Of a stretch of 25,664 nt of DNA, positions 1 through 25,664 are shown in pieces (position 1 is the first letter of the stretch; the number at the start of each line of letters is the position of its first letter). The translations under genes were made by a program, and so were the position numbers. Below the pieces are notes generated by a model that had not been told where the DNA came from, searched no databases, and saw only the letters and a program-made list of their open reading frames with translations. Location: IMG/VR virus record IMGVR_UViG_3300017971_000714, positions 1-25,664 of that record; one strand, 5' to 3'. This DNA is from a virus.

Positions 1-71
1 CGGACCTGGGACATAATATGAGTCTTGACAGGATTAAACTGTTTGAGACAGAGCTTAATATTAATGAATAA
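1..71 (+). CDS. 3' end of an upstream phage gene (partial)
   Basis: The reading frame beginning at base 3 is open from the window edge to TAA at 69-71 and gives about 22 residues ending in DRIKLFETELNINE. Too little is present to name the product. By position, just before a scaffold-like protein and the major capsid gene, a portal or prohead protease would be expected, but that is inference from usual gene order only. The next gene starts 12 bases downstream in the same frame. Confidence 0.5.
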   Translation, partial: DLGHNMSLDRIKLFETELNINE

Positions 72-83
72 GGCAACGCTCCT

Positions 84-1844
84 TTGACTGCTTCTGAGAG
101 GTCAATTAAAAAAGCTCAAAAAAGGGATTTGTTGTCTGCAGCTGGGCGCAAGCATGCAATGGTTGCGCCTCCTGGCTTTGACAAGCTGCTTGCAGAGCTT
201 AAGATGGCTGAGAATCCCGATGACGCTTATATGATGGTTTCTAAGTTTTTGGAGAGTTCTGGAGAGCTTGGTAAGCCTGAGCCTGATCTTAAACCTGAGA
301 TTAAGCCTGAACTTCCAGAGCCTTTGCCTGGTCCTATGGATGGCCTTGATGCAGAGCCTGGATTAGCTTTAGGAGGTCCTGTTGAAGATAAATTAGATCT
401 TGAGCCGCCTAAACTTGATTTGGAGCCTGAAAAGGACTCCTTACTTGATAAGAAGGAGCCTTCGATGCCGGACTTTAAAGACAAACTTGAAGACAAAAAA
501 GAAGAGCCTAAAAAAGAAGACAAAAAAGAAGAGCCTAAACTTGACGCTAAGCCTGAAGATAAAAAAGATGAAATGAAAGAGGACAAGTCTGATAAAGAAG
601 CTGTCCTTAACAGGGTTGCTGAGATGAAGGAAGAAGAGAAAAAAGAGGAAGACAAAAAAGAGGAAAAGAAAGAAGAAGATAAGAAAGAAGAAGATAAGAA
701 AGAAGCTTCTCTTACTCAAATGGGTGTTAAGGATGTTAAGACTGCCTCCAAGGTTGCAGTGCGTATTCTTGGAAACAGAGACATCTTGGCTTCCTTTGAC
801 GGAAAACCTCTTTTTATTGCTACTCCTAAAGATAAAGAAGATCTCGGTTCCGTTAAAAGGCTTGCTAACAAGGTTTTCGGATGGATTGTTTACGAAGGAC
901 CTAAAGTGGCAGCCGCAAAGTGTGGAACCAAGTTGGAAGCTGGCGTTGATGAAGACGTTCAGCCGGTGTTTGACGAAGCTATGACTCCTGAAGCCACAGA
1001 CCCTGTTACTGAAGAGGGAGATGACCTCGTTAAAGATGCTCCTCAAGAGCCGTCTTCTGCTTCTCCTGAAGGGGCTGAGTTTAACACAAAAGAGACTTAT
1101 GACACCGTAACTGCGGGTGTCGAGGGTGATGCTGAGTTCGTTACGGACCCGGCTCCTGATTCTAAGCCTGAGAGTGCTCTTGCAGAAGAAGACACTGTCC
1201 ACCAAGAAAGCTTGGATCCGCCTGCTGATGCTTCTCAGGAAGGTGCTGAAGTTGATTTCCAAAGTGTTGAGGCTAACCTTAAGAGGCTGTATGCTGCTAA
1301 AGCTAAGAAGCTTGCTAAAGAGGCTAACGAAAAGTTTATTAAGAAGTTTGTAAAATGCGTGAAGCTTGCTTCAACAAGAATGCTTCTTAACTATGACGAG
1401 AATCCTTATAAAGCGGCTTCCATGGATGTTCTTGCTAATCAGCAAGCTTTTGCTAATGGTGACGAGTACACTGGAATGCCTCAAGCTGATGCCGGTGAGC
1501 TTATTGAAATGATTGCCTCTGCTGGTCAGGACGAGTTTGTAGACCTATTGCTTGAAAGAACTGCTGGTCTCATGAAGAAATCTGACGAATATCTTACTGA
1601 TTTAGAATCAGATTTAGGCAATCTTAACATTAAACAAGTTGAAGTTAGTGAAGAAGCTTCCAGGGAAGCTTCTGAACATAAAGAAAATCTCAAGACGGCT
1701 GCTGTCGAAGGGAATTTTCAAGTAAATACTGGTAGACCTGATACCTCTACCTATAATGATAATTTAGTTGGTGGAATTCGAACAGCTATGGGTAACACGC
1801 GCTTGAGCAAGCGTAGTAACGCTCTTAAGCGGTTTAAGGTATAG
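84..1844 (+). CDS. Lys/Glu-rich scaffold-like prohead protein (putative)
   Basis: 586 residues from a TTG start. AAGG at 70-73, overlapping the previous stop, gives a weak ribosome site 10 bases away; an internal ATG at residue 26 is the alternative start. Residues about 60-130 are Pro/Glu/Leu-rich; about 130-210 are nearly pure Lys/Glu/Asp with short tandem repeats (EDKKEEPK, then KKEED); about 215-300 look more globular (KTASKVAVRILGNRDILASF); the C-terminal 190 residues are helical and end in a basic tail (LSKRSNALKRFKV). An acidic, highly charged, coiled protein immediately upstream of decoration and capsid genes fits a prohead core or scaffold protein. No sequence family is recognised with confidence, so the role rests on composition and position. 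It could instead be an internal head protein. Confidence 0.6.
   Translation: MTASERSIKKAQKRDLLSAAGRKHAMVAPPGFDKLLAELKMAENPDDAYMMVSKFLESSGELGKPEPDLKPEIKPELPEPLPGPMDGLDAEPGLALGGPVEDKLDLEPPKLDLEPEKDSLLDKKEPSMPDFKDKLEDKKEEPKKEDKKEEPKLDAKPEDKKDEMKEDKSDKEAVLNRVAEMKEEEKKEEDKKEEKKEEDKKEEDKKEASLTQMGVKDVKTASKVAVRILGNRDILASFDGKPLFIATPKDKEDLGSVKRLANKVFGWIVYEGPKVAAAKCGTKLEAGVDEDVQPVFDEAMTPEATDPVTEEGDDLVKDAPQEPSSASPEGAEFNTKETYDTVTAGVEGDAEFVTDPAPDSKPESALAEEDTVHQESLDPPADASQEGAEVDFQSVEANLKRLYAAKAKKLAKEANEKFIKKFVKCVKLASTRMLLNYDENPYKAASMDVLANQQAFANGDEYTGMPQADAGELIEMIASAGQDEFVDLLLERTAGLMKKSDEYLTDLESDLGNLNIKQVEVSEEASREASEHKENLKTAAVEGNFQVNTGRPDTSTYNDNLVGGIRTAMGNTRLSKRSNALKRFKV
489..539 (+). repeat. 27-nt tandem repeat, two copies, in the scaffold-like gene
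   Basis: The units at 489-512 and 516-539 share GAAGACAAAAAA followed by GAAGAGCCTAAA, with a period of 27 nt (9 residues, EDKKEEPKK). The tract is purine-rich and contains A6 runs, so it is prone to slippage. Confidence 0.8.
666..705 (+). repeat. 15-nt tandem repeat, 2.7 copies, in the scaffold-like gene
   Basis: AAGAAAGAAGAAGAT occurs at 666-680 and 681-695, followed by a partial third copy to 705. It encodes KKEED units. Almost all bases from about 600 to 705 are purines on the + strand, which explains the stop-free frames seen on the opposite strand. Confidence 0.85.
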
Positions 1845-1876
1845 TTGTAGAATAACCTAACACAAGGAGATGTGAA

Positions 1877-2668
1877 ATGGCACTAGAACCAAGACGAGAG
1901 GCCTTTCGTGTTGATACTATTGAGCGAGGATTCGACCACCAGCGCTCCCAAGTGATCAATTCGTTTGGCGACTATGTTGCTGCGTCTACGGCTACTTTTC
2001 AAGCGGGTATGCTTGTTCAGCTCGACGCTAACGGTAACATTGATTTGACCACAGGTGCTGCACTCGGCGCTGCCGGGTCCCCCTATGGCTGGGCTTTGTA
2101 CAATAAAACCACTACGCTCTACGGCGCGGTCGTGGGTGAGTACATTCAACTTAACGGAACAACCGCTACTAGCTTGGCTCATGCCAATCTTAGAACTGCT
2201 GCTGGTGCTGTAGCTGGTGTTCGTGTTGCTACTGATCCTGCTGCAGGTATTGTGTACACTGAGGGTGGCGGTAGCGACTATACTGTTAGCTATGCAAACG
2301 GTACTGTTACTCGTGTCGGTGGTGGTACTATCACTGATGGTGCGTATGTGTATGTTAATTATCAATACGCTCTTACGGCTCAGGACTTGCTTGACGACGG
2401 TAAGAACTTCTGGAACTTTGATGACGACGTAACTATCCAATCGGATAAGGTTACGGTTGCTCATGGTGCCGGATCTATTATTTACACTACGATGTTTGAT
2501 CCAGCGGCAACGTGGGCGATCAACGGCGCAGTTCATGCTGGTACTACAGCTGAAGTGCTTCGTGGTTTGGTTACTGATGCTACTATCGGTTCTGGTCCTG
2601 TTGTTGGATACTGCGTGCAGATTCCGACACCGGCTGATCCGTTTATCGGCATCAAAACCGTTATTTAA
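1877..2668 (+). CDS. Putative head decoration / capsid-associated protein
   Basis: 263 residues with a strong ribosome site (AAGGAG, 1863-1868) 8 bases before the ATG. It is rich in Gly, Ala, Thr and Val, with no transmembrane segment. The middle (residues about 125-170) has a beta pattern, GGGSDYTVSYANGTVTR then DGAYVYVNYQY, like the small Ig-like or fibre-type modules often seen in phage structural proteins. The codons are of the high-expression type (many CGT, GGT, AAC) and there are no internal hairpins, as in the capsid gene that follows 21 bases later. Position directly upstream of the capsid gene and the beta-rich composition suggest a decoration or stabilising protein; this is inference, not recognition of a named family. 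Confidence 0.6.
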   Translation: MALEPRREAFRVDTIERGFDHQRSQVINSFGDYVAASTATFQAGMLVQLDANGNIDLTTGAALGAAGSPYGWALYNKTTTLYGAVVGEYIQLNGTTATSLAHANLRTAAGAVAGVRVATDPAAGIVYTEGGGSDYTVSYANGTVTRVGGGTITDGAYVYVNYQYALTAQDLLDDGKNFWNFDDDVTIQSDKVTVAHGAGSIIYTTMFDPAATWAINGAVHAGTTAEVLRGLVTDATIGSGPVVGYCVQIPTPADPFIGIKTVI

Positions 2669-2689
2669 TTAGAGAGGTAGGTACTAAAA

Positions 2690-3886
2690 ATGGGTAATCC
2701 TTACAGAAAATTAGCATCGAAAGCTCCCTCTCAGGAAACTAAAGAACCTCGTCGTCTCTCCGTTCGTCCCCGTACGAAAATGGCTGACAGGCAAGACGAG
2801 TCTCTATTTGAGGGAAATGGAACTTTTAACCCACAAGGTTTTGACTACGACTCCAGCCGTAACGTGACTGCGTCCGATACGTCTCGTCGTATGTTCGACA
2901 ACCATGGCGAGATTAACGCTGTTGACAAGCGTGATGCGCTTGTTCAGGTTTCTCACCTGTTGAACGACATTACCAAGAGAAATGCTGGCCGTTTGACATT
3001 CGCGAATGCCGAATCTGCTCAGTACTCTTTGGACCAACGTCGTGAGATCTTGGCTGCTGCCCTGAAAGATCCTTCGGAGCAAGGACTTCGTGTGGTGGGT
3101 CAAGAACTGGCTCTTCCGATTAAAGCTATCCTCGATTACGAGGGCTTTGCTCGTAAGATCTATCGTGTGCGCCAGCTGGGCCAGGCCGAGCTGTTCCGTA
3201 TCCCGAAAGACATCCGTTCGGTTGCTTACATCATTGGTCAAGACGGTCAAACGCCTGAAGCCAAGATCAAAACCAAATGGATCACGCCGAATGAGCAAAA
3301 GATTACGTCTTTTCCGGCTATCGACATCATGGACATTTATCAAATGAACTTTGACGTCCTTGAGCGTGCGCAGGATACTGCTCGTCAGGAAATCGAACTT
3401 CAGGAAGACAAGCTTGCTATCGACTTGTTGGATCGACTTTCTACCGCTGTTAACACCACAACTACTTTTGCTTCGCTGGGCGTAGGTGCTTTCGAGGACG
3501 TTCGCTTCCAGGTTGAGCAACACAGGCTGTTGGTTGAACACTTCCTGATCAATCGTGCTGAGCTGTCTGACATCATCAAGAACATGTCTACCGCCGTTGA
3601 CCCTGTCACCGAGCGTGAGCTGCTCTTGGCTGGTTACATCGGTAACCTGTTGAATGCTCAGATCCTTACCGCTGCTGGTACTGGTGTTGAGGAAGTTATT
3701 CCTGCTGGAACGTTTTATGCGTGTACTGGCCCTGATTACCTCGGTGAGATGGGTGAGCGTATTTCTCTGTTCTCCGAACCTTACAACAAATATGCGCTTG
3801 GTGAGACTCGCAAGGGTTGGGCCTTCGTAGAGATGGTAGGTTTCGGTGCTCCGAACGCTCGTGCCGCTGCTAAGGGTTCTAAGTAG
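2690..3886 (+). CDS. Major capsid protein (HK97 fold)
   Basis: 398 residues, with GAGAGG upstream. The N-terminal about 40 residues are basic and extended (RRLSVRPRTKMADRQDESLF), resembling a removable delta-like region; LFE at 39-41 resembles the (L/I)-x-E site cut by T4-type prohead proteases. The central segment YRVRQLGQAELFRIPKD and the C-terminal PAGTFYACTGPDYLGEMGER plus SLFSEPYNKYALGETRKGWA resemble the P- and A-domain strands of large-phage capsid proteins. Codon use is the most optimised in the window (CGT, CTG, ATC, GTT), and an intrinsic terminator follows the stop, both expected for the most abundant virion protein. No intragenic hairpins were found. The family call is made by eye from position and sequence pattern. 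Confidence 0.85.
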   Translation: MGNPYRKLASKAPSQETKEPRRLSVRPRTKMADRQDESLFEGNGTFNPQGFDYDSSRNVTASDTSRRMFDNHGEINAVDKRDALVQVSHLLNDITKRNAGRLTFANAESAQYSLDQRREILAAALKDPSEQGLRVVGQELALPIKAILDYEGFARKIYRVRQLGQAELFRIPKDIRSVAYIIGQDGQTPEAKIKTKWITPNEQKITSFPAIDIMDIYQMNFDVLERAQDTARQEIELQEDKLAIDLLDRLSTAVNTTTTFASLGVGAFEDVRFQVEQHRLLVEHFLINRAELSDIIKNMSTAVDPVTERELLLAGYIGNLLNAQILTAAGTGVEEVIPAGTFYACTGPDYLGEMGERISLFSEPYNKYALGETRKGWAFVEMVGFGAPNARAAAKGSK

Positions 3887-3898
3887 TAGTTAGGTTTT

Positions 3899-3949
3899 AG
3901 GGCACGGCCAGGTTTCCCCCTCCTTTCCCTGGCCGTTGCCCTTTATTTT
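3899..3949 (+). terminator. Intrinsic terminator after the major capsid gene
   Basis: The left arm AGGGCACGGCCAGG (3899-3912) pairs with CCTGGCCGTTGCCCT (3928-3942), leaving one bulged T and a 15-nt pyrimidine-rich loop. TTATTTTC follows at once. This is a classic rho-independent terminator, or partial terminator, that would separate the capsid transcript from the genes downstream. Confidence 0.88.
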
Positions 3950-3953
3950 CTAA

Positions 3954-4006
3954 AAAGAGGTAAACCTTGCTTAATAATAAGCAGGAGGTCAGCGAAGGCT
4001 GGTAAT
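3954..4006 (+). promoter_or_regulatory. Structured leader of the PLMP-like gene, with possible 12-codon minicistron
   Basis: A small hairpin, TGCTTA (3968-3973) / TAAGCA (3978-3983) with loop ATAA, sits against AGGAGG (3983-3988). That Shine-Dalgarno motif is 18 bases from the ATG at 4007, too far to be the normal site; GAAGG (3994-3998) is 8 bases away and fits better. A minimal frame TTG(3967)-TAA(4005) of 12 codons, preceded by AGAGG (3956-3960), ends one base before the gene. The leader peptide is speculative; the hairpin and the two Shine-Dalgarno-like motifs are directly visible. Confidence 0.3.
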
Positions 4007-4861
4007 ATGGGTAAAGATAATAATATTCCTGTATTAGATTCTAACAATAAGTTTTTATCTTACACAAATCCAGCTAAATCGCGTATACTAATTAAAAATG
4101 GCAGAGCCAAAGTGTTCTGTCGCGACCCCTTTATTCTACAATTAAAGGGAGAAGTTGGAGATGATGATATGGCAATTCCGAAACAACAAGAGAGTCGACG
4201 AAGCAAACTTATTGTAAACTTTTCTAAATATTTTCAAGAGAATGAAGAGGTGTTCGTACAGAACATGCTCAACTCTCAGATTTCTATGTCTTTTAAAGGC
4301 ATGTCTGGTGAAGAGTACCACGTAGTTATTCCTAAAACGAGGCGTCCTTATAACCTTACTATGGATGTTCCTGTTGAAATTATTAAAACGAGTCCCGACT
4401 TTAGAAAACTCGTGACTCGCTCTCCTCAAGCTCTTAGACCTCTTACTGAAGACGAATATATGGAATATTATGATCGTCTGTCTGAGCGAAATAGCACAAC
4501 TATTGATGAGGAAATCGGAAAAGCTCTTAACTTGAAGAGCAGGCTCCAGAACAAGCAACAGATGCCCTCTGAGCGTCTTCAGCGAAAAGCCAACCAGGAA
4601 CTGGAAGAGGCTATGGAAGAGGCTGAGAAAGCTCCTGAGATTAATCCTACGGTTGTTGGTCTCTGCGTTAAGGCTGGCAAAGATCAAGGTCCTATGCGAA
4701 TTAAGGCTGGAGACTTTGTGGAAGAGCTTGAAATGCTCGAAAAAGAACTTTCCGTTGAAGACTGGGAATATATTTCTTCTAAAGGCGTTTACAAGAGTGT
4801 TAAAAACTTTGCTAACAAAATGCTTGAATCTCTGCTAGATGAAGAAGAAGACGATCTCTAG
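4007..4861 (+). CDS. PLMP/RRXRR-like N-terminal domain protein of the head region, no nuclease domain
   Basis: 284 residues. Residues 7-46 read IPVLDSNNKFLSYTNPAKSR then ILIKNGRAKVFCRDPFILQL. They match the layout of the PLMP (Pfam RRXRR) module at the N-terminus of IscB-type proteins: V-LD-n-nkpL-p-tPArAR-Ll--GkA-V-rr-PF-i-L. The RuvC and HNH parts of IscB are absent. The rest is an acidic, mostly helical protein (ELEEAMEEAEKAPE; C-terminus LLDEEEDDL), with a beta-type segment at 85-125. An internal ATG at 4169 (residue 55) has GGAG 8 bases upstream and could give a product lacking the PLMP-like part. It sits between the capsid terminator and a beta-rich structural gene, so a virion or assembly role is likely. 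The domain call is by motif recognition; function is unknown. Confidence 0.6.
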   Translation: MGKDNNIPVLDSNNKFLSYTNPAKSRILIKNGRAKVFCRDPFILQLKGEVGDDDMAIPKQQESRRSKLIVNFSKYFQENEEVFVQNMLNSQISMSFKGMSGEEYHVVIPKTRRPYNLTMDVPVEIIKTSPDFRKLVTRSPQALRPLTEDEYMEYYDRLSERNSTTIDEEIGKALNLKSRLQNKQQMPSERLQRKANQELEEAMEEAEKAPEINPTVVGLCVKAGKDQGPMRIKAGDFVEELEMLEKELSVEDWEYISSKGVYKSVKNFANKMLESLLDEEEDDL

Positions 4862-4878
4862 AACTTAATTCTTCAAAT

Positions 4879-4908
4879 TTAACTTTCCTAATATAAATCT
4901 GATAAAAT
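4879..4908 (+). promoter_or_regulatory. Weak promoter candidate
   Basis: The 87-bp gap before the next gene holds TTAACT (4879-4884) and TAAAAT (4903-4908) separated by 18 bases. Between them lies TATAAATC (4893-4900), close to the T4-type late promoter TATAAATA. Either reading is weak; the gap is AT-rich throughout. Confidence 0.22.
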
Positions 4909-4948
4909 AAGATAACGGGATAGATCTAACTTTTTAAAGGAGTAAGAT

Positions 4949-5593
4949 ATGGGTCAATATAGACAAATTACAAAAACTCTTTCTATAGCTGCTGCAGCCA
5001 CTGAAAGACTCTGGGATGCTCCCTCAAGTATGCCTTTCAGGAATGTTTCTATTTCTGTTAAGTCAACTCAACCTGTTTTAGTAGATGATCTTACGTATCA
5101 AGTTTTTTTGGGTGGAAGATGGAATGGTACTCCATTTGCTTCTGCGTCTACTCATATAGGTGGGCAGTCTCAGGGCGCAGCTGCTTCAATGACTGTAGTT
5201 ACTGGAGCAATTACACAATACGCTGACGCTGGTGATGCCACCCACGTCATCGTTACTTCAGCAGGTCACGGTCTCTCCGATGGAGACACCGTGACTATTA
5301 CAGGATCGACAAACTACAACGGAACGTTTGTAGTTTCGTCGTCTGCTACGAATACTTTTGAGATTGTTGATACGTGGGTCGTTGACGATGCTGCTGGTAC
5401 TTGGACTTTTCATGGAGATGTTGCTGAATTGATTTTTGAAGATGCTTCAACACATCCTGGAAATTCACCGAGTTCTCCCTCAACTCATCATACTGGAGGT
5501 TATCCTGTAGTTGTTGAGTTTGTAAACAGTACTGCTAATGACTTAGAGCTATTAGTAACCTTTGTAAGTGAAACTGTAGGAACAAACGTTTAA
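4949..5593 (+). CDS. Beta-rich structural protein with an inserted FCCH-like module
   Basis: 214 residues with a good ribosome site (AAAGGAG) before the ATG. The outer parts (residues 1-85 and 155-214) form one beta-type protein: LTYQVFLGGRWNGTPF at the start, then YPVVVEFVNSTANDLELLVT near the end. Residues about 88-152 look like a separate inserted module, VIVTSAGHGLSDGDTVTITG, then NYNGTFVV and NTFEIVDTW. This layout is common in phage fibres and other virion proteins and is sometimes matched to the FCCH domain of ubiquitin-activating E1. The insert is visibly more GC-rich than its flanks and carries two hairpins, which supports a later insertion. A head or neck decoration role is inferred from position. 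Confidence 0.55.
   Translation: MGQYRQITKTLSIAAAATERLWDAPSSMPFRNVSISVKSTQPVLVDDLTYQVFLGGRWNGTPFASASTHIGGQSQGAAASMTVVTGAITQYADAGDATHVIVTSAGHGLSDGDTVTITGSTNYNGTFVVSSSATNTFEIVDTWVVDDAAGTWTFHGDVAELIFEDASTHPGNSPSSPSTHHTGGYPVVVEFVNSTANDLELLVTFVSETVGTNV
5265..5295. repeat. Intragenic hairpin
   Basis: GTCACGGT (5265-5272) pairs with ACCGTGAC (5288-5295), extended by CTC/GAG after a 2-nt bulge. It lies in the FCCH-like insert of the beta-rich protein. Confidence 0.75.
5307..5341. repeat. Intragenic hairpin, 13 bp with one bulge
   Basis: CGACAAACTACAA (5307-5319) pairs with TTGTAGTTT (5328-5336) and GTCG (5338-5341); C5337 is bulged. It is in the same insert as the preceding hairpin. Confidence 0.85.
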
Positions 5594-5616
5594 TTAGTAT
5601 TAAAGGAGGATTGTTT

Positions 5617-5949
5617 ATGCAAGAGATTATTGATATTTTTACTAACTATGGACCCTATGTGGGTCTTCCTATTGTAGTGGCTTTTATAACACAAGGTCTT
5701 AAAAAACGTATTCCGTTTTTCAAGACCTTAACTGGTAAAAGACTTATACATTTTTTGCCATTGATTTTAGGTGTTGCAGGAGGTTTTTTGCTTCCTGAGG
5801 AATCTTGGAAATCAAGTATTCTAGTCGGAGGTGGATTAGGATGCTTGAGCCTGTTCTTGTATAAAGTTGTAACTGTAAGCTTAGCTTCTAAAGCTAAGCT
5901 TGCTAAAAAGATAGTAACTGAGAGTGTATCCGATGAAGAAGTTGAATAA
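5617..5949 (+). CDS. Small three-helix membrane protein, putative holin
   Basis: 110 residues. GGAGG (5605-5609) is 7 bases from the ATG at 5617; a TTG at 5611 is in frame but too close to the site. Three hydrophobic stretches are visible: residues about 9-24 (YGPYVGLPIVVAFITQ), 43-60 (HFLPLILGVAGGFLL) and 66-87 (SSILVGGGLGCLSLFLYKVV). A basic patch and an acidic tail (SVSDEEVE) follow. Size and topology fit a class I holin, and the next two genes look like spanin-type partners. No holin family signature is diagnostic, so another phage membrane protein is possible. The end overlaps the next gene by 17 bases. Two intragenic hairpins are present. Confidence 0.55.
   Translation: MQEIIDIFTNYGPYVGLPIVVAFITQGLKKRIPFFKTLTGKRLIHFLPLILGVAGGFLLPEESWKSSILVGGGLGCLSLFLYKVVTVSLASKAKLAKKIVTESVSDEEVE
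5693..5729. repeat. Intragenic hairpin, 15 bp with one mismatch
   Basis: AAGGTCTT (5693-5700) / AAGACCTT (5722-5729), one A-C mismatch, then AAAAACG (5702-5708) / CGTTTTT (5714-5720); loop TATTC. In the holin-like gene. Confidence 0.9.
5877..5901. repeat. Intragenic hairpin, 11 bp perfect
   Basis: AAGCTTAGCTT (5877-5887) / AAGCTAAGCTT (5891-5901), loop CTA. In the holin-like gene, 32 bases before the start of the next gene. Confidence 0.92.
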
Positions 5950-6283
5950 AGCTTGGATCTTTATTAAAAAGAATTGGAAATGGATTACCGCAACGCTTGG
6001 TATTATTTCATTGATTCTTTGTCTTTATTGGGGAATTGAAGATAAACTACTTCTTGCAATTACTAAAAAGAAAATTGAGCTTTCTAAGAACCAAAAAGAG
6101 ATTGATAAATTAGAGGCTAAACTAGAAGTACTTCAGCTCAGTGAAGATAGTGTACAGGAAGAAATCGATTCTATTACTGATAGAATCGATTCTATTAAAA
6201 AGGATATTTCCAAACGCAAGGCGGAAATAAATAAATTAACTCTTCAGCAAAAAGCTGATAGGTTTAAAGATTTGGGGTATTAG
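5933..6283 (+). CDS. Single-pass membrane protein with long coiled coil, spanin-like (Rz type)
   Basis: 116 residues from ATG 5933, with GAGAG (5920-5924) 8 bases upstream; an in-frame GTG at 5924 is a less likely start. There is one transmembrane segment at residues about 15-35 (WITATLGIISLILCLYWGI) after a basic N-terminus. It is followed by a heptad-rich charged coiled coil (KKKIELSKNQKEIDKLEAKL onward) to the C-terminus. This is the layout of an inner-membrane spanin, with its N-terminus inside and its coiled coil in the periplasm. Placement between a holin-like and a signal-peptide protein supports a lysis role. A structural membrane or tail protein cannot be excluded. It contains a 12-bp perfect hairpin at 6163-6191. 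Confidence 0.5.
   Translation: MKKLNKAWIFIKKNWKWITATLGIISLILCLYWGIEDKLLLAITKKKIELSKNQKEIDKLEAKLEVLQLSEDSVQEEIDSITDRIDSIKKDISKRKAEINKLTLQQKADRFKDLGY
6163..6191. repeat. Intragenic hairpin, 12 bp perfect
   Basis: AATCGATTCTAT (6163-6174) / ATAGAATCGATT (6180-6191), loop TACTG. It encodes IDSITDRID in the coiled coil of the spanin-like gene. Confidence 0.93.
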
Positions 6284-6284
6284 T

Positions 6285-6734
6285 TTGAAAAAGGGGTTTG
6301 TTTTATTTTTAACACTTTTAGTGTTATTGGTTCCGTTTAATGCTTTATCAACTGAAGTTGTAGAGCATAATGGTAAAGTTGGATTGTGGTTTGATGAAGA
6401 GACTGCGACGAGAATGTTGCAGGACCTTGAAGAATATAAAAAGATGAAGAACGAGCTTGTGCCTCAACTTGAATTGAAAATAGAAAAACAAGATTTATTG
6501 TTGGATATTACAAAACAAGAATTGGAGGTACAGGCCAGACTTTCCGAAGTCTGGCAGAAAAACTTTCAGGATTCTGAGGACCTCAGAATCCGGGAAACTA
6601 GTGCTCTTCGAAAAGCATTGGAGAAAAAGGACTCCTGGTACAGGAGTCCTGCTTTGTATCTCGCGTTGGGGCTTCTTGCTGGAGGTGCTCTATCCGTAGG
6701 GTTGAGCTTCGGCTTGCAAGAAGCTAGGGATTAA
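6285..6734 (+). CDS. Exported coiled-coil protein with C-terminal membrane anchor, putative spanin-like
   Basis: 149 residues from a TTG start one base after the previous stop, with GGGG (6274-6277) upstream. A signal peptide is clear: MKKGFVLFLTLLVLLVPFNA, likely cleaved near ALS-TE. No lipobox cysteine is present, so it is not a lipoprotein. The segment HNGKVGLWFDEETATRML is followed by a helical coiled-coil region (about 45-115) and a C-terminal transmembrane helix (ALYLALGLLAGGALSVGL). The topology suggests a periplasmic protein anchored in the inner membrane. A unimolecular spanin would need a lipobox, so that label does not fit exactly. Three consecutive near-perfect hairpins lie at 6534-6650, and a fourth lies in the signal peptide coding region. 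Confidence 0.5.
   Translation: MKKGFVLFLTLLVLLVPFNALSTEVVEHNGKVGLWFDEETATRMLQDLEEYKKMKNELVPQLELKIEKQDLLLDITKQELEVQARLSEVWQKNFQDSEDLRIRETSALRKALEKKDSWYRSPALYLALGLLAGGALSVGLSFGLQEARD
6310..6326. repeat. Intragenic hairpin, 7 bp
   Basis: TAACACT (6310-6316) / AGTGTTA (6320-6326), loop TTT, in the signal-peptide coding region. It is short enough that chance is possible on its own. Confidence 0.6.
6534..6555. repeat. Intragenic hairpin, 9 bp perfect
   Basis: GCCAGACTT (6534-6542) / AAGTCTGGC (6547-6555), loop TCCG. First of three consecutive hairpins in the exported coiled-coil gene. Confidence 0.9.
6569..6591. repeat. Intragenic hairpin, 10-11 bp perfect
   Basis: GGATTCTGAGG (6569-6579) / CCTCAGAATCC (6581-6591) around A6580; the loop in practice is 3-5 nt. 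TTTC (6564-6567) / GAAA (6594-6597) could extend it. Confidence 0.92.
6628..6650. repeat. Intragenic hairpin, 10 bp perfect
   Basis: AGGACTCCTG (6628-6637) / CAGGAGTCCT (6641-6650), loop GTA. Third of the run; it lies just before the membrane-anchor codons. Confidence 0.92.
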
Positions 6735-6762
6735 ATTTAACACTTAAATAGGAGAAAGAATA

Positions 6763-7143
6763 ATGTCAAGTACTGCAACTATGAGCGGAACAATAACGGC
6801 GTATGTAACTGGATCAGGCCCTAGTGCGAGCATAGCTTTAGGTAGCCCAACAGTTAGTCCTAGCTCAACTTCAGGTCCCTCTATTACTTTTGATGAAAGT
6901 ATGATAACTTATTATAGCGTTCCTACAAGTGCTCCTACAAGTATTTCTATGGGGACAATTTCTGAGGCTACTTTAGTATACGTAGGCTCGGATCAGGCAA
7001 TTACTCTTACGCTAGTCCCTACAGCAACCATTAATTTGGATGCTGATGGCTTTATTCTTATTAGTGGAGCCTCAGTTACGTCTATTTCAGCACAAGCTGA
7101 TTCTTTGGATGCTAATGTTTCTATAGCTATTTTTGGTGCATAA
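6763..7143 (+). CDS. Small Ser/Thr-rich beta protein, probable virion component
   Basis: 126 residues with AGGAG upstream. The protein has almost no charged residues and is rich in Ser, Thr and Ile. The N-terminal half is low complexity (SPSSTSGPSITFDES); the C-terminal half has a beta-sandwich pattern, EATLVYVGSDQAITLTLVPT then GFILISGASVTSI. Similar small all-beta proteins accompany head and neck genes in many large phages, but no specific family is recognised. No hairpins. Confidence 0.5.
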   Translation: MSSTATMSGTITAYVTGSGPSASIALGSPTVSPSSTSGPSITFDESMITYYSVPTSAPTSISMGTISEATLVYVGSDQAITLTLVPTATINLDADGFILISGASVTSISAQADSLDANVSIAIFGA

Positions 7144-7201
7144 TAGGTATTTACTTGTGTTTGTCTTTAGTATAGGTTTTATAACAGAAGAGGAATAAGA
7201 A

Positions 7202-8113
7202 ATGTTAATAACTCCTGGAGAACCGCCGACGTCAGTTCTTGATAGTACTACATTAATTCGTACAAATTCAAAAGCTGTTATTAGTATAACTTTTCAAGAT
7301 GAAAATGGAAATCCGCAAAATATAGATGAAACTATACTCGCTGACGGTTCTGGATCGGGTGAGCTAGACTTAGAAATTACTAATGCTGCTGGTACTGTTA
7401 TATACAGTGAAACTTATTGGCCAATTACTTATCCTGACAATCGCAGGATAAGTAACCCTTCAACTGGTCGGTACCAAATAACGTTTGGTACCGAAGATAA
7501 CGAAACGGACTCTTCGGGAGTGTTGTTAGCAAACTGGCACCTTAGAAAAAATTCCTCTTCAGAGGATATTTACAAAACTCAAGTCTGTGACATAGTATCT
7601 CCGAAGGTTTTATCGTTGCTTCCAAGATTTAGATTATTAATTGATAAAACTGTTAAAATAGTTAATCCGGCAGAGTATTGTAACTTAGGTTATACAGATG
7701 CCCAGCTTACAATATATTTGCAAGCTGGTCTAGCTAGGATCAACGAAGTACAACCGTACCCTATGTGGTCTAGCTTAGAAGCTTTTCCAATTGATACGGC
7801 GTGGGAAATACTTTGTAGATCTGCTTTAGTGTTTGGTTTAGACTCTCAAATTTTGTGGGCGGTGGATACTGACGTTCAATCGTTTGCATCTCAAGGGGAA
7901 TCTCTTGTTCAGACACATTATGTTCCTTTAAAAGCTTTAAGAGATTCTTTAGCGATGGAGCTTGACAGACACGTACGCGAGTTTAAACTACAATATGTAA
8001 GAAGTGGTACTCTAGGAGCGCAGCTAGGTATCGGACTTTCATGGTATCACATGCTCAGTTCGGCACCCTCGGGCTCAATTTTTAGAGGGTCTATTGCTGG
8101 TGGAAATAGATAA
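7202..8113 (+). CDS. Neck/connector-like structural protein with N-terminal Ig-like domain
   Basis: 303 residues with GAGG upstream. Residues about 15-120 have an Ig-like beta pattern (SKAVISITFQDENGNPQNID, GRYQITFGTED), as in phage BppU-type N-terminal domains. Residues about 130-285 are helical: VSPKVLSLLPRFRLLIDKTV, then DAQLTIYLQAGLARINEVQP, and a segment around AWEILCRSALVFGLDSQ. The helical part resembles head-tail connector or head-completion proteins of large phages; the assignment is by pattern and position only. The stop codon overlaps the start of the next gene (TAATG). A hairpin at 7468-7494 lies in the Ig-like part. Confidence 0.5.
   Translation: MLITPGEPPTSVLDSTTLIRTNSKAVISITFQDENGNPQNIDETILADGSGSGELDLEITNAAGTVIYSETYWPITYPDNRRISNPSTGRYQITFGTEDNETDSSGVLLANWHLRKNSSSEDIYKTQVCDIVSPKVLSLLPRFRLLIDKTVKIVNPAEYCNLGYTDAQLTIYLQAGLARINEVQPYPMWSSLEAFPIDTAWEILCRSALVFGLDSQILWAVDTDVQSFASQGESLVQTHYVPLKALRDSLAMELDRHVREFKLQYVRSGTLGAQLGIGLSWYHMLSSAPSGSIFRGSIAGGNR
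7468..7494. repeat. Intragenic hairpin, 11 bp perfect
   Basis: TCGGTACCAAA (7468-7478) / TTTGGTACCGA (7484-7494), loop TAACG. In the Ig-like part of the connector-like gene. Confidence 0.93.
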
Positions 8114-8283
8114 TGAAAGATCTAAAACCGGATCTAACAGATCCTCAAGGCGAGGATAACCGTCGCCTTGCAAATCTGTTAGATCCTCAATCATTGAATA
8201 CGTTTTTAAAGCTTTTACAGGATACCAACGAGAAGAGAACAATAGACGAATTATTTGAAGCTTTACTGGAGGGAAAGCTTTAA
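8113..8283 (+). CDS. Small 56-aa acidic/helical protein
   Basis: ATG at 8113 overlaps the previous stop (TAATG) and the frame runs to TAA 8281-8283. The protein begins MKDLKPDLTDPQGEDNRRLA, contains DPQ twice, and ends TIDELFEALLEGKL. It is probably helical and soluble. Translational coupling to the neck-like gene and conserved spacing support a real gene. No family is recognised. Its first third is written over a large nested hairpin (8130-8186), which is unusual for such a short gene. Confidence 0.6.
   Translation: MKDLKPDLTDPQGEDNRRLANLLDPQSLNTFLKLLQDTNEKRTIDELFEALLEGKL
8130..8186. repeat. Nested intragenic hairpin, 13 + 8 bp
   Basis: GGATCTAACAGAT (8130-8142) / ATCTGTTAGATCC (8174-8186), a 3x3 internal loop, then CAAGGCGA (8146-8153) / TCGCCTTG (8163-8170) around a 9-nt loop. 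It covers codons 6 to 25 of the 56-aa gene. Confidence 0.95.
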
Positions 8284-8305
8284 ATATTTATTAAAGGCAA
8301 GCACA

Positions 8306-9343
8306 ATGGGCATAAAAGAGATAATGGAGAATAGGGGAGGTTGTAAAGGCTTAGGGAATATGTCTCCTGGCTATTGGGGTAGGTCTATTTATCAGCATAT
8401 ATTTGAGCTTCAGAAATATGAGAAGAACAGGGCTCTATTACTTGATAAAGTAATAGGGAGCGGTCTTAGAACAGAGTTGTGGATAGGCGTTGACTCGGGA
8501 GAGCAGTGTTCTTGTTATAGTGAGCATCATAAAGCCGCTGACAGGAAGTGCTCTTCCTGTCACGGCGTTGGCTTAGTTCCTGGATACACAAAGTTTGGAT
8601 ACGAAACTTTGTGGATGTCTGCAACAGATTCTGACGTTACTTTAACTGACGTTGAAGTAACGAATACTTTTAAATCTTCAAAAGTTCAGTTAACGAGTAC
8701 TGCGACAACTGGGACTATTGAATCTGGAGACAAGTCTTTTTCTAGGACTGTTTTTGGGTCTGAGTGGGAATATGATGTTAGTTCTTTTATAAGGATTGCT
8801 GGAGACTCTTCTATAACTGTTGAATACTCTGTTGACTCAGGATCTACTTGGGAAGACATAGCGGATTTGCCTACGGCAAATCCTTCATCTGGAACAATTA
8901 GGTTTAAGGCCACGCTAACGAGAACTAGCACTTCTATTTTATCTCCTTTATTTGAAATAATTAGGGCTAGATTTTCTACTATTGCTTTAAACGATCAAGT
9001 TGATGGTAAGTATGTATATGGACCTTGGATTTATGTAACAAATAGTAAGCCAAGGCAGAATTATATAAAGAGTGAATACGGAGATTTGCCTAATTATACA
9101 ATGAATTTTTGGACGGTTGGTTTATCTTCATTTGACAGCGTTAATTATACAGAGAATACGCAGGATGAGTTGTTAGAGGGGCCGTCTGTAGCTTTTAGGT
9201 TTTTGGACGGAGCTTTAGCAGGGGATCGTAAGTACGTTATGACGGATTGGCAGATGAGCGATCCTAGTGGTTATCAAATTACAATTCAAACGTTTACGCT
9301 GAGGGTTGCCGACGAAGTTGGTTATTACAGTTTAATTTGGTAA
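8306..9343 (+). CDS. Zinc-knuckle structural protein with C-terminal beta domains
   Basis: 345 residues from ATG 8306, with AAAGG (8293-8297) 8 bases upstream; a TTG at 8255 is in frame but overlaps the previous gene and lacks a site. Residues 68-85 carry CxC then CxxC (QCSCYSEHHKAADRKCSSC), followed by GVGLVPGYTKFGYE, a likely zinc-binding knuckle. Residues about 130-225 look like a lectin or jelly-roll domain (SSITVEYSVDSGSTWEDIAD). The C-terminal part is also beta-rich. The knuckle followed by a GY-rich segment is seen in structural proteins of large phages, but the precise role (neck, collar or tail) is not evident. Five strong hairpins lie between 8433 and 8883. Confidence 0.5.
   Translation: MGIKEIMENRGGCKGLGNMSPGYWGRSIYQHIFELQKYEKNRALLLDKVIGSGLRTELWIGVDSGEQCSCYSEHHKAADRKCSSCHGVGLVPGYTKFGYETLWMSATDSDVTLTDVEVTNTFKSSKVQLTSTATTGTIESGDKSFSRTVFGSEWEYDVSSFIRIAGDSSITVEYSVDSGSTWEDIADLPTANPSSGTIRFKATLTRTSTSILSPLFEIIRARFSTIALNDQVDGKYVYGPWIYVTNSKPRQNYIKSEYGDLPNYTMNFWTVGLSSFDSVNYTENTQDELLEGPSVAFRFLDGALAGDRKYVMTDWQMSDPSGYQITIQTFTLRVADEVGYYSLIW
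8433..8458. repeat. Intragenic hairpin, 11 bp
   Basis: CTCTATTACTT (8433-8443) / AAGTAATAGGG (8448-8458) with one T-G wobble, loop GATA. In the zinc-knuckle gene. Confidence 0.88.
8534..8566. repeat. Intragenic hairpin, 14 bp with one bulge
   Basis: TGACAGGAAG (8539-8548) / CTTCCTGTCA (8553-8562), loop TGCT, extended by GCCG (8534-8537) / CGGC (8563-8566) with C8538 bulged. It overlaps the codons of the zinc-knuckle CxxC. Confidence 0.93.
8587..8613. repeat. Intragenic hairpin, 10 bp perfect
   Basis: CACAAAGTTT (8587-8596) / AAACTTTGTG (8604-8613), loop GGATACG, directly after the zinc-knuckle region. Confidence 0.9.
8635..8662. repeat. Intragenic hairpin, 12 bp with one wobble
   Basis: CGTTACTTTAAC (8635-8646) / GTTGAAGTAACG (8651-8662), one T-G wobble, loop TGAC. 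It lies near the start of the beta domain. Confidence 0.9.
8863..8883. repeat. Intragenic hairpin, 9 bp perfect
   Basis: GGATTTGCC (8863-8871) / GGCAAATCC (8875-8883), loop TAC, inside the beta domain of the zinc-knuckle gene. Confidence 0.9.
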
Positions 9344-9349
9344 ATAGAC

Positions 9350-9397
9350 ATGAAATTCTTTTTAGACAACAGTAATTATAAAAGAATAGCAGAAGTT
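9350..9397 (+). repeat. Direct repeat copy 1: 48-nt 5' tag
   Basis: The first 16 codons of this gene match those at 10235-10282 at 47 of 48 bases (GAC versus AAC at codon 6). Similarity stops abruptly at codon 17 in both genes. Confidence 0.95.
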
Positions 9398-10231
9398 TTG
9401 AATAAAACTTCTATGCCGTTTTTAGCTAACCCTCCTATGTCGCAGGGTGAAACTTACCAGGGTATTTTAGAATACCCTGGTTTTCACACTGCTTCTACTT
9501 TTGAGGTTGCCGCTGCCTATGCTGTAGGTAGAATACTAAATTGGTCAACTGAGGAAGATGAACAGGGTAATCATTATGTTAATGATTACCCTGTAGTCGT
9601 TAAATTGAATATGGAGGGTTTTGATCCCAAAACTGATTATGATGCTGAGGAAATGGTTAAGCCTGCTTTATATGAGAGCTTAAAACAATTTGTTGATTTA
9701 TATAATATTAATTCTGATACCCTTGATGAAGAGATAGAAGAAGCGGCTTATGAGTTTTTAGAGGATTCTTCTATGCTTGAGGGAGATTATGTTGACTGGG
9801 AAGATGCTAAGTCGCACATTAATCAAGTATTTAGCTATATGGAAGAACCTTTTGGTAATTTTATGAATTTGTCTAATTTTACTGACGAAGTTAGAAATTT
9901 TGCTAGGAATAAAGAAATATCTCAGAATGCATTGATGGAAGTTACTCAGCAGTTTAGGTATTCTGAAGATGTTGGAGAGAATAAAATAGTAGCGGTTTAT
10001 TATCTTAACCCTGTAGGCGCTTCAGCTGGTGTTGATTACGGATGGGAGGGGTTTGATATTGTATCTCAAGATGATTTTAGTTATGGCGATTTTAATTTTG
10101 CGTATGAATTAGTGTATGGAGATGGTGATGTTGATGGTCAGTATCATGGAACTACCTATCATAATTTGTTGAATGCGGCACCTGAATTAAAAGATAAACT
10201 ACCTGATCCTCCTTTTCCTTATAAAGGTTAA
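9350..10231 (+). CDS. Tagged putative head cargo with ADP-ribosyltransferase-like motifs in permuted order
   Basis: 293 residues. Residues 1-16, MKFFLDNSNYKRIAEV, match the start of the next gene almost exactly and resemble the T4 capsid-targeting sequence (MKTYQEFIAE, cut after IAE). Next come PGFHTASTFEVAAAYAVG (43-60) and YPVVVKLNMEGFDPKTDYD (80-98), the pattern of the middle and end of H-Y-E type ART domains. The usual first ART motif, YHGT, appears instead at 265-268 (QYHGTTYHNLLNAAPEL), near the C-terminus. That suggests a circular permutation. The middle region is acidic and helical. No clear Shine-Dalgarno precedes the ATG. Two perfect hairpins lie in the 5' third. The ART call is tentative; the shared tag is certain. 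Confidence 0.5.
   Translation: MKFFLDNSNYKRIAEVLNKTSMPFLANPPMSQGETYQGILEYPGFHTASTFEVAAAYAVGRILNWSTEEDEQGNHYVNDYPVVVKLNMEGFDPKTDYDAEEMVKPALYESLKQFVDLYNINSDTLDEEIEEAAYEFLEDSSMLEGDYVDWEDAKSHINQVFSYMEEPFGNFMNLSNFTDEVRNFARNKEISQNALMEVTQQFRYSEDVGENKIVAVYYLNPVGASAGVDYGWEGFDIVSQDDFSYGDFNFAYELVYGDGDVDGQYHGTTYHNLLNAAPELKDKLPDPPFPYKG
9447..9487. repeat. Intragenic hairpin, 11 + 6 bp
   Basis: ACCAGGGTATT (9456-9466) / AATACCCTGGT (9471-9481), loop TTAG, extended by GTGAAA (9447-9452) / TTTCAC (9482-9487) across a 3-nt bulge. In the ART-like gene, just before GFHTAS. Confidence 0.94.
9562..9594. repeat. Intragenic hairpin, 15 bp perfect
   Basis: ACAGGGTAATCATTA (9562-9576) / TAATGATTACCCTGT (9580-9594), loop TGT. 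One of the two longest perfect stems in the window. Confidence 0.96.
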
Positions 10232-10234
10232 CTA

Positions 10235-10282
10235 ATGAAATTCTTTTTAAACAACAGTAATTATAAAAGAATAGCAGAAGTT
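10235..10282 (+). repeat. Direct repeat copy 2: 48-nt 5' tag
   Basis: This is the second copy of the 48-nt tag (47 of 48 bases identical to 9350-9397). The sequences upstream of the two ATGs are unrelated, so only the coding tag is repeated. Confidence 0.95.
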
Positions 10283-10579
10283 GTTGATTCATTTTATTTT
10301 GATTATGTAGATCCTAATATACTAGAGCCAACTGAGCATGACCAGGATGATGACCAAATAAAATCTTTATTATTTGATTTTGAGGAGAGTAGGGGTTGGC
10401 CAGACGAGTTACCTCCAATTTCTATAACTTTTGATGAAGATGTTGACTCTTATGTAATTTTAAATGGGCATCATCGTTGGAAAGCAGCTCTTGACTTTGG
10501 AATTGATAAAGTTCCTGTTAGGGTTTTTAAGAGTGACCCAGTTTTTGTTGATTGGTATTTAAAGACTGAAGAGGAATAA
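10235..10579 (+). CDS. Tagged putative head cargo with ParB-like domain
   Basis: 114 residues; AAAGG 7 bases before the ATG. Residues 1-16, MKFFLNNSNYKRIAEV, duplicate the tag of the preceding gene. Residues about 58-98 read PPISITFDEDVDSYVILNGH then HRWKAALDFGIDKVPVRVF, the hallmark of the ParB/sulfiredoxin-fold N-terminal domain (I-nGHHR--Aa----g---vpvrv). The size is that of a lone ParB-like domain without a DNA-binding helix-turn-helix, so it is not a partition protein. Lone ParB-like domains can be nucleases, nucleotide-binding enzymes or other effectors. The tag and its position suggest a protein packed in the head and delivered to the host; this is inference. It ends at the base before the next ATG. 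Confidence 0.6.
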   Translation: MKFFLNNSNYKRIAEVVDSFYFDYVDPNILEPTEHDQDDDQIKSLLFDFEESRGWPDELPPISITFDEDVDSYVILNGHHRWKAALDFGIDKVPVRVFKSDPVFVDWYLKTEEE

Positions 10580-11785
10580 ATGGTAGCTGAAAATTATGAT
10601 GACAGAAAATACGTAGCAACTTCTCCTTATGATTCTAATGATCCTCCAAGGTTCGGTCAACTAGTAGAAACGGCTAAGTCTGCTTTTTTAGTTGAACTAG
10701 ACCAATATTTTAATTATAAGACTTCCGATGTTACTGAAAAGATAACTTCTATTCCTAATATAGAAAAATATGCATTGGGGGCTTCTACAGGAGAAAACTC
10801 TTTACAAACAGTTGTTAACACTATTTTAGCTTATGCAGACACTCCTGACAAATTCCCTATGATTTCTATTACTTCAGCTAACGTGAAGCAGAAATCTATG
10901 GGTATCGGTCAGAACTTAGTTTCTGTAGTCCAATATTCTCCCTCTGTGGTTGGAACACAGACTGAGAATTTTAACATAGACCACGGATCTGACGATCCGT
11001 GGTACATTGAATTTACGACTTGGCCTGGTGGTACAGAAGATAGTGCTCTAACGAGCACTATCGCTTTTCCTTCAACGGCGTTCAGTGACGCTACAGACGT
11101 CACTGCCGCCGAGTTGTGTAACTATGTAAACACTAGCCAAGCTTTATTTTCCACTTGGAGTTCTACTTCAAGTGGTGCTATTAGAATAGCTGCTGGAGGC
11201 GCTGCTTCAGCAAATACTTTAGCAAAATACATAGAGATTACTGACGGAACTACAGAACTTTTGACAGCTTTGGGCTTTACTGTTGGAGATTCAGACACTT
11301 ATTTGAGTACAACTAACGTACCTCGCAGGAGGTACGTTAGTGCAGCTGACATGGTAATTAACATTGATGTTATTACAGATAGTCTGACAACTCGAACAGA
11401 GTTGTCAGACCTTGTGTTTTCCTTTTTTTCATATTATATGGAAAAAAGGAGGTTTCAATTCTTTGGAAGAAGCTATTTTGATAGAGATCTAGATCCTGAA
11501 GAGTGGTTTCATATTATACTAAAGAATCAGTTTTTATGGTCTACTGAGATAACTAAGCCTAGACAGGGTGGGGAGCAGTATGACCAGATTTATGCTATAA
11601 GGGGGAGTATACCCATTTTCATCGAAGATTTTATAGATAAAACAGTAACAGCTCCTGCTTTTGTCGATAATGCCCCTAGAACTATAAATCCTGAGTATGG
11701 GGGTTCTGATCCAGGTTATCCGGGTTCTTCTAGCATTACTTCGCCTGACGGTGACTATTTTCAAGGAATAAACTACAAAAAATAG
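10580..11785 (+). CDS. Neck/tail-completion-like structural protein with inserted domain
   Basis: 401 residues; GAGG 6 bases before the ATG. The core is split. Residues 1-133 include FPMISITSANVKQKSMGIGQ and LVSVVQYSP. Residues 255-401 include ADMVINIDVITDSLTTRTEL then SDLVFSFFSYYMEKRRFQFF. Residues about 134-254 form an inserted domain (DPWYIEFTTWPGG, NTLAKYIEITDGTTELLTAL, GFTVGDSDTY) that resembles the modules inserted in the sheath. Position just upstream of the sheath suggests a neck or tail-terminator role, not proven. Seven hairpins lie at 10980-11450, two exactly at the domain borders. Confidence 0.5.
   Translation: MVAENYDDRKYVATSPYDSNDPPRFGQLVETAKSAFLVELDQYFNYKTSDVTEKITSIPNIEKYALGASTGENSLQTVVNTILAYADTPDKFPMISITSANVKQKSMGIGQNLVSVVQYSPSVVGTQTENFNIDHGSDDPWYIEFTTWPGGTEDSALTSTIAFPSTAFSDATDVTAAELCNYVNTSQALFSTWSSTSSGAIRIAAGGAASANTLAKYIEITDGTTELLTALGFTVGDSDTYLSTTNVPRRRYVSAADMVINIDVITDSLTTRTELSDLVFSFFSYYMEKRRFQFFGRSYFDRDLDPEEWFHIILKNQFLWSTEITKPRQGGEQYDQIYAIRGSIPIFIEDFIDKTVTAPAFVDNAPRTINPEYGGSDPGYPGSSSITSPDGDYFQGINYKK
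10980..11003. repeat. Intragenic hairpin, 10 bp perfect
   Basis: ACCACGGATC (10980-10989) / GATCCGTGGT (10994-11003), loop TGAC. It lies at the left border of the inserted domain of the neck-like gene. Confidence 0.93.
11039..11062. repeat. Intragenic hairpin, 10 bp perfect
   Basis: GATAGTGCTC (11039-11048) / GAGCACTATC (11053-11062), loop TAAC. Confidence 0.93.
11076..11111. repeat. Intragenic hairpin, 8 + 5 bp
   Basis: CAGTGACG (11083-11090) / CGTCACTG (11098-11105), loop CTACAGA, extended by CGGCG (11076-11080) / CGCCG (11107-11111) across a 2x1 internal loop. Confidence 0.85.
11151..11175. repeat. Intragenic hairpin, 11 bp with one wobble
   Basis: CCACTTGGAGT (11151-11161) / ACTTCAAGTGG (11165-11175), one G-T wobble, loop TCT. 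Confidence 0.87.
11312..11341. repeat. Intragenic hairpin, 13 bp perfect
   Basis: ACTAACGTACCTC (11312-11324) / GAGGTACGTTAGT (11329-11341), loop GCAG. It lies at the right border of the inserted domain. Confidence 0.96.
11382..11410. repeat. Intragenic hairpin, 12 bp perfect
   Basis: GTCTGACAACTC (11382-11393) / GAGTTGTCAGAC (11399-11410), loop GAACA. Confidence 0.95.
11420..11450. repeat. Intragenic hairpin, 14 bp with one wobble
   Basis: TCCTTTTTTTCATA (11420-11433) / TATGGAAAAAAGGA (11437-11450), one T-G wobble, loop TTA. Last of seven hairpins in this gene. Confidence 0.9.
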
Positions 11786-11801
11786 TTTAATATTTATTAC
11801 T

Positions 11802-11831
11802 TTAATCTTCCAACTAAGTCTAAGTTATAAT
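11802..11831 (+). promoter_or_regulatory. Candidate promoter upstream of the sheath gene
   Basis: A perfect -10 element, TATAAT (11826-11831), lies 49 bases before the sheath start, with a poor -35 (TTAATC, 11802-11807) 18 bases upstream. The 94-bp gap (11786-11879) is one of the longest in the window, consistent with a start of a transcription unit for an abundant protein. No terminator was seen in the gap. Confidence 0.35.
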
Positions 11832-11879
11832 ACTAGCTGGAGTGTTTAGATCTAAGTTAATTTAACAAGGAGAAGACGA

Positions 11880-14357
11880 ATGGCTCTTAACATATCGAGT
11901 TATACAGATCCTGGAGTTTATGTACAGGAGAGAATTCAGCCTAGCTCTGTGTCTGTCAGTGCGGATAGAGTGTTGTGTTTAGTGGGCACTGCTCCTAGAA
12001 CAAGGCGTACTACAGATGAGGCTATTATTAGAGGTAAGGTCCTTGATGAGACGCTTACGGTTGCCGGTACTGCTCCTCATACTGCTACCCTTACAAATAC
12101 TTCTGATAGGAATAGGAACAATGCTGTTCTTTACAGAAATGGGAATGCCCTGGCGTTAGGTCAGTGGAGTTTTAATGCTGCCTTTTTGCAAAGTGCTAAT
12201 GCAACTGCTACGGTAGACACGAGTACTAGAGAGTTGTTTACTGTGTCTATGGATGGAAAAGATCCTATAACTATTACTCTGACAAACAATGCAGTACTCC
12301 CTATTGCTACGGCTGTTTCCGAAATTAATGCTGCGTTTTTGGCGTCTTCTACTTATGGAGCTTCTTATTCTGCTGTAGCTACATCGCCGGGGGATAAGCT
12401 TACTTTGACTTCTCCGGTTACTACTTCAGCTTCTGATGTTAAGATTATTTTGTCTTATGATCCTTCTTTGGACGCTGCAGGTATACTAAGTACAGGTGCA
12501 GGAGCCTGGGCACCGGCTGTAGGCGCTGGTATTCAAGCCGATTCTATTGTTACTATTGCGGCTACTTCTTGGGCTTCTGGGGATACTTTTACAATTGATT
12601 ACGGTACAGTTGACACTTTGACAGACGCTTTGTCTAACGCTGATGCTACTAACCCTCTTTCTGACGTTGTTAGAGTAGGATCTACTCCTGGGGCGTATAA
12701 TTATATTGAGGACACTGACTTTGAAGAGACGGGTAATACTGTAGACTGGTTTATATCAGGTACATCTGCTCAGGCGACTGTTTCTAGTGATAATGAAGCT
12801 GGATGGGCTAACATTGTTACCGGCACAAACGACGAAGTTAAGCTTTCTGTAAACGGAAACGATCCTGTTACAGTTACTTTATCTGCTGACGCTACTCCTA
12901 CGGCTGCTGAAGTTGCTTTGGAAATTAATACTTATTTAGCTACTGATGCCGCCGCTATAACGGCTGGTTATGGCCCTTTGTATGGTCAGGTGGCAACAGT
13001 ATTAGCCGGTGTCTTGACTTTTACCGCCCCTAAAGACTTTGCTAACTTTCCTGTAGAGACGGGTGCTGACACTGAGATCGTTCTTTATTCAACAACGGAT
13101 ACTTATATTACTGATATGTTCTCTTCGTTGACTTTCCCAACAGGTGTAGTTAGTTATTCTTACTTGGGAACAGGTTCTCGTCCTTCGTTCGGTTCTGCTT
13201 ATTACTGCACTTATGACTATACTAGGCCTTCTACTGATTACGAAAATCCGACCCGTGTTTATAATTTGGATCAACTGTACGATTATACTTCTCCTTTGAC
13301 GGTTTACAATTACGCTCTTAACGAGCTTGCAATTGGAGCTGAGATTGCGTTTGAGAACGGAGTTTCTTCGTTAATTCTTTGTCAGGTTAATGACAGTGCT
13401 GTTGCAGGTACACCTACTCAGACTCAAATTAATTCTGCTATAGATGGTTGTGAGAATTCTTCTACAATTACAGATGTTGTTTGTTTGTCGTCTGTAACTG
13501 GAGATATGACTTCTACTCAAACAAAACTTATGAATCATGTTGCTAATATGTCTTCTCTTACCGAGAAGAAATATCGACGTGGTTGGTTTGGTATGCCTAG
13601 AAGTACGTCAGTTGGAGATCCGGATACTCCCGGCACTTTTGTTTATGCTTCTACTCAGACGTTGCAGCCTGGCGTTAATTCTCCTGCTCGCGGACGTTTG
13701 GTTCTTTGTGCTCCTGCTAACTGCTCTAGAACTATTACTCTTGAAGACGGTTCTGAGCTTACGGTTACACTAGACGGTAACTATATTGCAACAGCTGATG
13801 CGGCGCTTTTCTGTTCTTTGTCGAGTCCTGCTGATGCTTTGCTTAACAAGTACATAACTGGTTTCTTGACAGACAGTACGTTTACTACATATCTTACTGC
13901 CGAGAGGCATGTACTGGCTGACAACGGTGTTAATGTTAACACTTTAAGAGCTGGCAACATTATCCTCACAGACCCGCTTACAACCGAATCTGGCGGCGTT
14001 GTGCAGTTTGAAGAGCCTAGCTCTAGCGCTCAGAAAGACGCGGTTACAAGGTCGATTGAGACCGTTCTGGAGCAAAATGTTGTAGGTATCGTTCCTGACG
14101 ATCTTTCTGATTTTATTACGGACATCAAGTCTTGGATTGCTTTGGCTATTAAGGCTCAGATTAATGCAGGTTCTATTGGTCCGTATCGTAATTCTGACGG
14201 TACTATTAGGGAGCTTGACTTCACTACTGACATTCAAGTTGCTCAAGACTCGACAGATCCTCGAACGTTTACGTTTAAATATTGGTTTAATCTTAAGTAT
14301 GTGGCTAAGCGATTCTTCGGTGAATACTCCGTTGACAATCCTTTCTTCACTGCTTAA
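11880..14357 (+). CDS. Tail sheath protein
   Basis: 825 residues with a strong ribosome site (AAGGAGA). The N-terminus, MALNISSYTDPGVYVQERI, is typical of contractile sheath proteins. The C-terminal third matches the sheath core: ADNGVNVNTLRAGNIILTDP, then VGIVPDDLSDFITDIKSWIA, ending FKYWFNLKYVAKRFFGEYSV. The protein is longer than T4 gp18 because of insertions. Two similar modules (residues about 120-205 and 321-415) share a (D/N)P-(I/V)-T-(I/V)-TL start and an EIN helix: MDGKDPITITL with AVSEINAAF, and VNGNDPVTVTL with ALEINTYL. Codon use is of the high-expression type and no strong intragenic hairpins occur. It polymerises around the tail tube and contracts at infection. Confidence 0.93.
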   Translation: MALNISSYTDPGVYVQERIQPSSVSVSADRVLCLVGTAPRTRRTTDEAIIRGKVLDETLTVAGTAPHTATLTNTSDRNRNNAVLYRNGNALALGQWSFNAAFLQSANATATVDTSTRELFTVSMDGKDPITITLTNNAVLPIATAVSEINAAFLASSTYGASYSAVATSPGDKLTLTSPVTTSASDVKIILSYDPSLDAAGILSTGAGAWAPAVGAGIQADSIVTIAATSWASGDTFTIDYGTVDTLTDALSNADATNPLSDVVRVGSTPGAYNYIEDTDFEETGNTVDWFISGTSAQATVSSDNEAGWANIVTGTNDEVKLSVNGNDPVTVTLSADATPTAAEVALEINTYLATDAAAITAGYGPLYGQVATVLAGVLTFTAPKDFANFPVETGADTEIVLYSTTDTYITDMFSSLTFPTGVVSYSYLGTGSRPSFGSAYYCTYDYTRPSTDYENPTRVYNLDQLYDYTSPLTVYNYALNELAIGAEIAFENGVSSLILCQVNDSAVAGTPTQTQINSAIDGCENSSTITDVVCLSSVTGDMTSTQTKLMNHVANMSSLTEKKYRRGWFGMPRSTSVGDPDTPGTFVYASTQTLQPGVNSPARGRLVLCAPANCSRTITLEDGSELTVTLDGNYIATADAALFCSLSSPADALLNKYITGFLTDSTFTTYLTAERHVLADNGVNVNTLRAGNIILTDPLTTESGGVVQFEEPSSSAQKDAVTRSIETVLEQNVVGIVPDDLSDFITDIKSWIALAIKAQINAGSIGPYRNSDGTIRELDFTTDIQVAQDSTDPRTFTFKYWFNLKYVAKRFFGEYSVDNPFFTA

Positions 14358-14376
14358 TAGTTAAGGAGAGCTAATA

Positions 14377-14856
14377 ATGGTAACACCTTATACTTCAACT
14401 AGATCTGACCATGCTATGACCATCCAGTGTGAGGGTGTCATCATCGGTCACATCCAGGAATGGAATCCTCAACAGAGTTTGACGGTTACTCCTGTATTTC
14501 AAATAGGACCTACTAGGGAAGGTATTACTTCCGGTTCTGTGGTTGAAAACGTTCCTGGAAATATTGGCGGTCTTACTATCGGGGTTAATCGGTACGACCT
14601 TTATTTAGAGCGTATGGAAACTATTTGGGGACCAGGCTTTTATATAGAGATGCTTACTGATCAGTTTAAACCTTTTACGGTTACTGAGAAATGGAAAACT
14701 ATCACTAACGTTGCCGAGGGTACTACAGTTACTGAAAAATGGCAATACACTGGTTGTTGGTTTACTTCTTTGGGTAGAACGCACTCTGCGCAGGGCGACC
14801 GTATTACTAAGGTTAACGCTTCGTTGGTTTATGCTAACAAGGTTAAAATTCAGTAA
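14377..14856 (+). CDS. Tail tube protein, major copy
   Basis: 159 residues; AAGGAG upstream. It has the compact size and beta pattern of T4 gp19-like tube proteins: IQCEGVIIGHIQEWNPQQSL, then GGLTIGVNRYDLYLERMETI, and TGCWFTSLGRTHSAQGDRIT near the end. It directly follows the sheath gene, as expected. Codon use is more optimised than in the paralogue downstream, and no hairpins are present, so this is probably the abundant tube subunit. TVTEKW appears twice (residues about 101 and 117), with matching DNA repeats at about 14681 and 14727. Confidence 0.85.
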   Translation: MVTPYTSTRSDHAMTIQCEGVIIGHIQEWNPQQSLTVTPVFQIGPTREGITSGSVVENVPGNIGGLTIGVNRYDLYLERMETIWGPGFYIEMLTDQFKPFTVTEKWKTITNVAEGTTVTEKWQYTGCWFTSLGRTHSAQGDRITKVNASLVYANKVKIQ

Positions 14857-14872
14857 TTGAGGAGTAGCTATC

Positions 14873-15463
14873 TTGCCCTCTGAATTTAATTTCGTAAATG
14901 ATTTGTTCGGTAAAAACAGTACGCGCACCGATCCGGAGGCGCGTACTGTTCGTGGGACAACTGCTCCGCAAACACTGACTAGAACTGACCATGCTTTGTC
15001 CATCAGAATAAAAGGACAAACTATTGGTCATATTCAAGGTTGGAATCCTCAGCAGAGTAGGCCTGTAGACCATGTTTATGAGATTAATGCAGCAGCACCA
15101 GGTGTAGTTTGTGAAAACTCACCAGGCGCTTTAACAGGTCTAACTATAGGTATTGATAGAATAGACTTGTATACTAAGAAAATGGAGAATTGTTGGGGGC
15201 CAAATTTTGATATAGTTATGTTAACTGATCAAAATAATCCATTTTCTATAAATGAAAGGTGGGACAATCCTGACGGATCTATCGAGATGTACACTTATAC
15301 AGGGTGCTGGTTTAATTCGCTTGGGAGAGCGCATTCAGCTCAAGGTGATAGGATCACTAGAGCTAATGCGACTTTAACTTATGTACGAAAGTACAAAGTT
15401 GGTGAAATAAAGTCTCGAATTGAAGAAACCGTTGACGGTATTGTTAAAAACGTATTTGGTTAA
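14873..15463 (+). CDS. Tail tube-like paralogue, minor copy
   Basis: 196 residues from TTG 14873, with GAGGAG (14859-14864) 8 bases upstream. After a 37-residue N-terminal extension it parallels the previous protein: DHALSIRIKGQTIGHIQGWN, LTGLTIGIDRIDLYTKKMEN, and TGCWFNSLGRAHSAQGDRIT. It also has a C-terminal extension (EIKSRIEETVDGIVKNVFG). Codon use is AT-rich (AGA, AGG, ATA) and two hairpins are present. A tandem diverged copy with extensions suggests a specialised ring, such as a tube-end, tail-terminator or baseplate-proximal ring, rather than the bulk tube. Which end it occupies cannot be told from sequence. Confidence 0.75.
   Translation: MPSEFNFVNDLFGKNSTRTDPEARTVRGTTAPQTLTRTDHALSIRIKGQTIGHIQGWNPQQSRPVDHVYEINAAAPGVVCENSPGALTGLTIGIDRIDLYTKKMENCWGPNFDIVMLTDQNNPFSINERWDNPDGSIEMYTYTGCWFNSLGRAHSAQGDRITRANATLTYVRKYKVGEIKSRIEETVDGIVKNVFG
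14915..14950. repeat. Intragenic hairpin, 12 bp perfect
   Basis: AACAGTACGCGC (14915-14926) / GCGCGTACTGTT (14939-14950); the 12-nt apex can add CCG/CGG. In the N-terminal extension of the second tube gene, 43 bases after its start. Confidence 0.95.
15376..15400. repeat. Intragenic hairpin, 10 bp with A bulge and GAAA loop
   Basis: AACTT (15376-15380), bulged A, TGTAC (15382-15386), GAAA tetraloop, GTACA (15391-15395), AAGTT (15396-15400). Near the 3' end of the second tube gene. Confidence 0.8.
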
Positions 15464-15571
15464 TATTTAGTCTTTCCGAGTATATTATATGGTAACCCCG
15501 CTGCGGTGGGAGTAATAAAAACATAACCCAATTAAACAACGTTTTTTGGTGAGTAGCAGGAGGTAAATGCT
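15464..15571 (+). promoter_or_regulatory. 108-bp intergenic leader before the tail chaperones
   Basis: TATATT/TATTAT at 15481-15488 could be a -10 element without a convincing -35. A small GC hairpin sits at 15496-15510 (CCCCG / CGG-T-GG). A second weak hairpin, CCAA+AAAC (15528-15537) with GTTT+TTGG (15541-15549), precedes a strong AGGAGG (15558-15563) 8 bases from the ATG. There is no U-tract, so no clear terminator. Confidence 0.3.
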
Positions 15572-16054
15572 ATGTCTAATGCCGCACAAATTTTAAGAGA
15601 TATTCATGCAGAGTTATCATCGAATTTTATAGAGGATGATTTTACAGTACGAGGTAGAACGTACCGTATGCGTCTTCTAAATGACCATGAATCAGGATGG
15701 GCTTATAATAAAGCACCTTATGGAACTGAGCTTGGCCTTGCCTATAACATTCGTAGGGCTCAATTGGCTATAGGAATTCGTTCTATAGACGGAGCTTCCC
15801 CTCAAGAGCTTTTTGAAGAAGCTGTAGAGAGTAGGACTAAAGATGAGCTTATTGACCTTATGAAGCTTAGTAACGGAAGTGAAAAAGAGTTTTATGCAAA
15901 CATGATGTTGGAGTTCTTGAATGAACTTTCAGCTGATTATATTGATGATCTTCATGCTGCTTGGAGGCAACTTGAAGAAAGAAGGCGGGAAGCTCAGGGT
16001 GAACTAAAAAACTTGTCAGAGGAAACTTCGGAGACGGAAAAGAAGACGAGCTAG
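15572..16054 (+). CDS. Tail assembly chaperone, short form (gpG-like)
   Basis: 160 residues from ATG 15572 with AGGAGG 8 bases upstream. The N-terminal half is a small alpha/beta protein (DDFTVRGRTYRMRLLNDHES); the C-terminal half is helical and charged (SADYIDDLHAAWRQLEERRR). Lying between tube and tape-measure genes, with a second frame fused by -1 slippage near the 3' end, it matches the conserved lambda gpG/gpGT arrangement. The short form would assist tape-measure folding and tube assembly and is probably not in the mature virion. The last 13 residues (after Asn147) are replaced in the frameshift product. Confidence 0.85.
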   Translation: MSNAAQILRDIHAELSSNFIEDDFTVRGRTYRMRLLNDHESGWAYNKAPYGTELGLAYNIRRAQLAIGIRSIDGASPQELFEEAVESRTKDELIDLMKLSNGSEKEFYANMMLEFLNELSADYIDDLHAAWRQLEERRREAQGELKNLSEETSETEKKTS

Positions 16055-16725
16055 ATCGAAGTTTCCCAGGATGGAGAAATACAGTAGCTGAGATTCGGAT
16101 TAAAGCTGAGGTTTTGTCTAGAAAAGATATTTTAATATCTGATCCTAGCGTAAAAGAGATGAATGCCACTCAGTGGCTTTTTGAATTAGAAAGTCTTTAT
16201 AATAGAGAGGAAACAAAATATAAAGAGTACACGGCTATAGGAGACTTGGTAAGAAAGAGTTTTATTCATATGTTGGGCTTAAATCTTTTTCCTATAGAGG
16301 AGCAAGTAGGAGTAGATGCAATGGGCGACCCTATAGTTCGCTATAGAAAACCAGAAGACCATGAGATTTTACCTTTAACTATGTATGTCGGTAGAGAAGA
16401 AATGATTAAGGAGGTATTAGAGAGGAACGAAGCTTTGTATCATCAAGATGAGTACGAAGCTGCAGAAGAGGCTGGAGAGGTTAAGCATATGACTCCTGAG
16501 GAATTGGACGCTTTTATGCAAGATGAAGATGATCTGGTTTTTGACGATCCTGAGGAGATGCGAAAGTACAATATATGGAATAGTGAAGGAACTAAAAGAG
16601 CGCTTCATTCACTAGTTGAGATTAGGGATAAATATCCAGATGAAGATCCTGCTAATGAGCTGATTGATGACAATGTTCCAGCTAGAAAACCTAGTAAGCC
16701 TAAAATTTATGTGGATGAAGATTAA
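16003..16725 (+). CDS. Tail assembly chaperone extension (-1 frame, gpT-like part)
   Basis: The -1 frame is open from 16003 to TAA 16723-16725. After slippage at 16006-16012 the fusion reads on from CTT at 16012 with LVRGNFGDGKEDELDRSFPG, giving a product of 384 residues (147 + 237). The segment contains PGWRNTVAEIRIKAEVLSRK then NATQWLFELESLYNREE, and ends in an acidic tail. The only independent start candidate, TTG 16114, has no usable ribosome site (GAGG is 2 bases away), supporting expression as a fusion. It is followed by TAATG coupling to the tape-measure gene. Confidence 0.82.
   Translation, partial: TKKLVRGNFGDGKEDELDRSFPGWRNTVAEIRIKAEVLSRKDILISDPSVKEMNATQWLFELESLYNREETKYKEYTAIGDLVRKSFIHMLGLNLFPIEEQVGVDAMGDPIVRYRKPEDHEILPLTMYVGREEMIKEVLERNEALYHQDEYEAAEEAGEVKHMTPEELDAFMQDEDDLVFDDPEEMRKYNIWNSEGTKRALHSLVEIRDKYPDEDPANELIDDNVPARKPSKPKIYVDED
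16006..16066 (+). promoter_or_regulatory. Programmed -1 ribosomal frameshift signal
   Basis: The slippery heptamer A_AAA_AAC (16006-16012) lies in the right phase of the zero frame (CTA AAA AAC). After an 8-nt spacer, a perfect 10-bp stem follows: GGAAACTTCG (16021-16030) / CGAAGTTTCC (16057-16066). The zero-frame TAG stop (16052-16054) lies inside the 26-nt loop. AGCTA in the loop (16049-16053) could also pair with TAGCT (16085-16089) to make a pseudoknot. Confidence 0.9.
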
Positions 16726-19121
16726 TGGCTGACGCTGAACAATATTTATTAAGCTTTGACTTATCTGAGATAACGAGAAACGTAGATGAGCTTCGCTCAT
16801 CGTATGACTCGTTATCTCAGTCTTTAAGCTCTACTATTACAACTGCTGACCGGCAAATGTCTGTCTTACATGAGAGGACAGACGCTTTGGCTAACAAGCT
16901 TTCTACTACTTTACAGTCAATTAATTCATTTGCCAACGGAGTAGTTGGCAAAGTTGAATCTATATCTAACAGTTTTAATAAACTTAGATCTGCCTCTAGC
17001 GGCATAGTTAAAAATATTAAAAAGATAGAATCTGTAGATTTTTCTAAAGTTTCTGAAAGTACTAAACAGGGAGGAGCTGCTTCAAGAATTACAGCTGCTG
17101 TTTCTGGTGCTAATTTGGGTTCTGCAGGCATTGGAAGCTCTGTAGAGGGCCAACTAAAAGACGTATTAGAGAAAGTTAAGAATGCTCAAGCTATGGCCCA
17201 AGAAGCTATTAATAAAGCTGACGAGGCTTTAGGTAGTGCGGAAGCTGCTGATGAGGAGGCTGAAACTAGGCTTGGTAGGATAGCTGAAAAAATTAAAGAT
17301 AGACTTAAGGCTGAGGGTTTCGGTGCTAAGAAAGCGCTTATGGGTATTGCGTCGAGTGCAGGCCTTGGTAACTTAGTTGGTATGTTTTCAAAAGGTGGCT
17401 TGTTTAGTTCACTTATAGGAATGATTGTAGGAGGTGTACAGTTTGAACAACGCTTAGGCGCCGAGCGTGGTGAAATGCTAAACGCAGCTGAAGCTGCTGG
17501 TGGCATTACTGAAGCTGGGGTTAAAAAAGGTGTAAAGTGGATGGCTGCTTTTGCTGAAGAAGCGCAAAAGAAAATGGCCATACCTAGAAAAGAAATACAA
17601 GGTATTGTTTCTCAGGTTGCTAATTTAGGAATTAAAATAGACGACACTTTAACTAAAAACGGCAAAAACTTTTATGATGTAACAAATAATGCTTTAACGT
17701 CTACACTAGCTTTGGATAAGTTTTTAAACTTATCATCTGGGTCTACTATGAAAAATGCGACACAGATGATAGAAAACTACGGTTACTCGTTGGATACTGC
17801 GGCGTCCAAAACAATTCAAGTTGGTTTGGCTGCTCAACAGTCTGGTATGAACATACAAAAGTTTATAAGTTCTGTTCATTCCGGCTCTGCTGCCTTAGTT
17901 CAGTATCAAATAGACGCTGAAGACGTTTCTCAGGTTCTTAGAGGTATTCAAGAACAATACAAAAAGATGGGAATAGACCCGGCTAAAGCAGGAGCTATGG
18001 CTGCTACAGTGACTTCTGGGTTGGCATCAGGCTTTGCTAATTTACCAATGTGGGCAGAGATTAGCTTAGGTGAGAGGATGTTTGAGGAGCAAGGCCTCAA
18101 AGGTCTAGCAGCTAGGCATAAACTTCAAGATATAGTTATTGAGGGTCAGCCAGGTGATCAGCAGAACTTAATGCTGACTATGATGAGCTGGGCTAAAGAT
18201 ATTGTATCAAACATAGGTGACGAAGACCAACAGAGGTACGCCCTTCAAGCTCAGTTGGGGTTTACTCCTCAGCAGGCTAAGATGATTTTAGACTCTCTAC
18301 CTGATATTGAAACAATGACTAAAGAGGGTAGAATAGATCCTAAAAAAGTTGAAGAATTTATGAATGCTTTTAAGACCGAAGGGCAGCAACTAACGGAGCT
18401 TCAAAAGGTTCAGTATGAAATTGTTAAGAGCATGGCTAAGATTGGACAAGGTTTATTAAAAATAGCTGGAGGTATTTTAGGAACTTTAATTGTAGGGTTT
18501 AAGAGTATACCTGCAACTTTTCAAGCATATGCAATGAAGCTTACAGATCCTGAAGGATCTGATAAGTTATTCGCTGCTATTGATCAGTCTATGTCAACTC
18601 AAATGGGTGGTATAGCTTCTGGCCTAGATGACATTTTAGTAGGCATTGAAGGTCTTGGAGATGCTCTTAAAGATGGGTCTCTGGCTGTTTTGAAAGAGAC
18701 TGCTGATAACCTTATGCTAGCTGTAAAAGCAGATCCTGGAAATGTGTGGAAGCAGCTTGGAGAGTCTGTTGAATATTTAGAAAAAAATCAGGGTTTTTTG
18801 TGGATGGCTGTGCGTGATATAGGCGAGTCTATGGCTAGAGGCGCAACAGAGATGGGAAAAGGGCTAGGAGTTATCGACCCTGAAACCTATAAACAGTTAC
18901 AGAAACAACTTAGCGCCTTTAGAGAACAGACTGACGAACAATTTCAAGCCAAGAATAGAAAACATTCAGCTAAGACGGATCTACCTGAAAAATCAGAAAG
19001 CTATAAACCATCTGTTAGTAGTGGATCTGCTAAAGGTAATAAAAAGTATGTAAAAAACCCTGGTACTATTTCGTCAACAGACCTTAAAAATGCAATGGCC
19101 CAAATTAAAGAGGGTGCTTAA
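16725..19121 (+). CDS. Tape-measure-like protein 1
   Basis: 798 residues, ATG overlapping the previous stop (TAATG). The N-terminal 150 residues are coiled coil (ITRNVDELRSSYDSLSQSLS). Hydrophobic helical stretches follow, such as AKKALMGIASSAGLGNLVGM and GGLFSSLIGMIVGGVQFEQR, and a region around residue 320 (NALTSTLALDKFLNLSSG) aligns with the next gene. The hydrophobic segment ILGTLIVGFKSIPATFQAYA lies near residue 585. The C-terminus is basic and low complexity. Length, coiled coils, hydrophobic helices and position after the chaperones fit a tape measure. At about 1.5 angstrom per residue a full-length tape would span roughly 120 nm. Hairpins cluster in its first 240 bases. Confidence 0.75.
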   Translation: MADAEQYLLSFDLSEITRNVDELRSSYDSLSQSLSSTITTADRQMSVLHERTDALANKLSTTLQSINSFANGVVGKVESISNSFNKLRSASSGIVKNIKKIESVDFSKVSESTKQGGAASRITAAVSGANLGSAGIGSSVEGQLKDVLEKVKNAQAMAQEAINKADEALGSAEAADEEAETRLGRIAEKIKDRLKAEGFGAKKALMGIASSAGLGNLVGMFSKGGLFSSLIGMIVGGVQFEQRLGAERGEMLNAAEAAGGITEAGVKKGVKWMAAFAEEAQKKMAIPRKEIQGIVSQVANLGIKIDDTLTKNGKNFYDVTNNALTSTLALDKFLNLSSGSTMKNATQMIENYGYSLDTAASKTIQVGLAAQQSGMNIQKFISSVHSGSAALVQYQIDAEDVSQVLRGIQEQYKKMGIDPAKAGAMAATVTSGLASGFANLPMWAEISLGERMFEEQGLKGLAARHKLQDIVIEGQPGDQQNLMLTMMSWAKDIVSNIGDEDQQRYALQAQLGFTPQQAKMILDSLPDIETMTKEGRIDPKKVEEFMNAFKTEGQQLTELQKVQYEIVKSMAKIGQGLLKIAGGILGTLIVGFKSIPATFQAYAMKLTDPEGSDKLFAAIDQSMSTQMGGIASGLDDILVGIEGLGDALKDGSLAVLKETADNLMLAVKADPGNVWKQLGESVEYLEKNQGFLWMAVRDIGESMARGATEMGKGLGVIDPETYKQLQKQLSAFREQTDEQFQAKNRKHSAKTDLPEKSESYKPSVSSGSAKGNKKYVKNPGTISSTDLKNAMAQIKEGA
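16752..16830. repeat. Nested intragenic hairpin, 5 + 13 + 7 bp
   Basis: CTGAGATAACGAG (16765-16777) / CTCGTTATCTCAG (16808-16820) encloses GATGAGC (16785-16791) / GCTCATC (16795-16801), loop TTC. AGCTT (16752-16756) / AAGCT (16826-16830) can close the base. It starts 27 bases after the start of tape-measure 1. Confidence 0.94.
16859..16883. repeat. Intragenic hairpin, 7-9 bp
   Basis: GTCTGTC (16859-16865) / GACAGAC (16877-16883), extendable inward by a wobble and an A-T pair. Confidence 0.75.
16924..16959. repeat. Intragenic hairpin, 9 + 5 bp
   Basis: TTTGCCAAC (16929-16937) / GTTGGCAAA (16944-16952), loop GGAGTA, extended by ATTCA (16924-16928) / TGAAT (16955-16959) across a 2-nt bulge. 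Confidence 0.9.
17715..17734. repeat. Intragenic hairpin, 8-9 bp
   Basis: GATAAGTTT (17715-17723) / AAACTTATC (17726-17734) with a very short TT loop; 8 bp with a TTTA loop is more realistic. Confidence 0.8.
18081..18101. repeat. Intragenic hairpin, 7 bp
   Basis: TTTGAGG (18081-18087) / CCTCAAA (18095-18101), loop AGCAAGG. Chance is possible for this one alone. Confidence 0.6.
18538..18568. repeat. Intragenic hairpin, 13 bp with A bulge
   Basis: CTTACAGATCC (18540-18550) pairs with GGATCTG (18555-18561), bulged A, TAAG (18563-18566); loop TGAA. One wobble and one A-T pair extend the base. Confidence 0.88.
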
Positions 19122-19126
19122 CCACT

Positions 19127-21913
19127 ATGTTTATAGACTTACAGGCATTAGATAATATTAGAATTCAGTTTTCTGATTTTGAAAAAGTATTGTCTGATAC
19201 TTCTGAGTCAAACACAGAATATTTTAAAAGTCTTAATGATTCTATAGTAGAGGTTTCTCAATCTGTTAAGAGTGCAGTAGATGCTTTAGGCATTAAAGCA
19301 TCTACTGATAAATTAGATGCTGTATCTAAAGGTCTTGACAATTTTTCTAAAATAAGGGATCTTTCAACAGAGGTATTGGTTAGCTTTGATAATGTTAGCT
19401 CAAACCTTACTAATTCTATATCTGCGTTTGAGGGTGTTTCTAACAAGTTTGAAGAGCTTTATAAAAACGTACGTGAAAGATTTAAAGAAAAATCCAAACC
19501 GTCTCCTTTTATAACCGGCTTGACTTCTTTTGCTAAAAATGAGTTGCGCGGAGTGCATAAACTGTCTCAAAGGGCTCTGACTAAGCTTAGATTGCCTACG
19601 TCTAAAACAGGTCTTGTCGGCGGTGGTATAATGACGATGGTTTTTGGTGTAACTGAAGAACAGCGATTAGAGGCTCAAGCTGGAAAAGCTAAAAACGTAA
19701 TAGTTGCTTCTGCCGATTCTGCTATGAAGGGAGTTGTTGAGGCTTCTTCTCAGTGGCTAGGTGCTTATGCTGAGCGAATGCAGAAGTTTTATGGTATCGG
19801 TGAGCAAGAGGTTTTAAATATTCAAAATGCTTTTACTCAAGCTGGTAGGTCTGTTTCTGAAACTGTGTTGACGCATATTAATCCTGCTTTAGGTGAGGTT
19901 GGAGAAAACGCTGTAACTTATTCATTAGCTTTAGATAAACTGTTTGAGTTAGCTTCTGGTACAATGGCTGATAAAGCTATTGAATTTTCTAATAAATTTG
20001 GTTTATCTATTTCAGAGTCTTCAGCTGCCTTAACTCGTATGCTAGCTGCTGGAGCTGGTACTGGCGGAGTAGGATCATTAAAGTTTTTAGAGTATATAGG
20101 TCAAGCAACTGATGCTTTAGAAGGCATGGGCTATAAAGTTACTGATATTATAGATCTTACCTATACTTTATCTGAGAGATGGAAAGAAATTGGGGTACCG
20201 AAACACTTAGCTGTTAGGGCGGTAGGTCAGGGAGTTCAGCAAATTGCTAGCGGTATGCAAGGCATGTCTACTGAAATGGAAGTTGTTGTTGCTGAGTATG
20301 CTGGATACGGGAATGGAATTGCTGCTAGGAATAAGTTTGTTGATGAAATGCTCAAATTATCTTCTGGGTCTAAAGACAAATTTAAGGAAGATGTTGTTAA
20401 GATTACTAAGCGGGTTATTGAGCAGTTTGGCGGGGACATTGAAAGGTCTAGAGTTTACTTAGAGCAAGGTCCTGGTTGGGGTAAAAAGGGTGCTCGTTTA
20501 GCTATTGAGATGTACAAAGCTGATGAGTCCGGAGACCTTGCTAGAGTTAAAGAACTGGATGCTAAAGTTACGGAGTTTCAAGGTCAGGTAGCCCAATCCC
20601 TAGAAACTGAACAGAAGAAGCTTACTGATTTTCAGTTGCATTATAATGAGTGGATGAAGGGTATGCACGGCATTGGTATAAGTTTGTTGGGCATACTAGG
20701 TGACTCTTTAGCTGTTACTATTGCATTTTTTAAATCTTTGCCAGCTTTGGTCCAGAATATGTTTACAGCAGGTGGTAGAAAAGAAAATGAAAAAATAATG
20801 AAAGATGCGATGAAGTATCAGTCTTTTGATAAACATATAAGTAGAGCTATGTCTTCTTTTGCTATTATGGGTAACGCTGTAAAGGGGTTTGCGGCTTCTA
20901 CCGGTTTAAAAGATACGTTTACTAATTTAGGTAAGGCTATGTTTGGCGAGAAATGGAAGATGCCTGAAAGGCAAGTTCCTATGGCAGGTTATATTGGGAC
21001 AGCTCCTAGCGGCCCTCAGCCTGTAATGTACTTGCCTTCTCCTCAGCCATATGTACCACTATCAGAAGAGGCTTCCTCTGAGTTAGGCGGTGGTTATGGG
21101 CCTGGTACGGCCTCTACTTATGCTTCTGCTGCTAGCGGCTATATGGATCAGTATCCTACTGTTGAGGGAGCTGTTGAGTTTACTCAACAGCCTTTGTCAT
21201 TAGTAAGTAACGGTGTTGACCAGGAGGGAAATCTAAATTTTGAGATAGTTGGTGATTGCCCTAGTTGTGGCTTGCATTTTGGGGAATCAGTTGATGAAGA
21301 GGGATATACTGAGGAAGAAAGAGTATTGGCTACTATGCTTGAGTCTGAAGTAGGTAGCTCCTATTTAAAATCTGAAAAGGGTAAGAAAGAGTTAGCAGGT
21401 GTTGCTTTTACTGCTATTAATAGACTTCAGAACGCTAAAGGATCTAAATCTTTAAGCGACGTTATTACAAGCGGTAAAGGGTTTGGTAAACAGGGCAAAA
21501 AACGTGCTTACAGTACAGCTGTAGGCTCCGATGATCCTAAAGTAAATTTGGGTAGATCAGTTAGCAAAGATATGTTTGCTTTTGCTAGGGATATACTTCA
21601 AGGTAAGGTTGAAAACCCAGTTGGAAAGGCAACGCATTTCTTGCATTATACTAAAGGGAAGGGGTACGGAAAAGAGAGCGGAATTATGAGAGCACTGCCT
21701 CCTTTTGCTCAGAGTAAGAAAAACGTAGCAAATATAGGTAAGGCTAGGTTTTATGCTAAGTCTGGTAAAGAAGCAGAGAACGCTAGAGAACTAGATAAAA
21801 AGTATATAAGTTCATTTGAAGAGAAACACCCTGGGGTAGATCCTTTAACAGGTAAAGAGGTAGAAACAGAAGTAGCTACTAATGAGTCTATTTTTGATAT
21901 GCCTAAAGGATAA
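19127..21913 (+). CDS. Tape-measure-like protein 2 with C-terminal SleB-like cell-wall hydrolase domain
   Basis: 928 residues; ribosome site weak (GAGGG 13 bases upstream), so coupling to the previous gene is likely. The N-terminus is coiled coil. Residues about 180-330 align with tape-measure 1 (EEQRLEAQAGKAKN; NAVTYSLALDKLFELASG against NALTSTLALDKFLNLSSG). A CPSC motif near residue 710 precedes a SleB/lytic domain at about 728-865: EEERVLATMLESEVG, ELAGVAFTAINRLQNAKGSK, DVITSGKGFGKQGKK, ending HFLHY. The Glu in ATMLESEVG is in the usual catalytic position. Such domains on tape measures help open the peptidoglycan during DNA entry. Hairpins at 19275 and 21170. Confidence 0.78.
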   Translation: MFIDLQALDNIRIQFSDFEKVLSDTSESNTEYFKSLNDSIVEVSQSVKSAVDALGIKASTDKLDAVSKGLDNFSKIRDLSTEVLVSFDNVSSNLTNSISAFEGVSNKFEELYKNVRERFKEKSKPSPFITGLTSFAKNELRGVHKLSQRALTKLRLPTSKTGLVGGGIMTMVFGVTEEQRLEAQAGKAKNVIVASADSAMKGVVEASSQWLGAYAERMQKFYGIGEQEVLNIQNAFTQAGRSVSETVLTHINPALGEVGENAVTYSLALDKLFELASGTMADKAIEFSNKFGLSISESSAALTRMLAAGAGTGGVGSLKFLEYIGQATDALEGMGYKVTDIIDLTYTLSERWKEIGVPKHLAVRAVGQGVQQIASGMQGMSTEMEVVVAEYAGYGNGIAARNKFVDEMLKLSSGSKDKFKEDVVKITKRVIEQFGGDIERSRVYLEQGPGWGKKGARLAIEMYKADESGDLARVKELDAKVTEFQGQVAQSLETEQKKLTDFQLHYNEWMKGMHGIGISLLGILGDSLAVTIAFFKSLPALVQNMFTAGGRKENEKIMKDAMKYQSFDKHISRAMSSFAIMGNAVKGFAASTGLKDTFTNLGKAMFGEKWKMPERQVPMAGYIGTAPSGPQPVMYLPSPQPYVPLSEEASSELGGGYGPGTASTYASAASGYMDQYPTVEGAVEFTQQPLSLVSNGVDQEGNLNFEIVGDCPSCGLHFGESVDEEGYTEEERVLATMLESEVGSSYLKSEKGKKELAGVAFTAINRLQNAKGSKSLSDVITSGKGFGKQGKKRAYSTAVGSDDPKVNLGRSVSKDMFAFARDILQGKVENPVGKATHFLHYTKGKGYGKESGIMRALPPFAQSKKNVANIGKARFYAKSGKEAENARELDKKYISSFEEKHPGVDPLTGKEVETEVATNESIFDMPKG
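19275..19307. repeat. Intragenic hairpin, 14 bp perfect, with a competing fold
   Basis: CAGTAGATGCTTTA (19275-19288) / TAAAGCATCTACTG (19294-19307), loop GGCAT. The right arm also pairs with a later segment: GCATCTA (19298-19304) / TAGATGC (19314-19320). Confidence 0.96.
21170..21191. repeat. Intragenic hairpin, 9-10 bp perfect
   Basis: GCTGTTGAGT (21170-21179) / ACTCAACAGC (21182-21191), apical TT or TTTA. In tape-measure 2, before the CPSC motif. CTGTTGAG also occurs at 21159, an alternative left arm. Confidence 0.88.
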
Positions 21914-21915
21914 AA

Positions 21916-22704
21916 ATGGCTGTAACAGAATCAAGTAATTTAATTTCGGATTTCTCTAAAGTATTAGAGAAATCCTTTAATCCGTATGAAGATAAATCAT
22001 TAAGGGTACCAATGTTTTTAACCTCTTCCTACAGGAAGAGGTTAAAAATTCATGGAGTCTCCATGAGAGTTAACCCTAATACAGTTGCTTTTACACAATC
22101 TAAAAGGATAACTAGAAAAGATACTCAAAGTGGAGCTGTTTTTTATCATTGGGCTAACAGGTCTGGTAGGAACAATGATGTATTAGATGTTAGCTTTTCT
22201 GGTCAAACCGGGAATATTAATATAAGAACGGCTACTGTAATGAATGGAGTTTATGGTAGTTTTAGGTCTCAAATACAAGACAGGGGTCCTATAGAGTGGC
22301 TTAATAGGCTTTCAGATGGTACAACTCAAATCGAAAATGAGGATTTAAGGGTAATGCTACAAGGATCTGACTATGCTGTTTCAGGCGCTGCTAAATTAGC
22401 TTCGTTTTGGAATTTGTATTCTTTGACGAGGGAGCCTGTAGTTGATCCTAAAACCGGCCAACCTGTTTATTATTATATTTCTTACGCTAGCCCCTTATTA
22501 GGAAACAGCTATATAACTTTAATAGGTCATTTTAACAAAGTGTTGGATTTTTCTGAGGTAGCTAATAATCCTTATAATATTAATTATTCATTTGGGTTTA
22601 CTGCCTTAGCCTCCAAGCCATCAATGGACTATTTATACCCAACTGTAGTAAACAACATGCGATCTTTGTTTACTAATCCTATGGGTCAGAACTTTACTAG
22701 GTAG
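21916..22704 (+). CDS. Baseplate / tube-initiation protein (putative)
   Basis: 262 residues; AAGGA 6 bases before the ATG. The region VNPNTVAFTQSKRITRKDTQ then SGAVFYHWANRSGRNNDVLD and VSFSGQTGNINIR has a pattern (core NP, T-G, sG-TG) found in baseplate or hub-adjacent proteins of several contractile phages. The C-terminal part is PLLGNSYITLIGHFNKVLDF then NPYNINYSFGFTALASKPSM. Position between the tape measure and the hub supports a baseplate central-disc or tube-initiator role. The specific homologue is not certain. Three hairpins, including the strongest perfect ones in the window, lie in its first 150 bases. Confidence 0.55.
   Translation: MAVTESSNLISDFSKVLEKSFNPYEDKSLRVPMFLTSSYRKRLKIHGVSMRVNPNTVAFTQSKRITRKDTQSGAVFYHWANRSGRNNDVLDVSFSGQTGNINIRTATVMNGVYGSFRSQIQDRGPIEWLNRLSDGTTQIENEDLRVMLQGSDYAVSGAAKLASFWNLYSLTREPVVDPKTGQPVYYYISYASPLLGNSYITLIGHFNKVLDFSEVANNPYNINYSFGFTALASKPSMDYLYPTVVNNMRSLFTNPMGQNFTR
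21948..21975. repeat. Intragenic hairpin, 12 bp perfect
   Basis: GGATTTCTCTAA (21948-21959) / TTAGAGAAATCC (21964-21975), loop AGTA, 32 bases after the start of the baseplate gene. Confidence 0.95.
22015..22048. repeat. Intragenic hairpin, 15 bp perfect
   Basis: TTTTTAACCTCTTCC (22015-22029) / GGAAGAGGTTAAAAA (22034-22048), loop TACA. It is followed immediately by another hairpin. Confidence 0.97.
22049..22067. repeat. Intragenic hairpin, 7-8 bp
   Basis: TCATGGA (22050-22056) / TCCATGA (22060-22066), loop GTC, with a T-G wobble outside. It abuts the 15-bp hairpin at 22015-22048. Confidence 0.75.
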
Positions 22705-22710
22705 GTTTTT

Positions 22711-25557
22711 ATGGTTAATACTAACAGTTCAAAACTTATAGATGAAATATCTGTAGATTCTAGGTATAGAGCTGCTTTTCCTTCTTTTAAAGTGTTTATT
22801 TACGGATATGATATAAGTGGAGATGTTATTTCAGTTAGTGTTAATCAATCAGGGGGTAGCCTTGAGAGAGCACCAAGTACGTGTTCTATTACTTTAGCTA
22901 ATTATAGAGAAAAATATACATTAACTCATAAAAATATGATTATTTTAGGGTCTTGGAAGGCTGCCATAGAGGGCGGCGTTGAGGGAGAAAAGGCGGCCAA
23001 GTCTGCTTCAGATTATCTTAAGTCGTATAATCCGTCTAAATTTGGTTTTGAATACGCCAATCCTTATGCAGGACAGGCTTTTAATTCGTCGTCCGATGCT
23101 ACTTATAGTTTGTCTGGACAAGTTGCTACTTATTTAAGCGACTTGAGTCCTGAAAAGTACAATGAGCTTAAGGTTAGGCTAGCTACTTCAACAGATGAAG
23201 AAGTTAGATATTTGTTAGAGGCTGAAGGAATAACTGTTAACTCGCTAGATGATGCTGAAAGTATAGCTTCTGTTATTATAGGATCTAAAATAGATGTAGA
23301 CAACGGTAGCTTGCTAGAATTTGGGTCTAAGGACTTTGTTCTAGGAGAACTTGGAGAAGATGACTTAAACTATTCTATTAAAGATGAGGTTATTAGGTCT
23401 AAAATTCTTAATGAAGAAAACAGACAATTTATGAATCCTAAAGAGGCTAGTGAAATAGTTAGAGTAGTTAAGCAGCAGCAGGGTTTATTGTTCAATTATC
23501 CTTTTCAAGAGGGAGACTGTATTTTTAATCTTAATGACCCAGTAAGAGTAGCTTTTAGAGATCCTTTTGACCCAAGAGTGTGGTATTGGATGTTTACGGG
23601 GTTTGTAGATACTTGGACAGAAGACATGGGTCCTAATCTTGACTCAGTGCTAAACATAACTTGTACGGATGTTTCTAAAATTGCCAGGTATACTGTTTCT
23701 CAAGTAAGAACTGGACTTGTTGATGCTAATATTGAAAAGTTATTTGATGTTATTAATGACGTTGGTTCTGCTCCGGACTCCCAAATAGGTGTTCGTCTTA
23801 CTAAAGAGATTTTTTCTGGATTACGTGTTTCTGAAGTACTAGAGTTAAACTTTTTCGGAGCAGACTCTGCTTCAAAAGTTTCAGTAGCTTCTAGGTTTCC
23901 AGGTTTAGATTTTTCTGAATTAAATACTAAGTATTATAAGGGCACTCACGATAAGTCAAATACTAGTGCTGAAGGAGATCCGTCGATTGATGGTAAAGAT
24001 CCTTTAGGAATTAAAGTTTCTAATGAAGAACAGTTGATTTTGTATTTAACAAACTTAGGTTTATCTGCTGAGCAAATTGAAGAAACTATTTATAAGCAGG
24101 CTGACGTTGTTAATTCATATGATGAGATTTATTCTAAGATTAAAGGTTATTTAGGTAACGGTTTTAAAGAGACGGTTAAATCAAATTTTGGAAAAATAAA
24201 AGAAATTGGCTGGCAGGCTATGACTTCTCCAGGAGATATTCCTTTTAAGAGAAGCTCTAGCCGCTTTGGTGTTGGGTTTTACGTTTATGGTGACCCGGAC
24301 GAGTTTGACTTGAGCTTGGGAGCAATTAAGATTGATAATTTTTGGCAATGGAATGAGATCTTGCATCATAGGGTTCGTGAGTCAGACTTAGAAACTATGA
24401 AGTATAGCTCTACGGCTGTAGATGTCAAGACTCAAGTTGCGTGGTCAAACCCAGATAACTTGAACAACTCTGCATTAGCTAAGGCGTCAAATTTTAATAC
24501 TGAACAAATAGTTGATGTTATAGGAAAGGATCTTAAAAATTATCCAGTAGGGCATGGAAGAGTATTCTACTTATCCCCTGCTAGGCTATCCTCGTTTGAT
24601 GAAGAGGGTATTTTGAGTAGAGGTTTCGGTGGCGTAGGCAACTTTCATTCAGTGTTTAAAGACAGGCTTTCGATGTTGTACGATATGGCTCAAGCTATAG
24701 AGTGGCGATTTTATGCTACTCCAAAAGGTGATTTTGTTTTTGAACATCCTTTGTACGACCATGACCCGTCTGAATTTTTTAAACCTGGTTTGACGAGGTC
24801 TGGTGACTCTAATAATTCTGATCTTACGCCTTATGAAAAAATTGAAACTTATGAAAACGTATTTGCGCAGAAGTATTCTGGTGGTTATTCCGATGCTGAA
24901 GATTTAACGCAGCTTGTTTTAGAACTTAATACTGATGACCAAGATCTTATTGACTTCATGAATCCTCCGGAATTTAAATATCGTGAGCATTTTGTAGTGG
25001 GATTTGATGAGCAGCTTAGCTTTAGTAATACTAATTCTGATAAAGGTCTTTTAACGGTTTATAGAGTTAAGCCACATAATATTTATTTGTTAAAAGAGGG
25101 GGACGTTGACTCCGCTCAACAATTTGTATACGCGGTTGACAAGAGCTTGATACCTACGTTAGGCTTCAGACTAATGGACGGTGCAGTCGAAGACTTTGTA
25201 AGTACATATGAGGGAGGGCTACTTTTATCCTCTCTTAAGCTAAAGCAGATAAATTCTGAAGCTAGAAACATAAGTTTAGAAACTATTCCTAAGTTTGGAT
25301 TAATGGTAAATAGACCTTTATACTGGAGATATAGAAATTACTATGCAAACATAGTAAGCTGTTCTCACAGTATTGCGTGGAATAATAATGTAGCAACAGC
25401 TATTAACTTAAACCAGGTTAGGGCTTGGTCTGGTTTGTTAGGGCAAGATAGTGAGCCTGTTTTTAATCATTTTGGTGATCAACAGAAGAGTTTTAACTGG
25501 GCAGACATAATGTCAAGAGCTAAACATACTAAAAATAGAAAAGGCGGGGATAAGTAA
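22711..25557 (+). CDS. Large baseplate hub-like protein
   Basis: 948 residues; AGGTAGG upstream. Near the N-terminus is FPSFKVFIYGYDISGDVISV then LERAPSTCSITLAN, the opening of gpD/gp27-type hub proteins. A second hub-like block is GDCIFNLNDPVRVAFRDPFD, then VWYWMFTGFVDTWTEDMGP. The C-terminal third has YDMAQAIEWRFYATPKGDFV and a beta-rich end (NRPLYWRYRNYYANIVSCSH). Long acidic linkers (residues about 120-235 and 410-480) make it larger than T4 gp27. It probably forms the central hub that carries the spike. It ends in TAATG overlapping the next gene. No strong hairpins. Confidence 0.7.
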   Translation: MVNTNSSKLIDEISVDSRYRAAFPSFKVFIYGYDISGDVISVSVNQSGGSLERAPSTCSITLANYREKYTLTHKNMIILGSWKAAIEGGVEGEKAAKSASDYLKSYNPSKFGFEYANPYAGQAFNSSSDATYSLSGQVATYLSDLSPEKYNELKVRLATSTDEEVRYLLEAEGITVNSLDDAESIASVIIGSKIDVDNGSLLEFGSKDFVLGELGEDDLNYSIKDEVIRSKILNEENRQFMNPKEASEIVRVVKQQQGLLFNYPFQEGDCIFNLNDPVRVAFRDPFDPRVWYWMFTGFVDTWTEDMGPNLDSVLNITCTDVSKIARYTVSQVRTGLVDANIEKLFDVINDVGSAPDSQIGVRLTKEIFSGLRVSEVLELNFFGADSASKVSVASRFPGLDFSELNTKYYKGTHDKSNTSAEGDPSIDGKDPLGIKVSNEEQLILYLTNLGLSAEQIEETIYKQADVVNSYDEIYSKIKGYLGNGFKETVKSNFGKIKEIGWQAMTSPGDIPFKRSSSRFGVGFYVYGDPDEFDLSLGAIKIDNFWQWNEILHHRVRESDLETMKYSSTAVDVKTQVAWSNPDNLNNSALAKASNFNTEQIVDVIGKDLKNYPVGHGRVFYLSPARLSSFDEEGILSRGFGGVGNFHSVFKDRLSMLYDMAQAIEWRFYATPKGDFVFEHPLYDHDPSEFFKPGLTRSGDSNNSDLTPYEKIETYENVFAQKYSGGYSDAEDLTQLVLELNTDDQDLIDFMNPPEFKYREHFVVGFDEQLSFSNTNSDKGLLTVYRVKPHNIYLLKEGDVDSAQQFVYAVDKSLIPTLGFRLMDGAVEDFVSTYEGGLLLSSLKLKQINSEARNISLETIPKFGLMVNRPLYWRYRNYYANIVSCSHSIAWNNNVATAINLNQVRAWSGLLGQDSEPVFNHFGDQQKSFNWADIMSRAKHTKNRKGGDK

Positions 25558-25664
25558 TGGGCTCAAGAGCACATATACCAAGTTCTGGGTCACTAGGTAT
25601 GCGCAAAGACTATGATGATTCTGTTTATGGTAAAGTAAATAGTGTTCAAGTAACTGATGTAAAC
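25557..25664 (+). CDS. 5' end of the next baseplate gene (partial)
   Basis: ATG 25557 overlaps the hub stop codon and the frame stays open for 36 residues to the window end: MGSRAHIPSSGSLGMRKDYD, then DSVYGKVNSVQVTDVN. VYGKVNSV resembles the opening strand of the OB-fold in spike or hub-cap proteins, but too little is present to be sure. Confidence 0.6.
   Translation, partial: MGSRAHIPSSGSLGMRKDYDDSVYGKVNSVQVTDVN

What the first reader, a model, noticed from the sequence alone, without database searches (positions are those of the whole stretch)
4007..4170. PLMP/RRXRR module of IscB-type proteins on a phage head-region protein
Residues 7-46 follow the IscB N-terminal pattern (VLDSNNK, NPAKSR, NGRAKVF, RDPF), yet no RuvC or HNH part follows and the gene sits between capsid and structural genes. 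The module may have an independent life as an RNA- or nucleic-acid-binding or protein-docking element in virion assembly, and could shed light on where IscB obtained it.
Basis: partly seen in the sequence, partly recalled or inferred. Interest (0 to 1): 0.72.

Follow-up and report, generated by a model that had tools for sequence, protein, structure and literature searches.

The report
Nuclease-free IscB RNA-binding module in phages
A large group of mostly uncultured phages carries, once per genome and usually just after the capsid gene, a gene that begins with the small RNA-contacting domain of the gene editor IscB but has no cutting parts, preceded by a conserved folded RNA around its ribosome-binding site; this suggests that the domain has a life of its own, probably in tuning the gene's own translation.

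Summary
ORF 4007-4861 (284 aa) matches Pfam RRXRR above its cut-off (33.2 bits; residues 7-54). Its modelled fold is the IscB PLMP domain (rmsd 1.2 Å over 45 residues to HfmIscB; the nine best PDB matches are all IscB/IsrB). No RuvC, HNH or HEARO RNA is present. Using the capsid protein as bait, 59 phage loci had enough downstream sequence: 55 carry this gene, all but one or two with the module. Each of 15 phage contigs (50-212 kb) holds exactly one RRXRR place. Phage modules form a clade separate from IscB modules (support 0.98) and track the capsid tree, so they are not recent IscB debris.

Two features were not in the finding. (1) A covarying two-hairpin RNA leader, absent from Rfam, flanks the Shine-Dalgarno sequence directly upstream. 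(2) A strong internal ribosome-binding site and ATG sit at the module/core boundary in 42 of 48 genes; one relative has lost the module at that point. IsrB's PLMP domain is reported to contact the terminal ωRNA hairpin and its Shine-Dalgarno sequence, so I propose autogenous control of a two-product gene. RNA binding and both products are inferred, not shown. A virion-assembly role is not supported.

The parts
3900..3949 (+). Long hairpin (arms about 3900-3912 and 3928-3941) followed by a T-rich tract: probable terminator of the major capsid gene
   Evidence: Read directly from the sequence. The loop is longer than the terminator scan allows, so one search does not list it.
3966..4002 (+). Leader RNA: hairpin P1 (3966-3973 with 3978-3985), AGG linker 3986-3988, hairpin P2 (3989-3993 with 3998-4002)
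   Evidence: Fold z=-2.8. Counterparts in other phages covary: 97.5% of cells paired against 65.5% in shuffles, 8 of 9 pairs with changes on both sides.
3983..3989 (+). AGGAGGT, Shine-Dalgarno-like, overlapping the P1 3' arm and separated from the ATG at 4007 by hairpin P2
   Evidence: Sequence; AG is invariant at this place in all 25 laid-out leaders.
4007..4861 (+). Gene of 284 aa: IscB PLMP/RRXRR-type module plus phrog_17686 core
4025..4168 (+). PLMP/RRXRR-type module (residues 7-54)
   Evidence: PF14239 33.2 bits; fold match to nine IscB/IsrB structures
4157..4171 (+). Internal Shine-Dalgarno GGAG (4157-4160) and in-frame ATG (4169-4171) at the module/core junction; possible second start
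   Evidence: Junction ATG with Shine-Dalgarno in 42 of 48 homologues, median dG -7.4 against -2.9 for other internal Met codons, p=2e-18
4205..4834 (+). Core: phrog_17686-like domain (residues 67-276), no known function
   Evidence: E=1.1e-9; structural match to PaBG, Lu11 and Motura proteins
2690..3886 (+). Major capsid protein (context)
   Evidence: phrog_2522 E=1e-56

Best explanation
The gene makes a long product (IscB-PLMP-type module plus core) and, from a conserved internal ribosome-binding site, probably a short product (core alone). The module most likely binds the two-hairpin leader of its own mRNA, whose hairpins flank the Shine-Dalgarno sequence, and so limits or switches translation of the long form; the internal start keeps the core supplied. 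Shown here: the domain and its fold (predicted), its conservation and vertical inheritance, the covarying leader, and the conserved internal Shine-Dalgarno/ATG. Inferred: that the module binds this leader, that binding represses translation, and that both proteins are made. The core's own function is unknown.
For: Domain. Conservation: 55 of 59 capsid loci with at least 900 nt downstream carry the gene; one RRXRR place in each of 15 phage contigs; module identity tracks capsid identity, r=0.76; window versus L001 dN/dS in the module 0.037. Leader: covariation; 57% of leaders score >=12 on the hairpin-AGG-hairpin descriptor against 14% of random windows from the same contigs; the covariance model hits only this gene's leader among 80 loci at E<1e-6, one strong copy per contig. 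The leader stays with the gene where the gene is away from the capsid gene (L183; L056 and L066). Internal start. L053 carries a core-only gene starting at the junction position. Precedent: PLMP of IsrB stabilises the base of the terminal ωRNA hairpin and contacts the Shine-Dalgarno sequence (PMC9581776); PLMP of OgeuIscB recognises terminal hairpins mainly sequence-independently (PMC9640706). Only 2 of 25 synonymous codons differ between window and L001 in the first 26 codons, as an RNA element reaching into the gene would give.
Against: No binding or expression data exist. The leader varies in sequence between lineages, and in roughly a third of genes the descriptor finds no clear two-hairpin form. 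The PLMP tetrapeptide is not kept. In some lineages a second Shine-Dalgarno-like site lies nearer the start codon. The junction Shine-Dalgarno is no stronger than synonymous shuffles in the window itself, so there it may partly follow from the amino-acid sequence. L053 manages without the module.
Confidence: 0.42

Rival explanations
1. The module is an RNA- or ribosome-contacting domain acting in trans, for example an IF3-N-like factor that tunes translation of late phage mRNAs. The leader is an ordinary structured ribosome-binding site or RNA-stability element not bound by the module.
For: IF3 N-terminal domains are the next structural neighbours after IscB/IsrB (VIA Z about 3.7), and the IF3 likeness of PLMP is published (PMC9581776). 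Structured 5' leaders are common.
Against: IF3 similarity is weak (rmsd 5.7-6.6 Å). One covarying leader per contig, always at this gene, points to a cis relation.
Confidence: 0.2
2. The module is a protein-docking or oligomerisation domain for the core or a capsid partner, without RNA binding.
For: In IsrB the PLMP domain packs extensively on RuvC and TI (PMC9581776). The gene is usually next to the capsid gene.
Against: Does not explain the conserved leader. Core-only relatives exist in Lu11, PaBG and L053. PaBG gp154 was not among the identified virion proteins. A disordered linker separates module and core in the model.
Confidence: 0.18
3. The module is the remnant of an IscB/IshB-like element that landed behind the capsid gene and was fused to the core.
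For: The site behind the capsid gene receives insertions (L064, L073, L079; phage G gp28).
Against: Strong purifying selection (dN/dS 0.037), presence in nearly all relatives, co-inheritance with the capsid gene, and a phage clade separate from 51 IscB modules with support 0.977. An ancient capture cannot be excluded, but decay can.
Confidence: 0.1
4. Two separate products only: the module-coding part is a regulatory leader peptide and the core starts at the internal ATG; the in-frame fusion is incidental.
For: Conserved internal Shine-Dalgarno/ATG; L053 core-only.
Against: Dozens of divergent homologues all read through in frame without a stop, and the folded domain is conserved at the amino-acid level.
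Confidence: 0.1

Closest known systems
PLMP domain of IscB/IsrB (Pfam PF14239 N-terminal part)
   Same: Profile match above cut-off, same beta-beta-alpha-beta-beta fold (rmsd 1.2 Å over 45 residues), N-terminal position, RNA hairpins near the Shine-Dalgarno sequence just upstream
   Different: PLMP tetrapeptide replaced by FLSYT-like residues; no RuvC, HNH, bridge helix or TI; no HEARO/ωRNA; fused to a phage protein
phrog_17686 / PaBG gp154, Lu11 gp139
   Same: Core residues 67-276, uncharacterised phage family
   Different: Those members lack the module and lie beside RuvC and primase genes
HEARO/ωRNA (RF02033) 3' end
   Same: Hairpins and a Shine-Dalgarno sequence directly before a PLMP-domain ORF
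   Different: Leader is only about 40-60 nt, no guide or pseudoknot core, no Rfam match; covariance model R1 does not find IscB tails. Resemblance only.
[quoted passage not shown]
   Same: Remote fold likeness (Z about 3.7)
   Different: Negligible sequence identity (about 4-8%); different protein context

Membership tests
PLMP/RRXRR domain | Profile match above Pfam gathering score | tested here: met
   33.2 vs 25 bits; 39 of 42 homologues match
PLMP/RRXRR domain | Fold of the IscB/IsrB PLMP domain | tested here: met
   AlphaFold pLDDT 84, VIA Z 7.6, rmsd 1.2 Å; nine IscB/IsrB chains on top
PLMP/RRXRR domain | PLMP tetrapeptide | tested here: not met
   FLSYT in the window and L-[SE]-Y-T in most relatives versus PLxP in IscBs. 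I therefore call it a homologue of the PLMP domain, not a canonical one.
IscB/IsrB nuclease family | RuvC domain (and HNH for IscB) | tested here: not met
   NCBIfam guided_IscB 31.5 of 175 bits, residues 9-54 only; no Pfam RuvC/HNH
IscB/IsrB nuclease family | HEARO/ωRNA upstream | tested here: not met
   No HEARO at E<=10 in window 3000-6000 nor at E<=1 in seven homologous loci; the same tool finds it at IscB loci
phrog_17686 | Profile match over the core | tested here: met
   E=1.1e-9, residues 67-276, profile 11-221 of 225
Autogenously regulated mRNA leaders | Conserved covarying structure at the ribosome-binding site | tested here: met
   Covariation score 0.81 vs 0.22 shuffled
Autogenously regulated mRNA leaders | Product binds its own leader and represses translation | not testable with these tools
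   Needs binding and reporter assays
IF3 N-terminal domain | Fold | tested here: inconclusive
   Z about 3.7 with rmsd 5.7-6.5 Å

The most novel reading that the evidence does not exclude
The phage gene and its leader are a nuclease-free relative, perhaps an ancestral type, of the ωRNA-IscB pair: a PLMP domain that binds hairpins at its own ribosome-binding site. The 3' terminal hairpins of ωRNA and this leader would then share descent, so that the RNA-guided nuclease began from an autoregulatory protein-leader pair.
Probability: 0.15. Interest if true: 0.92.

Novelty: new variant of a known kind. Interest (0 to 1): 0.72.

Why it matters
PLMP is a domain that IscB and IsrB have and Cas9 lost; its origin and its function outside RNA-guided nucleases are unexplained. 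Here is a conserved, vertically inherited, nuclease-free version in a broad phage group, with a short covarying RNA at its own start. It makes the questions of what PLMP binds on its own, and whether ωRNA grew from an autoregulatory leader, directly testable with a 54-residue domain and an RNA of about 45 nt.

Tried and rejected
Leader as a known RNA family: no Rfam match. Homology of the phage leader to the IscB ωRNA tail: covariance model R1 on 70 IscB loci gave no enrichment before the IscB start, so only a resemblance is claimed. Recent IscB decay: rejected on selection, conservation and tree. Core family as a virion protein: not supported. Pfam RuvX hit on the core (16.9 of 29.2 bits): below cut-off, seen in one of 42 members, dismissed. 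Short-query tblastn of the module in phages and plasmids found nothing. A module-only scan of viral contigs with a family-specific pattern gave 23 loci, most of them contigs already held; the six translated all show this same gene, so no other architecture was seen. The first tree run used only 9 phage modules through a naming slip and was repeated with all 38. A prokaryote-wide survey of module architectures could not be centred. A suspected likeness between the module of the Rctr197k lineage and the N-termini of ordinary HNH endonucleases was not tested.

Full report
WHAT IS THERE. The window is a virus record of 25,664 bases with a head-tail gene order: a protein rich in acidic residues and lysine, a possible decoration protein, the major capsid protein (phrog_2522, E=1e-56), the ORF in question, then tail genes. 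The ORF at 4007-4861 has 284 residues. Residues 7-54 match Pfam RRXRR (PF14239) at 33.2 bits, above the curated cut-off of 25, over profile positions 1-48 of 174, which is the PLMP part of IscB. NCBIfam's IscB model matches the same stretch only. Residues 67-276 match phrog_17686, unknown function. phmmer against the PDB returns TbaIscB first (E=5.8e-5).

FOLD. With 42 homologues AlphaFold gives pLDDT 88.8 for the full protein; the module is beta 7-10, beta 16-20, alpha 22-30, beta 34-39, beta 42-46, joined to the core by a disordered linker at 52-63. The full model's nine best Foldseek PDB matches are all IscB or IsrB, followed by a drop to unrelated chains. The module modelled alone (pLDDT 84) again finds these nine first; VIA-align gives Z 7.6, rmsd 1.2 Å over 45 residues and 38% identity to HfmIscB residues 2-46, and IF3 N-terminal domains follow at Z about 3.7. 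The IF3 likeness of PLMP is published for DtIsrB (PMC9581776). The namesake P-L-M-P is not conserved: the phage modules read mostly [FVI]LSYT or FLEYT, IscBs PLxP. In IscB that motif touches RuvC and ωRNA (PMC9640706); there is no RuvC here.

HOW WIDESPREAD. Direct searches found four homologues with the module, down to about 25% identity, including Virus Rctr197k from a DAMO/AAA enrichment culture. Using the capsid protein as bait gave 80 loci. Of 59 with at least 900 nt downstream, 55 carry the gene, and in 43 its reading frame begins within 400 nt of the capsid gene. The four without it have other genes behind the capsid gene or, in L045, carry it elsewhere in the genome: its RRXRR place is at 64,195 whereas the capsid gene is near 116,000. 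PF14239 finds exactly one place in each of 15 phage contigs of 50-212 kb. 39 of 42 aligned members match PF14239. Exceptions are informative: L053 has only the core, beginning at the junction position, with other genes (one deaminase-like) inserted between it and the capsid gene, and no RRXRR in its 47-kb contig; L070, L071 and L086 have two modules in tandem.

SELECTION AND DESCENT. Module identity follows capsid identity across 37 phages (Mantel r=0.76, p=0.001) and core identity (r=0.77). Between the window and L001, dN/dS is 0.037 in the module and 0.07 in the core. A tree of 38 phage modules and 51 IscB modules separates the two completely with support 0.977. With about 50 residues and no outgroup, direction cannot be read. 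IscB loci were found with a consensus query of my own making, and HEARO RNA lies upstream in the five tested.

LEADER RNA. Directly before the start codon lies a structure of the form: hairpin P1, AGG (mostly as GAGG or GGAGGT), hairpin P2. In the window P1 is 3966-3973 with 3978-3985 and P2 is 3989-3993 with 3998-4002; the fold z-score is -2.8, and -2.8 to -3.7 in L001, L013 and L034, but not significant in several other lineages. On 24 distinct leaders laid out by their AAC and AGG anchors, 97.5% of cells pair (shuffles 65.5 +/- 2.2), eight of nine pairs have changes on both sides, covariation score 0.81 against 0.22, and slid versions fall to 0.21 or less. I laid the arms out by hand, which favours pairing, and leaders without a clear form were left out. 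Two unselected controls agree: the descriptor score is at least 12 in 57% of 49 leaders against 14% of 2,804 random windows from the same contigs, and a covariance model from eight leaders hits, at E below 1e-6, only the leaders of this gene among 80 loci, with one strong copy per whole contig (one weak extra copy at E=5e-4 in G002). No Rfam family matches. The leader stays with the gene when the gene is away from the capsid gene (L183, L056, L066). In the first 26 codons of the window gene only 2 of 25 synonymous codons differ from L001, against 80 of 164 in the core; this is one pair of genomes.

INTERNAL START. At the module/core junction 42 of 48 genes have an in-frame ATG, mostly preceded by a Shine-Dalgarno sequence; median anti-Shine-Dalgarno energy is -7.4 kcal/mol against -2.9 for 265 other internal Met codons (p=2e-18; 90% against 23% at or below -5.5), with Met frequency in the core 2.9%. 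Synonymous-shuffle tests are mixed: many genes are better than most of their shuffles, but the window itself is not, so part of the signal may come from the amino-acid sequence.

MECHANISM. The published IsrB structure reports that PLMP stabilises the base of the terminal ωRNA hairpin and contacts the Shine-Dalgarno sequence, and its authors suggest regulation of expression (PMC9581776). Here a homologous domain stands behind a short leader in which hairpins flank a Shine-Dalgarno sequence. The simplest account is autogenous control: the long form binds the leader and limits its own translation, while the internal start supplies the core. Binding, repression and both products are inferred. The core is shared with PaBG gp154 and Lu11 gp139, which lie beside RuvC and primase genes and, for PaBG, outside the 14 identified virion proteins (PMC7412058); this speaks weakly against a structural role.

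NOVELTY. The domain is known; the nuclease-free architecture, its one-per-genome conservation in this phage group, and the leader RNA were not found in Pfam or Rfam annotation or in the open-access papers searched. Subscription papers could not be searched, so an earlier description cannot be excluded.

Noticed in passing
L070 and L071 6959-8572, L086 8758-10065: Two PLMP-type modules in tandem before the core.
   Followed up: partly
L053 7272-8428; L079 within 1 kb after the capsid gene: A dCMP-deaminase-like gene inserted behind the capsid gene; in L053 the module is gone and the core starts at the junction position.
   Followed up: partly
L064, L073, L078 downstream of the capsid gene; phage G gp28 (L004 5967-6896): HTH, zinc-finger or homing-type genes behind the capsid gene: an insertion hot spot.
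   Followed up: no
L011 4719-4721: In-frame TAA inside the capsid gene, after TGPEYYG and before MGIRVELF; sequencing error or nonsense change.
   Followed up: no
window 4007-4084: Very low synonymous divergence from L001 (2 of 25 codons) in the first 26 codons, against about half in the core.
   Followed up: partly
window 9350-10231 and 10235-10579: Two adjacent genes share the N-terminus MKFFLxNSNYKRIAEV; the second carries a ParB-like stretch (ILNGHHRWKAALDFGIDKVPVRVF).
   Followed up: no
contig of L010 (G002) 23139-23182: A second, weak copy of the leader RNA (E=5e-4) elsewhere in the phage contig.
   Followed up: no
L010 8320-9387: HNH-endonuclease-like free-standing gene inserted among tail genes, absent from the window.
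   Followed up: no
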